The notes beneath the pieces were generated by a model. It ran no database searches. It worked only from the letters and a program-made list of their open reading frames with translations, and was not told where the DNA came from. From contig CACEOC010000001.1 in the NCBI GenBank assembly GCA_902561075.1, positions 1-64,000 on the forward strand: a stretch of DNA of 64,000 bases, in the 5' to 3' direction. This document shows, piece by piece, positions 1-64,000 of the stretch (within the stretch, counting starts at the first letter, position 1; the number at the start of each line of letters is the position of its first letter). The translations under genes and the position numbers were made by a program. This stretch comes from an uncultured Pelagibacteraceae bacterium. GTDB lineage: Bacteria > Pseudomonadota > Alphaproteobacteria > Pelagibacterales > Pelagibacteraceae.

Positions 1-2
1 TT

Positions 3-752
3 TTTATTATCTATTACTACATTTACTCTTTAAGTAGCCTTGGCACACCGGCGTGGATAATTCAACCTGATTTAAGTTTTTATTTAAATTTTTATTCTTC
101 AAAGTTTTTTGGATCTAGATTAGTAGGTATTTTACATATCTTTATGTTTTTGTATTTAATTATGTTTTATTTTAAAAAAAGTTTGAAAAAAAAATATATA
201 ATATTTTTGCTAATATTTGTTTTTTATTCTTATTTTTTACCGATGGTTTATGGTTATATATTTGAGCCGATAATTTTAGCAAGATATTTAATATTTGTTT
301 TAATTCCAATTTTCTTAATAATTTCACATATAGTTTTTGAATTAGAAAGTTTTAAGAAAAATATATTTATCTTGATAATAATTATCATGACAATTGGAAA
401 TTTTGTGACGGAAGAGACTTTCAAACAATTTTACAAACAAAGATCTGTGTATAAACCAGAGTTCAAAAAAGCTTTACAAATAATAAATAATTCTAGTAAT
501 AAATTATACGATATTAAAATAAAAGACGGCTTGTTATACAGCAATTCATGGGATAAAGCTGTTGAGAATTATTTAAACCACATAATTAATAATTCTAGTT
601 TAGACATAAAAAGAATTCCTAATTTAGCTAATAATATTGTGCCATATTGGATTATATGTATCCATGATTTAAATGAAGGCAAATGTGACAATAAAACTGA
701 GATTATAAAAAAACATTATTTAAATAGACTAGAATTAATTTTAACAAAATAA
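3..752 (+). CDS. GT39-like membrane glycosyltransferase, 5' truncated by window edge
   Basis: The C-terminal part of an integral-membrane protein. The reading frame of the listed ORF (from 144) is open back to base 3 with no stop, and the extra codons (about TPAWIIQPDLSF) align with the middle of the full-length protein at 29194-30618. The true start therefore lies outside the window. Hydrophobic helices are followed by a soluble tail of about 100 residues. The two proteins share FFGS, a S-Y-F-hydrophobic-P block followed by RY, and KPEF. By that resemblance it is a lipid-linked-sugar-dependent GT39-type transferase acting at the inner membrane on envelope polysaccharide. The next gene, an RmlC-type epimerase, fits. 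Family assignment is moderate; the truncation is certain. Confidence 0.7.
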   Translation, partial: FIIYYYIYSLSSLGTPAWIIQPDLSFYLNFYSSKFFGSRLVGILHIFMFLYLIMFYFKKSLKKKYIIFLLIFVFYSYFLPMVYGYIFEPIILARYLIFVLIPIFLIISHIVFELESFKKNIFILIIIIMTIGNFVTEETFKQFYKQRSVYKPEFKKALQIINNSSNKLYDIKIKDGLLYSNSWDKAVENYLNHIINNSSLDIKRIPNLANNIVPYWIICIHDLNEGKCDNKTEIIKKHYLNRLELILTK

Positions 753-785
753 AATTTTATGTTAGTGATGATTAAGTCAAGGTAA

Positions 786-1313
786 ATGCTTAAAATTAAA
801 AAAACAAAGTTTTCAGGTTTAATTGTCATTCAAGGTGAAGCCCATCACGATAAAAGAGGTTATTTAAGGGAAATGTTGTTAGAAAAAATAATTAAAAAAA
901 GATTCAAGTTTCATATTATCTCAGTATCTAAAAAAAAAGTCTTAAGAGGTCTTCATTTTCAAACTAAAAATCCACAAGGCAAATACGTCTCTGTAATTAA
1001 AGGTAAAATCCTAGATGTGGCAGTAGATATAAGAAAAAAATCAAAAACATTTGGAAAAAAATTTGAAATAGTTCTTAGTGATAAAAATAATAAATCTGTA
1101 TATATACCTCCTGGTTTTGCTCATGGTTTTATGTGTTTAGGTAAAGAAAATATAATTAATTATAGTTGTACTAATTATAGATCTGTTGGTTATGAGTATT
1201 CATTATTATATAATGACAAAAAACTTAAAATTAATTGGCCATTTAAAAAGGTAATAATTACTAAAAAAGATAAGACCGCTAAGATTTTTAATGAATTACT
1301 TGATAAGTTTTAA
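786..1313 (+). CDS. rfbC: dTDP-4-dehydrorhamnose 3,5-epimerase family protein
   Basis: A 175-aa RmlC-type cupin, close to the usual family length of about 180. It shows RGLHFQ at residues 54-59 (His57 is the catalytic base position), a VDIR strand near 80, and PPGFAHGF at 108-115. The family epimerises C3 and/or C5 of dTDP-4-keto-6-deoxyglucose in the cytoplasm. Beside a 2,3-dehydratase, a ketoreductase and a C-methyltransferase it may instead be the 5-epimerase of a 2,6-dideoxy-sugar route, as RmlC homologs are in macrolide sugar clusters. That role is inferred from context. It sits 33 bases after the GT39-like gene and converges on the next gene with an overlap of 18 bases. Confidence 0.9.
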   Translation: MLKIKKTKFSGLIVIQGEAHHDKRGYLREMLLEKIIKKRFKFHIISVSKKKVLRGLHFQTKNPQGKYVSVIKGKILDVAVDIRKKSKTFGKKFEIVLSDKNNKSVYIPPGFAHGFMCLGKENIINYSCTNYRSVGYEYSLLYNDKKLKINWPFKKVIITKKDKTAKIFNELLDKF

Positions 1314-2228
1314 TCTGAAGTTTTCATCTTCAATCATTCTTCTGTTATAATAATCAAAATTCTTGTATTTTAAATTTTTTAAAACCTCAAAAAAATAATC
1401 CTGAAAACAGTTATGTTTTTTTATATTAAATATCTTAATTTTTTCTAATGTATCAACTTTTATTCTCAATATTTTATCATCTGGCGGCGAAAATAATCTA
1501 TCAGCCTCAATAGATTTATTTTTACATTTAATAAAAATATTATTTTTATAATCGCCTCCAAATTTAAAAGTACCAATAAAAATTTTGGTTTCAAATTTTA
1601 ATATGATATCTAAGGATATTATCAAACCGAATAAATTTTTTTTTAAAATTAAATATTTTTTTATATATCTATCCTTAAAGAAAATTCTTTTTATTGATGA
1701 TACATAAGGCCCCATATCCATAATCACACCGCCATTAAATTTTTTTGACAAAAGGAGAGAACTTTTTTTTGGCATAGGTATTGTAAAATTTACCAAAATT
1801 TGCTGTATATTATTAAAGTTACCACATTCTTTTCTAATAAATTCAAACTGTTTGTGATAATTAAAATATGTTGCTTCTGAAATTAAAAGATTTTTTTTTT
1901 TAGCGATATTTATTAATTTTTTCAATTGTCCTCGTTTAACTGTTATAGGTTTATCAACAATTAAGTGGTATCCATTTAATAGTGCTTGTTTTGACCAATA
2001 ATAATGTAAAGAATTTGGCAAAGATATAAATACAATATTGGCATCTGAAAATTTTATAGCAGCATTATAATTATCAAATTGTTTATAAGCACCTTTAATT
2101 TTTTTGTTAAATGATCTGCTTGCTACGCAAAATGGAATTTTTTTCTTTACAAAAGTATTTATATATCTTTTTTTTGCGATATTTGAGTATCCAAGTAATA
2201 ATACTTTATATTTTTTATTTATTATCAT
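1296..2228 (-). CDS. Gfo/Idh/MocA family oxidoreductase (probable NDP-hexose 3-ketoreductase)
   Basis: A 310-aa protein with an N-terminal Rossmann fold (LLGYSNIAKKRY near residue 11) and the family lysine motif as DKPIT in place of EKP near residue 93. A C-terminal alpha/beta domain contains the GGVIMDMGPY block. Gfo/Idh enzymes oxidise or reduce sugars with NAD(P). It overlaps the start of the NDP-hexose 2,3-dehydratase gene by 4 bases, so the two are probably translationally coupled. In macrolide and angucycline sugar pathways a Gfo/Idh reductase (OleW/UrdT type) reduces the 3-keto group made by that dehydratase. The family is clear; the specific reaction is inferred from the neighbour. 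Confidence 0.85.
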   Translation of the reverse strand: MIINKKYKVLLLGYSNIAKKRYINTFVKKKIPFCVASRSFNKKIKGAYKQFDNYNAAIKFSDANIVFISLPNSLHYYWSKQALLNGYHLIVDKPITVKRGQLKKLINIAKKKNLLISEATYFNYHKQFEFIRKECGNFNNIQQILVNFTIPMPKKSSLLLSKKFNGGVIMDMGPYVSSIKRIFFKDRYIKKYLILKKNLFGLIISLDIILKFETKIFIGTFKFGGDYKNNIFIKCKNKSIEADRLFSPPDDKILRIKVDTLEKIKIFNIKKHNCFQDYFFEVLKNLKYKNFDYYNRRMIEDENFRLKLIK

Positions 2229-3493
2229 TTAATATTATTTATATTAACACAACCAAAGATAAGCCGTGCCTCAATATCAATTTTTTTCTTTCTTATAAGA
2301 TCAATCATTTGATTTTGTGAAATCCAAATATAATTTTTTGGAATTTTAAACTTAAAATTGTTTTCTAGCTCTATTGCTTTATATTTGATGTCACAATTAT
2401 AAAATCTACCACCCTCATCGGATAAAATATTGTCAAAAACTTTTTTTATCCTCTTATTTCTTTTAAAAAAAATGTTTTTTAATATGTTTTTTTGAAAAAT
2501 ACTTAATAAATTATTTTTTTTATAATTATTTATATCGGAAGTATTTATTGTTGATGATAAAGTACTAAATTTTAAACCCGGTTTTTTGTTATATCTACAT
2601 AAGTAATGATTAGTATTATTAAACTTTTTAATTATATAGCCAACAAATGCTAGTCTTTTTCCTTGGATAACAGGTTGGTCCCATTCTTTAATTTCTCTCT
2701 CATTAGTTTTGATGCTCAAACCTATGATTGAAAAGTGCTTATTATTCTTATGAATTATTTTATCTTTTTGAACTTGCCAATCTTTTAATTGAGATAAAGG
2801 TTTAATTTTAACCTTTAATTTATGAGTTCTGTCTTTATTTTTAAGCCAATTTTTTATTTTAAAATTTGAATTTAAAGGATTGTCGTTTTTCGACTTCGAA
2901 ATGAATGATGAAAATACAGAAATAGTGTCCATGTTTAAGACACATCTCTTTTTGATTAGTTTCAAAATTTCTTCCTTACTAAACCAATAAAAATTTTTAT
3001 ATATTTTAATTTTATTATTTATTTCAACAATAATGTTGTTATTGAATTTATATAAATATCTATATCCCTGCTCAGATTGACTAATAAAATTTTTTTTATT
3101 TTTTAAAAATATTCTCAAAAAAGGAATTTTTTTTCCTCCATGAACTCTATTATAGTTACTTTTGGTAGCTTGTACTGTTGGTGATAGTTGTAACTTATTT
3201 TTATTTCCGGGTTCTACTTTTGCTTGTAACAAATATTTATTGTTTACTTTGTTTTTAATAATACCTAAAATTCCTTGTTCGTTTTGAACAATTATAGGTT
3301 GATCCCAATTTTTTCCACCAAAATTAGATTTTACATCAATAGCTATAATCTTAAAGAATTTTTTTGTTTCGTGAAAAATTACTTCATTATTAAAACGCCA
3401 TTTTTTTAATTTATTTAACCCCTTAATTTTTATATTTATTTTATGTTTTTTTCTTTGTGAATTGAACCAATTCAAAAATTTTTTATTTAACAT
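2225..3493 (-). CDS. NDP-hexose 2,3-dehydratase family protein
   Basis: A 422-aa protein of two homologous halves, as in the EvaA/TylX3/OleV family. The first half carries the QPI block, then QAKVEPGN and LSPTVQAT motifs followed by HGGK. The second half repeats the pattern in weaker form (DQPVIQG, LCRYNKKPGLKFSTLSSTI). Family members remove the C2 hydroxyl from dTDP-4-keto-6-deoxyglucose, the committing step to 2,6-dideoxysugars. The gene lies between a Gfo/Idh reductase (4-base overlap) and a C-methyltransferase whose stop abuts its start. The family is readily recognised from the repeated motif; the exact nucleotide sugar is unknown. It is an unusual enzyme for such a streamlined genome. 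Confidence 0.88.
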   Translation of the reverse strand: MLNKKFLNWFNSQRKKHKINIKIKGLNKLKKWRFNNEVIFHETKKFFKIIAIDVKSNFGGKNWDQPIIVQNEQGILGIIKNKVNNKYLLQAKVEPGNKNKLQLSPTVQATKSNYNRVHGGKKIPFLRIFLKNKKNFISQSEQGYRYLYKFNNNIIVEINNKIKIYKNFYWFSKEEILKLIKKRCVLNMDTISVFSSFISKSKNDNPLNSNFKIKNWLKNKDRTHKLKVKIKPLSQLKDWQVQKDKIIHKNNKHFSIIGLSIKTNEREIKEWDQPVIQGKRLAFVGYIIKKFNNTNHYLCRYNKKPGLKFSTLSSTINTSDINNYKKNNLLSIFQKNILKNIFFKRNKRIKKVFDNILSDEGGRFYNCDIKYKAIELENNFKFKIPKNYIWISQNQMIDLIRKKKIDIEARLIFGCVNINNIK

Positions 3494-4684
3494 TTATCGA
3501 CTCAATATTTCTACTTTAGGAACATGTGTTATAAACTTTCCACCTCTTTTTAAATATTTTTTCTCTTTGTTCATTATTTCTTTCTTAAAATTCCATGCTC
3601 CAAGAAAAGCATAATCTACGCTATCATTAAATCCTTTTTCTGGAGGGACTATTGGTATATGCGTACCTGGAGTAAATTTTCCTTGTTTATTTTTAGTCGT
3701 ATCGGTCACATAGTGAAAATAGTCTAATCCTATTTTACAATAATTAAATACCGTCGTAGATTTATATGTAGCGCCATAACTAATAATTTTTTTATTATCT
3801 TTTTTTAATTTTTTTAATAAATTAATTAATTTGATTTTTGATTTTTTTACTCTCTCTGCAAATTTTTTATAAGTTTTTATATTTGCTAAACCCATATTTT
3901 TTTCCTCGTTAATAATTTTTTTTAGTCTATTAGTTTTTTTATGATTAGAACTTTTTTTACAAATAAAATATCTTAGCGATCCTCCATGGGTATCAGTTTT
4001 TTCAACGTCAAAAAGTGTAAAATTATATTTTTCTGCTATATTTCTTATAGCTAAAGCTGAAAATACATAAACATGCTCGTCATAAAATTGATCGTAAGAG
4101 TTAATATTAATGATAGAACTTAATGAGGGATCTTCTATTACCAAAACACCATTATCACTAATAATATGAAAAATTGCTTCAAATGTTTCTTTTAGATTTG
4201 GTATATGTGATATTGTGTTAGCAGAAAATATTAAATCAATTTTTGAATTTCTTTTTAATATTAATTTTGAAAGTTTTTTATTCCAAAAATTAGGATAAGT
4301 TTTAAATTTATTTTTTGTAATTTTTGCTAAATTTTTACAAGGTTCAACTGCTATTACTTTATGTTTTGGAAAGTTCTTTAAAAACACTCCATCATTACTA
4401 CCTATCTCCATAATTTTTTTTGGATGAAACCTTTTTTGTAATTTATAAGCTACAATTTTAAAAGCCTCTCTCATAGTTTTTGATTCTGATGCTCTATGAG
4501 CATATTTATCTGTGTATTGAATTTTTGGATTTACAGGATTTTTTACTGAGACTAAATAATCCTTAGTATCGAATGATACTATAAGGTTATAAAAATACTC
4601 CGATTTAAGAGATTTTTTTGATAATGTGCTTAAAAATGAATTTGCTATAGGTTGTTTTCCTAAGTAAAGAAAGCTTTTTTTCAT
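3494..4684 (-). CDS. NDP-sugar C-methyltransferase (TylC3/EvaC-like), zinc-binding N-terminus lost
   Basis: A 396-aa SAM-dependent methyltransferase. The SAM site is MEIGSNDGVFL near residue 92, with YDEHVYVFS near 200 and a C-terminal sugar-C-methyltransferase domain (GATYKSTT, FTPGTHIPIVPP). Homologs (TylC3, EvaC, NovU) add a methyl to C3 or C5 of a 4-keto-6-deoxy nucleotide sugar. They normally start with a zinc-binding domain using two CxxC pairs. Here the N-terminus begins directly at FLYLGKQPIANSF, and the position of the second pair reads YNLIVSFDTKDYL, so all four cysteines are absent. An in-frame stop two codons before the ATG rules out a longer start. It is divergent from the RmlD-like gene, with 64 bases between them. 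Confidence 0.85.
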   Translation of the reverse strand: MKKSFLYLGKQPIANSFLSTLSKKSLKSEYFYNLIVSFDTKDYLVSVKNPVNPKIQYTDKYAHRASESKTMREAFKIVAYKLQKRFHPKKIMEIGSNDGVFLKNFPKHKVIAVEPCKNLAKITKNKFKTYPNFWNKKLSKLILKRNSKIDLIFSANTISHIPNLKETFEAIFHIISDNGVLVIEDPSLSSIININSYDQFYDEHVYVFSALAIRNIAEKYNFTLFDVEKTDTHGGSLRYFICKKSSNHKKTNRLKKIINEEKNMGLANIKTYKKFAERVKKSKIKLINLLKKLKKDNKKIISYGATYKSTTVFNYCKIGLDYFHYVTDTTKNKQGKFTPGTHIPIVPPEKGFNDSVDYAFLGAWNFKKEIMNKEKKYLKRGGKFITHVPKVEILSR

Positions 4685-4748
4685 ATTTTATATTTATTTT
4701 TATTTTGTAATTTATATATTGTTTATTAGTTATTAAATAATAATCGAT

Positions 4749-5450
4749 TTGAAATCTATTAAAAAAAAAATTGTTATCACTGGAGGTCAAGGCAGATTTG
4801 CTCAAACCCTTAAACATTACACTAAATTAAATATTTATTATCCTAATAAAAAAGAATTAAACATTTTAAGCTATAAATCTATTGAAAATTATATAAAGAA
4901 AATTAAACCAAAATATATTCTGCACGCAGCAGCATTATCTAGGCCAATGAATATCCATGATAAAAATATAGCTTTGAGCATTAATTTAAATATTATTGGC
5001 ACCGCTAATATTGTTAAGGCCTGTGAAAAATTTAAAATTAAACTGATATATTTCTCTACAAATTATGTTTACCCAGGAAAAAAAGGCAACTATAGAGAAA
5101 CAGATCCATTATTGCCTATAAATAGTTATGCTTGGTCTAAACTTGGAGGTGAGTGCTCAGTAAAATTGTATAAAAATTCTCTTATAGTGAGACTTTGTAT
5201 GTGTGAAAAACCATTTATTCATAAGTACGCTTTCTCAGATATAAAAACAAATTTTATGTTTCATGAAGACTTTGTTAAAATTATTCCTAAAATTTTAAAT
5301 AAAAAAGGTATTTTAAATGCAGGTGGAAAAACACAGACAATATATGATTTTGCAAAAAAAAGTAATCCAATGGTAAAAAAAAAATCTGGTAGAAAAGTAT
5401 TTCCTCCAAATCCATCAATGAATATATCGAGGATGAAAAAATTTATTTAG
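4749..5450 (+). CDS. RmlD-like SDR nucleotide-sugar reductase
   Basis: A 233-aa extended short-chain dehydrogenase/reductase with a GGQGRFAQ nucleotide loop near residue 12, the FSTNYVYPG strand near 105, and a YAWSK catalytic Tyr/Lys pair near 130. RmlD enzymes reduce the 4-keto group of dTDP-4-keto-6-deoxyhexoses as the last step. The protein is shorter than typical RmlD (about 290 aa), so the substrate domain is reduced. The ORF opens with TTG; no ATG lies near the Rossmann start, so TTG is the likely start. It converges on the next gene with an 8-base overlap. A 4-ketoreductase role in the neighbouring dideoxysugar route is inferred. Confidence 0.8.
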   Translation: MKSIKKKIVITGGQGRFAQTLKHYTKLNIYYPNKKELNILSYKSIENYIKKIKPKYILHAAALSRPMNIHDKNIALSINLNIIGTANIVKACEKFKIKLIYFSTNYVYPGKKGNYRETDPLLPINSYAWSKLGGECSVKLYKNSLIVRLCMCEKPFIHKYAFSDIKTNFMFHEDFVKIIPKILNKKGILNAGGKTQTIYDFAKKSNPMVKKKSGRKVFPPNPSMNISRMKKFI

Positions 5451-6192
5451 TTTTATAGATATTTTTTTTATAAAGATTTAATTTTGCCAAAACATAAAAA
5501 AAAATTTCTGAGAAATTCGACAATAAGTATATAAGACCATTATAATAATTACAGGAATTTACATGTTCTCCATAATCTGCTGATATACTTATTTCGTCAT
5601 ACTTCAATTTAAAAAATTTAGTCATTAGTATTATTTGAAAAGAAAATAAATAATTATTTGAACAATTCTCAAAAGGAACATTTTCATTAAAACTTTTTCC
5701 AAATATTTTAAATCCTGTATGAAACTCTGTTAATTTAATTGATAATAGTTTACCTGTCATAAAACTCATTAATTTATTTGAAATAAATCTTATAAAAGGC
5801 ATTCCTTCCTCTTTGTGAGGATTTTTATTAACAAATCTCGAACCAATAATGAGAGCGTAATCCTGGTCAATAAATTTTTTTGCTTTAGATATTAGATTTG
5901 GATCGTATTGATTGTCTGCATGAATTTCCAAAACAAAGTCGGCACCATCTTCAAAGGCTGTTTTGACTGCTTTTTTTAAATTTCCACCATGTCCCAAGTT
6001 GTTTTCATTTTTTATGACTTCCCAATCAAATTTCCTTGCAATTTCATAAGAATTGTCTGTTGAGTTATCATCAAAAAAATAAATTTTATCAAACAAATCC
6101 ATATCAATTCTCTCATAAAGATTTTTGATTGCATTTTCGCTATTATAACAAATTACAACACCATAAATTTTCTTTGAAGATATTTTATTCAT
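5443..6192 (-). CDS. Family 2 glycosyltransferase
   Basis: A 249-aa GT2 enzyme of the dolichyl-phosphate-mannose-synthase-like kind. It has the opening VVICYNSENAI, DDNSTDNS near residue 40, NLGHGGNLKKA near 65, and HADNQYDP near 97 as the metal/nucleotide-sugar DxD-type region. GSRF follows near 118, then FHTGFKIF. Such enzymes pass a sugar from a nucleotide donor to a lipid carrier or a growing glycan at the cytoplasmic face of the membrane. No full transmembrane helix is evident, only a hydrophobic stretch near the C-terminus. It lies just downstream of tRNA-Met on the same strand. Donor and acceptor cannot be told from sequence. Confidence 0.85.
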   Translation of the reverse strand: MNKISSKKIYGVVICYNSENAIKNLYERIDMDLFDKIYFFDDNSTDNSYEIARKFDWEVIKNENNLGHGGNLKKAVKTAFEDGADFVLEIHADNQYDPNLISKAKKFIDQDYALIIGSRFVNKNPHKEEGMPFIRFISNKLMSFMTGKLLSIKLTEFHTGFKIFGKSFNENVPFENCSNNYLFSFQIILMTKFFKLKYDEISISADYGEHVNSCNYYNGLIYLLSNFSEIFFYVLAKLNLYKKNIYKTK

Positions 6193-6197
6193 ATTTT

Positions 6198-6274
6198 TGG
6201 TAGCGGGAAGTGGGATCGAACCACTGACCTCGGGCTTATGAGTCCCGCGCTCTAACCAACTGAGCTACCCCGCC
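6198..6274 (-). tRNA. tRNA-Met (anticodon CAU), elongator type
   Basis: On the minus strand a 77-nt cloverleaf reads GGCGGGG for the acceptor, GCTC/GAGC for the D stem, loop CTCATAA with anticodon CAT, AGTGG/CCACT around TTCGATC for the T arm, and an encoded CCA end. The G1-U72 wobble and the general sequence match elongator Met rather than initiator tRNA. A tRNA-Ile with a modified CAU anticodon cannot be fully excluded. The innermost anticodon-stem pair (31-39) is A-G, a mismatch. The gene sits inside the polysaccharide island, 5 bases from the start of a glycosyltransferase gene. Confidence 0.95.
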
Positions 6275-6357
6275 ATTAAATTCACGTTGATATATACTAC
6301 TTATTTTTTTTCTTTCAAACAAGAAATTAAGAAATTAAGTTTAATGATGGTTTCTTC

Positions 6358-6400
6358 GTGGACCACCAGTGGACCAAAAATTCTGGTCCAGTGGAGGCCC
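6358..6400 (-). repeat. Imperfect inverted repeat / hairpin between microgene and tRNA-Met
   Basis: Read on the minus strand, the arms CCACTGGACCA and TGGTCCACTGG can pair over 11 positions with one mismatch around a 7-base GAATTTT loop. The motif GTCCAC/CACTGG recurs again just beyond the right arm. No T-run directly follows on the minus strand, so it is not a canonical Rho-independent terminator for the 55-codon gene that ends 10 bases upstream. It could be a processing site, a remnant of an attachment site, or an RNA element. The remaining bases from 6275 to 6357 show only a short AAGAAATT duplication. Confidence 0.5.
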
Positions 6401-6409
6401 TTGCGTTAT

Positions 6410-6577
6410 TTATTTTTTTATTGTCCAACCATTTTTTTTTAATGCTTTAATCAAGTTTTCACGCATCTGATCTCTTGATGTTTTTTGATCACTTATTTTT
6501 TCAAAAAATACAGGTTCTAATCCCCTATCCTTCTTTGATTTAAAATAGTTTTTTATTGATTGTATTATTATTCTCAT
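6410..6577 (-). CDS. 55-aa hypothetical microprotein with strong ribosome binding site
   Basis: This gene is too short for the ORF track. The reading frame starts at ATG (minus strand, 6577) four bases after a perfect AAAGGAGG Shine-Dalgarno and runs 55 codons to TAA. The product is basic and soluble (MRIIIQSIKNYF... ending GWTIKK), with a central acidic/polar segment (FFEKISDQKTSRDQM) and no membrane segment or cysteines. Such a good ribosome site is uncommon at starts in this window, which argues for real translation. No family is recognised. It lies alone between a GT2 gene (whose stop it faces across about 100 bases) and tRNA-Met, in the only long gap of the ORF track. Confidence 0.65.
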   Translation of the reverse strand: MRIIIQSIKNYFKSKKDRGLEPVFFEKISDQKTSRDQMRENLIKALKKNGWTIKK

Positions 6578-6674
6578 TTGCCTCCTTTAGCGTTGTGTTT
6601 AAAGTCCCAGCAAGTAGAGTTATTTTCTAAATCAGGACTAAAATAAAATTATCTTAAAAGTACATTTGAGTCAA

Positions 6675-7550
6675 TTATTTCAACATATAATTGATAATTG
6701 CAAAAAATTTAGCAAAATTAATTAATGATTTTTTGACGTTTAAAATTAAAAGATATGTAAAAGTTCTAAATATATATTTTGTTAATTTCCAAATTTGAGC
6801 AAAACTAAGTTTATTTTTATTATAATAAATCATTGTTGATTTCTCAATATGATAACTCTTAATAAAGAGTGTAATATAATCATCTTTTGAAGATGAGCTG
6901 GTTTTATGATTGGCCAATGAGTCGTTACATAAAACTATACTATAATTTTTTTTCTTTATTTTTTTACATAAGTCTATCTCTTCATAAAATAAAAAATATT
7001 TTTCATCAAATTTTCCGACTTCATTAAATAAATTACTATTTAGAAGCATTGCACAGCCCTTTACCACATCTACACAACATAATCCTTCAATGTCAGCGTT
7101 ATATAATTTTTTTGAAATACTTTGTTCATATTTATTTTTTAAAATATTTTCTTTTTCTGGAAAAGTTCCATAAAAATCATAATCTGGTTTGGTAATTGGA
7201 GCAGTAATTGCACAATTTTTGTTTAGGATTATTGTATTATAAAGTTTTTGGATATTTTCGTAGGTTATGAGTAAATCTGGGTTTAAAATTAAAAAATATG
7301 GAGTTTTAATATATTGATAAGCTAAATTGATTGCTCTTCCATATCCTAAATTTTTATTTTTACCTAAAATATCAACATTTAAATTTAAAGATTTAATCTT
7401 TAGTAATATTTCTTTATTCCCCCCGTTATCTATAATTAATATCCTGAAGTTTTTAATTTCGTCTAATAGTTTTAAAATATCTTTAGTCGATCTAAATAAT
7501 ACTAATACTATTGTAAGATTATTAATGATATCCTTAGTGTTATCTTTCAT
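6675..7550 (-). CDS. Family 2 glycosyltransferase, rhamnosyltransferase-like
   Basis: A 291-aa GT2 enzyme with IDNGG near residue 41, NKNLGYGRAIN near 63, FLILNPDLLI near 88 (the NPD motif typical of WbbL-like rhamnosyltransferases), and VVKGCAMLL near 155. KFDEKYFLFYEEIDLC near 175 is the family's EExDLC catalytic block. It would transfer a deoxysugar, possibly the product of the neighbouring dideoxysugar genes, onto a surface glycan in the cytoplasm. The start overlaps the end of the methyltransferase gene upstream by 11 bases, suggesting co-transcription. The family is well supported; substrates are unknown. Confidence 0.88.
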   Translation of the reverse strand: MKDNTKDIINNLTIVLVLFRSTKDILKLLDEIKNFRILIIDNGGNKEILLKIKSLNLNVDILGKNKNLGYGRAINLAYQYIKTPYFLILNPDLLITYENIQKLYNTIILNKNCAITAPITKPDYDFYGTFPEKENILKNKYEQSISKKLYNADIEGLCCVDVVKGCAMLLNSNLFNEVGKFDEKYFLFYEEIDLCKKIKKKNYSIVLCNDSLANHKTSSSSKDDYITLFIKSYHIEKSTMIYYNKNKLSFAQIWKLTKYIFRTFTYLLILNVKKSLINFAKFFAIINYMLK

Positions 7551-8256
7551 CAGTTAGATTATAAAACTCTTCTATGTTAACTAAATTAAGATAATTTTTA
7601 TAATTATTGTAATAATCTACGTATTTTAATGATTTAAAATTTTTATTATCAATTTTTAAAGGATTATCATTTAATTTATTTGTTATCATACCAATTCCAT
7701 TGTCAAAATTTCCAACATAAGTTCTAATATTTTCATATGTTCTAAATTCTACAACTGCTTTCCAAACATCTCCATTCCATTTTCTTTGAGCCCTTGGGCA
7801 AGCTTGATCATAATAAGTGAGCGGAAAACAATCATGAAATAAAATGATGCCCTTTTCATTTAAACATTTTAAAGAATTAATAATATCTTTTCTCACTTGC
7901 TCATATCTATGTAAACCATCAACAAAAATTAAATCAAATTTTTTTGTATTCGAAATAAAAAATTTATCACTTGTCATTCTATGTGTCCCACCACTTACAG
8001 GATCAACGCCAATTTTATTTTCTATTTTTACTTGAGAAAACACTTCATTTTGATCACATCCAATTTCTAAATATTTTTTTAAACTATATTTTTTTATTAA
8101 ATTCTGAATAACATCTAAACGGTGTATCTTGTCGTTGTAAATATTTTGCTTGTCTATATCTTTTTTAAAATTCTCTCCAAAAAAACTGTGATATATTTTA
8201 ACTAACTTTAGATAGTTTTTACTTGTAATTAGCCTGTAAATTTTTTTGTTCATCAA
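7540..8256 (-). CDS. Class I SAM-dependent methyltransferase (Methyltransf_24 type)
   Basis: A 238-aa protein with a SAM-binding YLEIGCDQNEVF near residue 64, IGVDPVSGGT near 84, FDLIFVDGLHRYEQV near 108, and FHDCFPLT near 142. The DGLH and FHDC pattern is typical of the methyltransferase-24 group often found in polysaccharide loci, where members methylate sugars or act on unknown small molecules. It is followed by a GT2 gene with an 11-base overlap and preceded by a 60-aa membrane protein gene after one base, so the three probably form one transcript. The acceptor is unknown. Confidence 0.85.
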   Translation of the reverse strand: MMNKKIYRLITSKNYLKLVKIYHSFFGENFKKDIDKQNIYNDKIHRLDVIQNLIKKYSLKKYLEIGCDQNEVFSQVKIENKIGVDPVSGGTHRMTSDKFFISNTKKFDLIFVDGLHRYEQVRKDIINSLKCLNEKGIILFHDCFPLTYYDQACPRAQRKWNGDVWKAVVEFRTYENIRTYVGNFDNGIGMITNKLNDNPLKIDNKNFKSLKYVDYYNNYKNYLNLVNIEEFYNLTDER

Positions 8257-8257
8257 T

Positions 8258-8440
8258 TTAGGATGCTATATATTTTATCAAATAATATAATATACCAGTA
8301 ATAAGAGTTGCAATCGAAAATCCTGCAAAAAATAAATTATATATAATTTTTTTGTCTTTATAATTGGTTTTTAAATAGATATATATTTGTGTGTATATAC
8401 CTACTATCGCGATACTTAATAATATATCTGTTGGATTCAT
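8258..8440 (-). CDS. Small two-helix membrane protein, unknown
   Basis: A 60-aa protein with two predicted transmembrane helices (about residues 6-24 and 36-57) separated by a short lysine-rich loop (KTNYKDKK). No family is recognised. Position favours a real gene: it fills the space between TldE and the methyltransferase gene with 3- and 1-base gaps, on the same strand. It could be a small accessory membrane protein of the polysaccharide or TldDE genes, but nothing in the sequence shows which. Confidence 0.6.
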   Translation of the reverse strand: MNPTDILLSIAIVGIYTQIYIYLKTNYKDKKIIYNLFFAGFSIATLITGILYYLIKYIAS

Positions 8441-8443
8441 TTT

Positions 8444-9787
8444 TTATTTCCCTCCAACAGTTATTCCTGTAATTAACATTGAAGGTGAGTTTGTAGAATA
8501 ATTAAATTCCAAATCATTTGCTAAGGTAATATTTTTAAACATCTCATTAAAATTACCTGCAATCGTAATCTCGCTTACAGGGTAAGCAAGCTCTCCATTT
8601 TCGATCATCATGCCAGAGGCTCCAACAGAATAGTCACCTGTTATAATATTTGCACCTCTTCCGATTGTTTCATTAATAAAAAGTATTTTCTTTCCAGATT
8701 TAATCAGATCTTCAAAAGGAACTTTACCATTTTCGAAATATAAATTTGTTGTACCACTAGACCTACCATTTGATTGTCTGTTTATTTTTCTACCATTATA
8801 AGTATCAATTAAATAATCCATTAATGTACCATCTTTAACTAATTCTAGTTCTTTTATTCTTATACCTTCGCTATCAAAATATCTTGATCCATTTCCTTTT
8901 ATTATATTACCTTTATCAATTATATTGATTGAATTATCAAAAATTTTTTTGTTAAGCTTATCTTTTAAAAATGTAGTACCTTTAGCAATAGCACTTGAGC
9001 TTATAGAACTTGCAAAATTTGATAAAAAATTTTTGGAAATTCTTTTATCAAAAACAATATCAAATTTGTCACTTTTAATTTTTTTTGGATTTAATTTATC
9101 TATTGCTTTTTTTGCAGCGTTTGAACCAATCTGCTCTGGTTTAAGAAGATCATCATAATAACGCTTTGAGGTATACTCGTAATCTCTTTCCATGCTGCCA
9201 TTACTTTTCGACACAACTTCACAATAAGCCGTAAATTGAGATGTTTTATAACCATCCATAAACCCATTTGAATTTGCTAATATGAAATTTGATTTTGTTT
9301 CACTAAAAGCTGAACCATTAGTATTTACAATTTTTTCATTGGAAAATGCCTTTTCTTCAGCTGCTTTTATAAAATTAATTTTTTTTTCATTATCTAAATG
9401 AGTTTCATCAAATAATTTTAAATCTTTAGCACCTTTAAAATGAAGATCTTTGTCGGGCAAAGAATTAAATTCATCCTCTGGTGTGACCTTGGTCGCATCA
9501 ATACATCTTTTGACAAGTGTATTAATATTTTTTTCTTTAAGATTAGAAGATGAAATAGAAGCTTTCTTTTTTCCGATATAAGTTGTTAATGTTAATCCTA
9601 AATTATCAGATCTTTCAGATCCATCAATTTTTCTATTTCTTATGTTGACATTTTCTGAAACCGAATTCATAACCAACACACTTGCATCTGAAGAGCCAAG
9701 TTCTTTAGATTTAGTCAAACAAATATCAGCTAAATTTTTTAGATAACCGTCTTCTTTGATCATTAAACTAGATTTGTGTTCCACCAA
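8444..9787 (-). CDS. pmbA: TldE/PmbA metalloprotease-family subunit
   Basis: A 447-aa member of the PmbA/TldE (U62) family. The C-terminal block GDYSVGASGMMIENGELAYPV is characteristic, as is the NGRSSGTTN stretch near residue 340. Unlike TldD it lacks an HExxxH zinc motif. TldE forms a heterodimer with TldD that degrades unfolded peptides and, in E. coli, removes the microcin B17 leader and CcdA antitoxin. It overlaps the end of tldD by 20 bases on the same strand, consistent with coupled translation and an equimolar complex. No ribosomal peptide precursor was recognised nearby. Confidence 0.93.
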   Translation of the reverse strand: MVEHKSSLMIKEDGYLKNLADICLTKSKELGSSDASVLVMNSVSENVNIRNRKIDGSERSDNLGLTLTTYIGKKKASISSSNLKEKNINTLVKRCIDATKVTPEDEFNSLPDKDLHFKGAKDLKLFDETHLDNEKKINFIKAAEEKAFSNEKIVNTNGSAFSETKSNFILANSNGFMDGYKTSQFTAYCEVVSKSNGSMERDYEYTSKRYYDDLLKPEQIGSNAAKKAIDKLNPKKIKSDKFDIVFDKRISKNFLSNFASSISSSAIAKGTTFLKDKLNKKIFDNSINIIDKGNIIKGNGSRYFDSEGIRIKELELVKDGTLMDYLIDTYNGRKINRQSNGRSSGTTNLYFENGKVPFEDLIKSGKKILFINETIGRGANIITGDYSVGASGMMIENGELAYPVSEITIAGNFNEMFKNITLANDLEFNYSTNSPSMLITGITVGGK

Positions 9788-11180
9788 TAGTCATTTTATC
9801 TATTAACAAAGATGGTTGACCAACACCAACGGGAACTCCTTGACCTGCTTTACCACAAGTACCAATACCAGGGTCCAACATCATATCGTTACCAACCATC
9901 AAAACTTCTTTAAGAGAAGATGGACCATCACCTATTAATGTAGCTCCTTTTAAAGGGGAACCAATTTTTCCATTTATAATTTCATATGCCTCTGTACAAT
10001 TAAATACAAATTTTCCTGATGTAATATCTACCTGACCTCCTCCAAAACTCACTGCGAATATCCCTTTATCTACGCTTTTAATCATTTCCTCTTGTGTATT
10101 ATTGCCATTCAACATGATTGTATTTCTCATTCTAGGCATAACTATATGTTTGTAGCTTTCTCTTCTTCCATTGCCGGTTGACTTAGTATTCATTAATCTA
10201 GCATTTAATCTATCTTGCATGAAGTTTTTTAAAATACCATTCTCAATTAAAACAGTTTTTTCTGTTGGAGTACCTTCATCATCAATATTTAAACTTCCTC
10301 TTCTATTATCTAATGTTCCATCATCAATTATCGTAACTCCCTCACTTGCAACTTTTTTGCCAACTAAATCATGAAATACTGATGTTTTCTTTCTATTAAA
10401 GTCTCCTTCCAAACCATGACCAACTGCTTCATGGATAAGTATTGCTGGCCACCCAGGGCCTAAAACGACCTTCATTTCTCCTGCAGGCGAGGGTTTGCTA
10501 TCGAGATTTGTTGTTGCTATTCTAAACGCTTCATCACAAACCTTTTTCCAATTCTGATTTTTTAAATAAACATCATAAGATTGTCTGCCTCCAACTCCGT
10601 ATACACCTGTTTCTTTTCTTCCATTTTTTTCGACCATAACAGATACATTGAATCTAACTAATGGTCTTTCATCATTTAATAGTTGTCCTCCGGATCTTAA
10701 AATTTCAATATTTTTTTTTTCTCCTAAAAAATTTGCAGTTACTTGTTTTACAGAACTATCTAATGAACGAGCATAATTGTTAATGTCATTTAGAATGTCA
10801 ATTTTTGACTTAAGTGACTTTTCTTCTACTGGATCAATGTCGTTATAAAATTTTTGGTTAGTATTCTTGATTTCTGTGTTGTAGGTACCCCTTTTACCTT
10901 TAAGAGATGACTTAAGGTTTTGACTGGAATTTTTTAGTGACTTATCAGAGATTTCATTTGAATGGGAGTATGCTACTACGTCTCCTGTTACAGCTCTAAA
11001 ACCGTAACCAAGGTCAGTTGAGTAGTCCGAACTTTTAATTTTATTATCATCCAAAATTATTGTTTCAGATTTAGTATCTTCAAGATAAAGTTCTCCGTCG
11101 TCACAACTTTGAAGTGTGTCGTCTACTATTTGCTTAGCTTTTTCAAATGTTAATTCAGAATTTTTTAGAAATTTTGACAT
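9768..11180 (-). CDS. tldD: TldD zinc metalloprotease subunit
   Basis: A 470-aa member of the TldD (U62) family. The HEAVGH zinc motif lies near residue 250 within ILIHEAVGHGLEGDF, and the third ligand region is the GTCGKAGQGVPV block near the C-terminus. It is the catalytic partner of TldE. Together they form a cytoplasmic peptidase chamber acting on extended peptides. Length is normal for the family (about 480). It is the first gene of the tldD-tldE pair. The 107 bases upstream, shared with the divergent TPR gene, must hold the promoter, but no clear promoter motif is seen. Confidence 0.95.
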   Translation of the reverse strand: MSKFLKNSELTFEKAKQIVDDTLQSCDDGELYLEDTKSETIILDDNKIKSSDYSTDLGYGFRAVTGDVVAYSHSNEISDKSLKNSSQNLKSSLKGKRGTYNTEIKNTNQKFYNDIDPVEEKSLKSKIDILNDINNYARSLDSSVKQVTANFLGEKKNIEILRSGGQLLNDERPLVRFNVSVMVEKNGRKETGVYGVGGRQSYDVYLKNQNWKKVCDEAFRIATTNLDSKPSPAGEMKVVLGPGWPAILIHEAVGHGLEGDFNRKKTSVFHDLVGKKVASEGVTIIDDGTLDNRRGSLNIDDEGTPTEKTVLIENGILKNFMQDRLNARLMNTKSTGNGRRESYKHIVMPRMRNTIMLNGNNTQEEMIKSVDKGIFAVSFGGGQVDITSGKFVFNCTEAYEIINGKIGSPLKGATLIGDGPSSLKEVLMVGNDMMLDPGIGTCGKAGQGVPVGVGQPSLLIDKMTIGGTQI

Positions 11181-11287
11181 ATTTTAATGTAATTAATAAC
11201 AAAAAATAATTAATCAACCATAAATTTAGCACAGTTACTAAAAAATATTTATAATAATACAAGAAAATTAAAGTTTAAAACTATTTT

Positions 11288-12610
11288 ATGACAACCTCTA
11301 GAGATGATAATGTAAAACAGCTTGTAGTCGAATTTCAAAATGGTGAATTTTCCAAATGTGAAAAAGAAGCGATTTCTTTATTAGAACATTATAAAGATGA
11401 TTACTTTTTATATAATTTTTTAGGACTTTGTCAGTATAAATTAAAAAAATTTAGTCAATCAATAACAACGTATAAAAGTGCGATTAACATTAAAAAAGAC
11501 TATCCCGAAGCTTTAAACAATTTAGGAAGTTCTTTAATTGAAATCGGCAAATTAGAGGAAGCAAAAGAATGTTTTGTAAAAGCTATAAATATTAAACCAG
11601 ATTATCTTGTTTCATTAAATAATTTAGCTGGAACTTACTATGATTTAGCTGAATACGATAGTGCACTAAATTCATACAATAATGTTTTGAAAATTAACCC
11701 TAAATTTCCAGAAGTTGAAGATAATATATTAAGAATTTTAACTTTTTTTGATCCTAAAAATTCCAATCTAAACAATATTACGAAGGCAAATTTTTTACTA
11801 AAGAATGTAAAACTTAAAATTAATTTAGATGAAAAAATAGAAAACAATGAATTATTTAATTTTTATAAAAAGTGTAATCTGATTTTAAAAGAAAACTATA
11901 AAATTGATAATTTTAAATTATCTCAAGCATGGAGAAGGAATAAAATCGATTTAAATTGTAAAAGACACTTTCAGGTTTTTTGGGGAACAAATGCGATTCC
12001 TAAATATTGTTTTGAATGTTATAAATTACAGTTCACTTTAAAAACCGTCACAGATTTAATCAAATTATATTTTCTTTTTGATAACATAAATCTAAAAAAC
12101 AATAATATTAGAAAATGCTTTGTTGAAATGAGATCGATAGCAAAAGGTGTATATAAAGGTTTAATTTATTGTAAAGGTATAGAGGAAGCACAAGAGATAA
12201 AAAAAATAATTGAACCTAAGGTAATTAGTTTTTTTAACAATAAGGTAATAATTAAATTTAAAAGAGGCTGTACAGAATTTGGGGAAGCACACCCAAATTT
12301 TAAAGAAATTAATAAACAATCAATAAATTTCATGAATTATCCAGAAGAATGGCAAAAAAAAGAGAGTTTGATAGATAAAAATATTCCTTCAAAAAACAGG
12401 TTAAATTCAAAAATTTTAACTGATTCATTAAATGGAATAAACATTAATGATTTTTTAACAATAAAAAATTGGATTATTTATGCAAAACTAATTGGAGACA
12501 ATAGCTATACAAACTTTGATGCAGAAATAGAGATTTCAGAATTTATGAAAAAAGAAATGCAGGATCAAATAGAAAATAAGAATTACGAATTTAAGGAAAT
12601 AAATAATTAA
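11288..12610 (+). CDS. TPR protein with uncharacterised cysteine-bearing C-terminal domain
   Basis: A 440-aa protein. Residues about 1-150 form tandem tetratricopeptide repeats (A-LNNLGSSLIEIGKLEEA-type units near 75 and 110). The C-terminal 270 residues are a separate domain with RHFQVFWGTNAIPKYCFECYK near 230 (a CFEC pair) and a later RGCTEFGEAHPNF segment. I know this kind of C-terminal domain only as an uncharacterised module in marine bacteria, often attached to TPRs. No signal peptide is present. It is divergent from tldD and converges on a small membrane protein gene with a 4-base overlap. The function is unknown; TPRs suggest a protein-binding part. Confidence 0.75.
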   Translation: MTTSRDDNVKQLVVEFQNGEFSKCEKEAISLLEHYKDDYFLYNFLGLCQYKLKKFSQSITTYKSAINIKKDYPEALNNLGSSLIEIGKLEEAKECFVKAINIKPDYLVSLNNLAGTYYDLAEYDSALNSYNNVLKINPKFPEVEDNILRILTFFDPKNSNLNNITKANFLLKNVKLKINLDEKIENNELFNFYKKCNLILKENYKIDNFKLSQAWRRNKIDLNCKRHFQVFWGTNAIPKYCFECYKLQFTLKTVTDLIKLYFLFDNINLKNNNIRKCFVEMRSIAKGVYKGLIYCKGIEEAQEIKKIIEPKVISFFNNKVIIKFKRGCTEFGEAHPNFKEINKQSINFMNYPEEWQKKESLIDKNIPSKNRLNSKILTDSLNGININDFLTIKNWIIYAKLIGDNSYTNFDAEIEISEFMKKEMQDQIENKNYEFKEINN

Positions 12611-12816
12611 AATGTGCTTATTAAACCCAAACTTATAATAAGTAAACCTATTAAACTAAAGACTATAATTGTATTTAATTTTTGTTTTTTTTCGCTAGCT
12701 CTTACCCTGTTTAATAAAATATTTATATCTACAGTATTTTTGTCACTTAATTTAAATGTTTGATTTTTAATTTCAGTTTCTTGTAAATTATTTAGCTTTT
12801 CTTCTTTGGATATCAT
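12607..12816 (-). CDS. Small tail-anchored membrane protein, unknown
   Basis: A 69-aa protein with a charged, partly helical N-terminal 48 residues and one C-terminal hydrophobic segment (IIVFSLIGLLIISLGL) reaching almost to the end. This is a tail-anchor architecture with the bulk in the cytoplasm. Its stop overlaps the convergent TPR gene by 4 bases. No family is recognised. Support comes from the sensible topology and the absence of any other gene in the space. Confidence 0.55.
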   Translation of the reverse strand: MISKEEKLNNLQETEIKNQTFKLSDKNTVDINILLNRVRASEKKQKLNTIIVFSLIGLLIISLGLISTF

Positions 12817-12907
12817 AAATTTAAAAAAGTTATTTAACTATTAAAAATACGTAAATACAAATAAATTTTTTTGCACTTTAGAACTAATATAATATAATAA
12901 TAATATT

Positions 12908-15349
12908 TTAAATATTTTTATAATTGTTGTTTTTTAAGGGTTTTGTGATTAATTCGGCTTTAAATTTTGACTTTTCAATCTCTATATAAATATTTTTGCC
13001 TTTTAAAGTATCGAAGGTATTTCCAGAATTTACATAACCAAATGTTAGATTTTTATTAAAATTAAAAGAATAATTTCCTGAAGTTGTTCTTCCTATTATA
13101 TTGTTATCTAAATATATTGGCTCATCGTGTAATATTAATGGTAGTCCAGGATTAGCCTCTTTTAATACAAACATCATTAACCGTTTGTCTATTTTTTTAT
13201 CTTTAATCTTTAGCAATGAGTTTTTTCCGATAAAATTTGAATTTTTTTTGAAACTTATTGCAAAACTTAGACCTGCTTGAAATTGATTTTCCTCTGGAGA
13301 AATATCGTGGCCCCAATGTAAAAAGCCGCTTTCCATCCTCATTGTATCTAATGCATGCATACCACAATTTGAAATATTAAATTTTTTACCCTCATCTATT
13401 AAAATTTCATAAATTTGTTTAGCATGTCTAAATTCTCCATAAATTTCATATCCTAACTCTCCTACATATGACAATCGTTGTATCCAAACATTTAAGTTAT
13501 TAATATTTATTTTTTTTCCAAAAGAAAATTTTAATTTATTGTTTGATAAATTTTCTTTCGAAATATTTTGGATTAATTCCCTGCTCTTAGGACCAAATAA
13601 ACCAAATACACAATAATCATCAGTTACATCAATTAAATCAATTTTTGAATTTAAATATTTTTTTATATGAAATTTATCTCTTTCTCTTGTAGCAGCTGAG
13701 CTAATTATTCTAAAATAATCTTTATCCAAACATACAACAGTTACATCTGTCTCGATGCCCCCATCCTCGTTTAACATCTGTGTATATACACATTTACCTT
13801 TCTCATTTTGAATATTTGCAGAACAAATTCTCTGCAATTCATCATGTGCGCTATCCCCTCTTAGCTCAAATTTAGAGAATGGAGTTAAATCAAATATACC
13901 TACATTTTTTAAACAGTTTTTTGTTTCATACTCAACAGATGGGTACCAATTTTGATAGTTATAACTAAATTTATATTCAGCTTTACCAGAGTTTTTTGAA
14001 AACCACATTGGTCTTTCATATCCACCTGAAACTCCAAAACAAGCACCAGCATCTTTTAGTAGATCGTGATGAGGTAATAATTTAATATTTCTAGATGTTT
14101 TGTGCTGTTTGTATGGCCAATGCATTCCATATAGATCTCCTAGAGTTTCAGTTACTCTATTTTTGATAAAGTCAATATTGGAATGGAATTTCTGAAACCT
14201 TTTTATGTCATAGCTAAAAATATCTTCATTAATATGTCCATTCATCATCCATTCAGCAGTAACTTTACCAACTCCGCCAGCACTTGCAATTCCAATACTA
14301 TTTAAACCACAACAAACAAAAAAATTTTTAACTTCAGGAACTTCACCTAATAAACTGTTTGTGTCAGGGGTAAAAGACTCTGGACCAGCAAAAAATTTTC
14401 TAATTCCTGTTTGTTCTAAAACAGGAAATCTTCGCATGCATGCTTTTAAATATGGTTCAAAGTGATCAAGATTTTCAGGAAATTCTCCAAAAGAAAAATC
14501 TTCTGGTACTTTGTTAGTCTTGTTAAAAGCAGGAATAGATTTGCCTTCAAAAATTCCTAAAAGTAATTTTCCAGCATCTTCTTTAAAATATGTTCGGCTA
14601 TCAAAATCTCTTACTACAGGTAAATTTTTTGGAACTTCTTTAATAGGTTCAGTAATTACATAAAAATGTTCTGCTGGATATAATGGAATACTTACACCTA
14701 TTTTTTCACCTATTTGTCTTGACCACATACCAGTAGCTAAAACAATATATTCACATTCTATTTTTTCTCCGTTAACAACGATCCCTTCAATTCTTTTATT
14801 TTTTATGATGATATCTTCAACTGGAGAATCTTCGAAAATCTTGGCGCCTTCCGCTTTTGCTGCTTTAGCAAGTAAATGTGTAATACCGGAAGGATCACCA
14901 GATCCATCTCCTGGCATATATATTCCACCTAATAAGTCATCTGTTTTAATTAAAGGTATTTTTTCTTTAATTTGTTCTTTTGTTAATACTTTTACATCAA
15001 AATCATAAAGTTGTGCTGTCGTGGCTTGTCTTTTTAGTTCTTGCCATCTTCCCTCCTCTTGTGCGATTGATAATGCTCCATTTAGACGAAGACCTGCCGA
15101 GTGATCTACCTTTTTTTCAAGCTCTTTATATAAATCTAAAGAATATTTTCTTATTTTAGTTATTGTAGCAGATGGACCAATCTGACTTACCAACCCAGCA
15201 GCATGCCACGTTGTACCAGAAGTTAGTTTATCTCTTTCTAAAAGAATTACATCTTTCCAGCCAAATTTTGCTAAATGATACGCACAGGAGCAACCAACCA
15301 CACCACCGCCAATTACTATTACTTTTGCAGAACTTGGGATTTTATTCAT
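12908..15349 (-). CDS. FAD-dependent dehydrogenase with GcvT domain (dimethylglycine/sarcosine dehydrogenase-like)
   Basis: An 813-aa protein. An N-terminal DAO-type FAD domain shows VIVIGGGVVGCSCAYHL and GTTWHAAGL; the His of WHAAGL is the covalent-FAD site in dimethylglycine dehydrogenases. FAO-type middle residues and a folate-binding GcvT/aminomethyltransferase domain follow from about residue 430. The family oxidatively demethylates N-methyl amines and passes the methyl group to tetrahydrofolate. It sits 2 bases after alanine dehydrogenase on the same strand and next to an omega-aminotransferase and a taurine-type importer. A substrate such as N-methyltaurine, dimethylglycine or sarcosine is therefore possible; which one is not visible in the sequence. 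Confidence 0.9.
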   Translation of the reverse strand: MNKIPSSAKVIVIGGGVVGCSCAYHLAKFGWKDVILLERDKLTSGTTWHAAGLVSQIGPSATITKIRKYSLDLYKELEKKVDHSAGLRLNGALSIAQEEGRWQELKRQATTAQLYDFDVKVLTKEQIKEKIPLIKTDDLLGGIYMPGDGSGDPSGITHLLAKAAKAEGAKIFEDSPVEDIIIKNKRIEGIVVNGEKIECEYIVLATGMWSRQIGEKIGVSIPLYPAEHFYVITEPIKEVPKNLPVVRDFDSRTYFKEDAGKLLLGIFEGKSIPAFNKTNKVPEDFSFGEFPENLDHFEPYLKACMRRFPVLEQTGIRKFFAGPESFTPDTNSLLGEVPEVKNFFVCCGLNSIGIASAGGVGKVTAEWMMNGHINEDIFSYDIKRFQKFHSNIDFIKNRVTETLGDLYGMHWPYKQHKTSRNIKLLPHHDLLKDAGACFGVSGGYERPMWFSKNSGKAEYKFSYNYQNWYPSVEYETKNCLKNVGIFDLTPFSKFELRGDSAHDELQRICSANIQNEKGKCVYTQMLNEDGGIETDVTVVCLDKDYFRIISSAATRERDKFHIKKYLNSKIDLIDVTDDYCVFGLFGPKSRELIQNISKENLSNNKLKFSFGKKININNLNVWIQRLSYVGELGYEIYGEFRHAKQIYEILIDEGKKFNISNCGMHALDTMRMESGFLHWGHDISPEENQFQAGLSFAISFKKNSNFIGKNSLLKIKDKKIDKRLMMFVLKEANPGLPLILHDEPIYLDNNIIGRTTSGNYSFNFNKNLTFGYVNSGNTFDTLKGKNIYIEIEKSKFKAELITKPLKNNNYKNI

Positions 15350-15351
15350 TT

Positions 15352-16467
15352 TTAATTTAAAGCTTCAGCAGGAGAAAGAAATTTGTGTCCAAAAGTATCT
15401 GCCACTGCCTTGTAGGTAACATTACCTTTACAAACATTTAATCCAGCCAAAAAATTTGGGTCATCTTTTAGAGCTTTTTGATAGCCGTCCTTAGCTAATT
15501 TATTCAAAAATGGTAATGTTACTTTATTTAAAGCTAGAGTTGATGTCCTAGGGACACCACCTGGCATATTAGCTACACAATAGTGAACTATGTCATCTAC
15601 TATATAAGTTGGGTTTGCGTGAGTAGTTGGTTTACTAGTTTCTACACATCCGCCTTGGTCAATAGCAACATCAACTATTACTGATCCTCTTTTCATTAAT
15701 TTTAACATATCTTTTGTAACCAACTTTGGAGCTTCAGCACCTGGAATTAATACACCACCAACTAAAAGATCTGCCTCTGATATTAGTTTTTTTAAATCTA
15801 TATTGTCTGCTTGTTGAGGAATTATTTTATTTCCAAATTTTTGGGTAAGTTCTTCAAGTCTCTTCTCGGATTTATCTACAATGTGAACTTTTGCCTGCAT
15901 TCCAGTTGCAATATCAGCAGCATTCTCTCCTACAACACCTCCGCCCAAAATTACAACTGTACCACTGTCTACTCCAGGGGCCCCTCCTAATAGTAAACCT
16001 CTACCCTTTTGATTTTTTTCTAAACAATGTGCACCTGCTTGAATAGACATCCTTCCTGCTACAGCACTCATCGGTGCTAATAGTGGTAATCTTCCATTTA
16101 CATCTGTAACAGTTTCATAAGCTATGCAAACACTTTTAGAATTAATCAGTCCTTGTGTTAATTCTTTTGCTGCAGCAAGATGGAAATAAGTAAAAACAAT
16201 TTGATTTTCTTTTATCATCTTAACCTCATTTGAAAGTGGCTCTTTTACTTTTACAATTATATCTGTATCGTAAAATATATCTTCAGACTTATTGACTATT
16301 TTTGCACCCGCGGACGTGTAATGTGCATTCTCAAATCCCGCTTCAAATCCGCAATTATTTTCTACAAAAACTTTATGTCCATTGGATACTAAATCTTTTA
16401 CACTATCAGGGGTTAAACCAACTCTAGTTTCTTGGGGTTTTGTCTCTTTTGGTACACCAATTTTCAT
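15352..16467 (-). CDS. ald: Alanine dehydrogenase
   Basis: A 371-aa protein with the diagnostic start MKIGVPKETK, VKVKEPL near residue 73 (substrate Lys), and FTYFHLAAA near 92 (catalytic His). The NAD loop VILGGGVVGENAADIA lies near 171 and MPGGVPRTST near 299. It converts L-alanine, NAD and water to pyruvate, NADH and ammonia in the cytoplasm. Beside a pyruvate-dependent omega-aminotransferase, its likely job is to regenerate pyruvate from the alanine formed by transamination, as in taurine catabolism. It follows the aminotransferase gene with a 9-base gap on the same strand. Confidence 0.96.
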   Translation of the reverse strand: MKIGVPKETKPQETRVGLTPDSVKDLVSNGHKVFVENNCGFEAGFENAHYTSAGAKIVNKSEDIFYDTDIIVKVKEPLSNEVKMIKENQIVFTYFHLAAAKELTQGLINSKSVCIAYETVTDVNGRLPLLAPMSAVAGRMSIQAGAHCLEKNQKGRGLLLGGAPGVDSGTVVILGGGVVGENAADIATGMQAKVHIVDKSEKRLEELTQKFGNKIIPQQADNIDLKKLISEADLLVGGVLIPGAEAPKLVTKDMLKLMKRGSVIVDVAIDQGGCVETSKPTTHANPTYIVDDIVHYCVANMPGGVPRTSTLALNKVTLPFLNKLAKDGYQKALKDDPNFLAGLNVCKGNVTYKAVADTFGHKFLSPAEALN

Positions 16468-16476
16468 AAATGAAAA

Positions 16477-17820
16477 TTAATTTTTTTTGCTTTTGCTGTA
16501 ATTTGTAATACCAGTTCTTAACTTATCTATTATTTCATCTATATGTTTTTTCTCGCATATAAACATTGGAGCAATAATCAGTGCGTCACCTGTTGCCTTA
16601 AAATTTACTCCAGCATCGTAACAGTGTTTAAAAGTTGCTAATCCAGCTCTACCAGGTTTTTTATCCATTTTAATATCTATGCCGCCCATCATTCCATATC
16701 CTCTGATGTTGTCTATGACGTCGATATCTTTTAGTGAAAATAATCCTTCTTGAAAATAAGGCGCAAGCTCTTTCGCTCGATTAAATATGTCCTCTTTTTC
16801 AAAGATATCTTGCACTGCAAGAGCAGCTGCTACTGAAATCGGTATCCCAGAATAAGTATAACCATGAAATAATTCTACAGCACCTTCTGGAGCATTATTT
16901 ACTACTGCATCATATATTTCCTCTTTACACGCTACAACACCAAATGGAACAATTCCATTAGTTGTTGCTTTTGCCATTGTCATAATATCTGGTGTAACAC
17001 CGAATTCTTGAGAACCAAAAGCTGAACCTGTACGTCCCCATCCAGTAATAACTTCATCAAAAATTAATAAAATATTATGTTTATCACATAACTCTCTTAA
17101 TCTTTGTAAATATCCTTTAGGTGGAACTAAAGTCCCAGTAGATCCAGAAATTGGCTCAACTATACATGCAGCAATATTTTCAGCTCCAAAGTTTGTACAA
17201 ATTCTCTCTAAATCATTTGCCAATTCCATTCCAGTTTCTGGCTGACCAGAAACATATTTATGTTCATCTAAATGTGTATGTCTCATGTGAACCACACCTG
17301 GCATTAATACACTAGCATAGGCTTTGACATTATTAATCATACCACCAACTGAAGTAGCTCCTATGTTCATTCCATGGTATGCTCTTTCTCTTCCTACAAA
17401 TCTAAATCTTTGTCCTTCGCCTCTAGCCTTGTGGTAAGCAACACAAATTTTTATTGCAGTTTCAACAGCAGTCGATCCACATATTGTATAAAATATCTTA
17501 TTTAAATTTCCTGGAGTATGTTTTGAAATTCTAGTAGCTAATTCAAATGATCCTCCGAAACCTTGTTGGAAGGGTTGAGCATAGTCAAGAGTTTTAAGTT
17601 GATTAGTAATTGCATCTATAATTTCTTTTCTACCATGCCCTAATGGATTACAAAATAAACCTGAACTCGCATCAATTTGAGTATTGCCCTCATGATTTTT
17701 AAGGTAAACACCATTTGCACTTGTTATAAGTCTTGGTCTTTGTTTAAAATCTCTATTAGATGTAAATGGCATCCAATGTTCATTAAGGGAATTAGGTATA
17801 GAATTTTTTTCTGAACTCAT
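16477..17820 (-). CDS. Class III omega-aminotransferase (taurine or beta-alanine:pyruvate type)
   Basis: A 447-aa PLP enzyme. The opening block NEHWMPFTSNRDFK is typical of omega-amino acid:pyruvate transaminases. ICGSTAVETAIK, ERAYHGMNIGA, LLIFDEVITGWGRTG (PLP Asp region) and TMAKATTNG (the PLP lysine) follow in order. Such enzymes move the terminal amino group of taurine, beta-alanine, GABA or similar to pyruvate. With alanine dehydrogenase next door and a divergent TauABC-type importer, taurine to sulfoacetaldehyde is the most economical reading. Substrate choice is inference; no Xsc gene is in the window to confirm it. Confidence 0.87.
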   Translation of the reverse strand: MSSEKNSIPNSLNEHWMPFTSNRDFKQRPRLITSANGVYLKNHEGNTQIDASSGLFCNPLGHGRKEIIDAITNQLKTLDYAQPFQQGFGGSFELATRISKHTPGNLNKIFYTICGSTAVETAIKICVAYHKARGEGQRFRFVGRERAYHGMNIGATSVGGMINNVKAYASVLMPGVVHMRHTHLDEHKYVSGQPETGMELANDLERICTNFGAENIAACIVEPISGSTGTLVPPKGYLQRLRELCDKHNILLIFDEVITGWGRTGSAFGSQEFGVTPDIMTMAKATTNGIVPFGVVACKEEIYDAVVNNAPEGAVELFHGYTYSGIPISVAAALAVQDIFEKEDIFNRAKELAPYFQEGLFSLKDIDVIDNIRGYGMMGGIDIKMDKKPGRAGLATFKHCYDAGVNFKATGDALIIAPMFICEKKHIDEIIDKLRTGITNYSKSKKN

Positions 17821-18018
17821 TTTTTTTTGGTTAATTTTAAATTTTTAGACTAAAAATTTTAATTTAACTACTAGTTTTTGCACATACCTGATGAGTTATA
17901 ACAACACAACTAAAAATTGTATTTCTCATTAGGCATCTCTGGCATGATTAATTCGTCATTTACAAGCACTGCTTTTTAAACTTAAATACAGCCATTAAAT
18001 TTAATTAACGGAGACAAA

Positions 18019-18960
18019 ATGAGAAAAATAATAAGTTTTATTTTAGGAAGTTTGATTGCTCTGACGATGTCAATTTCAGTCGCAAATTCGGCTGCAAAAG
18101 AAGTCAGAGTTGCATACTTTTTAGAATGGCCAAGTCCAAATTTAGAGGATATGCAAAAAAAAGCTTTTGCTAAAGCGCTTGGAGTTCCAGTAAAATGGAC
18201 AAATTTCACTAATGGTGGAGCGATGACTGATGCGATGTTGGCGGGAGATATTGATATTTCTTACTCGCAAGGATTGGTTCCATTTATAAATGCTGTAAAA
18301 TCAAAAGCACCTATTAAATTAGTTGATATTGCAATGGAATACGGAATGGGAGGAACAACATGTGTTACTTCAAATGCATCCGGAATTACAAAAGCAAATG
18401 CTACTGAATTAGAGGGTAAAAAAGTTGCAGTTCCACTAGGAACAATGGCTGAGTATGTTTTTGACGAAAGTATGAAAGTTGTTGGAGCTGATAGAGGAAA
18501 AATGGATATAATTCAAATGGATCCTGAGGAAGGTGCTGCAGCGTTAGTAAGCGGTGATGTTGTGATGGCATGTTTGTTTGGTGGAAATTCTATTAAAGCA
18601 GCTACTGCAGTTGGATCTAGATTGCTTTCAGTTGATGAAGCTAGAGCAGCAGGTATTCTTGGAATTGATATAACTTCAGTAACTGATAAGTTTATGAAGG
18701 AAAATCCTGGTATGCTTAGAACTTTTATAGAGGTTACACACGAGGCTAATGATAGATATAGAGCTGGAAAAAGTGATTTGAATTCTATGTCAAAAGCTTC
18801 TGAAATGAAAGTTGCAGATATGAAAGAAACATTAAGTGGATTTAAATTTTTAACTCCCGAAGAAACAAAAAAATCTATGGAGAGTGGAAACTTAGATGCG
18901 TTTCTAAAAGGTATGGGTACGCCAAGCGGGAATGTAGACACAAGTTTCTTACCATTGTAA
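18019..18960 (+). CDS. tauA: Taurine-type ABC transporter substrate-binding protein
   Basis: A 313-aa secreted protein with a signal peptide (basic start, then hydrophobic ALTMSISVANSAA, cleavage near residue 25). A NMT1/TauA-like periplasmic-binding fold follows, with VAYFLEWPSPN, ISYSQGLVPF and KKVAVPLGTMAEYVF as recognisable blocks. Codons are cleaner and less A/T-degenerate than in neighbours, as expected for an abundant binding protein. A GGAG ribosome site lies 7 bases before the ATG. A Rho-independent-type hairpin follows the gene before tauB. Taurine is the most probable ligand from genomic context; hypotaurine or other sulfonates are alternatives. Confidence 0.88.
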   Translation: MRKIISFILGSLIALTMSISVANSAAKEVRVAYFLEWPSPNLEDMQKKAFAKALGVPVKWTNFTNGGAMTDAMLAGDIDISYSQGLVPFINAVKSKAPIKLVDIAMEYGMGGTTCVTSNASGITKANATELEGKKVAVPLGTMAEYVFDESMKVVGADRGKMDIIQMDPEEGAAALVSGDVVMACLFGGNSIKAATAVGSRLLSVDEARAAGILGIDITSVTDKFMKENPGMLRTFIEVTHEANDRYRAGKSDLNSMSKASEMKVADMKETLSGFKFLTPEETKKSMESGNLDAFLKGMGTPSGNVDTSFLPL

Positions 18961-18979
18961 TCTAAGGATAATTAATTTT

Positions 18980-19019
18980 AATAGGCGCCAATTACTTTAA
19001 TTGGTGCCTATTTTTTTTT
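18980..19019 (+). terminator. Hairpin plus T-run between tauA and tauB (partial terminator)
   Basis: TAGGCGCCAATTA pairs with TAATTGGTGCCTA across a very short CTT loop with one G-U pair, and nine T residues follow. The next gene starts about 25 bases later on the same strand. It therefore probably acts as an intra-operon attenuator that lets the binding protein be made in excess over the ATPase and permease, and it also stabilises the tauA mRNA 3' end. Confidence 0.85.
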
Positions 19020-19044
19020 AAATTTTCTAATATAATATTGCTTT

Positions 19045-19842
19045 ATGAGTGACTTAGTTTCTCAAAATCTAAATATGATTTTTCGAACACCGAAAGGGGA
19101 TACTGTACACGCATTAAAGGATTTAAATTTTACAATTAAAAAAGGTGAGCTGTTAACAGTTCTAGGACCATCTGGTTGTGGTAAAACTACTTTATTAAAT
19201 ATTGCTGCGGGTTTTATTAGACCAACATCAGGAACAATCACATTGGGTAATAATGAAATTATTGGACCAGGAGTTGACAGGGGTATGGTGTTTCAACAGG
19301 GGGCATTATTCGAATGGTTAACAGTTTCAGAAAATGTAAATTTTGGATTAAGAATGAAAAACGAGGATCCAAGCACCACTAGTAAAAAAGTTAATGAATG
19401 GTTAGATATTGTCGGTTTAAAAGGTTTTGGTAACACACCCACTTACCAATTATCAGGCGGAATGCAGCAAAGAGTTGCTCTTGCAAGATGTCTAATAAAT
19501 GATCCAGATCTAATTTTAATGGACGAACCGCTAGGTGCCTTAGATGCCTTAACTAGAGAAAAAATGCAGTCATTGGTTTTAAAAATTTGGAAAGAAACTG
19601 GTAAAACAATAATCCTTATTACCCACTCTGTCGAAGAAGCATTATTACTCGGTGAACGATTATATGTGATGGCACCAAGACCAGGTAGAATTCATAAAGA
19701 ATATAATCTTCCATTTGCTGAGATGGGTTTGAAAAAAGACTTAAGAGATATTAAAAAAAATAAAGAATTTTCTTCTAAAAGGGAAGAAATTTTATCAATG
19801 ATATGGGACATGGAAGAAGAAATAATGGGGAAAGATAGTTAA
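19045..19842 (+). CDS. tauB: Taurine-type ABC transporter ATPase
   Basis: A 265-aa ATPase of the nitrate/sulfonate/taurine (TauB/SsuB) group. It shows Walker A GPSGCGKTT near residue 44, Q-loop FQQGALFEWLTV, signature LSGGMQQR near 140, Walker B LILMDEPLGALD, and switch His in ITHSVEEA. It powers import with the adjacent binding protein and permease at the inner membrane. The stop abuts the permease start (no gap), so the two are translationally coupled. The C-terminal 40 residues are charged and helical, as is common in the subfamily. Confidence 0.93.
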   Translation: MSDLVSQNLNMIFRTPKGDTVHALKDLNFTIKKGELLTVLGPSGCGKTTLLNIAAGFIRPTSGTITLGNNEIIGPGVDRGMVFQQGALFEWLTVSENVNFGLRMKNEDPSTTSKKVNEWLDIVGLKGFGNTPTYQLSGGMQQRVALARCLINDPDLILMDEPLGALDALTREKMQSLVLKIWKETGKTIILITHSVEEALLLGERLYVMAPRPGRIHKEYNLPFAEMGLKKDLRDIKKNKEFSSKREEILSMIWDMEEEIMGKDS

Positions 19843-21768
19843 ATGTTTACTCAGTTTATAACTATAATAATCCTAGTATCAATAGTTGGATGTATTTTAT
19901 ACGGCAGACGACTAATTAAGAGAGAAAAAGTAGATGCGGTTTTTGGCAATCCTGAAAGGGCTAAAGGAGGAACTCATTGGATAATTGTTGGAAGCAGTGC
20001 GATTTTGCTTGTATGGTTATATTATTCCTGGGATATTGCTAAAGGTTTTTACCCTAAGTCAGCAAACGAATTATGTCAGGTTGCAAAAATTAATGAGTCA
20101 TTGTTAGGTTTAAAATATCAATTTCCAATTGAGGAAAGAGAATTCAAAAGTACCTCTGTTATAAAAATTGAAAATGAAAATTTAAAGAAAATTTCTACAG
20201 AAATTAAGGACTCACCAGTGTTGTCTAATCAACAGAAAACTATTTTGGTCAGATTTGTAAATAAAACTAACCAGCTAATACCTCTATTAACTGACGATAA
20301 CTTAATGGAAATAGATACAAAAATAAAAATTAGAGAAATGACAGAAGAATTGAGATCATTAAGCATTGATTTCCAAAAAAATGATTATCCTTTTGAAACA
20401 GAGTTAGAAAAAAATAAGAGACAAAAAGCAGTATTAGAGGAAGGCGGTTGGGGGATTACCACAGTTCAATCAGGAACTGGATCAATTGAAAATACTATGG
20501 AAGTTCCTTTAATTCCAGCAACGGACAAAGGATTAAAATTTGATGCGGCTGCAAAAGAGCTTAAAGTTATTAATGATAAATTTTTTAAATTAAAAAATCA
20601 TAATCCTCAATTTAAAAGTTCAATTAAATTATTAAAAGATGAAATTAAAAGATATAGAAATGACCTTAATGAGTCAGATGAAATAGCTTCTACTTATGCA
20701 AAAAATATTGTGAAAATAGCAAGAAGGATTGAATTTGCAAGTATATATCCACCTGACGCATTGGATGAGATGAAAGACGCAATTATAGAATTTGATGTTC
20801 TTCAAAAAAAAGAACAGGGAGGATTAAGACTAATTGATATATTTTTTTTTCCAGCAGGTACAATTGTTGCAAGTGGTCCAAGTTGCTCTGAGCAAGGTTC
20901 AGGTAGATGGCTACCGAAACCTTCAGATACTCTAAATAAATTTATATTGATGTCAAAACCAAGCGTCGGTTACAAAAATATTCCACTACTTTGGATTGAT
21001 ATGATGGATGTAAGTAAAATTATAGGTTTTATTTTACCAGATTGGATAGCAGATATATTACCTGGAGAATATCCTGTCCACTCTAAAGATGGGATTGTTA
21101 AAGAAAATTTTAAAAGTAATGTTTTAAAAATTGTTACCGGTGATTTCAAATTATTTAAAATTCCTGTACCCTATGGTCATATTTGGGATTCTTTTTTGAG
21201 AGTTTTTTTAGGATTAATTTTTGGAATATTAATTGGAGTACCGCTAGGTTTATTTATGGGGTTAAATAGATTTGCAAAAGGTTTTTTTGATCCATTGATC
21301 GAACTTTATAGACCTGTGCCTCCATTGGCTTGGGCACCTCTAATAATTTCTGTTTTAGGAATAGATAATACAGGCAAAGTATTTTTATTATTTATGGTCT
21401 CTTTATCAATAATGATTATCTCTGCAAGAGCGGGTGCTTCAGGAACTCAGCTTTCTAAAATTCATGCAGCTCACTCTTTAGGTGCATCGAAAAGACAAAT
21501 TTTACGACATGTAATATTTCCTAATTCGTTACCAGAAATTTTAACTGGAATAAGAGTTGCAGTGGGGATGTGCTGGGGAACTTTGGTAGCTGCAGAATTT
21601 TTAGCAGGAACCACAGGAATTGGTTTTGTTGAAAACGTTGCGAAAAAATATTTCCAATATGAAGTTATTTGGATAACTATTTTTATAATGGGAATGCTAG
21701 GACTTTTATTTGACATAACTCTACGTAAAATTATAGATAAAACAATACCTTGGAGAGGCAAGGGTTAA
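19843..21768 (+). CDS. tauC: Taurine-type ABC permease with a large extra domain
   Basis: A 641-aa permease, more than twice the usual length of about 260-280. Two N-terminal hydrophobic helices (about residues 5-21 and 46-64) are followed by about 380 residues, mostly hydrophilic and helix-rich. A standard BPD_transp_1 core then runs from about 446 (IWDSFLRVFLGLIFG), with the EAA-type coupling loop AAHSLGASKRQILRHV near 545. The extra part would most likely face the periplasm, given that it follows two membrane helices. It follows tauB directly with no gap. Permease function is secure from the core; the role of the insertion is unknown. Confidence 0.9.
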   Translation: MFTQFITIIILVSIVGCILYGRRLIKREKVDAVFGNPERAKGGTHWIIVGSSAILLVWLYYSWDIAKGFYPKSANELCQVAKINESLLGLKYQFPIEEREFKSTSVIKIENENLKKISTEIKDSPVLSNQQKTILVRFVNKTNQLIPLLTDDNLMEIDTKIKIREMTEELRSLSIDFQKNDYPFETELEKNKRQKAVLEEGGWGITTVQSGTGSIENTMEVPLIPATDKGLKFDAAAKELKVINDKFFKLKNHNPQFKSSIKLLKDEIKRYRNDLNESDEIASTYAKNIVKIARRIEFASIYPPDALDEMKDAIIEFDVLQKKEQGGLRLIDIFFFPAGTIVASGPSCSEQGSGRWLPKPSDTLNKFILMSKPSVGYKNIPLLWIDMMDVSKIIGFILPDWIADILPGEYPVHSKDGIVKENFKSNVLKIVTGDFKLFKIPVPYGHIWDSFLRVFLGLIFGILIGVPLGLFMGLNRFAKGFFDPLIELYRPVPPLAWAPLIISVLGIDNTGKVFLLFMVSLSIMIISARAGASGTQLSKIHAAHSLGASKRQILRHVIFPNSLPEILTGIRVAVGMCWGTLVAAEFLAGTTGIGFVENVAKKYFQYEVIWITIFIMGMLGLLFDITLRKIIDKTIPWRGKG

Positions 21769-21781
21769 AGTTTATTAATTT

Positions 21782-22792
21782 ATGTATAAGAAAAAAGAAT
21801 TATTAGAAAAAATTTCTAATATTTTTAAAAAACATAAATTTGGATCAAAAGAAGCAAAAATTAGTGCTGAGGTTATTATTAATGCTGAACTAGTAGGTGC
21901 CCCATCTCATGGAGTGTCTAGACTAAAGATGTATTGTGACAGGATAAAGAAAAAATTAATAAACCCCAAAGCAAAGATAAATATTAAAAAAATCTCTAAG
22001 TCTATTTCTTTAGTAAACGCAAATAATAGTATAGGCTTTGTGGCAGCTGACATTGGAATTAAACAAGCTATTTCAAATGCTAAAAAAACCGGTATAGGAT
22101 TAGTTGGTGTTAGAAATAGCGGGCATTATGGTTTATCGAGTTATTTTATACAAAAAGCAATTAATAAAAATCTTATAGCTATATGTTTCACAAATGCTCC
22201 TCCAGCAATTGCACCCTATGGAGCAAAAAAAAGTTTATTTGGAACCAATCCAATTGCATTTGGTTTTCCCTCTTTTAAGAAGAAACCATTTATATTTGAC
22301 TCATCCATGTCTAAGATTAATAGAGGTAAAATTAGAGTTGCCGCTAAACTTGGTAAAAAAATTCCATACGGCGTTGCTTTAGACAAAAATGGAAATATTA
22401 CCACAAATGCAAAAAAAGCATTAGAAGGTGTTCAGTTGCCCATGGGAGATTTTAGGGGCTCTGGCCTTGCCTGGGTAGTGGATATTTTAAGTGGAGTGAT
22501 GACTGGGAGCGCACATAGTGGAAAGGTAAAAGACCCTTTTGATGACTTTTCAGGACCACAAAACATAGGTCATTTATTTATCGTTTTTAAATCTAACTTA
22601 TTTAATAAAAGATTTAAAAATGAAATAAACAAAAATATAAAAACCGTTAAAAGGTTACCTAAATTAAAAGGTGTGACAGAAATTAAGTACCCTGGACAAA
22701 AAAAATATGAAAGATATCAAAATAATTTAAATAAAAATATTTACTTATCAAAAAAAGTTGCAAAAGAACTAGAGATTTTATTAAGAGAATGA
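21782..22792 (+). CDS. Ldh_2-family NAD(P)-dependent dehydrogenase (malate/sulfolactate/ureidoglycolate type)
   Basis: A 336-aa protein with the family marks SHGVSRLKMY near residue 40, GLVGVRNSGHYGLSSY near 105-120, FGTNPIAFGFP near 155, and PMGDFRGSGLAWVVDILSG near 220. The family includes ComC, which oxidises (R)-sulfolactate to sulfopyruvate, plus malate and ureidoglycolate dehydrogenases. Placed 13 bases after the taurine-type permease, a sulfonated or other 2-hydroxyacid substrate is plausible but unproven. It overlaps the start of the PQQ-type gene by 4 bases. Confidence 0.85.
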   Translation: MYKKKELLEKISNIFKKHKFGSKEAKISAEVIINAELVGAPSHGVSRLKMYCDRIKKKLINPKAKINIKKISKSISLVNANNSIGFVAADIGIKQAISNAKKTGIGLVGVRNSGHYGLSSYFIQKAINKNLIAICFTNAPPAIAPYGAKKSLFGTNPIAFGFPSFKKKPFIFDSSMSKINRGKIRVAAKLGKKIPYGVALDKNGNITTNAKKALEGVQLPMGDFRGSGLAWVVDILSGVMTGSAHSGKVKDPFDDFSGPQNIGHLFIVFKSNLFNKRFKNEINKNIKTVKRLPKLKGVTEIKYPGQKKYERYQNNLNKNIYLSKKVAKELEILLRE

Positions 22793-23859
22793 AAAAATTT
22801 TTAATTTGTTTATTTTTTTTACTATTAAATAATCATTCGATCTCAGCAGAGTTTTCTTTAAATAAAATAGCTACTTTTGATCAACCCTGGGGTTCGAGTT
22901 TTATTACAAAAAACATCATTATTTTGACTGAAAAAAGTGGAAAAATTAAACTTATTGATATTGAGAATAATAGAATCAGTAATATTGAGCACAATCTAAA
23001 AATTTTAGAAGATGGTCAAGGAGGATTGTTAGATATTTTATATAAAGATGATTTTATATACGTTTCTTATTCTGAAAACAGAGGACAAGGAAAAACAAGT
23101 ACATCGATTGCCAAAGGTAAATTTGATAAGAAAAAAATTATTTTTAATAATTTGTTTAGAGCAGAACCACCAATAAAATCTGGTTACCATTTTGGTTCAC
23201 GCTTAGCAATAAAGGAGAACATGTTATTTGCATCCGCTGGAGAAAGAGGAGCTGGGATGATTGCTCAAGATCCTACAAAGCACCCAGGAAGTATAATCAG
23301 AATAAATATTGACGGAAGTGTGCCAAAAGATAATCCACATTATATTAATAAAAAAAAATGGTTGCCTGAAATTTATCAGATAGGCATTAGAAATCCACAA
23401 GGACTAGTTGTTTCTCCATTTGATGACAAAGTATACATAAGTAATCATGGCGCTAGAGGTGGTGACTGGTTTGGGGAAGTAAAAATTGGTGAAAATTATG
23501 GTTGGAAAATTCTTGGATGGGGAGGAACTAATTATACCGGAACTGAAATAGGACCAAAATGGAAACCAGGATTTACAAAAGCGATTAAGTATTGGGTTCC
23601 TTCAATTGCGACAAGTGCAATAACAATTTATAAAGGAAATGAATTTAATGAATGGAATGGTCATGCATTAATCACCTCATTAAAAGATATGTCCTTAAGA
23701 AAACTAGATTTTATAGATAAGACAGAGGAAGAGGTTGTAGAGGAAGTTATATTCAAAAATACAATTGGTAGGATTAGAGATATCCAAATTCAACCAGAAA
23801 CTGGAAAACTGTACTTCTTGTCCGCAAACGGTCTTTGGTTGATGGAAAAAAGTTATTAG
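22789..23859 (+). CDS. Secreted PQQ-dependent aldose dehydrogenase-like protein (YliI family)
   Basis: A 356-aa protein with an N-terminal signal peptide (FLICLFFLLLNNHSISA) and a six-bladed propeller of the soluble glucose/sorbosone dehydrogenase family. Visible marks are GQGGLLDI, HFGSRLAI (catalytic His region), GERG, GSIIRINIDGS, IYQIGIRNPQGL and NYGWKILGWG. Members oxidise aldose sugars in the periplasm with PQQ, though many homologs have unproven cofactors. It overlaps the upstream dehydrogenase gene by 4 bases and converges with a bile-acid-symporter-family gene by 4 bases. Its link to sulfonate use is only positional. Confidence 0.85.
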   Translation: MKKFLICLFFLLLNNHSISAEFSLNKIATFDQPWGSSFITKNIIILTEKSGKIKLIDIENNRISNIEHNLKILEDGQGGLLDILYKDDFIYVSYSENRGQGKTSTSIAKGKFDKKKIIFNNLFRAEPPIKSGYHFGSRLAIKENMLFASAGERGAGMIAQDPTKHPGSIIRINIDGSVPKDNPHYINKKKWLPEIYQIGIRNPQGLVVSPFDDKVYISNHGARGGDWFGEVKIGENYGWKILGWGGTNYTGTEIGPKWKPGFTKAIKYWVPSIATSAITIYKGNEFNEWNGHALITSLKDMSLRKLDFIDKTEEEVVEEVIFKNTIGRIRDIQIQPETGKLYFLSANGLWLMEKSY

Positions 23860-24707
23860 GCTTCAATTTTTCTTAAAAAAAATATAAATATAAATGCAGT
23901 TAGATACATTACTAGTGCATAACAAGCAGTCGGTATTAAATAAATTATGTCATCAAAAAGTTGAGATGCAACAAAAACAGCAAGTGTTCCATTTTGAAGA
24001 CCACATTCAATAGAAATACATTTTCTTTGTTGGATAGTAGATGAAAAGTATTTAGCAATATAATAAGCAATTACCATCATTAAAATATTTAAAGCTAAAA
24101 CAATTGATCCAGATTTTTTTATATAAAAAAATATATTTTCTCCCTCCTCGATCCAAATTGCTAAAAAAACAAACGTAAATAAAACAATTGTAATATTTTC
24201 AAAAATTGAAATATTTTTGGTAACATAATTATTGGCAAATTTTCTTATCAACATTCCAATTATTACCGGAAGTGTAACTATACCAGCCATTTGTAAAGAA
24301 ATAGATATCATTGATAAATTATTTGTAGCCTCAGTTACCCCTATTAAATTAGCAGAATGAAAAACAATAATAGGAACGGAGATAATACAAATTAAACTAG
24401 TAAGTGCTGTTAATGAAATTGAAAGAGCAACATCACCTTTTGCAATTTTGGTAAGAACGTTTGATGTGACCCCTCCTGGTGCTGCAGCTATTATCATAAG
24501 ACCTAATGCTAATTCAGAAGAAACGTTAAATAATATAATTAGCAAATAGGCTACAATTGGAAGAATAATAATCTGAGTAGTTAATCCAACTATAAAAATT
24601 TTAGGGTTATAAAAAACTCTTAAAAAATCTTCAGTCCTTAGACCCAGACCTAGTCCAAACATAATAAGAGCCAAAGCAATAGGAGCAAATTTGGTTACTA
24701 TCTCCAT
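23856..24707 (-). CDS. Bile acid:sodium symporter family transporter
   Basis: A 283-aa integral membrane protein with about nine hydrophobic helices. It has the BASS-family blocks APGGVTSNVLTKIAKGD near residue 75 and ECGLQNGTLAVF near 235, which correspond to the sodium and substrate crossover regions. Family members import organic anions (bile acids, pyruvate, other 2-oxoacids) with sodium. Sodium coupling suits a marine bacterium. It stands on the opposite strand from the sulfonate block, with a 4-base convergent overlap. The substrate is unknown. Confidence 0.9.
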   Translation of the reverse strand: MEIVTKFAPIALALIMFGLGLGLRTEDFLRVFYNPKIFIVGLTTQIIILPIVAYLLIILFNVSSELALGLMIIAAAPGGVTSNVLTKIAKGDVALSISLTALTSLICIISVPIIVFHSANLIGVTEATNNLSMISISLQMAGIVTLPVIIGMLIRKFANNYVTKNISIFENITIVLFTFVFLAIWIEEGENIFFYIKKSGSIVLALNILMMVIAYYIAKYFSSTIQQRKCISIECGLQNGTLAVFVASQLFDDIIYLIPTACYALVMYLTAFIFIFFLRKIEA

Positions 24708-24766
24708 TAGAATTACTCTAAAGCTCTAAATTTAATAAGCAAGTATAATGGTTTGTTATATTAAAT

Positions 24767-24949
24767 TTATTTAGTTGTTGAGACGCAAATATCTTTAATC
24801 ACAGGCGTGCTTGCACACTCGCCACATTTCGTTACTTGCACAATACAACCATCATCAAGTTTTTTAACATCAACTACTCTATGGCATTTTGAACATGTAG
24901 ACGAAATTGTTAAACCACATTTTCTACAGTTATAAGTTTCTAATTCCAT
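24767..24949 (-). CDS. 60-aa eight-cysteine metal-binding microprotein
   Basis: A small protein with three CxxC pairs (Cys8/11, Cys19/22, Cys42/45) and two further cysteines (35, 55), eight in all. It could be a two-site zinc ribbon, or bind iron in rubredoxin-like or Fe-S fashion. No named family is recognised. The 141 bases upstream carry four palindromes, two of them matching Fur-box consensus, so iron-responsive expression is likely. That makes an iron- or redox-linked role worth considering. No Shine-Dalgarno is visible before the ATG. Confidence 0.75.
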   Translation of the reverse strand: MELETYNCRKCGLTISSTCSKCHRVVDVKKLDDGCIVQVTKCGECASTPVIKDICVSTTK

Positions 24950-24964
24950 GATAATTTATTTAAA

Positions 24965-24995
24965 TTGAAATAAAATTATTTCAACAATAATTGTT
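24965..24995. promoter_or_regulatory. Two adjacent palindromes upstream of the eight-cysteine gene
   Basis: TTGAAATAA-AA-TTATTTCAA is a perfect 9-2-9 palindrome (24965-24984). It shares its last two bases with AACAAT-A-ATTGTT, a 6-1-6 palindrome (24983-24995). They lie 16-46 bases upstream of the start codon on the minus strand, next to two Fur-like boxes. They may be additional operator half-sites or secondary-structure elements. AT-richness raises the chance of random palindromes, so confidence is modest. Confidence 0.45.
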
Positions 24996-25000
24996 AAAAA

Positions 25001-25015
25001 TGATAATCATTATCA
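25001..25015. promoter_or_regulatory. Fur-box-like operator, perfect 7-1-7 match
   Basis: TGATAATCATTATCA equals the classical 7-1-7 Fur recognition sequence TGATAATnATTATCA with no mismatch. It lies 52 bases before the start codon of the eight-cysteine microprotein on the minus strand, in an intergenic space of 141 bases. It predicts repression by a Fur-family regulator when iron (or manganese, as in alphaproteobacterial Mur) is plentiful. The regulator gene is not in the window. Confidence 0.8.
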
Positions 25016-25055
25016 AAAAAAATTAAGTAAAAAAAAAATTATTTTTAAAAATAAT

Positions 25056-25070
25056 TGAGAATGATTTTCA
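25056..25070. promoter_or_regulatory. Second Fur-box-like operator (one arm mismatch)
   Basis: TGAGAATGATTTTCA has the same 7-1-7 layout as the site 55 bases away, with one mismatch between the arms. Tandem Fur sites upstream of one gene are common in strongly regulated iron-responsive promoters. It lies 20 bases after the stop of the PsiE-like gene, so it most likely serves the downstream microprotein. Confidence 0.65.
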
Positions 25071-25090
25071 TTACTAAAAAATTAGTTAAA

Positions 25091-25468
25091 TTATTTTTTC
25101 TTTTTTGAAATACCTAATTTTTCGCTATGTCTTAATCTTAATACTACAATAGCTACTGCTATTAACAATATTGCTCCTGCCTCATAAATAAGAGCACTTG
25201 GATCTAAAGATTTTCCTTGTAAAATTATAAATCGACTTAATGCTGTTATAGCAATTAAAAGTGGCAATGATATAGAAATTGATTGTTGTTCCCAAAACAC
25301 TCTAACCATAGCCATTACTTCTAGATAAAGAAATAAGAGAAGAAGATCAGCTAGGGTCACACTTTCATTTATAAACATTGTTCTTATTTCAATGCCAACA
25401 GCAATGACTGTGCTCGCCAGAATAATGCCTAATAAAATTAGTTGGATTGTTTTAGTTACGTTATCCAT
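25091..25468 (-). CDS. psiE: PsiE-family membrane protein
   Basis: A 125-aa protein with four predicted transmembrane helices. It carries the PsiE block DLLLLFLYLEVMAMV near residue 42, followed by ISISLPLLIAITALSRFII. PsiE is a small inner-membrane protein induced by phosphate starvation in E. coli; its biochemical role is unknown. The C-terminus is basic and cytoplasmic (LGISKKKK). It precedes the Fur-box region and the eight-cysteine gene on the same strand. No Pho box was recognised upstream. Confidence 0.85.
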   Translation of the reverse strand: MDNVTKTIQLILLGIILASTVIAVGIEIRTMFINESVTLADLLLLFLYLEVMAMVRVFWEQQSISISLPLLIAITALSRFIILQGKSLDPSALIYEAGAILLIAVAIVVLRLRHSEKLGISKKKK

Positions 25469-25509
25469 ATTATTTTAGGATTATCACTTTTAAATTATAA
25501 TTCAATTTA

Positions 25510-26052
25510 TTAATTAATTTCTAAATTACCAATAATATTTAGTTTTTTATCTGTAATTATCATTTCTCCCGATGAAACAGCAATATTTAATAAATCATAT
25601 ATTACAACATAATGTGTAACTAATATTAGGTTAGAATCGCTTTCCCAACTAGAAATAAAGTTTCTTAAATCTCTAATTTGACTTGACCTATTTTTCTGAA
25701 ATCTAGCCTCATAAAAAGAATTTAAAGCATTAAAAGTTTCAAATTTTCCAAATGCAATTTTAGCTGTGTCTTTACATCTGCACCATTCACTTGATAAAAT
25801 TTTACTAATTTCAATTTTATTTATTTTAAAAAAATTCCCAATTTTTTTTGACTGAATTTTGCCTTCATCGTTTAAATTCCTTTGAGTTGAACATTTTTTT
25901 ATATTAAAACTTTTAGGATCTCCACCCCCAGGTGCTATTGCATGTCTTATAAATATAATTTTTTTTCCATCTTTAAGTGAATTTATAAGAGCTTCATTTG
26001 AAAAAGAAATATTAGGTATGAAAAATATAATAAGAATTAAAAATTTCCTCAT
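25510..26052 (-). CDS. Secreted histidine phosphatase family protein
   Basis: A 180-aa protein with a signal peptide (FLILIIFFIPNISFSN). The phosphoglycerate-mutase-like catalytic start is FIRHAIAPGGGDP near residue 34 (the RHG/RHA motif), and the second histidine is in LVTHYVVIYDL near 145. The LSSEWCRCKDTA segment corresponds to the substrate arginine region. Periplasmic members remove phosphate from small molecules. It touches the downstream member of a three-gene group (1-base overlap with the DUF4149 gene), likely co-transcribed. The substrate is unknown. Confidence 0.85.
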   Translation of the reverse strand: MRKFLILIIFFIPNISFSNEALINSLKDGKKIIFIRHAIAPGGGDPKSFNIKKCSTQRNLNDEGKIQSKKIGNFFKINKIEISKILSSEWCRCKDTAKIAFGKFETFNALNSFYEARFQKNRSSQIRDLRNFISSWESDSNLILVTHYVVIYDLLNIAVSSGEMIITDKKLNIIGNLEIN

Positions 26053-26438
26053 TAAATTAAGAGATAAATTAACCCTAACATTTGAATGAAGTTAATTGCT
26101 ACAGATGCACCATGTGCGTACTTAAATTTTTTTTCTTCATTATTATCTTTTAGTTTGTTTATCAAAGGCATTAAAATAAATTGTGCGAAAATAAAAGATA
26201 TAGCTAAAGCTAGAGTTATATAAAAATTAATACTTATCAAAGAAATTACAAAGAATAAAATAATTGCAATTAATAAAAAAACTAAATTTATGAAATAGTA
26301 ATATGGGAAAATTTTTCTTACAAACTTACCTGCATTTTCAGCATCTAAAATTTTAAATATCATAGGCGCTAAAACAAACGAGAAGAAAATCATCATACCT
26401 AAACAAATTGCTAAAATATTTTGAATTAAATTTTCCAT
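26052..26438 (-). CDS. DUF4149-family membrane protein
   Basis: A 128-aa protein with four hydrophobic helices. It matches the DUF4149 (TMEM205-like) pattern: an N-terminal helix with SFVLAPMIFKIL, then AGKFVRKIFPYYYFIN, and a final helix preceded by KYAHGASVAINF. The function of the family is unknown. It is packed between a DUF4396-type gene (1-base gap) and the histidine phosphatase gene (1-base overlap), all on the minus strand, suggesting one transcript. Confidence 0.8.
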   Translation of the reverse strand: MENLIQNILAICLGMMIFFSFVLAPMIFKILDAENAGKFVRKIFPYYYFINLVFLLIAIILFFVISLISINFYITLALAISFIFAQFILMPLINKLKDNNEEKKFKYAHGASVAINFIQMLGLIYLLI

Positions 26439-26439
26439 T

Positions 26440-26883
26440 TTAATGACAACTGATATTATATTTTTTTAATTTGTAATAGTTATAAGGTAACGGTGTAATA
26501 AATCCGACAAATAACATAACAGGTATCACATACCAATTTAGAACCGCTCCACCTGTAATAATATAGTCTGTTAAATTCATTGCTATTTCCATGCTTATCA
26601 TAGAAATAAAGCTCATTCCAAATGCTGTTTTGATTGCATTTTTAATACTAAAGTTTTGCCTAATCAATATTACTGTTTCAAGAATAATACTTGTTATTAA
26701 TCCATTAATGATTGCCAATATCATTATTCCTAAAATTGGAAATAAAATTCCAGATAATTGAAAAAATAAAATTGTTCCAAAATCCCCTATTGAGCAACCA
26801 AGTAAACACCAGGCTGTATTCTTAGAACTTTTTTTCCAAGTATGTCTACAATTCCAATTTATTTTAATGGTTTCTGAACTCAT
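26440..26883 (-). CDS. DUF4396-like membrane protein
   Basis: A 147-aa protein. A short cytoplasmic start with NWNCRHTWKKS is followed by CLLGCSIGDFGTILFF near residue 27 and a membrane segment with MSFISMISMEIAMNLTDY near 95, then a last helix and PYNYYKLKKY. The GCSIGDFGT and SMEIAMN blocks resemble DUF4396 proteins, whose role is unknown (some homologs are fused to metal-transport domains). The cysteines C12, C26 and C30, plus the C-terminal CH, could bind metal. It is the first gene of a three-gene minus-strand group. Confidence 0.7.
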   Translation of the reverse strand: MSSETIKINWNCRHTWKKSSKNTAWCLLGCSIGDFGTILFFQLSGILFPILGIMILAIINGLITSIILETVILIRQNFSIKNAIKTAFGMSFISMISMEIAMNLTDYIITGGAVLNWYVIPVMLFVGFITPLPYNYYKLKKYNISCH

Positions 26884-26991
26884 AAAACTTATCTAAATAT
26901 TTATATTTTTGTTCCAATGCAACAAAGTGACCAATTTTAGTTGTTATTTCTATTTAATGCCATATTAACATAATATATAAGTATCGATTAA

Positions 26992-27903
26992 ATGCTATCT
27001 GATAAAGAAATAATATGTCCAAATAATCTTCTAGATGTTGCACATCAAAAAAAAGGTATTTTAGCTGGTATAGTTAATGCTGGTAAATCAATAACAATGA
27101 TGTCAGTTATGGACTCAGTTAATGAAAATTTAATATCTCCAATCTTTATTGGAGATAAGGATGAAATAGAAAAGTGTGCTTTAGAATTGAATTTTGATAT
27201 TTCTGAATTTGAAATAATCAATGAAAAGAACGAAAATAAAACAGCAGTAATTGCTGCAGAGCTAGCATCTGAAGGTAAAATAAAAATTATTGTAAAAGGA
27301 CATATTCATACTGACGTTTTAATGAAGGAAGTAATAAAAAAAAAATATAATTTAATCGGTAAAACAAGGTTAAGTCATATTTGGCATATGACACTTAATA
27401 AAGAAGATAAACCATTAATAATTACTGATGGTGCTTTAAACGTAAGCCCTAATGTAAAAACAAAAATGCATATTCTTAAAAATGCAATTAACTTTTGCAG
27501 TAGAATTGGAAATGAAAGGCCTAAAATATCAGTATTATCTGCAACAGAGGAAGTTTTAAATAGTGTTCAAAGTTCATTAGATGCGAAAGAAATAACTGAA
27601 CTTGCTAAGAAAGAAAATTTAAATGCTGATGTGTTTGGGCCTTTAGCATTTGATAACAGTATCTCAAAAAAGTCGGCAGAAATTAAAGGTATTAAAAATT
27701 TAGTTGCAGGTGAAGCTGATGTATTACTAGTTCCAAGTATAGAAACTGGCAATGCTCTTGTAAAAATTATGGTTTATTTTATGGGTGCATGCGCTGCTGG
27801 TGTGGTCGTTGGGGGAAGAGTTCCAATAGTTATAACTTCAAGGTCGGATGTAGCAACCGCAAGATTAGCGTCAATTGCAGCTGCAGTTGTTGCCTTAGAT
27901 TAA
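26992..27903 (+). CDS. Phosphate acetyl/butyryltransferase family enzyme
   Basis: A 303-aa protein of the PTA/PTB family in its short single-domain form. Marks are GIVNAGKS near residue 25, KGHIHTDVLMKEV near 100, LIITDGALNVSPN near 145, and GADVLLVP-type GEADVLLVPSIETGNALVK near 240. It interconverts an acyl-CoA and an acyl phosphate. It precedes an HpsN-like dehydrogenase by 26 bases on the same strand. In sulfonate catabolism this activity turns the acetyl phosphate made by Xsc into acetyl-CoA; a butyryl-type specificity is equally possible from sequence. Ends cleanly at TAA. Confidence 0.85.
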   Translation: MLSDKEIICPNNLLDVAHQKKGILAGIVNAGKSITMMSVMDSVNENLISPIFIGDKDEIEKCALELNFDISEFEIINEKNENKTAVIAAELASEGKIKIIVKGHIHTDVLMKEVIKKKYNLIGKTRLSHIWHMTLNKEDKPLIITDGALNVSPNVKTKMHILKNAINFCSRIGNERPKISVLSATEEVLNSVQSSLDAKEITELAKKENLNADVFGPLAFDNSISKKSAEIKGIKNLVAGEADVLLVPSIETGNALVKIMVYFMGACAAGVVVGGRVPIVITSRSDVATARLASIAAAVVALD

Positions 27904-27929
27904 TTAATGAAATAAAATTCTTTATACTA

Positions 27930-29213
27930 ATGAAATATTTAAAAAAATCTCCAAAGCAACCCTCGACTGATGATGTTAAAACGAGAGAAATTGTTCAGAA
28001 ACTTTTAAATGAATTAGAAAAATCAAGAGAGGACGGCTGTAAAGAATTAACTAAAAAATTTGATAAATATGACGGAGAAATAATTGTATCAAAAGAAAAA
28101 ATAGAAGAAATAAAGAAATCATTAAACCAAAAAACAAAAGATGATATCCAATTTTCTTACGAGCGCGTGAGAAAATTTGCCGAAGCACAATTAAAAAATT
28201 ATGGGCAAGATTTTGAGGTAGAGCTTTCCAAAGGTTTGTATGCTGGTCAAAAATTAGTCCCAATTAATACAGCAGGATGTTACATACCTGGAGGAAGATA
28301 CGCACATATAGCTTCAGCAGTTATGAGTGTTACGACAGCAAAAGTTGCACGTGTAAAAAACATAATTGCATGTAGTCCTCCAAAAGAAGGTGTAGGTGCT
28401 AATCCGTCGGTTATTTACACAGCTGATCTTTGTGGTGCTGATAAAATATTAAATTTAGGTGGCGTTCCAGCAATTGCAGCAATGACTTATGGAATGTTTG
28501 GAAACGAGCCTGCAGATATGCTTGTTGGTCCTGGAAATCAGTTTGTTGCAGAAGCAAAACGAATATTATTTGGTAAAGTTGGTATTGATTTATTTGCTGG
28601 ACCAACTGAAATAGCAATAATTGCAGACGATACTGCTGATCCAGAAATTGTTGCAGTAGATTTAGTGGGTCAAGCTGAACATGGATACAATTCTCCGGCA
28701 TGGTTATTTACCACAAGTAAAAAACTTGCAGACCAAGTAATAAAAAGAGTACCAGAACTAATTTCTGAATTGCCTGAATTACCAAAAATAAGTGCCGAAG
28801 CTGCATGGAAAGATTATGGAGAGGTTGTGCTTTGTGATAACAACGAAGAAATGTTAAAAATAAGTGACGAATATGCACCAGAGCATTTAGAGGTGCAAAC
28901 AAATGATGACAATTGGTTTCATGAAAGATTAAAAAATTATGGATCATTATTTATTGGAGAAGAAACAACAGTTGCTTACGGAGATAAATGTTCTGGTACA
29001 AATCATATATTACCAACCAAAGGAGCTGGTAAGTATACAGGCGGTTTATTTGTTGGAAAATTTATCAAAACCCTAAGTTTTCAAAGAATGACAAAAGAAT
29101 CTACAAAAGAAGTTGGATCTGCAGCAGCAAGAATTTCAAGATATGAAGGTATGGAAGCTCATGCAAGAACTGGTGATGTAAGATTAAAAAAATATGGTTA
29201 TTCAGAAAAGTAA
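27930..29213 (+). CDS. hpsN: HisD-family dehydrogenase, probably sulfopropanediol 3-dehydrogenase (HpsN-like)
   Basis: A 427-aa protein from the ATG at 27930. The ORF track extends 47 codons upstream into the preceding gene; the family N-terminus (MKYLKKSPKQ) fits this ATG. The fold is that of histidinol dehydrogenase: CYIPGGRYAHIASA, GPGNQFVAEAKR, catalytic DEYAPEHLEV and the zinc-region AEHG. However, AEHGYNSPAWL, CGADKI with GGVPAIAAMTYG, and YGDKCSGTNHILPT with YTGGL are as I know them in HpsN. HpsN oxidises 2,3-dihydroxypropane-1-sulfonate to sulfolactate. The acyltransferase neighbour fits sulfonate use. Automated pipelines would likely call it hisD. Confidence 0.8.
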   Translation: MKYLKKSPKQPSTDDVKTREIVQKLLNELEKSREDGCKELTKKFDKYDGEIIVSKEKIEEIKKSLNQKTKDDIQFSYERVRKFAEAQLKNYGQDFEVELSKGLYAGQKLVPINTAGCYIPGGRYAHIASAVMSVTTAKVARVKNIIACSPPKEGVGANPSVIYTADLCGADKILNLGGVPAIAAMTYGMFGNEPADMLVGPGNQFVAEAKRILFGKVGIDLFAGPTEIAIIADDTADPEIVAVDLVGQAEHGYNSPAWLFTTSKKLADQVIKRVPELISELPELPKISAEAAWKDYGEVVLCDNNEEMLKISDEYAPEHLEVQTNDDNWFHERLKNYGSLFIGEETTVAYGDKCSGTNHILPTKGAGKYTGGLFVGKFIKTLSFQRMTKESTKEVGSAAARISRYEGMEAHARTGDVRLKKYGYSEK

Positions 29214-30618
29214 TTTATTAAATAAATACATAATTTTTTTTTTTTTAATTTTTTTATTTGGAGTCTTATTAAGAGTTTACAACTTAAATTTTGAGGATTA
29301 CTGGTTTGATGAACAAGCAGGTTTTTGGGTCGCTGATCCTTCAATTTCTTTCTCAGAAACTTTAGAGAGATCGAAAGAATTAGATAGAGGTACACATTTA
29401 GTATTTAATTTAATTTTAAAAACCTTTTTTTATATCTTGGGTTATGATCCAAGTATCGGTAGAATTTTGCCGTTAATATTTGGGGTTTTATCTATACCGG
29501 CTCTAAGTTATTTGTCTTTTCAAATAAATAATAATAAAAGTTTTCTATTAACAGCTATAATAAGCTCAATTAATTTTTATCTAATAAGTTATTCTCAAGA
29601 GACAAGATTATACTCATTAGTATTTTTCGTAAGTATTTTAAATATAATTTTTTTTTTTAAAATTTATGATTTAAAAGATTTAAATAAATCAAAATTTTTA
29701 TTTTCAATTCTTTATATTTTATTTACGGTTTTAGGTACCTGTTTGCATATATTTTTTTTCATAATTATTTTTTCTCAGATCATATTTTTATTAGTAAATT
29801 ATATTTTTAAAAAAAGAACAATTTTATTTGAAATTTCTATAATTTTTATTTCAATATGTATTTATCTTTTTTTTATGTTCGATTCATTATTGTTACAAAT
29901 GGGGATAAAAGAATTTTGGATTCAACAGGTAAGTTTAGATTTTTTTTATAACTTTTTCTTTTCAAGATTTTTTGGATCTAAAATTATGGGATTAATTTAC
30001 TTTATAATATTATTATATTTGATTTACAGTAATAGAGTATCAATATTTAAATATAACAGTAAATTTTTGTTATTAATTTTTATTTTATTCTTTTCTTATT
30101 TCATACCTCTGGTCTACAGTATATTTCAGAAACCTATTCTAATTGATAGATATATCATTTTTATTTTAGTTCCAATTATTATACTAATATCTAACTTGCT
30201 ATTAAATGAGAGTAATAATAAAAAAAGATATATAATTTTATTTATTATCCTAAGCTCAACAATAACAAATAACTATATTGAAATTTTTGAGAGAGAAATA
30301 TCTAAACCTGAATTTAGAAAATCACTAATCTATATATCTAATTTTGAGGATAAAAGTGTAATTATTAAGGCTAGTGATGAACTAACTGAAAAGCTTACTA
30401 TTAATTACGCTAAAAATATCAAAATTTCTAAAGACAATAATATTAATTTTTTGAAATCTAGTGACGATTTAAGCAATTTAAGTAAACTATGGTTTGTATG
30501 TTATCAACCGATAAATGGATTTGATTGCTCAGCTAAAGATTATATTTTTTCCTCATGGAGAATATTATCTGAAACCAACCACAAATTGCTTACAACTTAT
30601 CAATTTGAAAATAATTAA
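29194..30618 (+). CDS. GT39-like membrane glycosyltransferase
   Basis: A 474-aa protein with about ten hydrophobic helices and a soluble C-terminal 100 residues. The first extracytoplasmic loop has NFEDYWFDEQAGFW near residue 30, resembling the acidic DE catalytic loop of GT39/ArnT-type enzymes, and SYSQETRLYSL near 130 is typical of the same superfamily. Such enzymes use polyprenyl-phosphate sugars at the periplasmic face. It overlaps the end of the HpsN-like gene by 20 bases and is a paralog of the truncated gene at the window start. Substrate unknown. Confidence 0.8.
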   Translation: MVIQKSNLLNKYIIFFFLIFLFGVLLRVYNLNFEDYWFDEQAGFWVADPSISFSETLERSKELDRGTHLVFNLILKTFFYILGYDPSIGRILPLIFGVLSIPALSYLSFQINNNKSFLLTAIISSINFYLISYSQETRLYSLVFFVSILNIIFFFKIYDLKDLNKSKFLFSILYILFTVLGTCLHIFFFIIIFSQIIFLLVNYIFKKRTILFEISIIFISICIYLFFMFDSLLLQMGIKEFWIQQVSLDFFYNFFFSRFFGSKIMGLIYFIILLYLIYSNRVSIFKYNSKFLLLIFILFFSYFIPLVYSIFQKPILIDRYIIFILVPIIILISNLLLNESNNKKRYIILFIILSSTITNNYIEIFEREISKPEFRKSLIYISNFEDKSVIIKASDELTEKLTINYAKNIKISKDNNINFLKSSDDLSNLSKLWFVCYQPINGFDCSAKDYIFSSWRILSETNHKLLTTYQFENN

Positions 30619-30631
30619 TTAGCTCAGATTT

Positions 30632-31246
30632 TCATATTAAATCAATTATATCCATAAAAACATAGCTAGATAAAACTGTCATAAATATAATTATAAAGAA
30701 ATTTATTGTTTTCCAAGTATTTGAATTAACTAAATTATTTGAAAAGAATTTTGCTAAATATCCCAGTGAAAAAAAAAATAAGAATGATGCAATAGAAGCA
30801 CCAATGCCAAATAAATATTTGTTAATAATTAGAAAATTTTTTGAAAAGTTTCCTAAAAAGAAAACAGTATCAGAATAAACATGGGGATTTAAATAAGTAA
30901 ATCCAAGAGTTTTAATCACTATTGTTTTAAAATTTAAATTTTCATCTTCAAAGTAAATATCAGTGTTTTTATACAAAGAAATTACTTTGTTATAAATAAA
31001 GTAAATCAGAAAAATGAGTAGCATTATATTAAATATAATTTCTACATTTTTTGTAAAATATATTTTGAAATATTCGAATAAAAATATCCCTAAAAAAATT
31101 AAAATAAAATCTGATAAAGAACAAATAAAACAAACAATAAACACATATTTTTTTTTAAGTCCTTGCTCTATTACGAAAATATTTTGAGCTCCAATTGCTA
31201 AAATTAAACTTATGCCAGTAAAAAATCCAAGTAATAAGAAACTCAT
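30632..31246 (-). CDS. LysE/ArgO-family amino-acid exporter
   Basis: A 204-aa, five- to six-helix protein with the family marks LAIGAQNIFVIEQGL near residue 16 and GFTYLNPHVYSDTVFFLG near 115 (the NPHVxxD motif of ArgO/LysE). It exports basic or other amino acids across the inner membrane. It overlaps the upstream MFS gene by 4 bases on the minus strand, so the two exporters are probably co-expressed. The plus-strand GT39-like gene converges on it, with 13 bases between the stops. Confidence 0.88.
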   Translation of the reverse strand: MSFLLLGFFTGISLILAIGAQNIFVIEQGLKKKYVFIVCFICSLSDFILIFLGIFLFEYFKIYFTKNVEIIFNIMLLIFLIYFIYNKVISLYKNTDIYFEDENLNFKTIVIKTLGFTYLNPHVYSDTVFFLGNFSKNFLIINKYLFGIGASIASFLFFFSLGYLAKFFSNNLVNSNTWKTINFFIIIFMTVLSSYVFMDIIDLI

Positions 31247-32406
31247 TTTTTGCTAATTGAGTCTGCTCTTATTACAGTCAAAATTATTATTATAATTAGA
31301 GGAATACAGATTATATTCATTATTTTCCAGTTAGTGAGAACAATTAAAACACCTGAAGACAAACTTCCTAATGCATGAACTGTATAAACTATGAAATCAT
31401 TAAGACCTTGGGCTCTATATTTTTCATTTTCCTTATACGTTAAAACTAATAAACTTGTTCCAGAGATAAATAAAAAATTCCATCCAAAACCTAAAAATAT
31501 TAGAGCGAACATATAATTAAAAAATGATTGATCAAAAAAACTAACAATTATAGTGATGCAATAAAGCATCGAACCTGCATACATAATCTTTGAATGACCA
31601 AACTTTTTGATTAAATTACCCGTAATTAAAGATGGTAAAAACATACAAGCTACATGTATTTGTATTACGATACTTGTTTTACTTAAACTCATACCTTCCA
31701 TTACATGCATACTTAATGGAGTCCCTGTCATTAAAAATGTCATAATAGCGTATCCTAATGCTGATGCTATAATTGCTTGTAAATATTTTGGTTGTGAAAG
31801 AAGTTCTAAATAGCTTCTTCCTGCGTAAACTGTATTAGTCTCAATTTTTGAAGTGTTTGTATAAAATATAAAGAAAATAGTCGGTAAAAATGTTAAAACT
31901 GAAAGTGCAAGGTAAGATCCTACATACATATAAGTCTCTATTAAATTTTTAGAAATATTGGCAACTGCCGGCCCTATAATTGCAGAAACTATACCTCCCA
32001 ATAAAATAATAGAAATAGCTCTTGGAATTTTATTTTTTTCAACACTTTCGGCAGCAGCAAAACGATATTGATGAGTAAAAGCCATTCCTACGCCTATAAA
32101 AAAATTTGCTAAACAAAAAAGGTAAAAGCCTTGAATAAATATTGAGTAAGCTGCAATGATTGATGCTAAACAATTACCAATTGATGCTACTATAAATCCA
32201 AGTTTTCTTCCTATAATGCTCATTAATTTAGAGGCTATAACTGCTCCAATCGCTATTCCAAGCACGGAAATAGACATTGGTAAAGTTGATAAAGATTTTA
32301 GCGGACTTATTTGTGACCCTATTATTCCACTTAAAAACACTGTTACTGGAGCTGCTGTAAAACTAAAAATTTGGCTTAAAGTTAGAACTGCTAGATTTCT
32401 ATTCAT
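31243..32406 (-). CDS. Major facilitator superfamily transporter
   Basis: A 387-aa protein with about twelve hydrophobic helices in two halves. It has an MFS-type loop after helix 2 (ASKLMSIIGRKLGF near residue 62) and a matching one in the second half (GNLIKKFGHSKIMY near 265). The small size and lack of extra domains suggest a drug/metabolite efflux-type member. It is first of a two-gene exporter set with the LysE-like gene. It is divergent from the racemase gene, with about 80 bases between. The substrate cannot be predicted. Confidence 0.85.
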   Translation of the reverse strand: MNRNLAVLTLSQIFSFTAAPVTVFLSGIIGSQISPLKSLSTLPMSISVLGIAIGAVIASKLMSIIGRKLGFIVASIGNCLASIIAAYSIFIQGFYLFCLANFFIGVGMAFTHQYRFAAAESVEKNKIPRAISIILLGGIVSAIIGPAVANISKNLIETYMYVGSYLALSVLTFLPTIFFIFYTNTSKIETNTVYAGRSYLELLSQPKYLQAIIASALGYAIMTFLMTGTPLSMHVMEGMSLSKTSIVIQIHVACMFLPSLITGNLIKKFGHSKIMYAGSMLYCITIIVSFFDQSFFNYMFALIFLGFGWNFLFISGTSLLVLTYKENEKYRAQGLNDFIVYTVHALGSLSSGVLIVLTNWKIMNIICIPLIIIIILTVIRADSISKK

Positions 32407-32489
32407 AAATCACATTAATCTCTTTGGGCGATATAATCATTGATTTTCTTTTCAATAAATTGGATAACAAATATTAACTTTTGGGGAAA

Positions 32490-33191
32490 ATGATAGGTAT
32501 TTTAGGAGGAATGGGAACCAGAGCAGGTTTAGACTTTTGTAATAAACTTGCAAAATTAAATGTGGGTAAGACCGATCAAAATTACCCTGTGTTTATTTTA
32601 TATAACAAATCAAATATCCCAAAAAGACCTGAAAATTTAAATAGATATAATTATGTTCTAAAAAGTCTTGTAAAAGGATGTAATCTTTTAAAAAAGAATA
32701 AGTGTAAATTTATAGTTATGCCATGCAATACAGCACATCACTGGCATAAAGATTTGCAAAAAAAAATTAAAATTCCAATCATCAGTATGCCTAAAGAAGT
32801 TTATTTACATACAAAAAAAACCTGTAAAAAAAATTCAAAAATAGGAATTCTTTGTACTGAAGCAACTTTGAAAACTAAAGTTTATAGTAAATATTTTGAT
32901 AAAGAATTTAATTTAATAAGTCCTAGTCAATCTTTACAAATTAAATCTGTCAATAAAGCAATAAGACTTGTAAAAACAGGAAAAGTAAAAGAAGCAGAGA
33001 AAGCGATTAAACCTGCAGTTAACCATTTAATAAAATTAAATTGTAAAAAAATAATACTGGGGTGCACTGAGCTACCAATTGCAATATTTGCTTATAAATC
33101 TTTTCAAAAAATTAAAAAATCAAAAACTTTTATTGATCCTAACCTATTATTAGCGAATGTCTCGATGAGACGGTACAAAAAGACTAATTAA
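32490..33191 (+). CDS. Aspartate/glutamate racemase family protein
   Basis: A 233-aa protein from the ATG at 32490. The ORF track begins three codons earlier at TTG, but GGGG just upstream looks like the ribosome site and MIGILGGMGTRAG is the normal family start. The two catalytic cysteines are in MPCNTAHHW near residue 79 and LGCTELP near 193. It interconverts L- and D-aspartate or glutamate without a cofactor. D-amino acids feed peptidoglycan or signalling pools. Its 3' end overlaps the convergent methyltransferase gene by 8 bases. Confidence 0.88.
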   Translation: MIGILGGMGTRAGLDFCNKLAKLNVGKTDQNYPVFILYNKSNIPKRPENLNRYNYVLKSLVKGCNLLKKNKCKFIVMPCNTAHHWHKDLQKKIKIPIISMPKEVYLHTKKTCKKNSKIGILCTEATLKTKVYSKYFDKEFNLISPSQSLQIKSVNKAIRLVKTGKVKEAEKAIKPAVNHLIKLNCKKIILGCTELPIAIFAYKSFQKIKKSKTFIDPNLLLANVSMRRYKKTN

Positions 33192-33771
33192 TTTTTTTGT
33201 TTGCCACAAAGTAAAGTTTCCTTGGAAAACTTCCTTCTTCAAAGTCTTCTAATAAAATATTTTTAAATCCATCCATTAAAGAGTAAACTTTTTCCTTAGT
33301 AAAAAAATGGACTATAAATCCGTCAATTTCAAACATGTCTTCACCTCTTGGTATCCCGTTTTTATAATCACCATCATATTCATTCCTCACGGTATAAATA
33401 TTGAAACCATTAGGTTTTAAAATTCTTAAAATTTCATTGTTAAGATAAGATAATTCGGCTGAAGTTAAAGCCATACAATAAAGCATATGTGAAAAACAAG
33501 CGTCTATTGAATTGTCTTGAAAAGGTAATTTTTTTCTTATATCAAAAACTTTTGCAGTTATATTTTGTAAATTATTATCTAAAATTTTTTTATTTATAAT
33601 ATTAATGCCTGTTTTACTATAATCTAATGAATTTACTGATATTTTGTTTTTTGCAAAAAAAATACTATCTCTTCCAAGCCCAGCACCTAATTCAACAATC
33701 ATTTTTGAACTGTTTTTTTGAAAAATTTTTAAAGATTTTTTTGCTGGTTCACTTGCTTCTAAACCAAACAT
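33184..33771 (-). CDS. Class I SAM-dependent methyltransferase (start probably further upstream)
   Basis: The listed 195-aa frame begins at the first ATG. SAM motif IVELGAGLGRDSIFFA lies near residue 25, SLDYS near 47, and a motif-II/III pair FQDNSIDACFSHMLYCMA and LRILKPNGF later. The frame stays open upstream of that ATG and encodes KVLNQQSQHWEYNFSNKPE, which reads as real methyltransferase N-terminus. Coding therefore probably begins near 33831 with a non-standard start (ATT) or at CTG 33855, close to or overlapping the stop of the peroxiredoxin gene. The substrate is unknown. Confidence 0.8.
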   Translation of the reverse strand: MFGLEASEPAKKSLKIFQKNSSKMIVELGAGLGRDSIFFAKNKISVNSLDYSKTGINIINKKILDNNLQNITAKVFDIRKKLPFQDNSIDACFSHMLYCMALTSAELSYLNNEILRILKPNGFNIYTVRNEYDGDYKNGIPRGEDMFEIDGFIVHFFTKEKVYSLMDGFKNILLEDFEEGSFPRKLYFVANKKIN

Positions 33772-33838
33772 CTCAGGCTTATTTGAAAAATTGTATTCCC
33801 AATGCTGAGATTGTTGGTTTAGTACTTTAATATCTATT

Positions 33839-34501
33839 TTACTTTTGCGGGTCAGGTACTTTTCTTAAGTAAGGCTTTATTGTTTCCCAGCCATCAGGAT
33901 ATATTTTTTTTGCTTCCTCATTAGTTACTTTAGGAACGATAATTACATCCTCTCCTGGTTTCCAATCTGCAGGCGTTGCAATTTTATGTTTTGCTGTTCT
34001 CTGCATAGAGTCTATTGCTCTTAAAATTTCAGCAAAATTTCTGCCAGTTGTCATTGGGTATGTAAGGAATAATCCAATTCTTTTATCAGGCCTGATGATA
34101 TAAACTGTTCTAACAGTTTCGTTATCTACCGCAGTTCTGCCCATTGAAGTAGTTCCCGCATCACCCTCTAACATGTTATATAACTTTGCTACTTCCAATT
34201 TTTCGTCTGCAACAATTGGATACTCTGGTTTCATTCCACATACATCTGTAATATCTTCTAACCATTTTTCGTGATCAGAAACTGGGTCTACGGATAATCC
34301 CATTACTTTTACATTTCTTGCATCAAAATCTGGTTTCATTCTTGCTAAAGCACCTAACTCAGTAGTACAAACTGGTGTAAAATCTTTAGGATGTGAAAAT
34401 AGCACTCCCCAACTATCTCCAAGCCATTCGTGAAATTTTATCTTCCCCATTTGGGTTTGTGCTGTAAAATCTGGTGCAACACTATTAATTTTTAAAGTCA
34501 T
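33839..34501 (-). CDS. 1-Cys peroxiredoxin (PRDX6-like)
   Basis: A 220-aa peroxiredoxin. The peroxidatic cysteine is in KDFTPVCTTELG near residue 46, TSMGRTAVDNETVRTVYIIRP near 118-140 is the conserved active-site arginine region, and the C-terminal DWKPGEDVIIVP is typical of the 1-Cys/Prx6 group. It reduces hydrogen peroxide and organic hydroperoxides in the cytoplasm. An AAGGAG ribosome site precedes the ATG by 7 bases. It is divergent from the sulfide:quinone oxidoreductase gene, so it may answer the same oxidative or sulfide stress signal; the shared 128 bases hold an 18-base palindrome. Confidence 0.95.
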   Translation of the reverse strand: MTLKINSVAPDFTAQTQMGKIKFHEWLGDSWGVLFSHPKDFTPVCTTELGALARMKPDFDARNVKVMGLSVDPVSDHEKWLEDITDVCGMKPEYPIVADEKLEVAKLYNMLEGDAGTTSMGRTAVDNETVRTVYIIRPDKRIGLFLTYPMTTGRNFAEILRAIDSMQRTAKHKIATPADWKPGEDVIIVPKVTNEEAKKIYPDGWETIKPYLRKVPDPQK

Positions 34502-34611
34502 TAAAGTCTCCTTATATTTTAATTAGAACTATTATAAATAAATAAAGCAGATATTTCAACGATTTTGGAAACTAAACAACTTTTAAGACGTATATTAAAT
34601 TGTCTATAAAG

Positions 34612-34629
34612 ATGTTAAAATTTTAACAT
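34612..34629. promoter_or_regulatory. Perfect 18-bp palindrome abutting the sqr start codon
   Basis: ATGTTAAAATTTTAACAT is fully self-complementary and ends at the base before the ATG of the sulfide:quinone oxidoreductase gene. A TATAAA stretch lies just upstream. Binding of a dimeric repressor here would block both transcription and ribosome access; the same bases could also fold in RNA and hide the start codon. No regulator gene lies nearby. Confidence 0.6.
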
Positions 34630-35862
34630 ATGAGCCATTCAAATATATTAATCGTGGGTGGAGGATGCGCAGGAATTGCTGTCGCTTCAAGAATAAATAA
34701 TTTAAAATCTGATTTGAGTATCTCAATAATAGAACCTTCAGAAAAATCATTATATCAAGCTGCATGGACTTTAGTTGGTGCTGGAGCATATGATGTTGGA
34801 AATACAATTAAACCAATGTCTGAAGTAATGCCTAAATATGTTAAATGGATAAAAGAATATGCAGAAGAATTTATTCCAGAAAAAAATTCAGTTAAAACAA
34901 ATAAAGGAAACTATACTTACGATTATCTCGTTGTATGCCCAGGATTAAAGTTAAATTTTGATGGAGTAAAGGGTTTAAAAGAACATTTAGGCAAAAATAA
35001 TGTATGCACAAATTATTCTGCTGATATGGCTACCTATACTTGGGAATGTTTAAAAAAATTAGATGGTGGAACATTGTTATTCACAGAACCACCAATGCCG
35101 ATTAAATGCGCGGGTGCTCCTCAAAAAATTGCTTACCTTGCTGCTGATCATTTAAAGAAAAAAGGTAAATTAAAAGATAGCCATTTAGAGTTCTTGTGTG
35201 CAAAACCAGTTATTTTTGGTGTGCCTCATTTTCAAGGACCATTAAATGAAATATGTGACAGTTATGGAATAAAAAGAAGTTTTCAACACAATTTAATTTC
35301 TGTTGATGGAAATAGCAAAGAAGCTGTATTTAAGCAATCTGATAAAGATGGAAACACAAAAGAAACAACTAAAAAATTTGATTTTATTCATGTTACCCCA
35401 CCACAGACATCGCCAGACTTTGTTAAAAATAGTCCATTGGCAGATGCTGGTGGATGGGTTGATGTTGATCATAAGGTAGGAACTTTAAGACACACAAAGT
35501 TTGATAATGTTTATAGTTTGGGAGATGTAATGAATGCTCCAAATGCAAAAACAGGTGCAGCTGTCAGAAAACAGGCTCCAATAGTAGCACATAACATTAT
35601 TAAAGACATAAACAAATCTGCAGATAGCTACAGACACTATGACGGTTATGGGGCATGTCCTCTAACTGTAGCTTATGGAAAAGTGATGCTTGCAGAGTTT
35701 TGTTACGCAGGAAAAGTAACACCTAGTTTTCCTTTTGACCCAACAAAACCTAGCTCTTTATATTGGCAAATGAAATCAAAACTTTTTCCTTGGTTACAAT
35801 GGAATGTAATGTTTAAAGGAAAAGAATGGGCAAAACCAACTCATAAACCTCTTGAAAAATAA
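34630..35862 (+). CDS. sqr: Sulfide:quinone oxidoreductase-like flavoprotein
   Basis: A 410-aa FAD enzyme. FAD loop ILIVGGGCAGIAVASRI lies near residue 5, IEPSEKSLYQAAWTLVGAG near 35-50, and TEPPMPIKCAGAPQKIAYLAADHL near 155 (MPIKCAGAP is the SQR cysteine region). FDNVYSLGDV lies near 295 and a C-terminal amphipathic segment follows for membrane contact. SQRs oxidise hydrogen sulfide at the membrane, pass electrons to quinone and give sulfane sulfur to glutathione or similar acceptors. The adjoining persulfide dioxygenase gene, 31 bases downstream, supports this. Confidence 0.9.
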   Translation: MSHSNILIVGGGCAGIAVASRINNLKSDLSISIIEPSEKSLYQAAWTLVGAGAYDVGNTIKPMSEVMPKYVKWIKEYAEEFIPEKNSVKTNKGNYTYDYLVVCPGLKLNFDGVKGLKEHLGKNNVCTNYSADMATYTWECLKKLDGGTLLFTEPPMPIKCAGAPQKIAYLAADHLKKKGKLKDSHLEFLCAKPVIFGVPHFQGPLNEICDSYGIKRSFQHNLISVDGNSKEAVFKQSDKDGNTKETTKKFDFIHVTPPQTSPDFVKNSPLADAGGWVDVDHKVGTLRHTKFDNVYSLGDVMNAPNAKTGAAVRKQAPIVAHNIIKDINKSADSYRHYDGYGACPLTVAYGKVMLAEFCYAGKVTPSFPFDPTKPSSLYWQMKSKLFPWLQWNVMFKGKEWAKPTHKPLEK

Positions 35863-35893
35863 TCTCAGGTAAATAATATAATATTATTACCTT

Positions 35894-36586
35894 ATGATAT
35901 TTGAACAATTATTTGATACAAAATCTTCTACCTACACCTATGTAATTTCTAGCGGTGAAGGGCGTGAAGCCCTAATAATTGATCCAGTGATTGAACATAC
36001 AGAAGAGTATTTAAAAATGTTGGAAAAATTAAAATTAAAATTAGTTAAAGTAATTGATACGCATATTCATGCTGACCATATTACGGCTTTAAACGAATTA
36101 AATAAAAGAACAAGTTGTGTAAGAATAATGGGAGAAAATTCTAAATCTGAAGTAATTGACCTGAAAATTAAAGATAACGAAAAAATTAATATTGAAAATA
36201 TTCAATTAAAGGCAATGTATACACCTGGACATACAGACTGCTCATATAGTTATTTAATGAATGATAGAGTTTTTACAGGTGATACACTTTTAATAAATGG
36301 AACTGGAAGGACCGATTTTCAAAATGGGAGTTCTTACGATGCTTATGAATCCTTATTTAATAAACTTTTGAAATTACCAGAAAAAACTCTTGTATACCCT
36401 GCTCATGATTATAACGGAAAAAAATTCTCAACTATTGAAAAGGAAAGAAATAACAATCCTCGACTACAGGTAAAATCTAAACAAGAATACGCGGATATCA
36501 TGGAAAATCTAAATCTTTCAAATCCTAAGATGATGGATGTTGCTGTACCAGCGAATGTTAAGGGTCTTACTTTAGATCAAATCTAG
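35894..36586 (+). CDS. Persulfide dioxygenase-like MBL-fold protein (ETHE1/Blh type)
   Basis: A 230-aa metallo-beta-lactamase-fold protein with THIHADH near residue 56 (metal ligands), YTPGHTDCSYSY near 112, TGDTLLINGTGRTDFQNG near 132, and YPAHDYNG near 175. These are the marks of ETHE1-type persulfide dioxygenases, which use one iron to oxidise glutathione persulfide to sulfite. It follows the sqr gene on the same strand, the usual arrangement for sulfide oxidation to sulfite. It lacks a rhodanese fusion. Confidence 0.9.
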   Translation: MIFEQLFDTKSSTYTYVISSGEGREALIIDPVIEHTEEYLKMLEKLKLKLVKVIDTHIHADHITALNELNKRTSCVRIMGENSKSEVIDLKIKDNEKINIENIQLKAMYTPGHTDCSYSYLMNDRVFTGDTLLINGTGRTDFQNGSSYDAYESLFNKLLKLPEKTLVYPAHDYNGKKFSTIEKERNNNPRLQVKSKQEYADIMENLNLSNPKMMDVAVPANVKGLTLDQI

Positions 36587-36633
36587 TCAAAATTATAAGT
36601 TGTATTTAGAATTATAATAATTATATATTTCCT

Positions 36634-36753
36634 ATGGTTTGCAAAAATCAAAAATGTAAATGTAGAAACTGCACTAATTATAAATGTGCTTGTAAAGATA
36701 ACAATGACTGTGTTTGTAAATCAAAATCCAATTGTTGTTGTTGTAACGACTAA
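36634..36753 (+). CDS. 39-aa metallothionein-like protein with 12 cysteines
   Basis: This gene is absent from the ORF track because of its length. The ATG at 36634 opens a 39-codon frame ending at TAA 36753. Twelve residues are cysteine (3, 8, 10, 13, 18, 20, 26, 28, 34-37): a series of CxC pairs with lysines between, then CCCC at the end. There are no long hydrophobic runs and no Shine-Dalgarno. The density and CxC spacing are as in metallothioneins, which bind zinc, copper or cadmium thiolate clusters. It lies 47 bases after the persulfide dioxygenase gene and 31 before cysE on the same strand, inside a sulfur module. It matches no bacterial family that I can name. Confidence 0.75.
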   Translation: MVCKNQKCKCRNCTNYKCACKDNNDCVCKSKSNCCCCND

Positions 36754-36784
36754 AATTAAATTTAATTAAATCTATTAACTAATT

Positions 36785-37369
36785 ATGAATGAATTTTTAG
36801 AGTCTATAATAAAAAGAGATCCAGCTGCTAAGTCAAAACTGTCAATAGTCCTAACATATCCTGGAGCAAAAGCAGTTCTCATGCATAAGATTGCAAACTT
36901 TTTTGCAGTTGCAAAGTTTGATTTGATTGCAAGAATAATATCTCAGTTTTCAAGATTTGTGACTGGAATTGAAATTCATCCAAAAGCTAAAATTGGAAAA
37001 AATTTATTTATTGATCATGGCATGGGCGTAGTAATTGGAGAGACATCTGATATCGGAGATAATGTAACAATTTATCATAACGTGACACTTGGAGGAATTT
37101 CACCTAGTATAAATTCTGAAAATCAAAGAGAAACTAAAAGACACCCAACTCTTCAGGATCATGTTGTAGTTGGTTCGGGAGCTCAAGTGCTTGGACCTAT
37201 TATAGTTGGTAAGAATGCAAAAATTGGAGCAAACGCTGTAGTGACTAAAGATGTTCCAGAAAATGGAGTTATGGTAGGTATACCTGCAAAAAATGTTGGA
37301 ACAGCTACTGAAGAATTTAAACCTTATGGTATAAGTGACGAAGAAAAAAATGAAGAATTTTCACAATAA
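36785..37369 (+). CDS. cysE: Serine O-acetyltransferase
   Basis: A 194-aa left-handed beta-helix acetyltransferase of the short EpsC/CysE form. The hexapeptide domain has [30 protein letters not shown] near residues 77-105 (catalytic His and Asp) and [16 protein letters not shown], with a C-terminal tail acidic and polar. It acetylates L-serine with acetyl-CoA, making O-acetylserine for cysteine synthesis. The following cysK overlaps it, so the two subunits of the cysteine synthase complex are made together. Confidence 0.95.
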
Positions 37370-38351
37370 TTTTGTCTCAGGGATTGGGAATACACCCTTA
37401 ATTAAATTAAGAGCTGCATCTGAAGTAACTGGATGCAATATTTATGGTAAAGCAGAATATCTAAACCCGGGCGGATCTGTAAAAGATAGAGCTGCATTAG
37501 CTTTAATTAAAGACGCTGAAAATAGGAAATTAATTTCTAAAGGAGGAACTATTGTTGAGGGAACAGCTGGCAATACCGGAATCGGACTTTGTCTTATTGG
37601 AAATTCGGTAGGTTATAAAACTGTAATTGTTATGAATGATAATCAAACACAAGAAAAAAAAGATATGCTCAAAAATATGGGTGCAGAATTAAAATTAGTT
37701 CCTCCTAAACCATATAAAGATGATGGTAACTACGTAAAAGTCGCAGGAAGACTAGCTGAAGAATTAAAAAGTTCAAATAACCACGGAGTAGTTTGGGCTA
37801 ATCAATTTGATAATACTGCTAATCTAAAAGGACACTACGAAAGCACAGGTCCTGAAATATGGGACCAAACAGACGGAAAAGTTGATGGGTTTGTTTGTGC
37901 ATCTGGAACTGGTGGAACAATAGCTGGTGTAAGCTCATATTTAAAAGAAAAAAATAAAGATATTAAAATTTATTTATCTGATCCAACAGGTTCTTCTCTC
38001 TATAATTATATAGAAAATGGCGAACTTAAAAGTGAGGGAGGATCAATTACAGAAGGAATTGGCTCAAGTAGAGTTACAGCAAATTTCGCTGAAGCTAAAA
38101 TTGATGGTGCTTTTTCCATAAGTGATAATGAGTCTTTGCCTGTTTTATTTGATTTAATTGAAAACGAGGGATTAAGTCTTGGAACAAGTTGTGGAGTAAA
38201 TATTGCTGGTGCAATTAGATTAGGAAAAATATTAGGACCAGGCAAAACAATTGTAACAATTCTATGCGATAAATCAGACAAATACAACTCTAAGATGTTT
38301 AACAAGAAATTTTTATTGGAAAAAGGGCTTCCAGTACCTGGTTGGATATAA
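37350..38351 (+). CDS. cysK: Cysteine synthase
   Basis: A 333-aa PLP enzyme from the ATG at 37350. The ORF track starts five codons earlier at GTG inside cysE; either start overlaps cysE, by 20 or 35 bases. Marks are [11 protein letters not shown] near residue 10, [13 protein letters not shown] near 37 (the PLP lysine), [12 protein letters not shown] near 67 (substrate loop), [10 protein letters not shown] near 180, and [16 protein letters not shown] near 272. It joins sulfide to O-acetylserine to form cysteine. Placed after sulfide-oxidising genes, it offers an assimilatory outlet for the same sulfide. Confidence 0.94.
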
Positions 38352-38431
38352 AAAACCACATACCAGTATTGTCATAAAACGTTTACTTTTCTAAGGTATA
38401 TTTAAATAAATTTAACTTTGAAAGGATTATT

Positions 38432-38716
38432 ATGAAAGATTATTTAGCAACTCACGTTTTTAAATCAGAGGAAATGAAGAAAAAATTTCACGAAGTTGTA
38501 GGCTCAACTTCTCCAGAGGATCTTAAAAAAGGTGTAAACGGGGAAAAAGCCGTGTGTCATATGACAATGATGGGCGCAGGAAGCTCAATGAAAATGTATT
38601 GCAAATGGCAAGCGGAAAGTCCTGAGGCTATTATTGATCAATTAGGAGATATGAATAATTTTTTTGATACCACTTCAGAGGAATGTTCGCAAGTCATGGA
38701 CTTTTCTAAAATGTAA
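38432..38716 (+). CDS. 94-aa conserved-type small protein, unknown
   Basis: A soluble 94-residue protein with three cysteines (42, 57, 85), rich in methionine. The segment MKMYCKWQAESPEAIID resembles the second strand-helix unit of ferredoxin-like small proteins, but that is only an impression. An AAAGGA ribosome site precedes the ATG. It is the first gene of a run of ten small same-strand genes and lies about 80 bases after cysK. Function unknown. Confidence 0.7.
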   Translation: MKDYLATHVFKSEEMKKKFHEVVGSTSPEDLKKGVNGEKAVCHMTMMGAGSSMKMYCKWQAESPEAIIDQLGDMNNFFDTTSEECSQVMDFSKM

Positions 38717-38747
38717 ATTAAAAACAAATTAAATTAAAGGAGGAAAA

Positions 38748-39131
38748 ATGGATGTAAAAGAACGAACGAGAAAAGCATATGAGCTTTTTGGTAAAGGTGA
38801 TATGGAAACTTTTTTTAATGAAATGATTGATGATAGTATTGTATGGACATTTCCAGGTAAAGAAGGTGTTCATCCGTTATCAGGAGTACATAAAGGTAAA
38901 CAAGCTATGATGGCTGCGATGTCAAAAATTCCATCAATCTGGCCAAATTTTCATTTAAAAATTTTAGACATGATCAGTGAGGGTAATAAAGTATTTGTTA
39001 GAGTACATGCAACTGCTGATAATATGGATACTATATTTGGTCATTATTTTGAATCTAGTGATGAAGGAAAAACTAAAGTTATGATGACTTTTGACGATAC
39101 TCTAAGCATGTTTAATGCGATGAAAAAATAA
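38748..39131 (+). CDS. NTF2-like/SnoaL-type protein
   Basis: A 127-aa cone-shaped-fold protein. RTRKAYELFGKGDMETFFNEMIDDSIVWTFPG near the start is the classic SnoaL/NTF2 helix followed by the first strand, then GVHKGKQAMMAAM near 47, and strands DMISEGNKVFVRVHAT. Many members are small-molecule isomerases or hydrolases; others only bind ligands. A strong AAAGGAGG-type site precedes the ATG by 5 bases, uncommon in this genome. Second gene of the small-protein run. The ligand is unknown. Confidence 0.8.
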   Translation: MDVKERTRKAYELFGKGDMETFFNEMIDDSIVWTFPGKEGVHPLSGVHKGKQAMMAAMSKIPSIWPNFHLKILDMISEGNKVFVRVHATADNMDTIFGHYFESSDEGKTKVMMTFDDTLSMFNAMKK

Positions 39132-39158
39132 ATTATTTTAGATAAGGAAGGAAAAAAC

Positions 39159-39449
39159 ATGGAAAAGGAAATGTTAGCTTTAGTTAATCTTAAAGAAGGT
39201 AAACTAGAAAGTTTTATGGGTTGGATGCAATCTGACGAAGGTATGGAGGTACGAAAAAGTGTTGCTTATCCTGAAAAAACCATAGGAGGAATGAAACCTG
39301 ATAAAAGCGGTATTTTGTTCAAAGTTTCAGTTCATAATGAGGCAGGAATGAAAGAATTCGTTGCTGGAAAAAATCCTACAGCTAAAGCAATCTATGAAGA
39401 ATGTGTGGACAATGTTCAGCTTTGGGAATTAAAAAAAGTGGATTTTTAA
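39159..39449 (+). CDS. 96-aa small soluble protein, ferredoxin-like fold suspected
   Basis: A 96-residue protein with alternating strand/helix character (EMLALVNLKEGKLESFMGWMQS; SGILFKVSVHNEAGMKEFV; NVQLWELKKVD). This suggests a dimeric alpha/beta-barrel fold as in GYD or antibiotic-monooxygenase-like proteins, without a recognised signature. A strong AAGGAAGGA ribosome site precedes it. Third of the run of small genes. Function unknown. Confidence 0.65.
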   Translation: MEKEMLALVNLKEGKLESFMGWMQSDEGMEVRKSVAYPEKTIGGMKPDKSGILFKVSVHNEAGMKEFVAGKNPTAKAIYEECVDNVQLWELKKVDF

Positions 39450-39451
39450 TT

Positions 39452-39829
39452 GTGAGAAAATTTTTTATTATTTTGTTTAGTTTGACTTTTATTAATAATG
39501 TAAATGCTGGAGATTTAAGTAAAGAGAAAACTGAAAAGGCATGGGATTGTGTTGGTATATATATGGCTAATTACTTTTTGCCATCTGGAGAAACTTTTGA
39601 ATACAGTATGAAGGAAAAGTCTATGGCTTCTGTTAAAGTGTGGAAAACTTATGCTTTAGAGATTGGTATTAAAGAAAAAGACTGGGACGACGGAACTAAT
39701 AAGGCAGTGGATAAACATTATGGTTCAAAATATAATAAAGAGCTAACTGATAATTGCCATGCCTTTTTAGAGGAGACTATTCCAAACGGTAAAGACCGTG
39801 TCGAAAAAGTTGTTCAAACCTTATATTAA
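39452..39829 (+). CDS. Secreted 125-aa two-cysteine protein, first of a tandem pair
   Basis: The listed ORF begins at 39401 inside the preceding gene. A signal peptide (RKFFIILFSLTFINNVNA) shows the real start is the GTG at 39452, two bases past the upstream stop. The mature part is about 105 residues, helical and charged, with two cysteines (KAWDCVG and DNCHAF). Length, signal peptide and both cysteine contexts match the next gene, so the two are tandem paralogs. A disulfide-bonded periplasmic protein is likely. No family is recognised. Confidence 0.7.
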   Translation: MRKFFIILFSLTFINNVNAGDLSKEKTEKAWDCVGIYMANYFLPSGETFEYSMKEKSMASVKVWKTYALEIGIKEKDWDDGTNKAVDKHYGSKYNKELTDNCHAFLEETIPNGKDRVEKVVQTLY

Positions 39830-39831
39830 AA

Positions 39832-40209
39832 ATGAAGAAAACATTTTTAAGTTTGATAATCATTTTTTACACTACTATTTCTTTTGGAGGAGGTCATATA
39901 ACTAAAGAGGATAAGGAAAAAGCTATAAAATGCTTGGGTCATTATACTTCAATTTCGTTCATACCTGCGAATGAAATCGAGGCTATCAGACTTGAATATG
40001 CTTTAGCCTCTTACAAAATTGTAAGAGAATATCTACTAAATGAAAAAGTTAAAGGTGAAGAAATTAATAAAGGGACTAATGAAGAATTGGACAAATTAAT
40101 TGGTAAACCATTTAACGAAGAAAGGAATAATAAATGTAATTCATTCATTTATGATTTGATACCGGGTTCTAAAGATCAAATCGAAAAACTAAGAGGAACA
40201 TTAGAATAA
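39832..40209 (+). CDS. Secreted 125-aa two-cysteine protein, second of a tandem pair
   Basis: A 125-aa protein with a signal peptide (TFLSLIIIFYTTISFG). Like its upstream neighbour it has one cysteine early (KAIKCLGHY) and one late (NNKCNSF) with helical segments between. Shared marks are the K-A-x-x-C-x-G start, a lone G-T-N motif in the middle, and I-P-x-x-K-D near the end. It starts 2 bases after the paralog's stop. Probably periplasmic and disulfide-bonded; loosely comparable in size and cysteine layout to acid-stress chaperones such as HdeA, which is only a hint. Confidence 0.72.
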   Translation: MKKTFLSLIIIFYTTISFGGGHITKEDKEKAIKCLGHYTSISFIPANEIEAIRLEYALASYKIVREYLLNEKVKGEEINKGTNEELDKLIGKPFNEERNNKCNSFIYDLIPGSKDQIEKLRGTLE

Positions 40210-40231
40210 TAAACATTTGAAAGGAGAATAA

Positions 40232-40555
40232 ATGGCAAAATTTTATTTAATAGGTAAAATAAGTGGGGAATTAATGAAGAGAATGCAAAATGAACCATCT
40301 GCAGACAGATTCGCATCTACAAAAAAGGTAACAGAAGCTGCTGGTTTAAAACTTATTTCTTACGAGTGGGTAAGAGGTAGATTTGACGTAATTTCTTGTG
40401 TTGAGGGTGACTACGAGCAAGCCGTTGCCTTAAAAATAGCTTTTAAAAATTCTGGTCTTATGGATGAGTTAATGGTTCACGAAGTAATTGATTACAATAA
40501 AGCATTTACGAATGCAGCAAATGCAGCTAATAGTGTTGTTAAACCAGGAAAATAA
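40232..40555 (+). CDS. GYD-domain protein
   Basis: A 107-aa protein of the GYD family (small dimeric alpha/beta barrel). The SYEWVRGRFDVISCVEGDYEQAVALKIAF block is the family core, with RFD at the place of GYD, and a conserved last strand ELMVHEVIDY. A paralog lies at 63305-63622. A perfect AAAGGAG site precedes the ATG by 7 bases. The function of the family is unknown. It is the sixth gene of the small-protein run. Confidence 0.82.
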   Translation: MAKFYLIGKISGELMKRMQNEPSADRFASTKKVTEAAGLKLISYEWVRGRFDVISCVEGDYEQAVALKIAFKNSGLMDELMVHEVIDYNKAFTNAANAANSVVKPGK

Positions 40556-40571
40556 AATAAAGGAGAAATAA

Positions 40572-40892
40572 ATGTCAATACTAGCTAAATACAATAAAGC
40601 GATGGAAGACAAAGATGAAACGGCGTTAAGAGATATAATTCATGACGATTATACTTTTACGATGCACAAAACAGGAAATGTTTTAAAAAAAGACGATGTA
40701 GTTAAATGGGCAATGAGTGGCGATATTAATAGGGAAAAAGTAAGAGTTATATATGAGAACGATGAAATAGGTATTGAGCATGCATTTGTTACATTTCAAG
40801 ATGGAAATAAAGAAGCTGTAATGGGAGTTTTTAAATATAAAGATGGAAAAGTGATTGCATTTGAAACTGGTGCAACCCCTATGCCTAAATAA
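40572..40892 (+). CDS. NTF2-like small protein
   Basis: A 106-aa protein. It starts with YNKAMEDKDETALRDIIHDDYTFTMHKTG, the usual helix-strand opening of NTF2/SnoaL-like proteins, and ends in strands EHAFVTFQDGNKEAVMGVFKYKDGKVIAFE. An AAAGGAG ribosome site is 7 bases before the ATG. It is the second NTF2-like member of the same operon; sequence similarity to the first is low. Ligand unknown. Confidence 0.75.
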   Translation: MSILAKYNKAMEDKDETALRDIIHDDYTFTMHKTGNVLKKDDVVKWAMSGDINREKVRVIYENDEIGIEHAFVTFQDGNKEAVMGVFKYKDGKVIAFETGATPMPK

Positions 40893-41444
40893 GTGAAAAA
40901 AATATTATTATCCATAATATTAATTTGTTTGTCATTTGTTTCGAATGCCGAAGAAAATTACGATAAACAATTAGATAATTTATTTAATCAATTGAGGAGT
41001 ACGAGTAGCTCAATTGCTGCTAAAGAGATTGAGTCTAAAATTTGGAAAATGTGGACTACACATCCCTCAGAGGAAAGTCTTACAAATCTCTTAGCAAAAG
41101 GCTCTTATTACATGTCTCAAAACCAATTGACATCTGCACATAACGTATTTTCAAAAGCTATAGAGTTAGATCCTAAATGGGCAGAAGCTTGGAATAAAAG
41201 AGCCACAGTTCTCTACTTGATGGGGAATTACGAACTTTCACAAAATGATATAGACGAGGTTTTAAAAATAGAAAAAAGACATTTTGGAGCTTTATCTGGA
41301 CAAGGAATGGTTCAAACAGCTTTAAAGAATTATCAAAAAGCAATAGACAGTTATATTGAAGCTCATAAGATTTATCCATCAATGAAAACTCCTTTAATTA
41401 TGATTGAAAAACTTCAAGTTTTGATACAACAAGAAAGCATTTAA
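40893..41444 (+). CDS. Secreted TPR protein
   Basis: A 183-aa protein starting with GTG directly after the upstream stop. A signal peptide (KILLSIILICLSFVSNA) is followed by a helical linker and two to three tetratricopeptide repeats from about residue 65 (YYMSQNQLTSAHNVFSKAIELDP, then WNKRATVLYLMGNYELSQND). It is likely a periplasmic protein-binding module, perhaps a partner of the two secreted paralogs upstream. It precedes a small DUF2798 gene by 2 bases. Confidence 0.78.
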   Translation: MKKILLSIILICLSFVSNAEENYDKQLDNLFNQLRSTSSSIAAKEIESKIWKMWTTHPSEESLTNLLAKGSYYMSQNQLTSAHNVFSKAIELDPKWAEAWNKRATVLYLMGNYELSQNDIDEVLKIEKRHFGALSGQGMVQTALKNYQKAIDSYIEAHKIYPSMKTPLIMIEKLQVLIQQESI

Positions 41445-41446
41445 AT

Positions 41447-41674
41447 ATGTTTTCAAAAAAATATTCTAATCTTTTATTTACCTTAATAATGGGGTTTGGA
41501 ATGAGTTTATTAATGACTTTAATCATAACATTTATTAACACAGGAATGGATGAGCAATTTATTAATAGATTCCTAAAAGCATGGTCAATAAGCTTTCCTA
41601 TAGCAATAAGCGCCATATTAATGGTTGCCCCAATTGCAAGAAAATTTGTAGATAAAATTACAAAATCATCTTAG
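41447..41674 (+). CDS. DUF2798-family membrane protein
   Basis: A 75-aa protein with two transmembrane helices. The second has the family pattern FLKAWSISFPIAISAILMVAPIARKFV. DUF2798 proteins are small inner-membrane proteins of unknown role. The start is 2 bases after the secreted TPR gene, consistent with co-transcription. Confidence 0.78.
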   Translation: MFSKKYSNLLFTLIMGFGMSLLMTLIITFINTGMDEQFINRFLKAWSISFPIAISAILMVAPIARKFVDKITKSS

Positions 41675-41700
41675 AATGATTTTAAACTGATTTAAAAAAA

Positions 41701-41946
41701 ATGTTTAAAATTATAATATTATATGAAGTAGTCTTTATTATATTTTGGAATGTTCTCTATTTTGCTAATGGAGATTTCAACTCTTGGGTTGGTGAACAGT
41801 TTTTAGCAGCCCTATACACTTTCTTGTCCACTATGGCTCTTGGTTTAACGGTTGTATATATAATTTATGTTACAGCAAAATTATCTGGATTTTTAGATAA
41901 AATAAGAAGTACAAAAGATCCTAGAAGAGATGTTGGTCACCAATAA
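41701..41946 (+). CDS. Small two-helix membrane protein, unknown
   Basis: An 81-aa protein with two hydrophobic helices (about residues 3-22 and 36-62) and a basic C-terminal tail (KIRSTKDPRRD). No family is recognised. It is last in the ten-gene run and overlaps the convergent DUF952 gene by 26 bases. Real by position and topology. Confidence 0.6.
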   Translation: MFKIIILYEVVFIIFWNVLYFANGDFNSWVGEQFLAALYTFLSTMALGLTVVYIIYVTAKLSGFLDKIRSTKDPRRDVGHQ

Positions 41947-42247
41947 TTTCTTTGCTATCTAAAACGCTTTCTATATCTAATTTAGAATATAAATGTGGAA
42001 ATATTTCTCCATTAGTAGATTGTTCCCAAACGAGTTTCGTTAAAGTGTCTACTTTTAAGATTAATAAAAATAAATTTTTCTGACCCACATAATATTTCTT
42101 TAAAGTCTGATTAACTTGTTCTTTATTAGAAAGATGAATAAAACCATCTTCAATATCACTTTTTGATCCATCCCAGGATTTTTTTTGTTTTAAAATATCC
42201 CACTCTTGTTTTGTGCAAATTTTATAAACATAGTCTATTCTCGTCAT
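41921..42247 (-). CDS. DUF952-family protein
   Basis: A 108-aa protein with the DUF952 marks YKICTKQEWD near the start, DIEDGFIHLSNKEQV near 32, and WEQSTNGEIFPHLYSKL near 75. The conserved histidines in FIHLS and FPHLY suggest a small enzyme or binding fold, but no activity is established. It overlaps the start-proximal AhpD-like gene by 4 bases at its own start, so the pair is translationally coupled. Confidence 0.85.
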   Translation of the reverse strand: MTRIDYVYKICTKQEWDILKQKKSWDGSKSDIEDGFIHLSNKEQVNQTLKKYYVGQKNLFLLILKVDTLTKLVWEQSTNGEIFPHLYSKLDIESVLDSKEIIGDQHLF

Positions 42248-42636
42248 TTAAATTTTTCGTCTAATTCAACTTGATAACCTTCTACTAGTCTATTTGCTTC
42301 GTTGGCCATACCTGTCACAGCGATCATCTCACTTAACATTTCTTTTGTTGCACCTTTTTTAATTGCTGCCGCACTATGTGATCTAATACAATATTCACAA
42401 CCATTTGAAACTGACACAGCAACATAAATTAATTCTTTTGTTACCTCGTCTAAACTACCTTTTTTCATAACTTGCTTCATTGAGCTCCATGTTCTCTCAA
42501 GTGTTTCTGGATCATTTGCAATATATTTCCAAAAATTTGGAACCTCTTCTATCTTTCTAGAACTTTTTATATCTTCGAAAACTTTTTTTACTTTATCTGA
42601 TGCTTCATTTTCATTTATAGGTTTAAAAATTGGCAT
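42244..42636 (-). CDS. AhpD-like carboxymuconolactone decarboxylase-family protein
   Basis: A 130-aa protein with the redox/proton-relay motif CEYCIRSHSAAAIKKGA near residue 80 (CxxC followed by histidine). This is typical of AhpD-type alkylhydroperoxidases rather than true decarboxylases. It would reduce peroxides or other thiol-reactive substrates in the cytoplasm. A perfect AAAGGAGG site precedes the ATG, as at the neighbouring small-protein genes, suggesting high expression. Overlaps the DUF952 gene by 4 bases. Confidence 0.88.
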   Translation of the reverse strand: MPIFKPINENEASDKVKKVFEDIKSSRKIEEVPNFWKYIANDPETLERTWSSMKQVMKKGSLDEVTKELIYVAVSVSNGCEYCIRSHSAAAIKKGATKEMLSEMIAVTGMANEANRLVEGYQVELDEKFK

Positions 42637-42645
42637 ATTCCTCCT

Positions 42646-43449
42646 TTAAATTGCTGGTTTAAGTAATTTAATCATTTGTTTTTTATTTTTTTCATTGTTT
42701 GCGACAATAATATTTCCAGCTTTTTTTGCTTCATCACCATTCCAAGTAGACAATTTACCTCCTGCTGCCTCAATTATAGGAATTAATGGGTGAATATCCC
42801 ATATTTTATTTCCACATTGTAAAACTATATCTATTTTACCTTCCGCTAAATGTGAGTAACTTAATGCATCAAAGCATGGAAACTCTAAAAGTTTTAAAAC
42901 TTTAGGAATTTTTTTCTGTTTATTTAGTGGTAATGCTCCGTGAAATGCACCAGCAACTCTAGCTTTATTAAAATTTACCTTGCTGTTAACTTTTATTCTT
43001 ATTCTTTTTCCATTTTCAAATTTATAGGCAACTTTACTATTACAATTTATGTAGTATTTTTTTAATTCAGGAAAATTTGCCAATCCTAAGATAGGATCAC
43101 CTTTATAGTTTAATGATATCAAATTACTCCATGAAGGGTTCCCAATAACATAGGACCTAGTCCCATCTATTGGGTCTATTACCCAAGAATAATTACTATC
43201 CGATTTTTTTTTTCCAAATTCTTCTCCTATAATTTGATGATTAGGAAATTTTTTTGTTATTTTAGACCTTATAAACCTCTCAAAAGCTTTGTCTGATGAT
43301 GTAACTGGGTCATACCCCCTTCCCTTCAATTTATTAGTCACCTTAAAAGACTTGCTTAATTTCGAGGTATAAAATCTAGTTAATTCCTTGGCTAAATTAT
43401 TGAGGAATTTATAATAGATTTTGTAATTAAACTTTTTTATCTGTGGCAT
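42646..43449 (-). CDS. Inositol-monophosphatase-family phosphatase (HisN-like)
   Basis: A 267-aa protein with the metal motifs GEEFG near residue 77, WVIDPIDGTRSYVIGNP near 89, and IWDIHPLIPIIEAAGGKLSTWNG near 215. The SYVIGNPSW and DIHPLIPII forms are those of the HisN histidinol-phosphatase subgroup rather than classic SuhB. Substrates could be histidinol phosphate or an inositol phosphate; the nearest genes do not decide between them. It is 9 bases upstream of the AhpD-like gene and divergent from the dioxygenase gene. Confidence 0.85.
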   Translation of the reverse strand: MPQIKKFNYKIYYKFLNNLAKELTRFYTSKLSKSFKVTNKLKGRGYDPVTSSDKAFERFIRSKITKKFPNHQIIGEEFGKKKSDSNYSWVIDPIDGTRSYVIGNPSWSNLISLNYKGDPILGLANFPELKKYYINCNSKVAYKFENGKRIRIKVNSKVNFNKARVAGAFHGALPLNKQKKIPKVLKLLEFPCFDALSYSHLAEGKIDIVLQCGNKIWDIHPLIPIIEAAGGKLSTWNGDEAKKAGNIIVANNEKNKKQMIKLLKPAI

Positions 43450-43514
43450 GATAGTTATGTCATACTATTTTATTTATCTTGATAAAAGTTAAATTTTAAA
43501 TAATCCTAGAAATA

Positions 43515-44618
43515 ATGAAGATTGAATTACATAATAATAAAGTATTATTTAATAATGGATCATCATCTAAAGAGATACATCCTTTCTGGTTAAGAGAGAG
43601 GATTAGTAATGAAGAATACTTCGATAATAATACACAACAAAGGAAATTTGATCCAACTTTTTTAAAAACTGATATTTCTATTTTAAGTGTAAAGATTAAT
43701 AATGATCTGCTTGAAATAAACTTTAATGATGGTGTGAATTTTAAATTAGAGATTGATAAAATTATACAAGAATATTCTAGAGATGATTTTTTTATTCAGT
43801 CAATAAAAAAAGAGAAGTGGAAATCTAACTTTGTAAACATTGAAAAATATAATTACACAGATGAACTTTTTGAAAGCAAGACCATGTATGATTTGCTTAT
43901 TAAATTTTACAAATATGGTTTTGTAATTTTTAAAAATGTTCCTACGAATGATAACTTCATAGTAAAATTTGCAAATTCTATTGGTAGTATTAGAAGGACA
44001 AATTTTGGTGAATTTTTTAATGTTAAATCTGTGCCGAAACCAAATGATTTAGCATACACATCTCTACCCCTTGCTCCTCATACAGATAATCCATACCGGA
44101 ATCCTGTTCCATGTATTCAGCTTTTACATTGTATAACCAATGAAGTAAGTGGAGGTTTTTCAACTTTGGTAGATGGTTACACAGTAACTGAAGATCTTAA
44201 AAATGAATTTAAAGAATATTATGACATTCTTACTAAAGTAAAGGTTAAATTTAAATTTATAGACAAGGATGTTATTTTAGAAGGTTGGTCTGAATTAATT
44301 AAGTTAGATGAAAATAAAGAATTTAAACAAGTTAAATTTAGTCCAAGATTAGACTTTGTACCAATTTTAGAAAAAAAAGAACTGGATTTATATTATAAAG
44401 CGAGAAATAAAATATCTGAAATGTATAATTCAGATGAATATAGAATTGAATTTAAACTAACGCCTGGGGATTTATTAATGATGGATAATTATAGATTGTT
44501 ACATGGAAGAACAGAATTTGATACAAATGAAGGAAGTAGATTTCTGCAAGGAGCCTATATTGATTTTGATAGTACAGAAGGTAAATTAAGACACTTAAAA
44601 AGAAAATTTAATTTTTGA
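43515..44618 (+). CDS. Gamma-butyrobetaine dioxygenase-like 2-oxoglutarate/Fe(II) enzyme
   Basis: A 367-aa protein. An N-terminal small domain contains HPFWLRER (the DUF971-like zinc domain of this family, though its usual cysteines are not visible). A TauD-type jelly roll follows, with iron ligands in LAPHTDNPYRNPVP near residue 192 and LLHGRTEF near 335, and a 2-oxoglutarate arginine in EGSRFLQGAYI. Homologs hydroxylate gamma-butyrobetaine to carnitine or trimethyllysine. In marine bacteria such enzymes help use methylated amines. The stop overlaps the next gene's TTG start by 4 bases. Confidence 0.85.
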   Translation: MKIELHNNKVLFNNGSSSKEIHPFWLRERISNEEYFDNNTQQRKFDPTFLKTDISILSVKINNDLLEINFNDGVNFKLEIDKIIQEYSRDDFFIQSIKKEKWKSNFVNIEKYNYTDELFESKTMYDLLIKFYKYGFVIFKNVPTNDNFIVKFANSIGSIRRTNFGEFFNVKSVPKPNDLAYTSLPLAPHTDNPYRNPVPCIQLLHCITNEVSGGFSTLVDGYTVTEDLKNEFKEYYDILTKVKVKFKFIDKDVILEGWSELIKLDENKEFKQVKFSPRLDFVPILEKKELDLYYKARNKISEMYNSDEYRIEFKLTPGDLLMMDNYRLLHGRTEFDTNEGSRFLQGAYIDFDSTEGKLRHLKRKFNF

Positions 44619-45481
44619 CAATTAAAGATACACTTGTTGCATCATTAGTCCCAATTTTTTTAGGTTTTGGTTTTGTAATAGCTAAACCTGCTATGGATGA
44701 TTTTCCTCCAATACTTCTAATGGGTTTGAGATTCACATTTGCAGCATCCATTTTGATATGGTGGTTTCCGATACCTAAGGGGTATCTTGTAAAAATTTTC
44801 ATTGCATCTTTAGTTGCTAATACAATTCAATATAGTGTCACTTATAGTGGATTAAATTTAATAGATGCCTCTGCAGCTGTTTTATTAGTACAAACAGAGG
44901 TTCCATTTGGAGTTTTGTTTGCATACTTTATGCTTAAAGAAAAACCAACAATAAGAAGTTTAATAGGAATATTTATAGCTTTTATTGGTGTGTATATTTT
45001 AACTGGCTCACCAAGTTTAGATGGTAAATTTATAGGAATTTTTCTTACTATATTAGGATCGGGTATTTGGGCATTAGGCCAAGTTTTAGTAAAGCCTTTA
45101 AGTAAAGAATTAAACCCTTTAACTTTAGTTGCATGGCTAGCCCTTTTTTCTGGACCTATATTAATATTAATGTCAAATATTTTCGACGGAAACTCCATAA
45201 ATTATATTAAATCTGCAAACATGGACTCTTGGATAATTGCGATTTATTTAGGTTTCTTTATGCAACCTATTACTTATGGATGTTTTTACTATGTATTAAA
45301 AAATAATCCTCTTTATAAAGTTTTGCCTATTGTAACAATGGGTATTCCACTAACTGGCCTACTAGCAGCAATATTTCTACTTAAAGAAAGTCCGACCACT
45401 GAATTATATGTAGGAGGATCAATAATTTTGTTGGGTGTTATTTTGATTGTTTATACAAAAAAAGGAAAGAAGATCACTTAA
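44615..45481 (+). CDS. EamA/DMT-superfamily transporter
   Basis: A 288-aa protein with ten predicted helices in two EamA repeats (each with a glycine-rich first helix and a hydrophobic third helix such as LLVQTEVPFGVLFAYF). The start is TTG, overlapping the stop of the dioxygenase gene in the sequence TTGA, a typical coupled arrangement. Such transporters usually export amino acids or amine metabolites. A link with betaine or carnitine metabolism is suggested only by the overlap. Confidence 0.88.
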   Translation: MTIKDTLVASLVPIFLGFGFVIAKPAMDDFPPILLMGLRFTFAASILIWWFPIPKGYLVKIFIASLVANTIQYSVTYSGLNLIDASAAVLLVQTEVPFGVLFAYFMLKEKPTIRSLIGIFIAFIGVYILTGSPSLDGKFIGIFLTILGSGIWALGQVLVKPLSKELNPLTLVAWLALFSGPILILMSNIFDGNSINYIKSANMDSWIIAIYLGFFMQPITYGCFYYVLKNNPLYKVLPIVTMGIPLTGLLAAIFLLKESPTTELYVGGSIILLGVILIVYTKKGKKIT

Positions 45482-46185
45482 CCAAATTTTTGTAAGACAG
45501 GGAAAATTTCTAAAAGAAAATAACCTATAATTTGTAATTGGTTTGTAATTATTAATATACCAGTTATTAATAAAAGTGATCCTCCTATTCTGTTTATTAT
45601 TACCATCTTTTGTTTAAGATTTTTTGAAACTAGCATAAATTTTTGGATTAAATATCCTGAAAATATAAATGGTAAAGCTAATCCAATAGAATAAAAACTT
45701 AAGAGCATTATACCTTTTGGAAGACTGTCTGTAGTAGATGCATATATTAAAATTGACCCAAGTATTGGCCCTATACATGGGGTCCATCCAAATGCAAATG
45801 CCATACCTATTAGAATTGGTGCAAGCAATCCTTTATTACTAGTTGATTGAATTCTTTTTTCATAATTTAAAAATTTAATATTTATTATTCCAATAATATG
45901 AAGTGAAAATATAATTATCACTACGCCAGCAAAAATTCTCAATTCTATTGAATTCTTAAGTAATAATTGTCCAATAAAAGATGCAGCAGCACCAAATATT
46001 ATAAATACTATTGAGAAGCCTAAAGTAAATAAAATTATAGGAAGTAAATTTGTATTTTTTTTCTCTAGTATTTCATCCAAAGTGCTACCGGATATATAAG
46101 CTATATAACCTGGTATTAGAGGTAAAACACATGGAGATAAAAAACTTATTACCCCAGCACCTAAAGCAAATAATATTTCTAACAT
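45478..46185 (-). CDS. ccdA: CcdA-type thiol:disulfide transmembrane protein
   Basis: A 235-aa, six-helix protein from the ATG at 46185. The ORF track adds 13 residues that lie within ppc and match nothing. Redox cysteines are in SFLSPCVLPLIPGY near residue 17 and GWTPCIGPILGSIL near 135. CcdA moves electrons from cytoplasmic thioredoxin to periplasmic thiols for cytochrome c assembly. Its start lies two bases beyond the ppc stop, on the same strand. No cytochrome c assembly partner is adjacent. Confidence 0.92.
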   Translation of the reverse strand: MLEILFALGAGVISFLSPCVLPLIPGYIAYISGSTLDEILEKKNTNLLPIILFTLGFSIVFIIFGAAASFIGQLLLKNSIELRIFAGVVIIIFSLHIIGIINIKFLNYEKRIQSTSNKGLLAPILIGMAFAFGWTPCIGPILGSILIYASTTDSLPKGIMLLSFYSIGLALPFIFSGYLIQKFMLVSKNLKQKMVIINRIGGSLLLITGILIITNQLQIIGYFLLEIFPVLQKFG

Positions 46186-46186
46186 A

Positions 46187-48874
46187 TTAGCCAGTATTTT
46201 TAATTGCTGCTGATATTCCGGCAATACTAGTCATTAACGCATCATTAAGCTCATTTTTCGCATCTTTTTTTAACTTTTTATTAGATAATTTGCTCATTAC
46301 TACTGCTTGAAGAACATTTAGCACTTCAGAGTATATGTTTCTGACTATAGCAGGGCTTCTAAAACTCTTTCTCTGTTTTAATATTTCAATTGGGGTAACA
46401 TCGTGATTAAGTTTTTTTACTGCTTCAAATTGAAATCTTAATTTTTTACCTACTCTCTTTAAAGACGCATCGGCTAAATTATTTTCGTAAACTCTTGAAA
46501 TCTCAGGATCAACTTTTGATAACACCATGTCAAGTAAGTCCATAGTTGAATTAAAATATGGCCAGTTTTTTTCCATATCAGTTAAAGTCTTTTTAAATGT
46601 TTTAATTGACGAGTATCTTAATGCCTCTGCTGTACCAAGCCAAGCTGGGAGCATTAGTCTTATTTGTGTCCAGGCAAAAACCCATGGAATTGCTCTTAAA
46701 CCTTTAATACTGTCTACATTTTTTCTTTTGGAAGGTCTAGATCCAATAGAAAGTTTTCCTAAAGCCATGTGTGGTGTAACTGTTTTAAAATATCTTATAA
46801 ATTCTGAATTAGGGGTTATATTTTTTCTATATGAACTAGTAGATATCTCTGACATTTTTTGTATTAAGCTTCTCCATTTAGTTTTTGGTAGTGGAGGAGG
46901 ATTTAGTGTTGCTTGCATAACTGATCCAATATAACTACATAAATTATATTTTGCCAAAGGTTCGTAACCATATTTTTGTTGAATTACTTCACCTTGATCG
47001 GTAATCCTAATTTTTCCATTAACAGATCCGGGTGGTTGAGATCTTAATGTTGCCTGTATAGGTCCGCCACCTCTTCCAGCTGAACCTCCCCTTCCATGGA
47101 AAAAGGTTACATCTATTTTAAATTTTTTAGCTAACTTTAAAACATCTTCCTGTAATTTATATTGATGCCAACTAGCAGATAATTTACCAGCATCTTTACT
47201 TGAATCAGAATAACCTATCATAATCTCTTGTTTATTATTTACCAATTTTTTGTACCATTTTAGTTTAAACAAACTGTTCATAATTGGTTTAGCGTTTATC
47301 AAATCATCTAAAGTTTCAAATAATGGGACAACCCTTAATTTACTTTGTATATTAGCTTCTTTTTGTAAAAGCATTACCGTTAATATGTCAGAGGCACTTG
47401 AGGTCATTGAAATTACATAGGCGCCTAAACACTCTTTAGGTTGACTTGCCAAAACTTTAAAAGTTGACCAAACTTCTTTATTTTCTTTATTCTTAAAAGA
47501 AAAATTATTTATAAAATTTTTACTTTTTATTTTTTTGGATAAAAAAGACATTTTTTTGTCTTCACTCCAAGAATTGTAATTCTCTCTATATTTTTTTCTT
47601 ACAATTTCATTTATTAATTGTGAGTGCCTAGAAGACTCTTGTCTAATATCTAATCTTGCTAAGTTGATACCAAAACATTTGGCTCTTCTCATTAAATCTA
47701 AAAGCTCTCCACTAGCAATATTTTCGCTTTGATTTTGCTCTAATGACTCTCTAACATATCTAAGAGGTTTTAATATCTCCTCTCTAGTAGAAATAAGTTT
47801 TTTTTCATCCAATGGAACGTTATTAACAAGATGTTGCTCGATAGATCTATGCGTTTTACGGATTTTATCTCTTAGAGGTCTTAAATATACCCTGTAAGGT
47901 TCATATGACTTACCTGCAATTTTACGAATTTTATTTGAACAATTCTGCATAGAGTAAGATCTAATTAATTTTGTAAGAGATTTTTCGTATAATTTAGCAG
48001 CTTCCCATCTTGATAATAAAATTACCTCTTTTGTTACTGCTGATGTTACATAAGGATTTCCATCTCTATCTCCACCCATCCATGATCCAAACTCGATAGG
48101 ATTAAAGTTTTTTGGTAAGCCTCTACCCATATTTTTAACAAATATTTGATTTAATCTTCTATAAACTTTTGGAATGGTTTCCCATAAACTGTCCTCTATT
48201 ATCGCAAGTCCCCATCTTGCCTCCTCTGAGGGTGTAGGTTTCGATCTTTTTAATTCGTCAGTATTCCATATGATAGTGATTTCATCATACATTTTTTTGT
48301 CTAAAATTTTAATTTTTGAAGGATAATTTTTTAATAAATTTCTTTGTTCTAATATTTCGGTCAGTGTATGATATTTTTGTATTAAAGTTCTTCTTTTTAC
48401 CTCGGTTGGGTGGGCTGTTAATACTATTCCGATATTCAATTTTTTTGCAACATTATATATTTTATTATTTGATATTTTTTTATTTCGGAAAAAATTTTCA
48501 AATATCTCTTCAATAAAAATATTTTTAAGTTTTTTATCTTTTAACGTATTTTCGTAAATATCAAGTGTTCTTGAAGCATCAATTGACTCTGCTAAATTAT
48601 ATAAGTTCATAAAATGATTATAAGCTCTTGTTAATTTAAACAAATTTTTTGGATTACATTTTTTTATTTCTTTTGAAATCTTGTTGAACGGATCTTTCTG
48701 ATTTCTATTTGCAATATTAGCTTTTGATAATAGTCGAGTTTTTTCCACTAAATCAAAGAATTTTTTTCCTTCTTGGTCTTTAATGACTCTTCCTAGTATA
48801 TTCCCTAAATACCTTACATCATCTCTTAAAGATTTTGTTGGAATTCTTTCGTAATATAAATCTCTCTTAAGCAT
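46187..48874 (-). CDS. ppc: Phosphoenolpyruvate carboxylase
   Basis: An 895-aa enzyme, full family length. Catalytic marks are VLTAHPTEVKRRT near residue 152 (His), GSWMGGDRDGNP near 265, GYSDSSKDAGKLSA near 552, FFHGRGGSAGRGGGP near 590, and the invariant C-terminal NTG. It adds bicarbonate to PEP to form oxaloacetate, the anaplerotic feed of the TCA cycle. Nothing in the sequence shows specific regulation. The ccdA gene follows immediately on the same strand. Confidence 0.97.
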   Translation of the reverse strand: MLKRDLYYERIPTKSLRDDVRYLGNILGRVIKDQEGKKFFDLVEKTRLLSKANIANRNQKDPFNKISKEIKKCNPKNLFKLTRAYNHFMNLYNLAESIDASRTLDIYENTLKDKKLKNIFIEEIFENFFRNKKISNNKIYNVAKKLNIGIVLTAHPTEVKRRTLIQKYHTLTEILEQRNLLKNYPSKIKILDKKMYDEITIIWNTDELKRSKPTPSEEARWGLAIIEDSLWETIPKVYRRLNQIFVKNMGRGLPKNFNPIEFGSWMGGDRDGNPYVTSAVTKEVILLSRWEAAKLYEKSLTKLIRSYSMQNCSNKIRKIAGKSYEPYRVYLRPLRDKIRKTHRSIEQHLVNNVPLDEKKLISTREEILKPLRYVRESLEQNQSENIASGELLDLMRRAKCFGINLARLDIRQESSRHSQLINEIVRKKYRENYNSWSEDKKMSFLSKKIKSKNFINNFSFKNKENKEVWSTFKVLASQPKECLGAYVISMTSSASDILTVMLLQKEANIQSKLRVVPLFETLDDLINAKPIMNSLFKLKWYKKLVNNKQEIMIGYSDSSKDAGKLSASWHQYKLQEDVLKLAKKFKIDVTFFHGRGGSAGRGGGPIQATLRSQPPGSVNGKIRITDQGEVIQQKYGYEPLAKYNLCSYIGSVMQATLNPPPLPKTKWRSLIQKMSEISTSSYRKNITPNSEFIRYFKTVTPHMALGKLSIGSRPSKRKNVDSIKGLRAIPWVFAWTQIRLMLPAWLGTAEALRYSSIKTFKKTLTDMEKNWPYFNSTMDLLDMVLSKVDPEISRVYENNLADASLKRVGKKLRFQFEAVKKLNHDVTPIEILKQRKSFRSPAIVRNIYSEVLNVLQAVVMSKLSNKKLKKDAKNELNDALMTSIAGISAAIKNTG

Positions 48875-48925
48875 TATTAGTATACATATTACGTTTTAAA
48901 AAAATCTTCTATAGGCGATTTTGTA

Positions 48926-49768
48926 TTAAATTTTTATCACTTTATGTGTTTGGGTGCCTAATTTATCAATTCCTAATACAACAGTTTCTCCACCTTTTAA
49001 AAATCGAGGCGGTTTCATATTTTCACCTACTCCGGGTGGTGTACCTGTACAACAAATATCTCCAGGGTATAAAGTCATACAATGACTCATATATGATACT
49101 AGTTCCTCAATTTTAAAAATCATTTGATTAGTATTACCTTTTTGCATTCTTTCATTATTTACATCTAAGTACATATTAAGGTTTTGAAAATCACTCACTT
49201 CATCTTTGGTAAGTATATAAGGTCCAATTGGTCCAAAAGTATCAAAACCTTTTCCTTTATCCCAAGTTAGTCCTCTTTTTTTTTGAAAATTTCTTTCACT
49301 TACATCGTTTACTAAAAAAAATCCTAATACATATTTTAAAGCCTCATTTTCTGGAATGTATTTTGCTTTTTTACCGATAACGAATCCTAATTCTACCTCC
49401 CAATCAGTATGTTCTGATCCTTTAGGAATTTCGATATCGTCATTGGGACCACAGACACAATTTGTAAATTTTGAAAAAATGATTGGTTCATCTGGAATTG
49501 GTAAATTTTGTTCTAAAGCATGATCTTTAAAATTTAATCCAATACCTAAAAATTTTGAAGGATTTCCAACACAAGGACCCATTCTTAAATCTGGATTTAT
49601 TTCTGTTAAATCATTTATATTTATTGAATTAATTTTATCTATTGTTTCAAAATTTAATGTTTTTGGATTTAAATCAGATATTATTGTAGATAGATCTCTT
49701 ATTGTATTGTCTTTATCAATAATTGCAGGTTTTTCTAAACCAGGCTCTCCTACTCGACATAATTTCAT
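48926..49768 (-). CDS. Fumarylacetoacetate hydrolase-family protein
   Basis: A 280-aa protein with FLGIGLNFKDHALEQ near residue 73, the acidic metal ligands in TDWEVELGFVIGKKA near 120, NDVSERNFQ near 153, and GDICCTGTPPGVGENM near 235. FAH-family enzymes hydrolyse or decarboxylate acylpyruvates; the closest look is to 2,4-diketo-3-deoxy-L-fuconate hydrolases. It lies 2 bases after the ROK kinase gene, in the inositol-like cluster, so a diketo acid from sugar or inositol breakdown is a reasonable substrate class. Confidence 0.87.
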   Translation of the reverse strand: MKLCRVGEPGLEKPAIIDKDNTIRDLSTIISDLNPKTLNFETIDKINSININDLTEINPDLRMGPCVGNPSKFLGIGLNFKDHALEQNLPIPDEPIIFSKFTNCVCGPNDDIEIPKGSEHTDWEVELGFVIGKKAKYIPENEALKYVLGFFLVNDVSERNFQKKRGLTWDKGKGFDTFGPIGPYILTKDEVSDFQNLNMYLDVNNERMQKGNTNQMIFKIEELVSYMSHCMTLYPGDICCTGTPPGVGENMKPPRFLKGGETVVLGIDKLGTQTHKVIKI

Positions 49769-49770
49769 AA

Positions 49771-50655
49771 TTAATAATACACTCTATCTGATAAATTTGC
49801 AGCTCCTCTGACGCCGCTAGCATCTCCATATTTTGGTTTTAGAAATTTTGTATTTAATCTCTTTACTTTTAAAAATTTCATTAACAAATTCTTAATTTTG
49901 TTAAGAAATTTTATTTCATTAGATAATCCACCTCCAAAAACTATAGCATCAGGATCTAAAATATAAATTATATTAACTAACGATCTAGCTAATCTTATTT
50001 GAAAATCAGAAATTAATTTTTTCGTATTTTTATTTTGTTTATTAAATATCTGTTTAGCTGTTAGTTTATTTTTAATTAATTTTTCAATACCGTTGCCTGA
50101 TATAAATTTTTCAATTTTCATATTTTTAATATTTTTTTTAATTAGATTTTTGTCGTTTAAACTTCCAAATATAGGTAATGGCATATGCCCCCATTCGCCT
50201 GTTAAGTTATTTGATCCTTTTAAAATTTTCTTGTTAATTACTATCCCGCCTCCAGTTCCTGAGCCTAGAATTATTCCAAAAACGATTTTAAACTTTTTTG
50301 CAGATCCATTTAAGGATTCTGAATATGCAAAACAATTAGCATCATTTTCACAAGGCACCTGTCTTTTTAGACTTTTTATTAAATCTTTATTTAATTTTTT
50401 ATTGTTTAACCATGTTGCATTTGTTGAGTTTTTTAATAAACCTGTGTTAGCATCTATAGAACCTGGATGACAAACCCCAACTTTTAATTTTTTTTTAAAT
50501 TTTTTATCAAGACCGCGAATATTTAATTTTATATCTGAAATAACTGTTTTATAACTTTTGGGAGTTGATATCCTTTTTTTAAATATAACTTTATTTTTTT
50601 TATCAAGAACAATAAATTCGATTTTAGTAGCTCCTATATCAACTCCGACACGCAT
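49771..50655 (-). CDS. ROK-family sugar kinase lacking the zinc motif
   Basis: A 294-aa sugar kinase with the ATP loop MRVGVDIGATKIEF, CENDANCFAYSES near residue 104 (catalytic Asp region), GIILGSGTGGGIVINKKI near 127, and GEWGHMPLPIFGS near 153. ROK kinases normally continue with a CxCGxxGC zinc site; here this segment is NDKNLIKKNIKNMKIE with no cysteines. Sugar specificity is unknown. Its stop lies 2 bases from the FAH gene and its start is next to a Gfo/Idh gene (no gap). In this cluster it could supply the kinase step that IolC performs elsewhere. Confidence 0.85.
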   Translation of the reverse strand: MRVGVDIGATKIEFIVLDKKNKVIFKKRISTPKSYKTVISDIKLNIRGLDKKFKKKLKVGVCHPGSIDANTGLLKNSTNATWLNNKKLNKDLIKSLKRQVPCENDANCFAYSESLNGSAKKFKIVFGIILGSGTGGGIVINKKILKGSNNLTGEWGHMPLPIFGSLNDKNLIKKNIKNMKIEKFISGNGIEKLIKNKLTAKQIFNKQNKNTKKLISDFQIRLARSLVNIIYILDPDAIVFGGGLSNEIKFLNKIKNLLMKFLKVKRLNTKFLKPKYGDASGVRGAANLSDRVYY

Positions 50656-51816
50656 TTATTTCAATATTTTTTTTATATCTTTTAAAGAAAATAGTTTAGG
50701 TGGTTTACAAGTTGTGTTTATTTTCTTAGGTTTGTTTGTTCTAGCAGAATACATTGTTGATTGAATGAGATCTAAAACATGGACTGAGACTTCTCCATTA
50801 CATCTATGTCTTTTTTTATTTTCTATACTGTATGCCATTTCGGAAAGTCCAACACCTCTATAGTTCGCATTTGTAGGCGACTCGTTTGCTCTAGAGCTTT
50901 GAGATCTTATGTTAATTTTTCCTAAAGGCATTTTGTTAGTTCTAAATTCTTGCCAGGGACTTCCAAGTTTTTTACAAACGTAAACTGAGCCACCAAACAT
51001 ATTTGGGTCAGGTACAATCATTGATCCTTCGGTTCCGTACAATTCAATATGATTTCTTTGATGAGCGATTACATCAAATGATAATGTTAATCTAATAATA
51101 CTGTTATTCTCAAAAACAATTGTTGAAAAATAGGTAGTTGGACTTTCGACCTTAATTTTTTTTCCTTTTTTTGGTCCTATTCCAATAGTTCTAAATTTTG
51201 AACCTTTCATTAAACTCGCTGCTTTAACTTCCTTAGCTGGTCCAAGCAAGTTTACTAATGCTGTCAAATAATACGGCCCCATATCTATTACTGGACCACC
51301 TTCTTTTTTAGCAAACCAAGGTTCAGGATTTGGATGATAAGACTGAACACCAGGGAAGGCAAATATCGCATTACCTAAATTCACTTTTCCAATAATATTT
51401 TTTTCTATTAATTCTTTAGACTTTTGATTACCTCCACCTAAAAAAGTATCTGGCGCATTACCAATATAAAGTTTTTTTTTATTAGCAATTTTTAGCAATT
51501 CTTTCCCATCTTTTAAATTTATTGCCATTGGCTTTTCTGAATAAACATGTTTTCCGTGTAATAGTGATTTTTTGGAAATTATATAATGAGCTTTTGGTGG
51601 GGTTAAGTTTAAAATTATTTCTACTTCTTTATCTTTAAATAGCTGGTTAACTGTTTTAGACTCTATATTATATATTTTAGCGCATTTTTTTGAAACCTCT
51701 TCTTTAATATCTGCACATTTTATAATTTTAAAATTATTAAAGTATTTATGTGCTCTAAAATAAGTCTCTGCTATGTGTCCACATCCAATTAAACCAACTT
51801 TGAAAACTTTAGACAT
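50656..51816 (-). CDS. Gfo/Idh/MocA family oxidoreductase
   Basis: A 386-aa NAD(P)-dependent enzyme with KVGLIGCGHIAETYFRA near the start, YSEKPMAIN near residue 93 (catalytic Lys region), and DMGPYYLTALVNLLGP near 178 with the conserved aspartate and tyrosine/histidine. It is longer than the IolG at 58355 (333 aa), so it is not a duplicate. It abuts the ROK kinase gene (no gap) and overlaps the iolD stop by 1 base. It may oxidise an inositol isomer or a derived sugar. Specificity is unknown. Confidence 0.88.
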   Translation of the reverse strand: MSKVFKVGLIGCGHIAETYFRAHKYFNNFKIIKCADIKEEVSKKCAKIYNIESKTVNQLFKDKEVEIILNLTPPKAHYIISKKSLLHGKHVYSEKPMAINLKDGKELLKIANKKKLYIGNAPDTFLGGGNQKSKELIEKNIIGKVNLGNAIFAFPGVQSYHPNPEPWFAKKEGGPVIDMGPYYLTALVNLLGPAKEVKAASLMKGSKFRTIGIGPKKGKKIKVESPTTYFSTIVFENNSIIRLTLSFDVIAHQRNHIELYGTEGSMIVPDPNMFGGSVYVCKKLGSPWQEFRTNKMPLGKINIRSQSSRANESPTNANYRGVGLSEMAYSIENKKRHRCNGEVSVHVLDLIQSTMYSARTNKPKKINTTCKPPKLFSLKDIKKILK

Positions 51817-53660
51817 TAAACACCCTGTCTTTGTTTTGATTTACCCTCTTTATGAAGTTTTAGAGCTTCTTTATTTTCTTTAGTTTTTGGTAATTCTAAA
51901 GTAGGACTTTCCCAATATGCTGAACCCTCTAACCATTGATAAGAATGAGTTTTAATTGATATTACGTACGTAACTTTAGATTTTTTTGCTCTTTTAAAAG
52001 CTTCCTCTAATTCTTCTATCGATGAAACTTCCTCAGACTTAGCTCCCATACTTTCTGCGTGTTTAGCAAAATTTACTCCAACTAATTTTTTGGTATTTGA
52101 GCTTTCAAATAAACAATTAAATTCTTTACCACCTTTGAATAATTGCAATCTATTTATTACCGCGTGACCCCCATTGTCACAAACTATGATTATAAGTTTA
52201 TTGTCTGTAATAACCGAAGAGTATATGTCCGAGTTATAAAGTAAGTACGACCCATCACCTATGAATGCAATAACCTCTTTATCTGGATTTGCCATTTTGA
52301 TACCCAAAGCCCCTGAAATTTCATAACTCATGCAACTAAATCCCCAATCAGTTTCATGTGTATTCAGTTCTCTAGGTCTCCATATTTGTACTACTTCTCC
52401 AACTAAACCTCCAGCTGCAGTTACAGCAATATCTGATGGGTCGGAATTTCTATAAATAGCTCCCACTGCATGAGCATAACTGGGTAATTTTTGATTGGTT
52501 GGTCCACTTTCTTTATCTACATATTCGTTCCATGACTTTAATTCATTGACAGATTTTTTATGCCATGCGTCTGGTGCTTTCCAATTACCTAGAGCTTGAG
52601 ATAACTCGTTTAAAGAAACTTTAGCATCACCTATTACAGATGAAGCCATATGTTTATTTGCATCAAATCTTGAAACATTTATTGAAATTAATTTGAATTC
52701 TGGATTCTCAAAATTAGCCCATGAACCGGTTGTAAAATCTGCAAGTTTAGTACCAATCGCTATTGCAAGATCAGTTTGTTTTGCAAGATTATTTGCAGCT
52801 TTACCACCCAGTCCGCCAATTGGGCCAAGAAAATGGGAGTGGTCTCTTTTCATAGAAGAGTATCCCATTACAGTTTGAGTTACTGGTATATTATGTTTAA
52901 TAGCGAAAGATGATAACTCTTCCATAGCATTAGAATAGAAAACGCCACCTCCCGAAATAATTAATGGATTATTTGAATTTTTAATTTTTTCTACAGCTTG
53001 TTTTACTTGGAAATCATCTGGCTTTGGTCTTCTAATATTATGGACTCTTTCTACAAAAAACTCTTCTGGGTAATCATAGGTTTCACCCTGTATATCTTGA
53101 GATAAAGATATACAAGCTGGTCCGCAATCAGCTGGGTCTAATAAAACTTGTATCGCTTGAGGTAAAGTTTGTAAAATTTGTTCTGGTCTAGTTATTCTGT
53201 CAAAGTATCTTGTGACAGATTTAAAAGCATCATTTTGTGTTATTCCTGGGTTGTTAAAATGTTCAACTTGTTGCAAAACTGGATCTGGCATTCTATTTGC
53301 ATACGTATCTCCTGGTAAAAATAAAATTGGAAGTCTATTGCTCATTGCAACAGCAGCTGCAGTTACCATATTTGTAGATCCTGGTCCTACTGAACTAGTG
53401 GCAACAAAAATTTGTTTTCTCCTTTTTGCTCTAGCGTAGGCTATTCCTGTTAATGCCATATTTTGTTCGTGATGGCCACGCCAAGTCGGAAGTTTATCTT
53501 TATTTTCCTCCAACGCTTGGCCCAAGCAGGCTACATTTCCGTGTCCAAAGATTCCAAAGGCTCCAGCGAATAAAGGTTCTTTTTTACCATCAATAAGAAT
53601 TTTTTGAGAAATTAAATGTTTAACTATTGCGTGTGCACATGATAGCTTTATTTTTTTCAT
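51816..53660 (-). CDS. iolD: 3D-(3,5/4)-trihydroxycyclohexane-1,2-dione hydrolase
   Basis: A 614-aa thiamine diphosphate enzyme. The TPP glutamate is in WRGHHEQNMALTGIAYA near residue 60, VATSSVGPGSTNMVTAAA lies near 88, NRLPILFLPGD near 108, and the C-terminal TPP motif is AFIGDGSYLLYNSDIYSS with CDNGGHAVI near 470-495. The combination matches IolD rather than acetolactate synthase. IolD opens the ring of the inosose-derived dione to 5-deoxyglucuronate. It overlaps the Gfo/Idh gene by 1 base. It is divergent from the aldehyde dehydrogenase gene, with 56 bases between. Confidence 0.95.
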   Translation of the reverse strand: MKKIKLSCAHAIVKHLISQKILIDGKKEPLFAGAFGIFGHGNVACLGQALEENKDKLPTWRGHHEQNMALTGIAYARAKRRKQIFVATSSVGPGSTNMVTAAAVAMSNRLPILFLPGDTYANRMPDPVLQQVEHFNNPGITQNDAFKSVTRYFDRITRPEQILQTLPQAIQVLLDPADCGPACISLSQDIQGETYDYPEEFFVERVHNIRRPKPDDFQVKQAVEKIKNSNNPLIISGGGVFYSNAMEELSSFAIKHNIPVTQTVMGYSSMKRDHSHFLGPIGGLGGKAANNLAKQTDLAIAIGTKLADFTTGSWANFENPEFKLISINVSRFDANKHMASSVIGDAKVSLNELSQALGNWKAPDAWHKKSVNELKSWNEYVDKESGPTNQKLPSYAHAVGAIYRNSDPSDIAVTAAGGLVGEVVQIWRPRELNTHETDWGFSCMSYEISGALGIKMANPDKEVIAFIGDGSYLLYNSDIYSSVITDNKLIIIVCDNGGHAVINRLQLFKGGKEFNCLFESSNTKKLVGVNFAKHAESMGAKSEEVSSIEELEEAFKRAKKSKVTYVISIKTHSYQWLEGSAYWESPTLELPKTKENKEALKLHKEGKSKQRQGV

Positions 53661-53716
53661 AATTATCGCTATATTCTCATTAATAAATTCACGTAATTAA
53701 GCATAAAATAAAAAAT

Positions 53717-55159
53717 ATGTATAGTAAATTTGGTCAGTTCATAGATGGTAAGTGGTTACAAGCAGAAAAAGGTGAAACTTATGAAGTAGTTAACCCAGCG
53801 ACAGAGGAAATTATTGGCAAAGCATCAAAAGCTTCATCATTAGATGTACAGAAAGCTCTAAAGTCAGCTGAAAAAGGTTTAGAGATTTGGAAAAATACAG
53901 CTCCATGGCAAAGATCATACACAATTAGAAAAATTGCAGACTTACTTAGAGAAAAAAAGAAAGTCATGGCTAAATGGCTAACGTTAGAAGTTGGCAAACC
54001 ATTGTTAGAAGGTGAGGGAGAAACAAATGGAGCTGCAGACATTTTTGAATGGAATGCAGAAGAAACTAAAAGAATTTATGGTCAAACAGTAGAAAGTCGA
54101 TCGCCAGATACAAGGGTTCACATATATTATCAGCCAGTCGGAGTTGTTGCAGCGTTAGTGCCCTGGAACTTTCCCTTAATTTTAGCAGCAAGAAAAATTT
54201 CTACTGCTTTAGCTGCTGGTTGTTCAGTAATTTGTAAACCAGATGTGATTACACCAGGAACAGTAATGGAGCTAGTGGATATTTGTAAAGAAGCTGGTGT
54301 TCCGCCTGGAGTAGTAAATCTTCTTTCAGGAGATCCTCCAAGTATATCTAATGAATTACTCGAATCTGATATTGTTAAGAAAGTTTCAATTACGGGCTCT
54401 ACTAGAGTAGGTAAATTAATTTTAAAAAAAGCAGCTGATAAAGTTCAAAGAGTTACTATGGAATTAAGTGGTCATTCACCTTTTATAGTTTTTGATGATG
54501 TTGATATAAATAAAGTTGCAGATATGGCTATTACAGCAAAATTTAGAAACAATGGACAAGTCTGTATTTCACCAAACAGATTTTATATTCAAGAAAAAAG
54601 GAAAGAAGAATTTATAAATGCATTCATAGAGAAAACAAAAAAATTAAAAATAGGTAATGGTATGGATGAAGGAGTGCAATTAGGTCCCTTAGCAACAGCT
54701 AAAAGACTATCAGAGGTAGAGGAACTAGTAGACATAACAAAAAAAGAAGGTGCTAAAGTTTTATTAGGTGGAAAAAGGCCATCGGGATTTAATAAAGGAT
54801 ATTTTTATGAACCAACTGTATTCGATGAAGTTAAAGACAATTATACAATTATGAAACAAGAACCTTTTGGTCCATTAGTTCCTATGTTGTCATTTAAAAC
54901 TTTTGATGAAGTTATTGAAAGGGCGAATAATAATGATTTAGGTCTTTGTAGTTATATTTACACAGATTCAATGAAGCAGGCTCATAAAGCATCTGAATTA
55001 ATGGAAACCGGAACAGTTGCTGTTAACACGCCTGTAGTAGCTATTGCAGAGGCACCTTTTGGCGGAATTAAACAAACCGGCTATGGTCGTGAAGGTGGAT
55101 CAATGGCAATTAAGGACTACTTAAACATAAAATATACACACCTAGGTCTCAAAACTTAA
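53717..55159 (+). CDS. NAD(P)-dependent aldehyde dehydrogenase
   Basis: A 480-aa ALDH. Marks are VALVPWNFPLILAARK near residue 141, FIGSTxxG-type SITGSTRVGK near 225, catalytic Glu in TMELSGHSP near 250 (usual form ELGGxxP; here Ser replaces the first Gly), and catalytic Cys in NNGQVCISPNRFY near 283. EPFGPL lies near 380. It resembles succinate- or ketoglutarate-semialdehyde dehydrogenases more than CoA-acylating MmsA/IolA. It starts the plus-strand part of the inositol-like cluster and is followed immediately by the aldolase gene (1-base overlap), suggesting it oxidises the aldehyde released. Confidence 0.9.
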   Translation: MYSKFGQFIDGKWLQAEKGETYEVVNPATEEIIGKASKASSLDVQKALKSAEKGLEIWKNTAPWQRSYTIRKIADLLREKKKVMAKWLTLEVGKPLLEGEGETNGAADIFEWNAEETKRIYGQTVESRSPDTRVHIYYQPVGVVAALVPWNFPLILAARKISTALAAGCSVICKPDVITPGTVMELVDICKEAGVPPGVVNLLSGDPPSISNELLESDIVKKVSITGSTRVGKLILKKAADKVQRVTMELSGHSPFIVFDDVDINKVADMAITAKFRNNGQVCISPNRFYIQEKRKEEFINAFIEKTKKLKIGNGMDEGVQLGPLATAKRLSEVEELVDITKKEGAKVLLGGKRPSGFNKGYFYEPTVFDEVKDNYTIMKQEPFGPLVPMLSFKTFDEVIERANNNDLGLCSYIYTDSMKQAHKASELMETGTVAVNTPVVAIAEAPFGGIKQTGYGREGGSMAIKDYLNIKYTHLGLKT

Positions 55160-55950
55160 TGAAAAAAAATAAATTAAAACAAATGATGGCAGACGGCAAA
55201 CCAATCATTAATGGATGGCTTCAAATACCTAGTTCATTTTCAGCAGAGGTAATGGCAAATCAAGGATGGGATTCCCTTACTATAGACATGCAACACGGTG
55301 TAATTGATTATCCTAATGCATTGCAGATGCTCCAAGCAATTTCAACAACTGAAACAACACCTTTAGCTAGAGTAAATTGGAACGAACCAGGTCAAATAAT
55401 GAAAATTTTAGATGCTGGTTGTTATGGCGTAATCTGTCCAATGGTTAGTAATAGAAAAGAAGCAGAGAATTTTGTGCAAGCTTGTTTATATCCACCTGAC
55501 GGTTACAGAAGCTTTGGGCCAATTAGAGGGCTTATTTATGGTGGTGGAGATTATGGAGATTATGCTAACAATGAGATTTTAAAACTTGCAATGATTGAGA
55601 CGAAAGAAGCTCTGGATAATTTAGATGAAATAATGAGTACAAGTGGGTTAGATGGAATTTACATTGGACCAGCAGATTTAAGTTTGGCTATTGGCCAGAA
55701 ACCTGCTTTTGATAATCCTGAAGGGTCACCAACTTTTAAAGAAATAAAAAAAATTTTAGATCATGCAAAAAAAAATAATATCTTTGCAGGAATTCACAAT
55801 GCGACACCAGAATACGCGAAAAAAATGTTGGATCTTGGTTTTAATCTAGTCACTGTTGGATCAGATCAAAGATATATGAGTAGTGGTGCGAAAGAAGCTG
55901 TTTCGAAACTAAAACTAACAAAATCCTCTGAAGAATCGAAGTCATATTAA
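55159..55950 (+). CDS. HpcH/HpaI-family aldolase
   Basis: A 263-aa class II pyruvate aldolase. Marks are INGWLQIPSSFSAEVMANQGWDSLTIDMQHG near the start (catalytic His), LARVNWNEPGQIMKILDAGCYGVICPMV near 70-95 (substrate Arg), AMIETKEALDNLDEIM near 150 (metal Glu) and GPADLSLAIG near 172 (metal Asp). Relatives cleave 4-hydroxy-2-oxo acids or 2-keto-3-deoxy sugar acids into pyruvate and an aldehyde. Being flanked by an aldehyde dehydrogenase and a hydroxyacid dehydrogenase, it may do the C-C cleavage of this cluster. Substrate inferred only by class. Confidence 0.88.
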   Translation: MKKNKLKQMMADGKPIINGWLQIPSSFSAEVMANQGWDSLTIDMQHGVIDYPNALQMLQAISTTETTPLARVNWNEPGQIMKILDAGCYGVICPMVSNRKEAENFVQACLYPPDGYRSFGPIRGLIYGGGDYGDYANNEILKLAMIETKEALDNLDEIMSTSGLDGIYIGPADLSLAIGQKPAFDNPEGSPTFKEIKKILDHAKKNNIFAGIHNATPEYAKKMLDLGFNLVTVGSDQRYMSSGAKEAVSKLKLTKSSEESKSY

Positions 55951-55955
55951 TTTAA

Positions 55956-56912
55956 GTGAAAAACATATTAATAATTCAACCAATAGATAAATCGGGAATT
56001 GAAATTTTAGAAAATCGCCCAGATTATAATTTTGAGATAATTGATGGAACTGATTTAGAACAAATAAAAGAAAAGATTGTTAAATGCGATGGAATATCAA
56101 TTAGAACTGCTAAATTACCAGCCGATGTAATTAGAAGTGCAAAAAACCTTAAAATTATTTCAAGACATGGTGTTGGATATGACAATATAGACCTAGAGGC
56201 TGCAAAAGAAAAAAATGTTACAATTTCTATAACTGCTACTGCTAATGCAGTTGCGGTTGCGGAACATGTAATGTTTATGCTTTTAAATATCTCAAAACGA
56301 AAGGATATGTATGACAAAACTGTCAAATCAGGAAGATTTAATGATAGAAATAAACTTCCAAAAACAATAGAGCTTTGGAATAAAAATATTTTAATTATGG
56401 GTTTTGGGAGAATAGGTAAAAGTTTGATAAAACGATGTATTGGTTTTGAAATGAATGTTTATGTTTATGACCCATTCGTTTCAAAAGAGGAAATTGAGAG
56501 TCTTGGTGGTAAAAAAATAGAAGATTTAAAAGAAGGAGTAAAAAAAATGGACGCTTTAACTCTACATATGCCTTTAAATGAAAAAACAAAAAATATAATT
56601 AATTACGAAGTTTTAAAAAATATGAAAAAAAATTGTATAATTATTAATGCATCAAGAGGCGGAATAATTAATGAGAATGATTTAAATAAATCATTAAATG
56701 AAAATAAAATATTTGGAGCTGGTCTTGATGTATTTGATACTGAGCCACCTGATAATGACAACCCTTTGCTAAAAAACGATAAAACTTTTTTAAGTCCACA
56801 TACTGCAGCTTTTACTGAAGAATGTATGGTTAGAATGGGAAAAGAAACAATTCAAAATATAATTGATTTTTTTGATAAAAAATTGGAAAAATCAAAAATA
56901 GTGAAGCTTTGA
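55956..56912 (+). CDS. D-2-hydroxyacid dehydrogenase (SerA-like)
   Basis: A 318-aa protein starting at GTG. It shows SRHGVGYDNIDLEAA near residue 70, ILIMGFGRIGKSLIKRC near 148 (NAD loop), LHMPLNEKTKNIIN near 208, INASRGGIINENDL near 232 (catalytic Arg), FDTEPPDNDNP near 262, and SPHTAAFTEE near 280 (catalytic His). It reduces or oxidises 2-oxo/2-hydroxy acids with NAD(P). It starts 5 bases after the aldolase gene. SerA proper usually has extra C-terminal domains that are absent here, so a catabolic role is more likely. Confidence 0.88.
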   Translation: MKNILIIQPIDKSGIEILENRPDYNFEIIDGTDLEQIKEKIVKCDGISIRTAKLPADVIRSAKNLKIISRHGVGYDNIDLEAAKEKNVTISITATANAVAVAEHVMFMLLNISKRKDMYDKTVKSGRFNDRNKLPKTIELWNKNILIMGFGRIGKSLIKRCIGFEMNVYVYDPFVSKEEIESLGGKKIEDLKEGVKKMDALTLHMPLNEKTKNIINYEVLKNMKKNCIIINASRGGIINENDLNKSLNENKIFGAGLDVFDTEPPDNDNPLLKNDKTFLSPHTAAFTEECMVRMGKETIQNIIDFFDKKLEKSKIVKL

Positions 56913-57409
56913 TGAAAATGAATTTAAAAAATTTTGGTTTACTTGAGGTAATAGTAATAATGTCTCTGATTTATGTTGTGGGAATGCTAATTTGGACAGC
57001 AAGCACAAGACCTGCTGTTGAGGCAAAAGCAAACTTAGTTAAAGAAAATCATAAAAAAGTTGTTGATTTTATTAATGGAGAAATAAACAAATGTGACAAC
57101 GACTCTGAGGGAGTTACTATTTGGGGAGACCAATGTAGCGATGAATGGATTGCAGACAAAGTTGTAAGTTATATAAATTTAAATTTAAATATTCAAAATC
57201 CATTTTCCGATGACGCTAAAGTAAAAACAGATCCTGACCCAAGAATTAAAGCTGAAGGTAAGGCAGGACAAGCTACAGAAATGGGAGTTATATTTTTAAT
57301 GTCATCTAATTTTCTCTCAGAACCTGGATCTGAGTGGGTTATAGGAACCTGTTTTAAATCGCCATGTGTTGCTGCTGGTAACAATGAATTGACTTCTATT
57401 TATAGATAA
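56912..57409 (+). CDS. Secreted/membrane-anchored protein with pilin-like N-terminus, unknown
   Basis: A 165-aa protein from the ATG at 56912. The ORF track uses an earlier TTG, but the ATG overlaps the upstream stop as TGATG, a typical coupled start. The N-terminus KNFGLLEVIVIMSLIYVVGMLIW is a single hydrophobic helix preceded by a short basic stretch and contains a glycine-then-glutamate pattern recalling type IV prepilins, though the spacing is not canonical. The soluble part has four cysteines (KCDN, DQCS, GTCFKSPC). No known family. It is conserved in operon position between a hydroxyacid dehydrogenase and iolE, odd for a catabolic cluster. Confidence 0.7.
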   Translation: MKMNLKNFGLLEVIVIMSLIYVVGMLIWTASTRPAVEAKANLVKENHKKVVDFINGEINKCDNDSEGVTIWGDQCSDEWIADKVVSYINLNLNIQNPFSDDAKVKTDPDPRIKAEGKAGQATEMGVIFLMSSNFLSEPGSEWVIGTCFKSPCVAAGNNELTSIYR

Positions 57410-58312
57410 TTATTTTTTAAATATTTCTAAATCTACAGAGTTTAAAGTTTTATGAAGGTATTTATACCCTTTAATAGCATACTCTAACGGATTAGCTTTT
57501 TTTGGATCTTGCTCTGCTTCAACAACTAACCATCCCGTGTAATTTTTTTCTTTAAGTGTTAGAAAAATTGGCCTGTAGTCTATACAACCATCTCCTGGAA
57601 CAGTAAACGCTCCCTCAAGAAATGCATCTCTAAAACTTAAATCGTTTTTTAATGATTTTTCTAAAATATTTTTTCTGATATCTTTACAATGAATATGGTG
57701 AATTCTTTCGTAATAACTCTCCAATATTTTTTGAGAATCGCCTTGGGCAAATAGCATATGACCAGTATCTAATGTAAGTTTAACACTGTCGTTAGTGTTA
57801 TCTAATAATCTCATAGTATCGGCCTCAGTTTCTATTACTGTACCCATATGATGGTGGTATGCTAAAGGCATTCCTTCATCTTCTAAATATTTACCCATTT
57901 CTGAGATTTTATAACTAAATGATTTCCATTCATCATTATCCATTTTAGGTCTTGTTGAAAGTTTTCTTTTATGATCGCCTTGTATAGATCCTGATACTTC
58001 AGCAAAAACAATACAAGGCGAATTACAGTCTTTAAATAAGTTTAATTGAGATCTTAAATATTCCCTTTCTTCATTTACAGTATTTTTTCTTAGATTAGCT
58101 CCATACCAGCCGCCACATAAATCTATTTTATATTTATCTAATTTAGGAATAAGTTCTTCAGACTTTTTTGGAAACTTACCACCAAATTCTACTCCGATGA
58201 AACCTGCCTGATTTGCCTCTGATAAACATTGTTCTAAAGTAGTTTCACCACCTAACTCGGGCATGTCATCATTACTCCACGCAATTGGTGCTACTCCTAA
58301 TTTTACTGACAT
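57410..58312 (-). CDS. iolE: Myo-inosose-2 dehydratase
   Basis: A 300-aa TIM-barrel protein. The start LGVAPIAWSNDDMPELGG and GFIGVEFGGKFP are characteristic of IolE. Metal ligands are suggested by LAYHHHMGTVIE near residue 150, LTLDTGHMLF near 180, HIHCKDIRK near 210, and WLVVEAEQDP near 265. IolE dehydrates scyllo-inosose to the dione that IolD hydrolyses, so two consecutive steps of inositol breakdown are present. It converges on the pilin-like gene with no gap between the stops. Confidence 0.93.
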   Translation of the reverse strand: MSVKLGVAPIAWSNDDMPELGGETTLEQCLSEANQAGFIGVEFGGKFPKKSEELIPKLDKYKIDLCGGWYGANLRKNTVNEEREYLRSQLNLFKDCNSPCIVFAEVSGSIQGDHKRKLSTRPKMDNDEWKSFSYKISEMGKYLEDEGMPLAYHHHMGTVIETEADTMRLLDNTNDSVKLTLDTGHMLFAQGDSQKILESYYERIHHIHCKDIRKNILEKSLKNDLSFRDAFLEGAFTVPGDGCIDYRPIFLTLKEKNYTGWLVVEAEQDPKKANPLEYAIKGYKYLHKTLNSVDLEIFKK

Positions 58313-58354
58313 AAGAATTTTTTTAGTTAAAATGTCTTTTATTATAAAATTTTA

Positions 58355-59356
58355 ATGATTGATATAGCTTTATTTGGACTTGGTAGAATTGGTATTATGC
58401 ATGGTAAGAATTTGATGCGTAATAGGGAATTTAATCTTAAATACATATATGACATTGATAAGAATTTGTCTAAGAAATATTCGAAAATACTCAAGTCAAT
58501 TGCTGTAAATAGTCCTTCTGAGATTTTTAAAGATAAAGATATTAAAGCTATATTTATTGCATCAACAACGTCTACACATATCAAATTAATACTAGAGGGT
58601 GTAAAAAATAAAAAAATAATTTTTTGTGAAAAACCGTTAGACCTGAGTATTAAAAAAATCAATGAATGCAAAAAGATTATTAAAAAGTTTAACCCTAAAA
58701 TACAGCTAGGATTTAATAGAAGATATGATCCAGGTCATTTTAGACTGAAACAAGAGCTCACCAAAGGTAAAATTGGAAAATTAGAAAAAATTATAATTAC
58801 AAGTCGAGATCCTGCCCCACCATCGATTAAGTATTTAAAAGAGTCGGGAGGTATTTTTAGAGATATGATGATACATGATTTTGATTTAGTTAGATTTTAT
58901 CTTGAAAAAGATGAACCTCTAAAATTAATTGCATCAGGAAGTAATATTTCAGATAAAAGATTTATTAAAATTAAAGATTATGAATTGGCATCTTGTATAA
59001 TTAATTCAAAAAGTGGTGTCCAAGTTATTATTACTAATTCAAGACATTGCAGTTTTGGATACGATCAACGAGTTGAGTTATTTGGGTCTAAAGGCATGAT
59101 TATATCTGAAAATAAAAGAGAAAACGAAACATCCTTATATTCATCAAATTCTACCTCTAGCAAATCTCCATTGCTAAATTTTTTTATCGAAAGATATAAA
59201 GATGCTTATAAAAACCAATTATATGATTTTTCAAAATTCATAAAAAAAAATATTCGACCACTTGCAGAATTTGAGGAAGGTAGGCGTGCTTTAATAATGG
59301 CAAACGCGGCAAAAAAATCTATTAGTTCAAAAAAGTTCGAAAAGCTTACTTTCTAA
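58355..59356 (+). CDS. iolG: Inositol 2-dehydrogenase
   Basis: A 333-aa Gfo/Idh protein with FGLGRIGIMHGKNL near the start, FCEKPLDLS near residue 91, QLGFNRRYDPGHFRLK near 118, SRDPAPPSIKYLKESGG near 150, and FRDMMIHDFDLVRFY near 170 (catalytic Asp and His). The GFNRRYD and SRDPAPPS blocks are those of IolG enzymes oxidising myo-inositol to scyllo-inosose. Divergent from iolE across 42 bases, and 101 bases upstream of the importer genes. Confidence 0.92.
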   Translation: MIDIALFGLGRIGIMHGKNLMRNREFNLKYIYDIDKNLSKKYSKILKSIAVNSPSEIFKDKDIKAIFIASTTSTHIKLILEGVKNKKIIFCEKPLDLSIKKINECKKIIKKFNPKIQLGFNRRYDPGHFRLKQELTKGKIGKLEKIIITSRDPAPPSIKYLKESGGIFRDMMIHDFDLVRFYLEKDEPLKLIASGSNISDKRFIKIKDYELASCIINSKSGVQVIITNSRHCSFGYDQRVELFGSKGMIISENKRENETSLYSSNSTSSKSPLLNFFIERYKDAYKNQLYDFSKFIKKNIRPLAEFEEGRRALIMANAAKKSISSKKFEKLTF

Positions 59357-59447
59357 TTGAATCAACTGTTACTAGAACACAACCTATCATCTTTACAACT
59401 AAACTATATTTTGATTAGATTTTAGTTTTAAAAGTTAACTTTAAAAT

Positions 59448-59457
59448 GAGGAGACGA
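59448..59457 (+). promoter_or_regulatory. Ribosome binding site deciding the importer SBP start
   Basis: GAGGAG followed by a 4-base spacer precedes the ATG at 59458. The ORF track begins at the ATG of 59446, which overlaps this site and would add four basic residues before the signal peptide. The spacing rule favours 59458. A 12-base palindrome AAAGTTAACTTT lies just upstream at 59431-59442. Confidence 0.75.
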
Positions 59458-60381
59458 ATGAAAACGTTAAAAAACTTTATATTAGCATTTGCAACATGGG
59501 CAATGATGTCGGTGTCTGCATTAGCTACAGATATTATTGTTGTTTCTCACGGACAAGCAAATGATCCTTTCTGGTCAGTTGCAAAAAATGGTGTTGATGC
59601 AGCATGTAAAGACATGGGAGTATCATGTAAATACACTGCGCCAGGAACATTTGATATGGTGGAGATGGCAAAATTAATTGATAACGCTGTTTCACAAAAA
59701 CCAAAAGGTATTGTGATAACTTTACCTGATGCTGCTGCTTTAGGAAAATCAGTTAAAGCTGCAATAGCCGCAGGTATACCAGTTATTTCAATGAACTCTG
59801 GATCAGACGACTATGCTTCTTTAGGAATCAGTGCTCACGTTGGACAAACTGAGTTTGAAGCTGGAGTTGGTGGTGGACAAAAAATGAAAGCTGCCGGAGG
59901 AAAAAAAGCATTATGTGTTAACCATGAGGTAGGAAACGTTGCGCTCGACAGAAGATGTGCAGGTTTCAAAAAAGGTTTTGGCGGAAGTGTTGATATATTA
60001 GGTACTTCTAATGACCCAACTGAAATACAAAAAGCAGTTGCTGCTAAACTAGGTGGTGGATATGATACTATACTTACTTTAGGAGCAGGTCTTTCTGGAG
60101 AGGCAGCTCTTAAAGCTTTAGAAGCTGCTGGAAAAGTTGGTGATGTAAGATTAGGAACATTTGACATGTCACCTAATATGTTAAAGGCTGCTGCTGCAGG
60201 AAAAGTAGAGTTTTTAATTGACCAACAACAATACCTACAAGGTTACTTACCAATAGCAATTTTTGGTCAGTATATGAGATGGGGAACAATGCCAGCTGGT
60301 GTAGTAATGACTGGTCCTGGATTTGTAACTCCTGACAATGCTAGCAAAGTAATTAAGTGGGCAGCACAAGGTTACAGATAG
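59458..60381 (+). CDS. CUT2-type sugar/inositol ABC transporter substrate-binding protein
   Basis: A 307-aa periplasmic-binding protein (type 1, peripla_BP_4). The signal peptide ends near the ALA of VSALATDI, and DIIVVSHGQANDPFWSVAKNGVDAA is the family's first strand-helix. IVITLPDAAALGKSVKAAIAAGIPVISMNSG lies near 85-115, and a cysteine pair CVNH and RRCAGF near 160-175 could form a disulfide. Codon use is cleaner than in neighbours, as for other abundant binding proteins here. It lies downstream of iolG, so inositol is the likely ligand; a pentose or fructose is possible. Confidence 0.88.
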   Translation: MKTLKNFILAFATWAMMSVSALATDIIVVSHGQANDPFWSVAKNGVDAACKDMGVSCKYTAPGTFDMVEMAKLIDNAVSQKPKGIVITLPDAAALGKSVKAAIAAGIPVISMNSGSDDYASLGISAHVGQTEFEAGVGGGQKMKAAGGKKALCVNHEVGNVALDRRCAGFKKGFGGSVDILGTSNDPTEIQKAVAAKLGGGYDTILTLGAGLSGEAALKALEAAGKVGDVRLGTFDMSPNMLKAAAAGKVEFLIDQQQYLQGYLPIAIFGQYMRWGTMPAGVVMTGPGFVTPDNASKVIKWAAQGYR

Positions 60382-60392
60382 AATAAATAAAG

Positions 60393-60426
60393 AAGGCCTG
60401 GCTAAACGTAGCTGGGCCTTTTTTTT
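60393..60426 (+). terminator. Hairpin plus T-run between SBP and permease genes
   Basis: AAGGCCTGGCT pairs with AGCTGGGCCTT around a short loop (two G-U pairs) and eight T residues run from within the stem's end. Like the element after tauA, it is an intra-operon site between the substrate-binding protein and the next transporter gene, expected to lower downstream expression relative to the SBP. Confidence 0.88.
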
Positions 60427-60437
60427 AATCAAAAATA

Positions 60438-61565
60438 ATGTCTGATAAATCTAAAAGTATAGCTAACAAAAATAATATTAATCAAGACGAAAGATTAAAA
60501 AAAGTTTCACCACTAAGAGTTTTATTAAATAGACCTGAGCTTGGAGCTTTAGGTGGTTCTATTTTAGTTTTCATATTTTTTGGAATAGTTGCTGGAGATA
60601 CTGGAATGTTTAGTGCTTATGGAACACTAAATTTTTTGGATGTATCAGCAAACTTAGGCATTATAGCAATTGCTGCAGCAATGCTAATGATTGGGGGTGA
60701 GTTCGATCTTTCTATAGGATCAATGATTGGATTTGCAGGAATATGTATTGCTATTCCTGCTATTTATTGGGGTTGGCCTCTTTGGATGAGTATTATTTTT
60801 GCATTTAGTATGGCTGTCTTGGTAGGTTATTTTAATGGAATTTTAGTTGTTAGAACTGGATTACCTTCGTTTATTGTAACTTTAGCAATGTTGTTTATAC
60901 TTAGAGGTTTAACTTTAGCTATAACGAGATTAATAACAGGAAGAACACAGGTTCCAGGTTTGAGAGTTTTAATAGAAGATGATCCAATAGCGTGGATATT
61001 TGCAACAGATACTTTTAAAGGATTATTTAACTGGTTAGGTTCTATGAATTTAATTGCACTTAGAACCGATGGGACACCACTTGCGACTGGTATTCCACCT
61101 TCTGTTTTGTGGTTTGTAGGACTTACAATACTTGCTACTTACATTTTAATGAAAACAAGATATGGAAACTGGATTTTTGCATCTGGCGGAGATAAAAATG
61201 GTGCAACCAATGTTGGAGTGCCAGTTGGAAGAGTTAAGATAAGCCTTTTTATTGGTACTGCAGTAGCATCTACAATATTTGCAACTATCCAAGTTTTAGA
61301 CGCAGGATCAGCTGATACAATGAGAGGAACTCTAAAAGAATTAGAGGCAATAGCGGCAGCAGTTGTCGGAGGATGTTTGTTAACTGGGGGATATGGTTCA
61401 GCAATAGGCGCTGCTTTTGGAGCACTGATATTTGGAACTGTATCAATGGGAATTTTTTACACTGATGTTGACACAGACTGGTTTAAAGTTTTTTTAGGAG
61501 CAATGATGTTAATAGCTGTAATATTTAACAATTATATAAGAAGAAAAGTTACAGAAAGTAAATAA
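60438..61565 (+). CDS. CUT2-type ABC transporter permease
   Basis: A 375-aa permease with about ten helices. The N-terminal 30 residues are cytoplasmic and charged, followed by [15 protein letters not shown]. The characteristic blocks are [19 protein letters not shown] near residue 85, [24 protein letters not shown] near 136, and [37 protein letters not shown] near 295-330 (BPD_transp_2). It carries sugar or inositol with the adjacent SBP and ATPase. The stop overlaps the ATPase start as TAATG. Confidence 0.92.
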
Positions 61566-62356
61566 TGTCTGAATATTTAATTGAGTTTAACAATATTAGT
61601 AAATTTTTTGGAAAAGTAATAGCTTTAAAAGATGTAACTATGAAGGTTAAAAAAGGTGAAATAATGTGCTTACTTGGAGATAATGGAGCGGGAAAATCAA
61701 CTTTAATAAAAACACTTTCAGGAGTTCATAAGCCAGACGAAGGTGAGATAATAGTAGAAGGAAACAAAACTACATTCGATTCACCCAAAGATGCTTTAGA
61801 TATGGGAATTGCAACTGTTTATCAAGATTTAGCATTAGTTCCTTTAATGAGTGTTACTAGAAATTTTTTTATGGGCCGTGAACCACAAAAAGGGATACCT
61901 TTTTTTAAAACTTTTGATATTGAAAAGGCAAGTGAAGTTGCTGCAGAAAGAATGGCTCAAATTGGTATAGATGTCAGAGATCCATCACAAGCTGTAGGAA
62001 CTATGTCTGGGGGTGAGAGACAATGCCTTGCAATTTCTCGTGCCATTTATTTCGGAGCTAAAGTACTAATTTTAGACGAACCAACCTCAGCATTAGGAGT
62101 TCACCAGGCTTCAGTGGTTCTAAAATATATTGTTAAAGCAGCTGCCGATGGATTAGCAGTTATTTTAATCACACATAATGTTCATCATGCGTATCCTGTT
62201 GGAAATAGTTTTACAGTTTTAAATAGAGGAAAAAGTTTAGGAACTTACGAAAAAAAAGACTTATCTAGAGAAAAATTATTAGGAATGATGGCAGGAGGTG
62301 AAGAATTAGACAAATTAGAAATAGAATTAAAAGAGATGAATAGAATAAATAATTAG
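61565..62356 (+). CDS. CUT2-type ABC transporter ATPase, single-domain
   Basis: A 263-aa ATPase. Walker A is [16 protein letters not shown] near residue 38, Q-loop [13 protein letters not shown], signature [14 protein letters not shown] near 145, Walker [14 protein letters not shown], and switch [10 protein letters not shown]. Many sugar ATPases of this class are two-domain (about 500 aa); this one has a single domain, as in FrcA-type systems, so a homodimer is expected. It completes the importer of the inositol-like cluster. The next gene begins with GTG overlapping its TAG stop. Confidence 0.93.
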
Positions 62357-63219
62357 TGTCTCAATTTTTTCCTTTTATATTTGTTTTACTTTGGTCCTCA
62401 GCCTTTATCACAACACTGCCGATAGTTTTAAATAGTGATCCTTTTTCAGCATTGGCATTTAGGTTTTTTTTTGTTGCAATTTGTTTTTTAATTTATTCAA
62501 TTGTTAAAAAAATTAAAATTAAAGTTAATTTTAGGAATCTTTTCAATTCATTTTCAACAGGAATATTGTTTCATGGATTCTATTTAGGTGGAGTTTTTTA
62601 TGCCATATTCGTTGGATTGCCTACGAGTATTGTTGCATTAATAGTTACATTGCAACCAATCTTAACAAACATTTTAGCAGGTTATTTCTTAAATGAAGAA
62701 GTAAATATTTATCAGTGGATTGGAGTTATACTTGGATTTACAGGTGCTGTGATGGTTATAGGTTTTGATATAGGATCTACATTACCCGTAAAAGGGTTGA
62801 CAGCTGGCGTGATTGCTTTAATAGCAATTACTACTTCAACTATTTGGCAAAAAAAAATAAGCAATGATATTCCTCTACCTGTAAATAATATGTACCAAGC
62901 AATTGGTGCAGTGATTTTCCATTTAATAATAATTTTTTTTATATTTGAAGATGCTTTTATAATAATCAATTTAGAATTTTTATTAGCTATGAGTCATCAA
63001 GTATTTCTTGTATCACTAGGAGCTTTTTCAATTTTAATTTATTTAATTAAAAATAACTCAGCTAGTAAAACAGTTTCACTATTTTTTTTAATTCCAGCAG
63101 TCACGGCAACTATGGCTTGGATATTTTTAGGTGAGAATTTAAGTTTAGTCGATGTAATTGGTTTCATAATAACATCAATTGGAGTATTTATTTCTACAAG
63201 AAAACAAAAGGTCCATTGA
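62356..63219 (+). CDS. EamA/DMT-superfamily transporter
   Basis: A 287-aa protein with ten predicted helices and two EamA repeats (LPTSIVALIVTLQPILTNILAGYFLNEEV near residue 90-115 and AVTATMAWIFLGENLSLVD near 255). It starts at GTG overlapping the stop of the ATPase gene, so it is probably read through with the importer operon. DMT exporters often extrude amino acids or intermediates; its substrate is unknown. A second DMT member lies at 44615. Confidence 0.88.
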   Translation: MSQFFPFIFVLLWSSAFITTLPIVLNSDPFSALAFRFFFVAICFLIYSIVKKIKIKVNFRNLFNSFSTGILFHGFYLGGVFYAIFVGLPTSIVALIVTLQPILTNILAGYFLNEEVNIYQWIGVILGFTGAVMVIGFDIGSTLPVKGLTAGVIALIAITTSTIWQKKISNDIPLPVNNMYQAIGAVIFHLIIIFFIFEDAFIIINLEFLLAMSHQVFLVSLGAFSILIYLIKNNSASKTVSLFFLIPAVTATMAWIFLGENLSLVDVIGFIITSIGVFISTRKQKVH

Positions 63220-63304
63220 ATATTACATATGAGATATGAGACAATTTAATTAGTAAAAAAGTGAAAAAAAATGTTAATTTTTAATTTAAATAAAAGGAGT
63301 TAAA

Positions 63305-63622
63305 ATGAAAGCATACGTAATGGGCAATTACACCGATAAAGCTTTTCAAGGCTTTATGAAAGATCCAACAAGTGACAGGAAGGCAGTTGTGGAACAGCTT
63401 GTAAAAGCTGTTGGTGGAAAGATACATAGTATGGACATTGTAAGAGGTCCATATGATTTTATAGTTGTAACTGAGGTAGATTCATTTGATGATCTTGCTG
63501 CAATTAAATTAGTTGTAGAAGCATCAGGCGCTGTGAAAAATATGACAATGCTAGAGTCTATAGATTTTACTAAAGCTACTACTAAAGCAAGTAAAATTGG
63601 TTACAAAGCACCAGGACAGTAA
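63305..63622 (+). CDS. GYD-domain protein (paralog of 40232)
   Basis: A 105-aa GYD-family protein with MDIVRGPYDFIVVTEVDSFDDLAAIKLVVEASG as core (GPYD in the GYD place) and MLESIDFTKA near the end. The start is preceded by AAAGGAG at a 5-base spacing. It corresponds in layout to the protein at 40232-40555 (same length, R-G-x-[FY]-D, a C-terminal K-A-x-T tail ending KAPGQ versus VKPGK). Function unknown; the duplication 23 kb apart with strong ribosome sites suggests both are well expressed. Confidence 0.82.
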   Translation: MKAYVMGNYTDKAFQGFMKDPTSDRKAVVEQLVKAVGGKIHSMDIVRGPYDFIVVTEVDSFDDLAAIKLVVEASGAVKNMTMLESIDFTKATTKASKIGYKAPGQ

Positions 63623-63626
63623 AGAT

Positions 63627-63995
63627 TTATTTTTTTTTGTCGTTGTCAACGACTAAGCAGATTTCTGATTTTGTCAGGAATCTGCGACCTGTTCCATTAT
63701 CTAATGAGAACATTCCACCAATTCCTTTAACAGCATCAATTGTAAGGTCTGTATGTTTCCATTTTTCATATTGGTCACCATTCATATAAAAAGGTACACC
63801 GCCAATTTCGCCTAATTTTACGTCATTATCTCCTAGGGGAAACTCACCTTCTTGAAAACACATAGGAGCACTTCCATCACAACATCCGCCTGATTGATGA
63901 AACATTAATTTTTCACCGTATTTTTCTTGAAGCTCAGATAATAAGCTTAATGCTGAATTCGTTGCTGATACTTTCATTTTTAAAGTACGGCCCAT
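63627..63995 (-). CDS. DUF779 protein
   Basis: A 122-aa protein with the family core MFHQSGGCCDGSAPMCFQEGEFPLGDNDVKLGEIGGVPFYM near residue 30-70 and HTDLTIDAVKGIGGMFSLDNGTGRRFLT near the end. DUF779 proteins are usually encoded beside acetaldehyde or other aldehyde dehydrogenases, which may lie just outside the window end. The frame could start at 63995 or at the inner ATG at 63977; no ribosome site decides between them. The four cysteines of GCCDG, PMCF and EICL may bind metal. It converges on the GYD gene with 4 bases between. Confidence 0.9.
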   Translation of the reverse strand: MGRTLKMKVSATNSALSLLSELQEKYGEKLMFHQSGGCCDGSAPMCFQEGEFPLGDNDVKLGEIGGVPFYMNGDQYEKWKHTDLTIDAVKGIGGMFSLDNGTGRRFLTKSEICLVVDNDKKK

Positions 63996-64000
63996 GATTT

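Follow-up and report, generated by a model that had tools for sequence, protein, structure and literature searches.

Gene content of the locus

The window, that is, the whole 64,000-nucleotide stretch of DNA that was analysed, comes from an uncultured Pelagibacteraceae bacterium and contains a short open reading frame (ORF) within a module for persulfide oxidation and cysteine synthesis (Table 1). The initial annotation had described a 39-codon frame with 12 cysteines in CxC and CCCC patterns, located between the genes for a persulfide dioxygenase (PDO) and a serine acetyltransferase. The translation of positions 36634-36753 (+), MVCKNQKCKCRNCTNYKCACKDNNDCVCKSKSNCCCCND*, agreed with this description, containing CxC motifs and one CCCC run, and PDB and NCBIfam matches identified both neighbors as named. 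The further claim of a real metallothionein-like gene in a sulfide/cysteine module was upheld by conservation across homologues and by a fixed slot. The protein has the general composition of metallothioneins (approximately 20-35% Cys in CxC/CC arrays, with aromatics and His rare or absent). Read on the opposite strand, exactly the interval 36634-36753 contains a stop codon.

Table 1. Positions of the genes and sequence elements in and around the ORF
Feature	Position	Strand	Basis or remark
1-Cys peroxiredoxin, divergent neighbor	33839..34501	-	AhpC-TSA, 1-cysPrx_C; beside PDO in nearly all loci
Sulfide:quinone oxidoreductase (SQR)-like flavoprotein, variable	34630..35862	+	NF049943 type III SQR, E 1.9e-61, below cut-off
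ETHE1-like persulfide dioxygenase (PDO, MBL fold), upstream neighbor	35894..36586	+	Pfam Lactamase_B; nearest PDB chains include 4ysb_A, 4chl_A (human ETHE1)
-35-like hexamer TTGTAT, -34..-29 from ATG	36600..36605	+	Conserved TTG at -34..-32
-10-like hexamer TATATA, -12..-7 from ATG	36622..36627	+	Conserved TATAT at -12..-8
Metallothionein-like ORF, 39 aa, 12 Cys	36634..36753	+	Translation, family alignments, codon analysis
Terminal RNA hairpin, weak in the window copy	36734..36750	+	Arms 36734-36739 GTTGTT (Cys codons) and 36745-36750 AACGAC (last two codons); covariation in relatives
Serine O-acetyltransferase (CysE/EpsC), 31 nt downstream of the ORF	36785..37369	+	NF041874, TIGR01172 above cut-offs
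Cysteine synthase (CysK), GTG start as listed, overlapping cysE	37335..38351	+	NF007989 515.8 bits, cut-off 387

Profile searches against Pfam, NCBIfam, and PDB gave no family match for the ORF protein, SmtA/BmtA included. PDB profile matches to mucin-5B and to LDL receptor modules were rejected as coincidences of cysteine spacing. AlphaFold2 predicted no regular structure at low confidence (pLDDT 69.8, pTM 0.36), and a Foldseek search with this weak model returned no match. A literature search combining metallothionein and SAR11 found nothing relevant.

The slot between PDO and cysE was common to every inspected true match except two, L062 and L118. In L062, the ORF and cysE were kept and PDO was missing upstream. 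In L118 (G262:C5), cysE-cysK was gone from beside the ORF, while the ORF, its promoter, and its hairpin were intact; the ORF was followed by a gene related to the one at 39159 in the window, and a search of the rest of this genome, which is 66% complete, revealed no close cysE. The SQR-like gene was present in some loci and cleanly missing from others, with L086, L114, L122, and others differing in this respect from L002, L095, and others; the module exchanges its SQR-like part independently of the metallothionein-like gene. Several small ORFs lie downstream of cysK in the window (38432-40209). Pfam matched none of those at 38432, 39159, and 39832 at E<=0.01; that at 39401 had a single match, below the cut-off.

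Distribution, conservation, and selection

A first protein search found the ORF in 13 of 150 relatives, all within one of 11 genera. A profile search of 399 genomes of this genus then returned 79 with matches at E<=0.1, including two or three spurious ones; one weak match, G326 (L103), was dropped, with no module present. Beyond the genus, searches of 385 genomes of the class and 197 of the order yielded no relative. Class-wide matches beyond the genus (L039-L046) were taken as chance because none shows a comparable short Cys-rich ORF. In a collection of 84,980 species, a query with one pattern of the 39-aa class recovered 39 loci, all from Pelagibacteraceae. Viral contigs and plasmids contained no relative of the ORF, and in a phage collection only cysE/cysK-like DNA was matched. 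Among the genomes searched, the family was thus found only in one SAR11 genus.

Within that genus, PDO was present in 146 of 201 genomes, and its copies fell into two groups by identity to the window copy, one at approximately 75% or more (67 genomes) and the other at approximately 60-69% (79 genomes). Of the 67 genomes with the closer PDO, approximately 42 carried a full-length ORF and 2 an in-frame shortened form; the rest had no ORF, 7 of them being judged by a PDO score equal to that of opened loci. These presence counts are lower bounds because many genomes are incomplete. The 20 opened loci of the second PDO group had neither the module nor the ORF. Where cysE still stood next to PDO in opened loci lacking the ORF, the gap between the two genes was only 24-51 nt. 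In-frame shortened ORFs at L128:2720-2779 (19 aa) and L139:1857-1922 (-) (21 aa) retained the start, the stop, and the terminal CCC. On a quick tree of PDO and CysE from 82 loci, the pattern of presence and absence required at least five changes. The ORF was lost in some relatives with no other change in the module, which counts against a function of the encoded protein.

The family set comprised 70 distinct proteins and 86 distinct coding sequences from Pelagibacteraceae, 84 of the latter being full length. Its length classes were 37-40 aa, 36 aa (MACNNSHCKCKNCSCDRCVCKNCDCKPSSENCCCNK), and a single member of 44 aa. Stops and frameshifts in relatives, which the initial annotation had named as evidence against the gene, were found in none of the 84 distinct full-length coding sequences. 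Unconserved cysteines, the other such sign, were not found either: 11 Cys columns were kept in at least 83 of the 84, with both TGT and TGC in use at each, and 11 of the 12 cysteines of the window protein fell in these family-invariant columns. In the family alignment, indels were absent between C3 and C20 and the CxC spacing was fixed, and length varied mainly in the linker from C20 to the next CxC. The 44-aa member (L144:2759-2893) has 13 cysteines and an additional CxC inserted in this linker, which suggests growth by a Cys module.

Codon-level selection, proposed as a check in the initial annotation, proved to be purifying on Cys and non-Cys codons alike. For the Cys codons of the 84 coding sequences, dN/dS was 0.005; for the non-Cys codons it was 0.54 by pooled counting. 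Across 39 disjoint nearest pairs, the single-base differences in non-Cys codons were 93 nonsynonymous and 91 synonymous, compared with an expectation of 71-80% nonsynonymous, and omega for these codons was 0.25-0.43 (p<1e-8). The N-terminal half, which lies outside the hairpin, gave an omega of 0.39 (p=6e-6). In addition, N5, N12, D16, and a conserved Pro were nearly fixed while their synonymous codons varied. This deficit of nonsynonymous changes, together with fixed non-Cys residues encoded by varying codons, indicates that amino acids matter beyond the Cys codons. Far removed from a chance frame, the ORF is a genuine gene under purifying selection at the protein level, on Cys and non-Cys residues. 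From the absence of the ORF, or its in-frame shortening, in some relatives, one might suspect an intergenic frame that is spurious or in decay, but this explanation is already refuted by the 84 distinct intact coding sequences and their strong codon-level constraint, and retains virtually no probability.

Promoter and terminal hairpin

Upstream sequences were anchored on the start codon and grouped into 18 clusters with mutual identity of <70%. TTG at -34..-32 occurred in 72-89% of the clusters and TATAT at -12..-8 in 83-89%. The same promoter geometry was not general upstream of the other genes of the window. When the sigma-70 match was allowed to lie anywhere, its best score hardly exceeded that of shuffles; only the fixed-position profile was convincing. 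The window copy also contains a perfect TATAAT at 36613-36618. Transcription starting approximately 7 bases beyond the -10 box would begin on or next to the ATG, and a near-leaderless message is therefore predicted. The conserved motif thus predicts a promoter belonging to the ORF itself, with the transcript start at the ORF. In genomes lacking the ORF, cysE is preceded by a TATATA at a comparable position. This suggests that the leader position of the cysE-cysK unit is the one held by the ORF.

At the other end of the ORF, the CCC codons of the 39-aa class form base pairs with the stop codon and the two codons before it. In 17 aligned loci, 94.9% of cells paired and both sides changed in 3 of 8 pairs; 0 of 500 shuffles, which ignore relatedness, reached the covariation score, and slid registers were far worse. 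RNAalifold, run over approximately 200 columns, picked the terminal hairpin as the sole structure. By synonymous-codon resampling, the ORF end was more stable than expected (z<-1) in 42% of 85 sequences; the excess was strong in the clades ending in ...CCCNN and ...CCCNK, and the hairpin was weak in the window clade and the CCCCN clade. A T-run followed the hairpin in 13 of 33 sequences, giving an intrinsic-terminator-like arrangement in several clades, and the hairpin of L053 (6097-6121) was called terminator-like. The window copy had weak energy and received no terminator call. For the intergenic stretch to cysE alone, stability did not exceed that of shuffles (mean z +0.40), and the hairpin emerged only after the ORF end had been added. 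Rfam gave no match in window positions 34400-38600.

These elements raise a serious alternative, missed in the initial annotation, of a cysteine-sensing leader peptide, itself inert, whose rate of translation would report charged Cys-tRNA, with the hairpin over CCC-stop controlling read-through into, or translation of, cysE-cysK. The position directly before cysE-cysK, the predicted near-leaderless promoter, the terminal CCC run inside a covarying hairpin, the T-runs of some clades with the terminator call at L053, and the mycobacterial precedent considered below are all consistent with such a leader. However, residues other than cysteine outside the hairpin would be expected to be free of selection in a leader and are under purifying selection, and near-invariance extends to six cysteines of the N-terminal part, which are well separated from the hairpin. 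Furthermore, L118, although one genome only, retains the ORF, promoter, and hairpin with no adjacent cysE-cysK. Together, these three observations argue against a pure leader. The stop codon inside the hairpin would also fit feedback control poorly because a ribosome finishing translation would block the hairpin. The unremarkable stability of the intergenic stretch and the weakness of the hairpin in two clades, the window clade among them, weigh on the same side, and an inert leader peptide is considered unlikely.

Interpretation and comparison with known systems

The best explanation is that the ORF probably encodes a functional all-cysteine metallothionein-like protein of one SAR11 genus, a putative buffer of metal or sulfane sulfur. 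The initial annotation had offered metal storage, buffering of sulfane sulfur or persulfides, and a cysteine reservoir as candidate roles. The 11-12 thiolates of the protein, in CxC units and a terminal CCC(C), would form a small metal-thiolate cluster with Zn, Cu, or Cd, and this cluster would buffer metal, sulfane sulfur, or both in the cytosol. One short unit would yield both this protein and the enzymes of cysteine synthesis, beside persulfide removal, so that the supply of cysteine would increase along with the demand for thiolates. Spanning the final Cys codons and the stop, the hairpin is most likely a partial terminator or 3'-end element, which would set the ratio of the metallothionein-like protein to CysE/CysK; a cysteine-responsive effect of the hairpin is possible. 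Heavy-metal P1B ATPases (TIGR01525) were found in 0 of 50 genomes of the genus, compared with 14 of 14 control genomes, and their absence provides a rationale for cytosolic sequestration. This absence is unlinked to the presence or absence of the ORF because genomes of both groups are without the ATPase.

Four features favor a protein function, which ranks ahead of a pure leader: the cysteines are arranged in a CxC array, those of the N-terminal part hardly vary, residues other than Cys are constrained, and L118 retains the ORF with no cysE-cysK beside it. Against it, no metallothionein profile and no PDB relative matched the protein, the AlphaFold2 model shows no regular structure, and a cis-acting leader ORF would also account for the place of the ORF ahead of cysE-cysK, its near-leaderless start, and its covarying hairpin. 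The ORF might instead play both roles, as a new bacterial metallothionein-like family in which a putative thiolate buffer is at the same time a cysteine-sensing first ORF, its own translation sensing cysteine and the hairpin tuning cysE-cysK. Such a combination is suggested by selection on the protein and, at the RNA level, by covariation across the Cys codons, but the hairpin is weak in the window copy, and the combined role is put forward as tentative and somewhat doubtful. The weight given to this double role is contained both in that of the protein function and in that of the leader; the probabilities of the protein function and the combined role overlap.

In the ocean, SAR11 bacteria rank with the most abundant cells. 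A conserved all-cysteine protein in a module for persulfide oxidation and cysteine synthesis would offer a testable link among trace metals, sulfane sulfur, and the supply of reduced sulfur. If the leader side were true, cysteine-responsive short ORFs would extend beyond mycobacteria; if it were true in addition to the protein function, one ORF would be selected at both the protein and the RNA level.

Few metallothioneins are known from bacteria, and most of those belong to the SmtA type. The ORF protein resembles SmtA/BmtA/PmtA (PF02069, Metallothio_Pro) in being small, Cys-rich, and presumably cytosolic, with CxC motifs. However, PF02069 matched none of 68 family members and nothing in 34 genomes of the genus, while the control, Synechococcus elongatus, did match. 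The bacterial metallothioneins that have been studied contain His and hydrophobic residues and have a zinc-finger-like fold (PMC10612145). In contrast, the 39-aa class of the window has approximately 30% Cys; His is missing from the window protein and almost so from its class, and occurs once in the 36-aa class. A zinc-finger core is likewise without support from the low-confidence model, which predicts no regular structure, and the divergent gene is a peroxiredoxin rather than an SmtB-like repressor. By profile and ligand set, the family lies outside SmtA/BmtA.

The eukaryotic all-Cys metallothioneins, such as the vertebrate proteins including MT-3, are closer in style, with CxC/CC arrays, no His, and almost no aromatics. 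The likeness is one of composition and motif style only, as no Pfam metallothionein profile or PDB metallothionein chain was matched. According to one report, the cysteines of vertebrate MT-3 bind sulfane sulfur (PMC12618007). MymT, the mycobacterial copper metallothionein, is likewise small, bacterial, rich in Cys, and not of the SmtA type; it belongs to another organism group, and the ORF protein had no family-level match in Pfam or NCBIfam.

The polycysteine leaderless short ORFs (sORFs) of mycobacteria share with the ORF a near-leaderless start (predicted here), a C-terminal Cys run, and a place before a cysteine-metabolism gene. They are described as cysteine-responsive attenuators (Canestrari 2020 via PMC9094748 and PMC13236596; Shell 2015, PMC4633059). 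Six sORFs of Mycobacterium tuberculosis have 25 cysteines in 145 codons (PMC9094748), whereas the present ORF has 11-12 in 36-39 codons, at fixed spacing and with selection on non-Cys residues. Here, moreover, the ORF was retained once with no adjacent cysteine genes, and the hairpin includes the stop codon. By motif and conservation, the ORF is therefore classed as metallothionein-like and its product as a putative metal binder.
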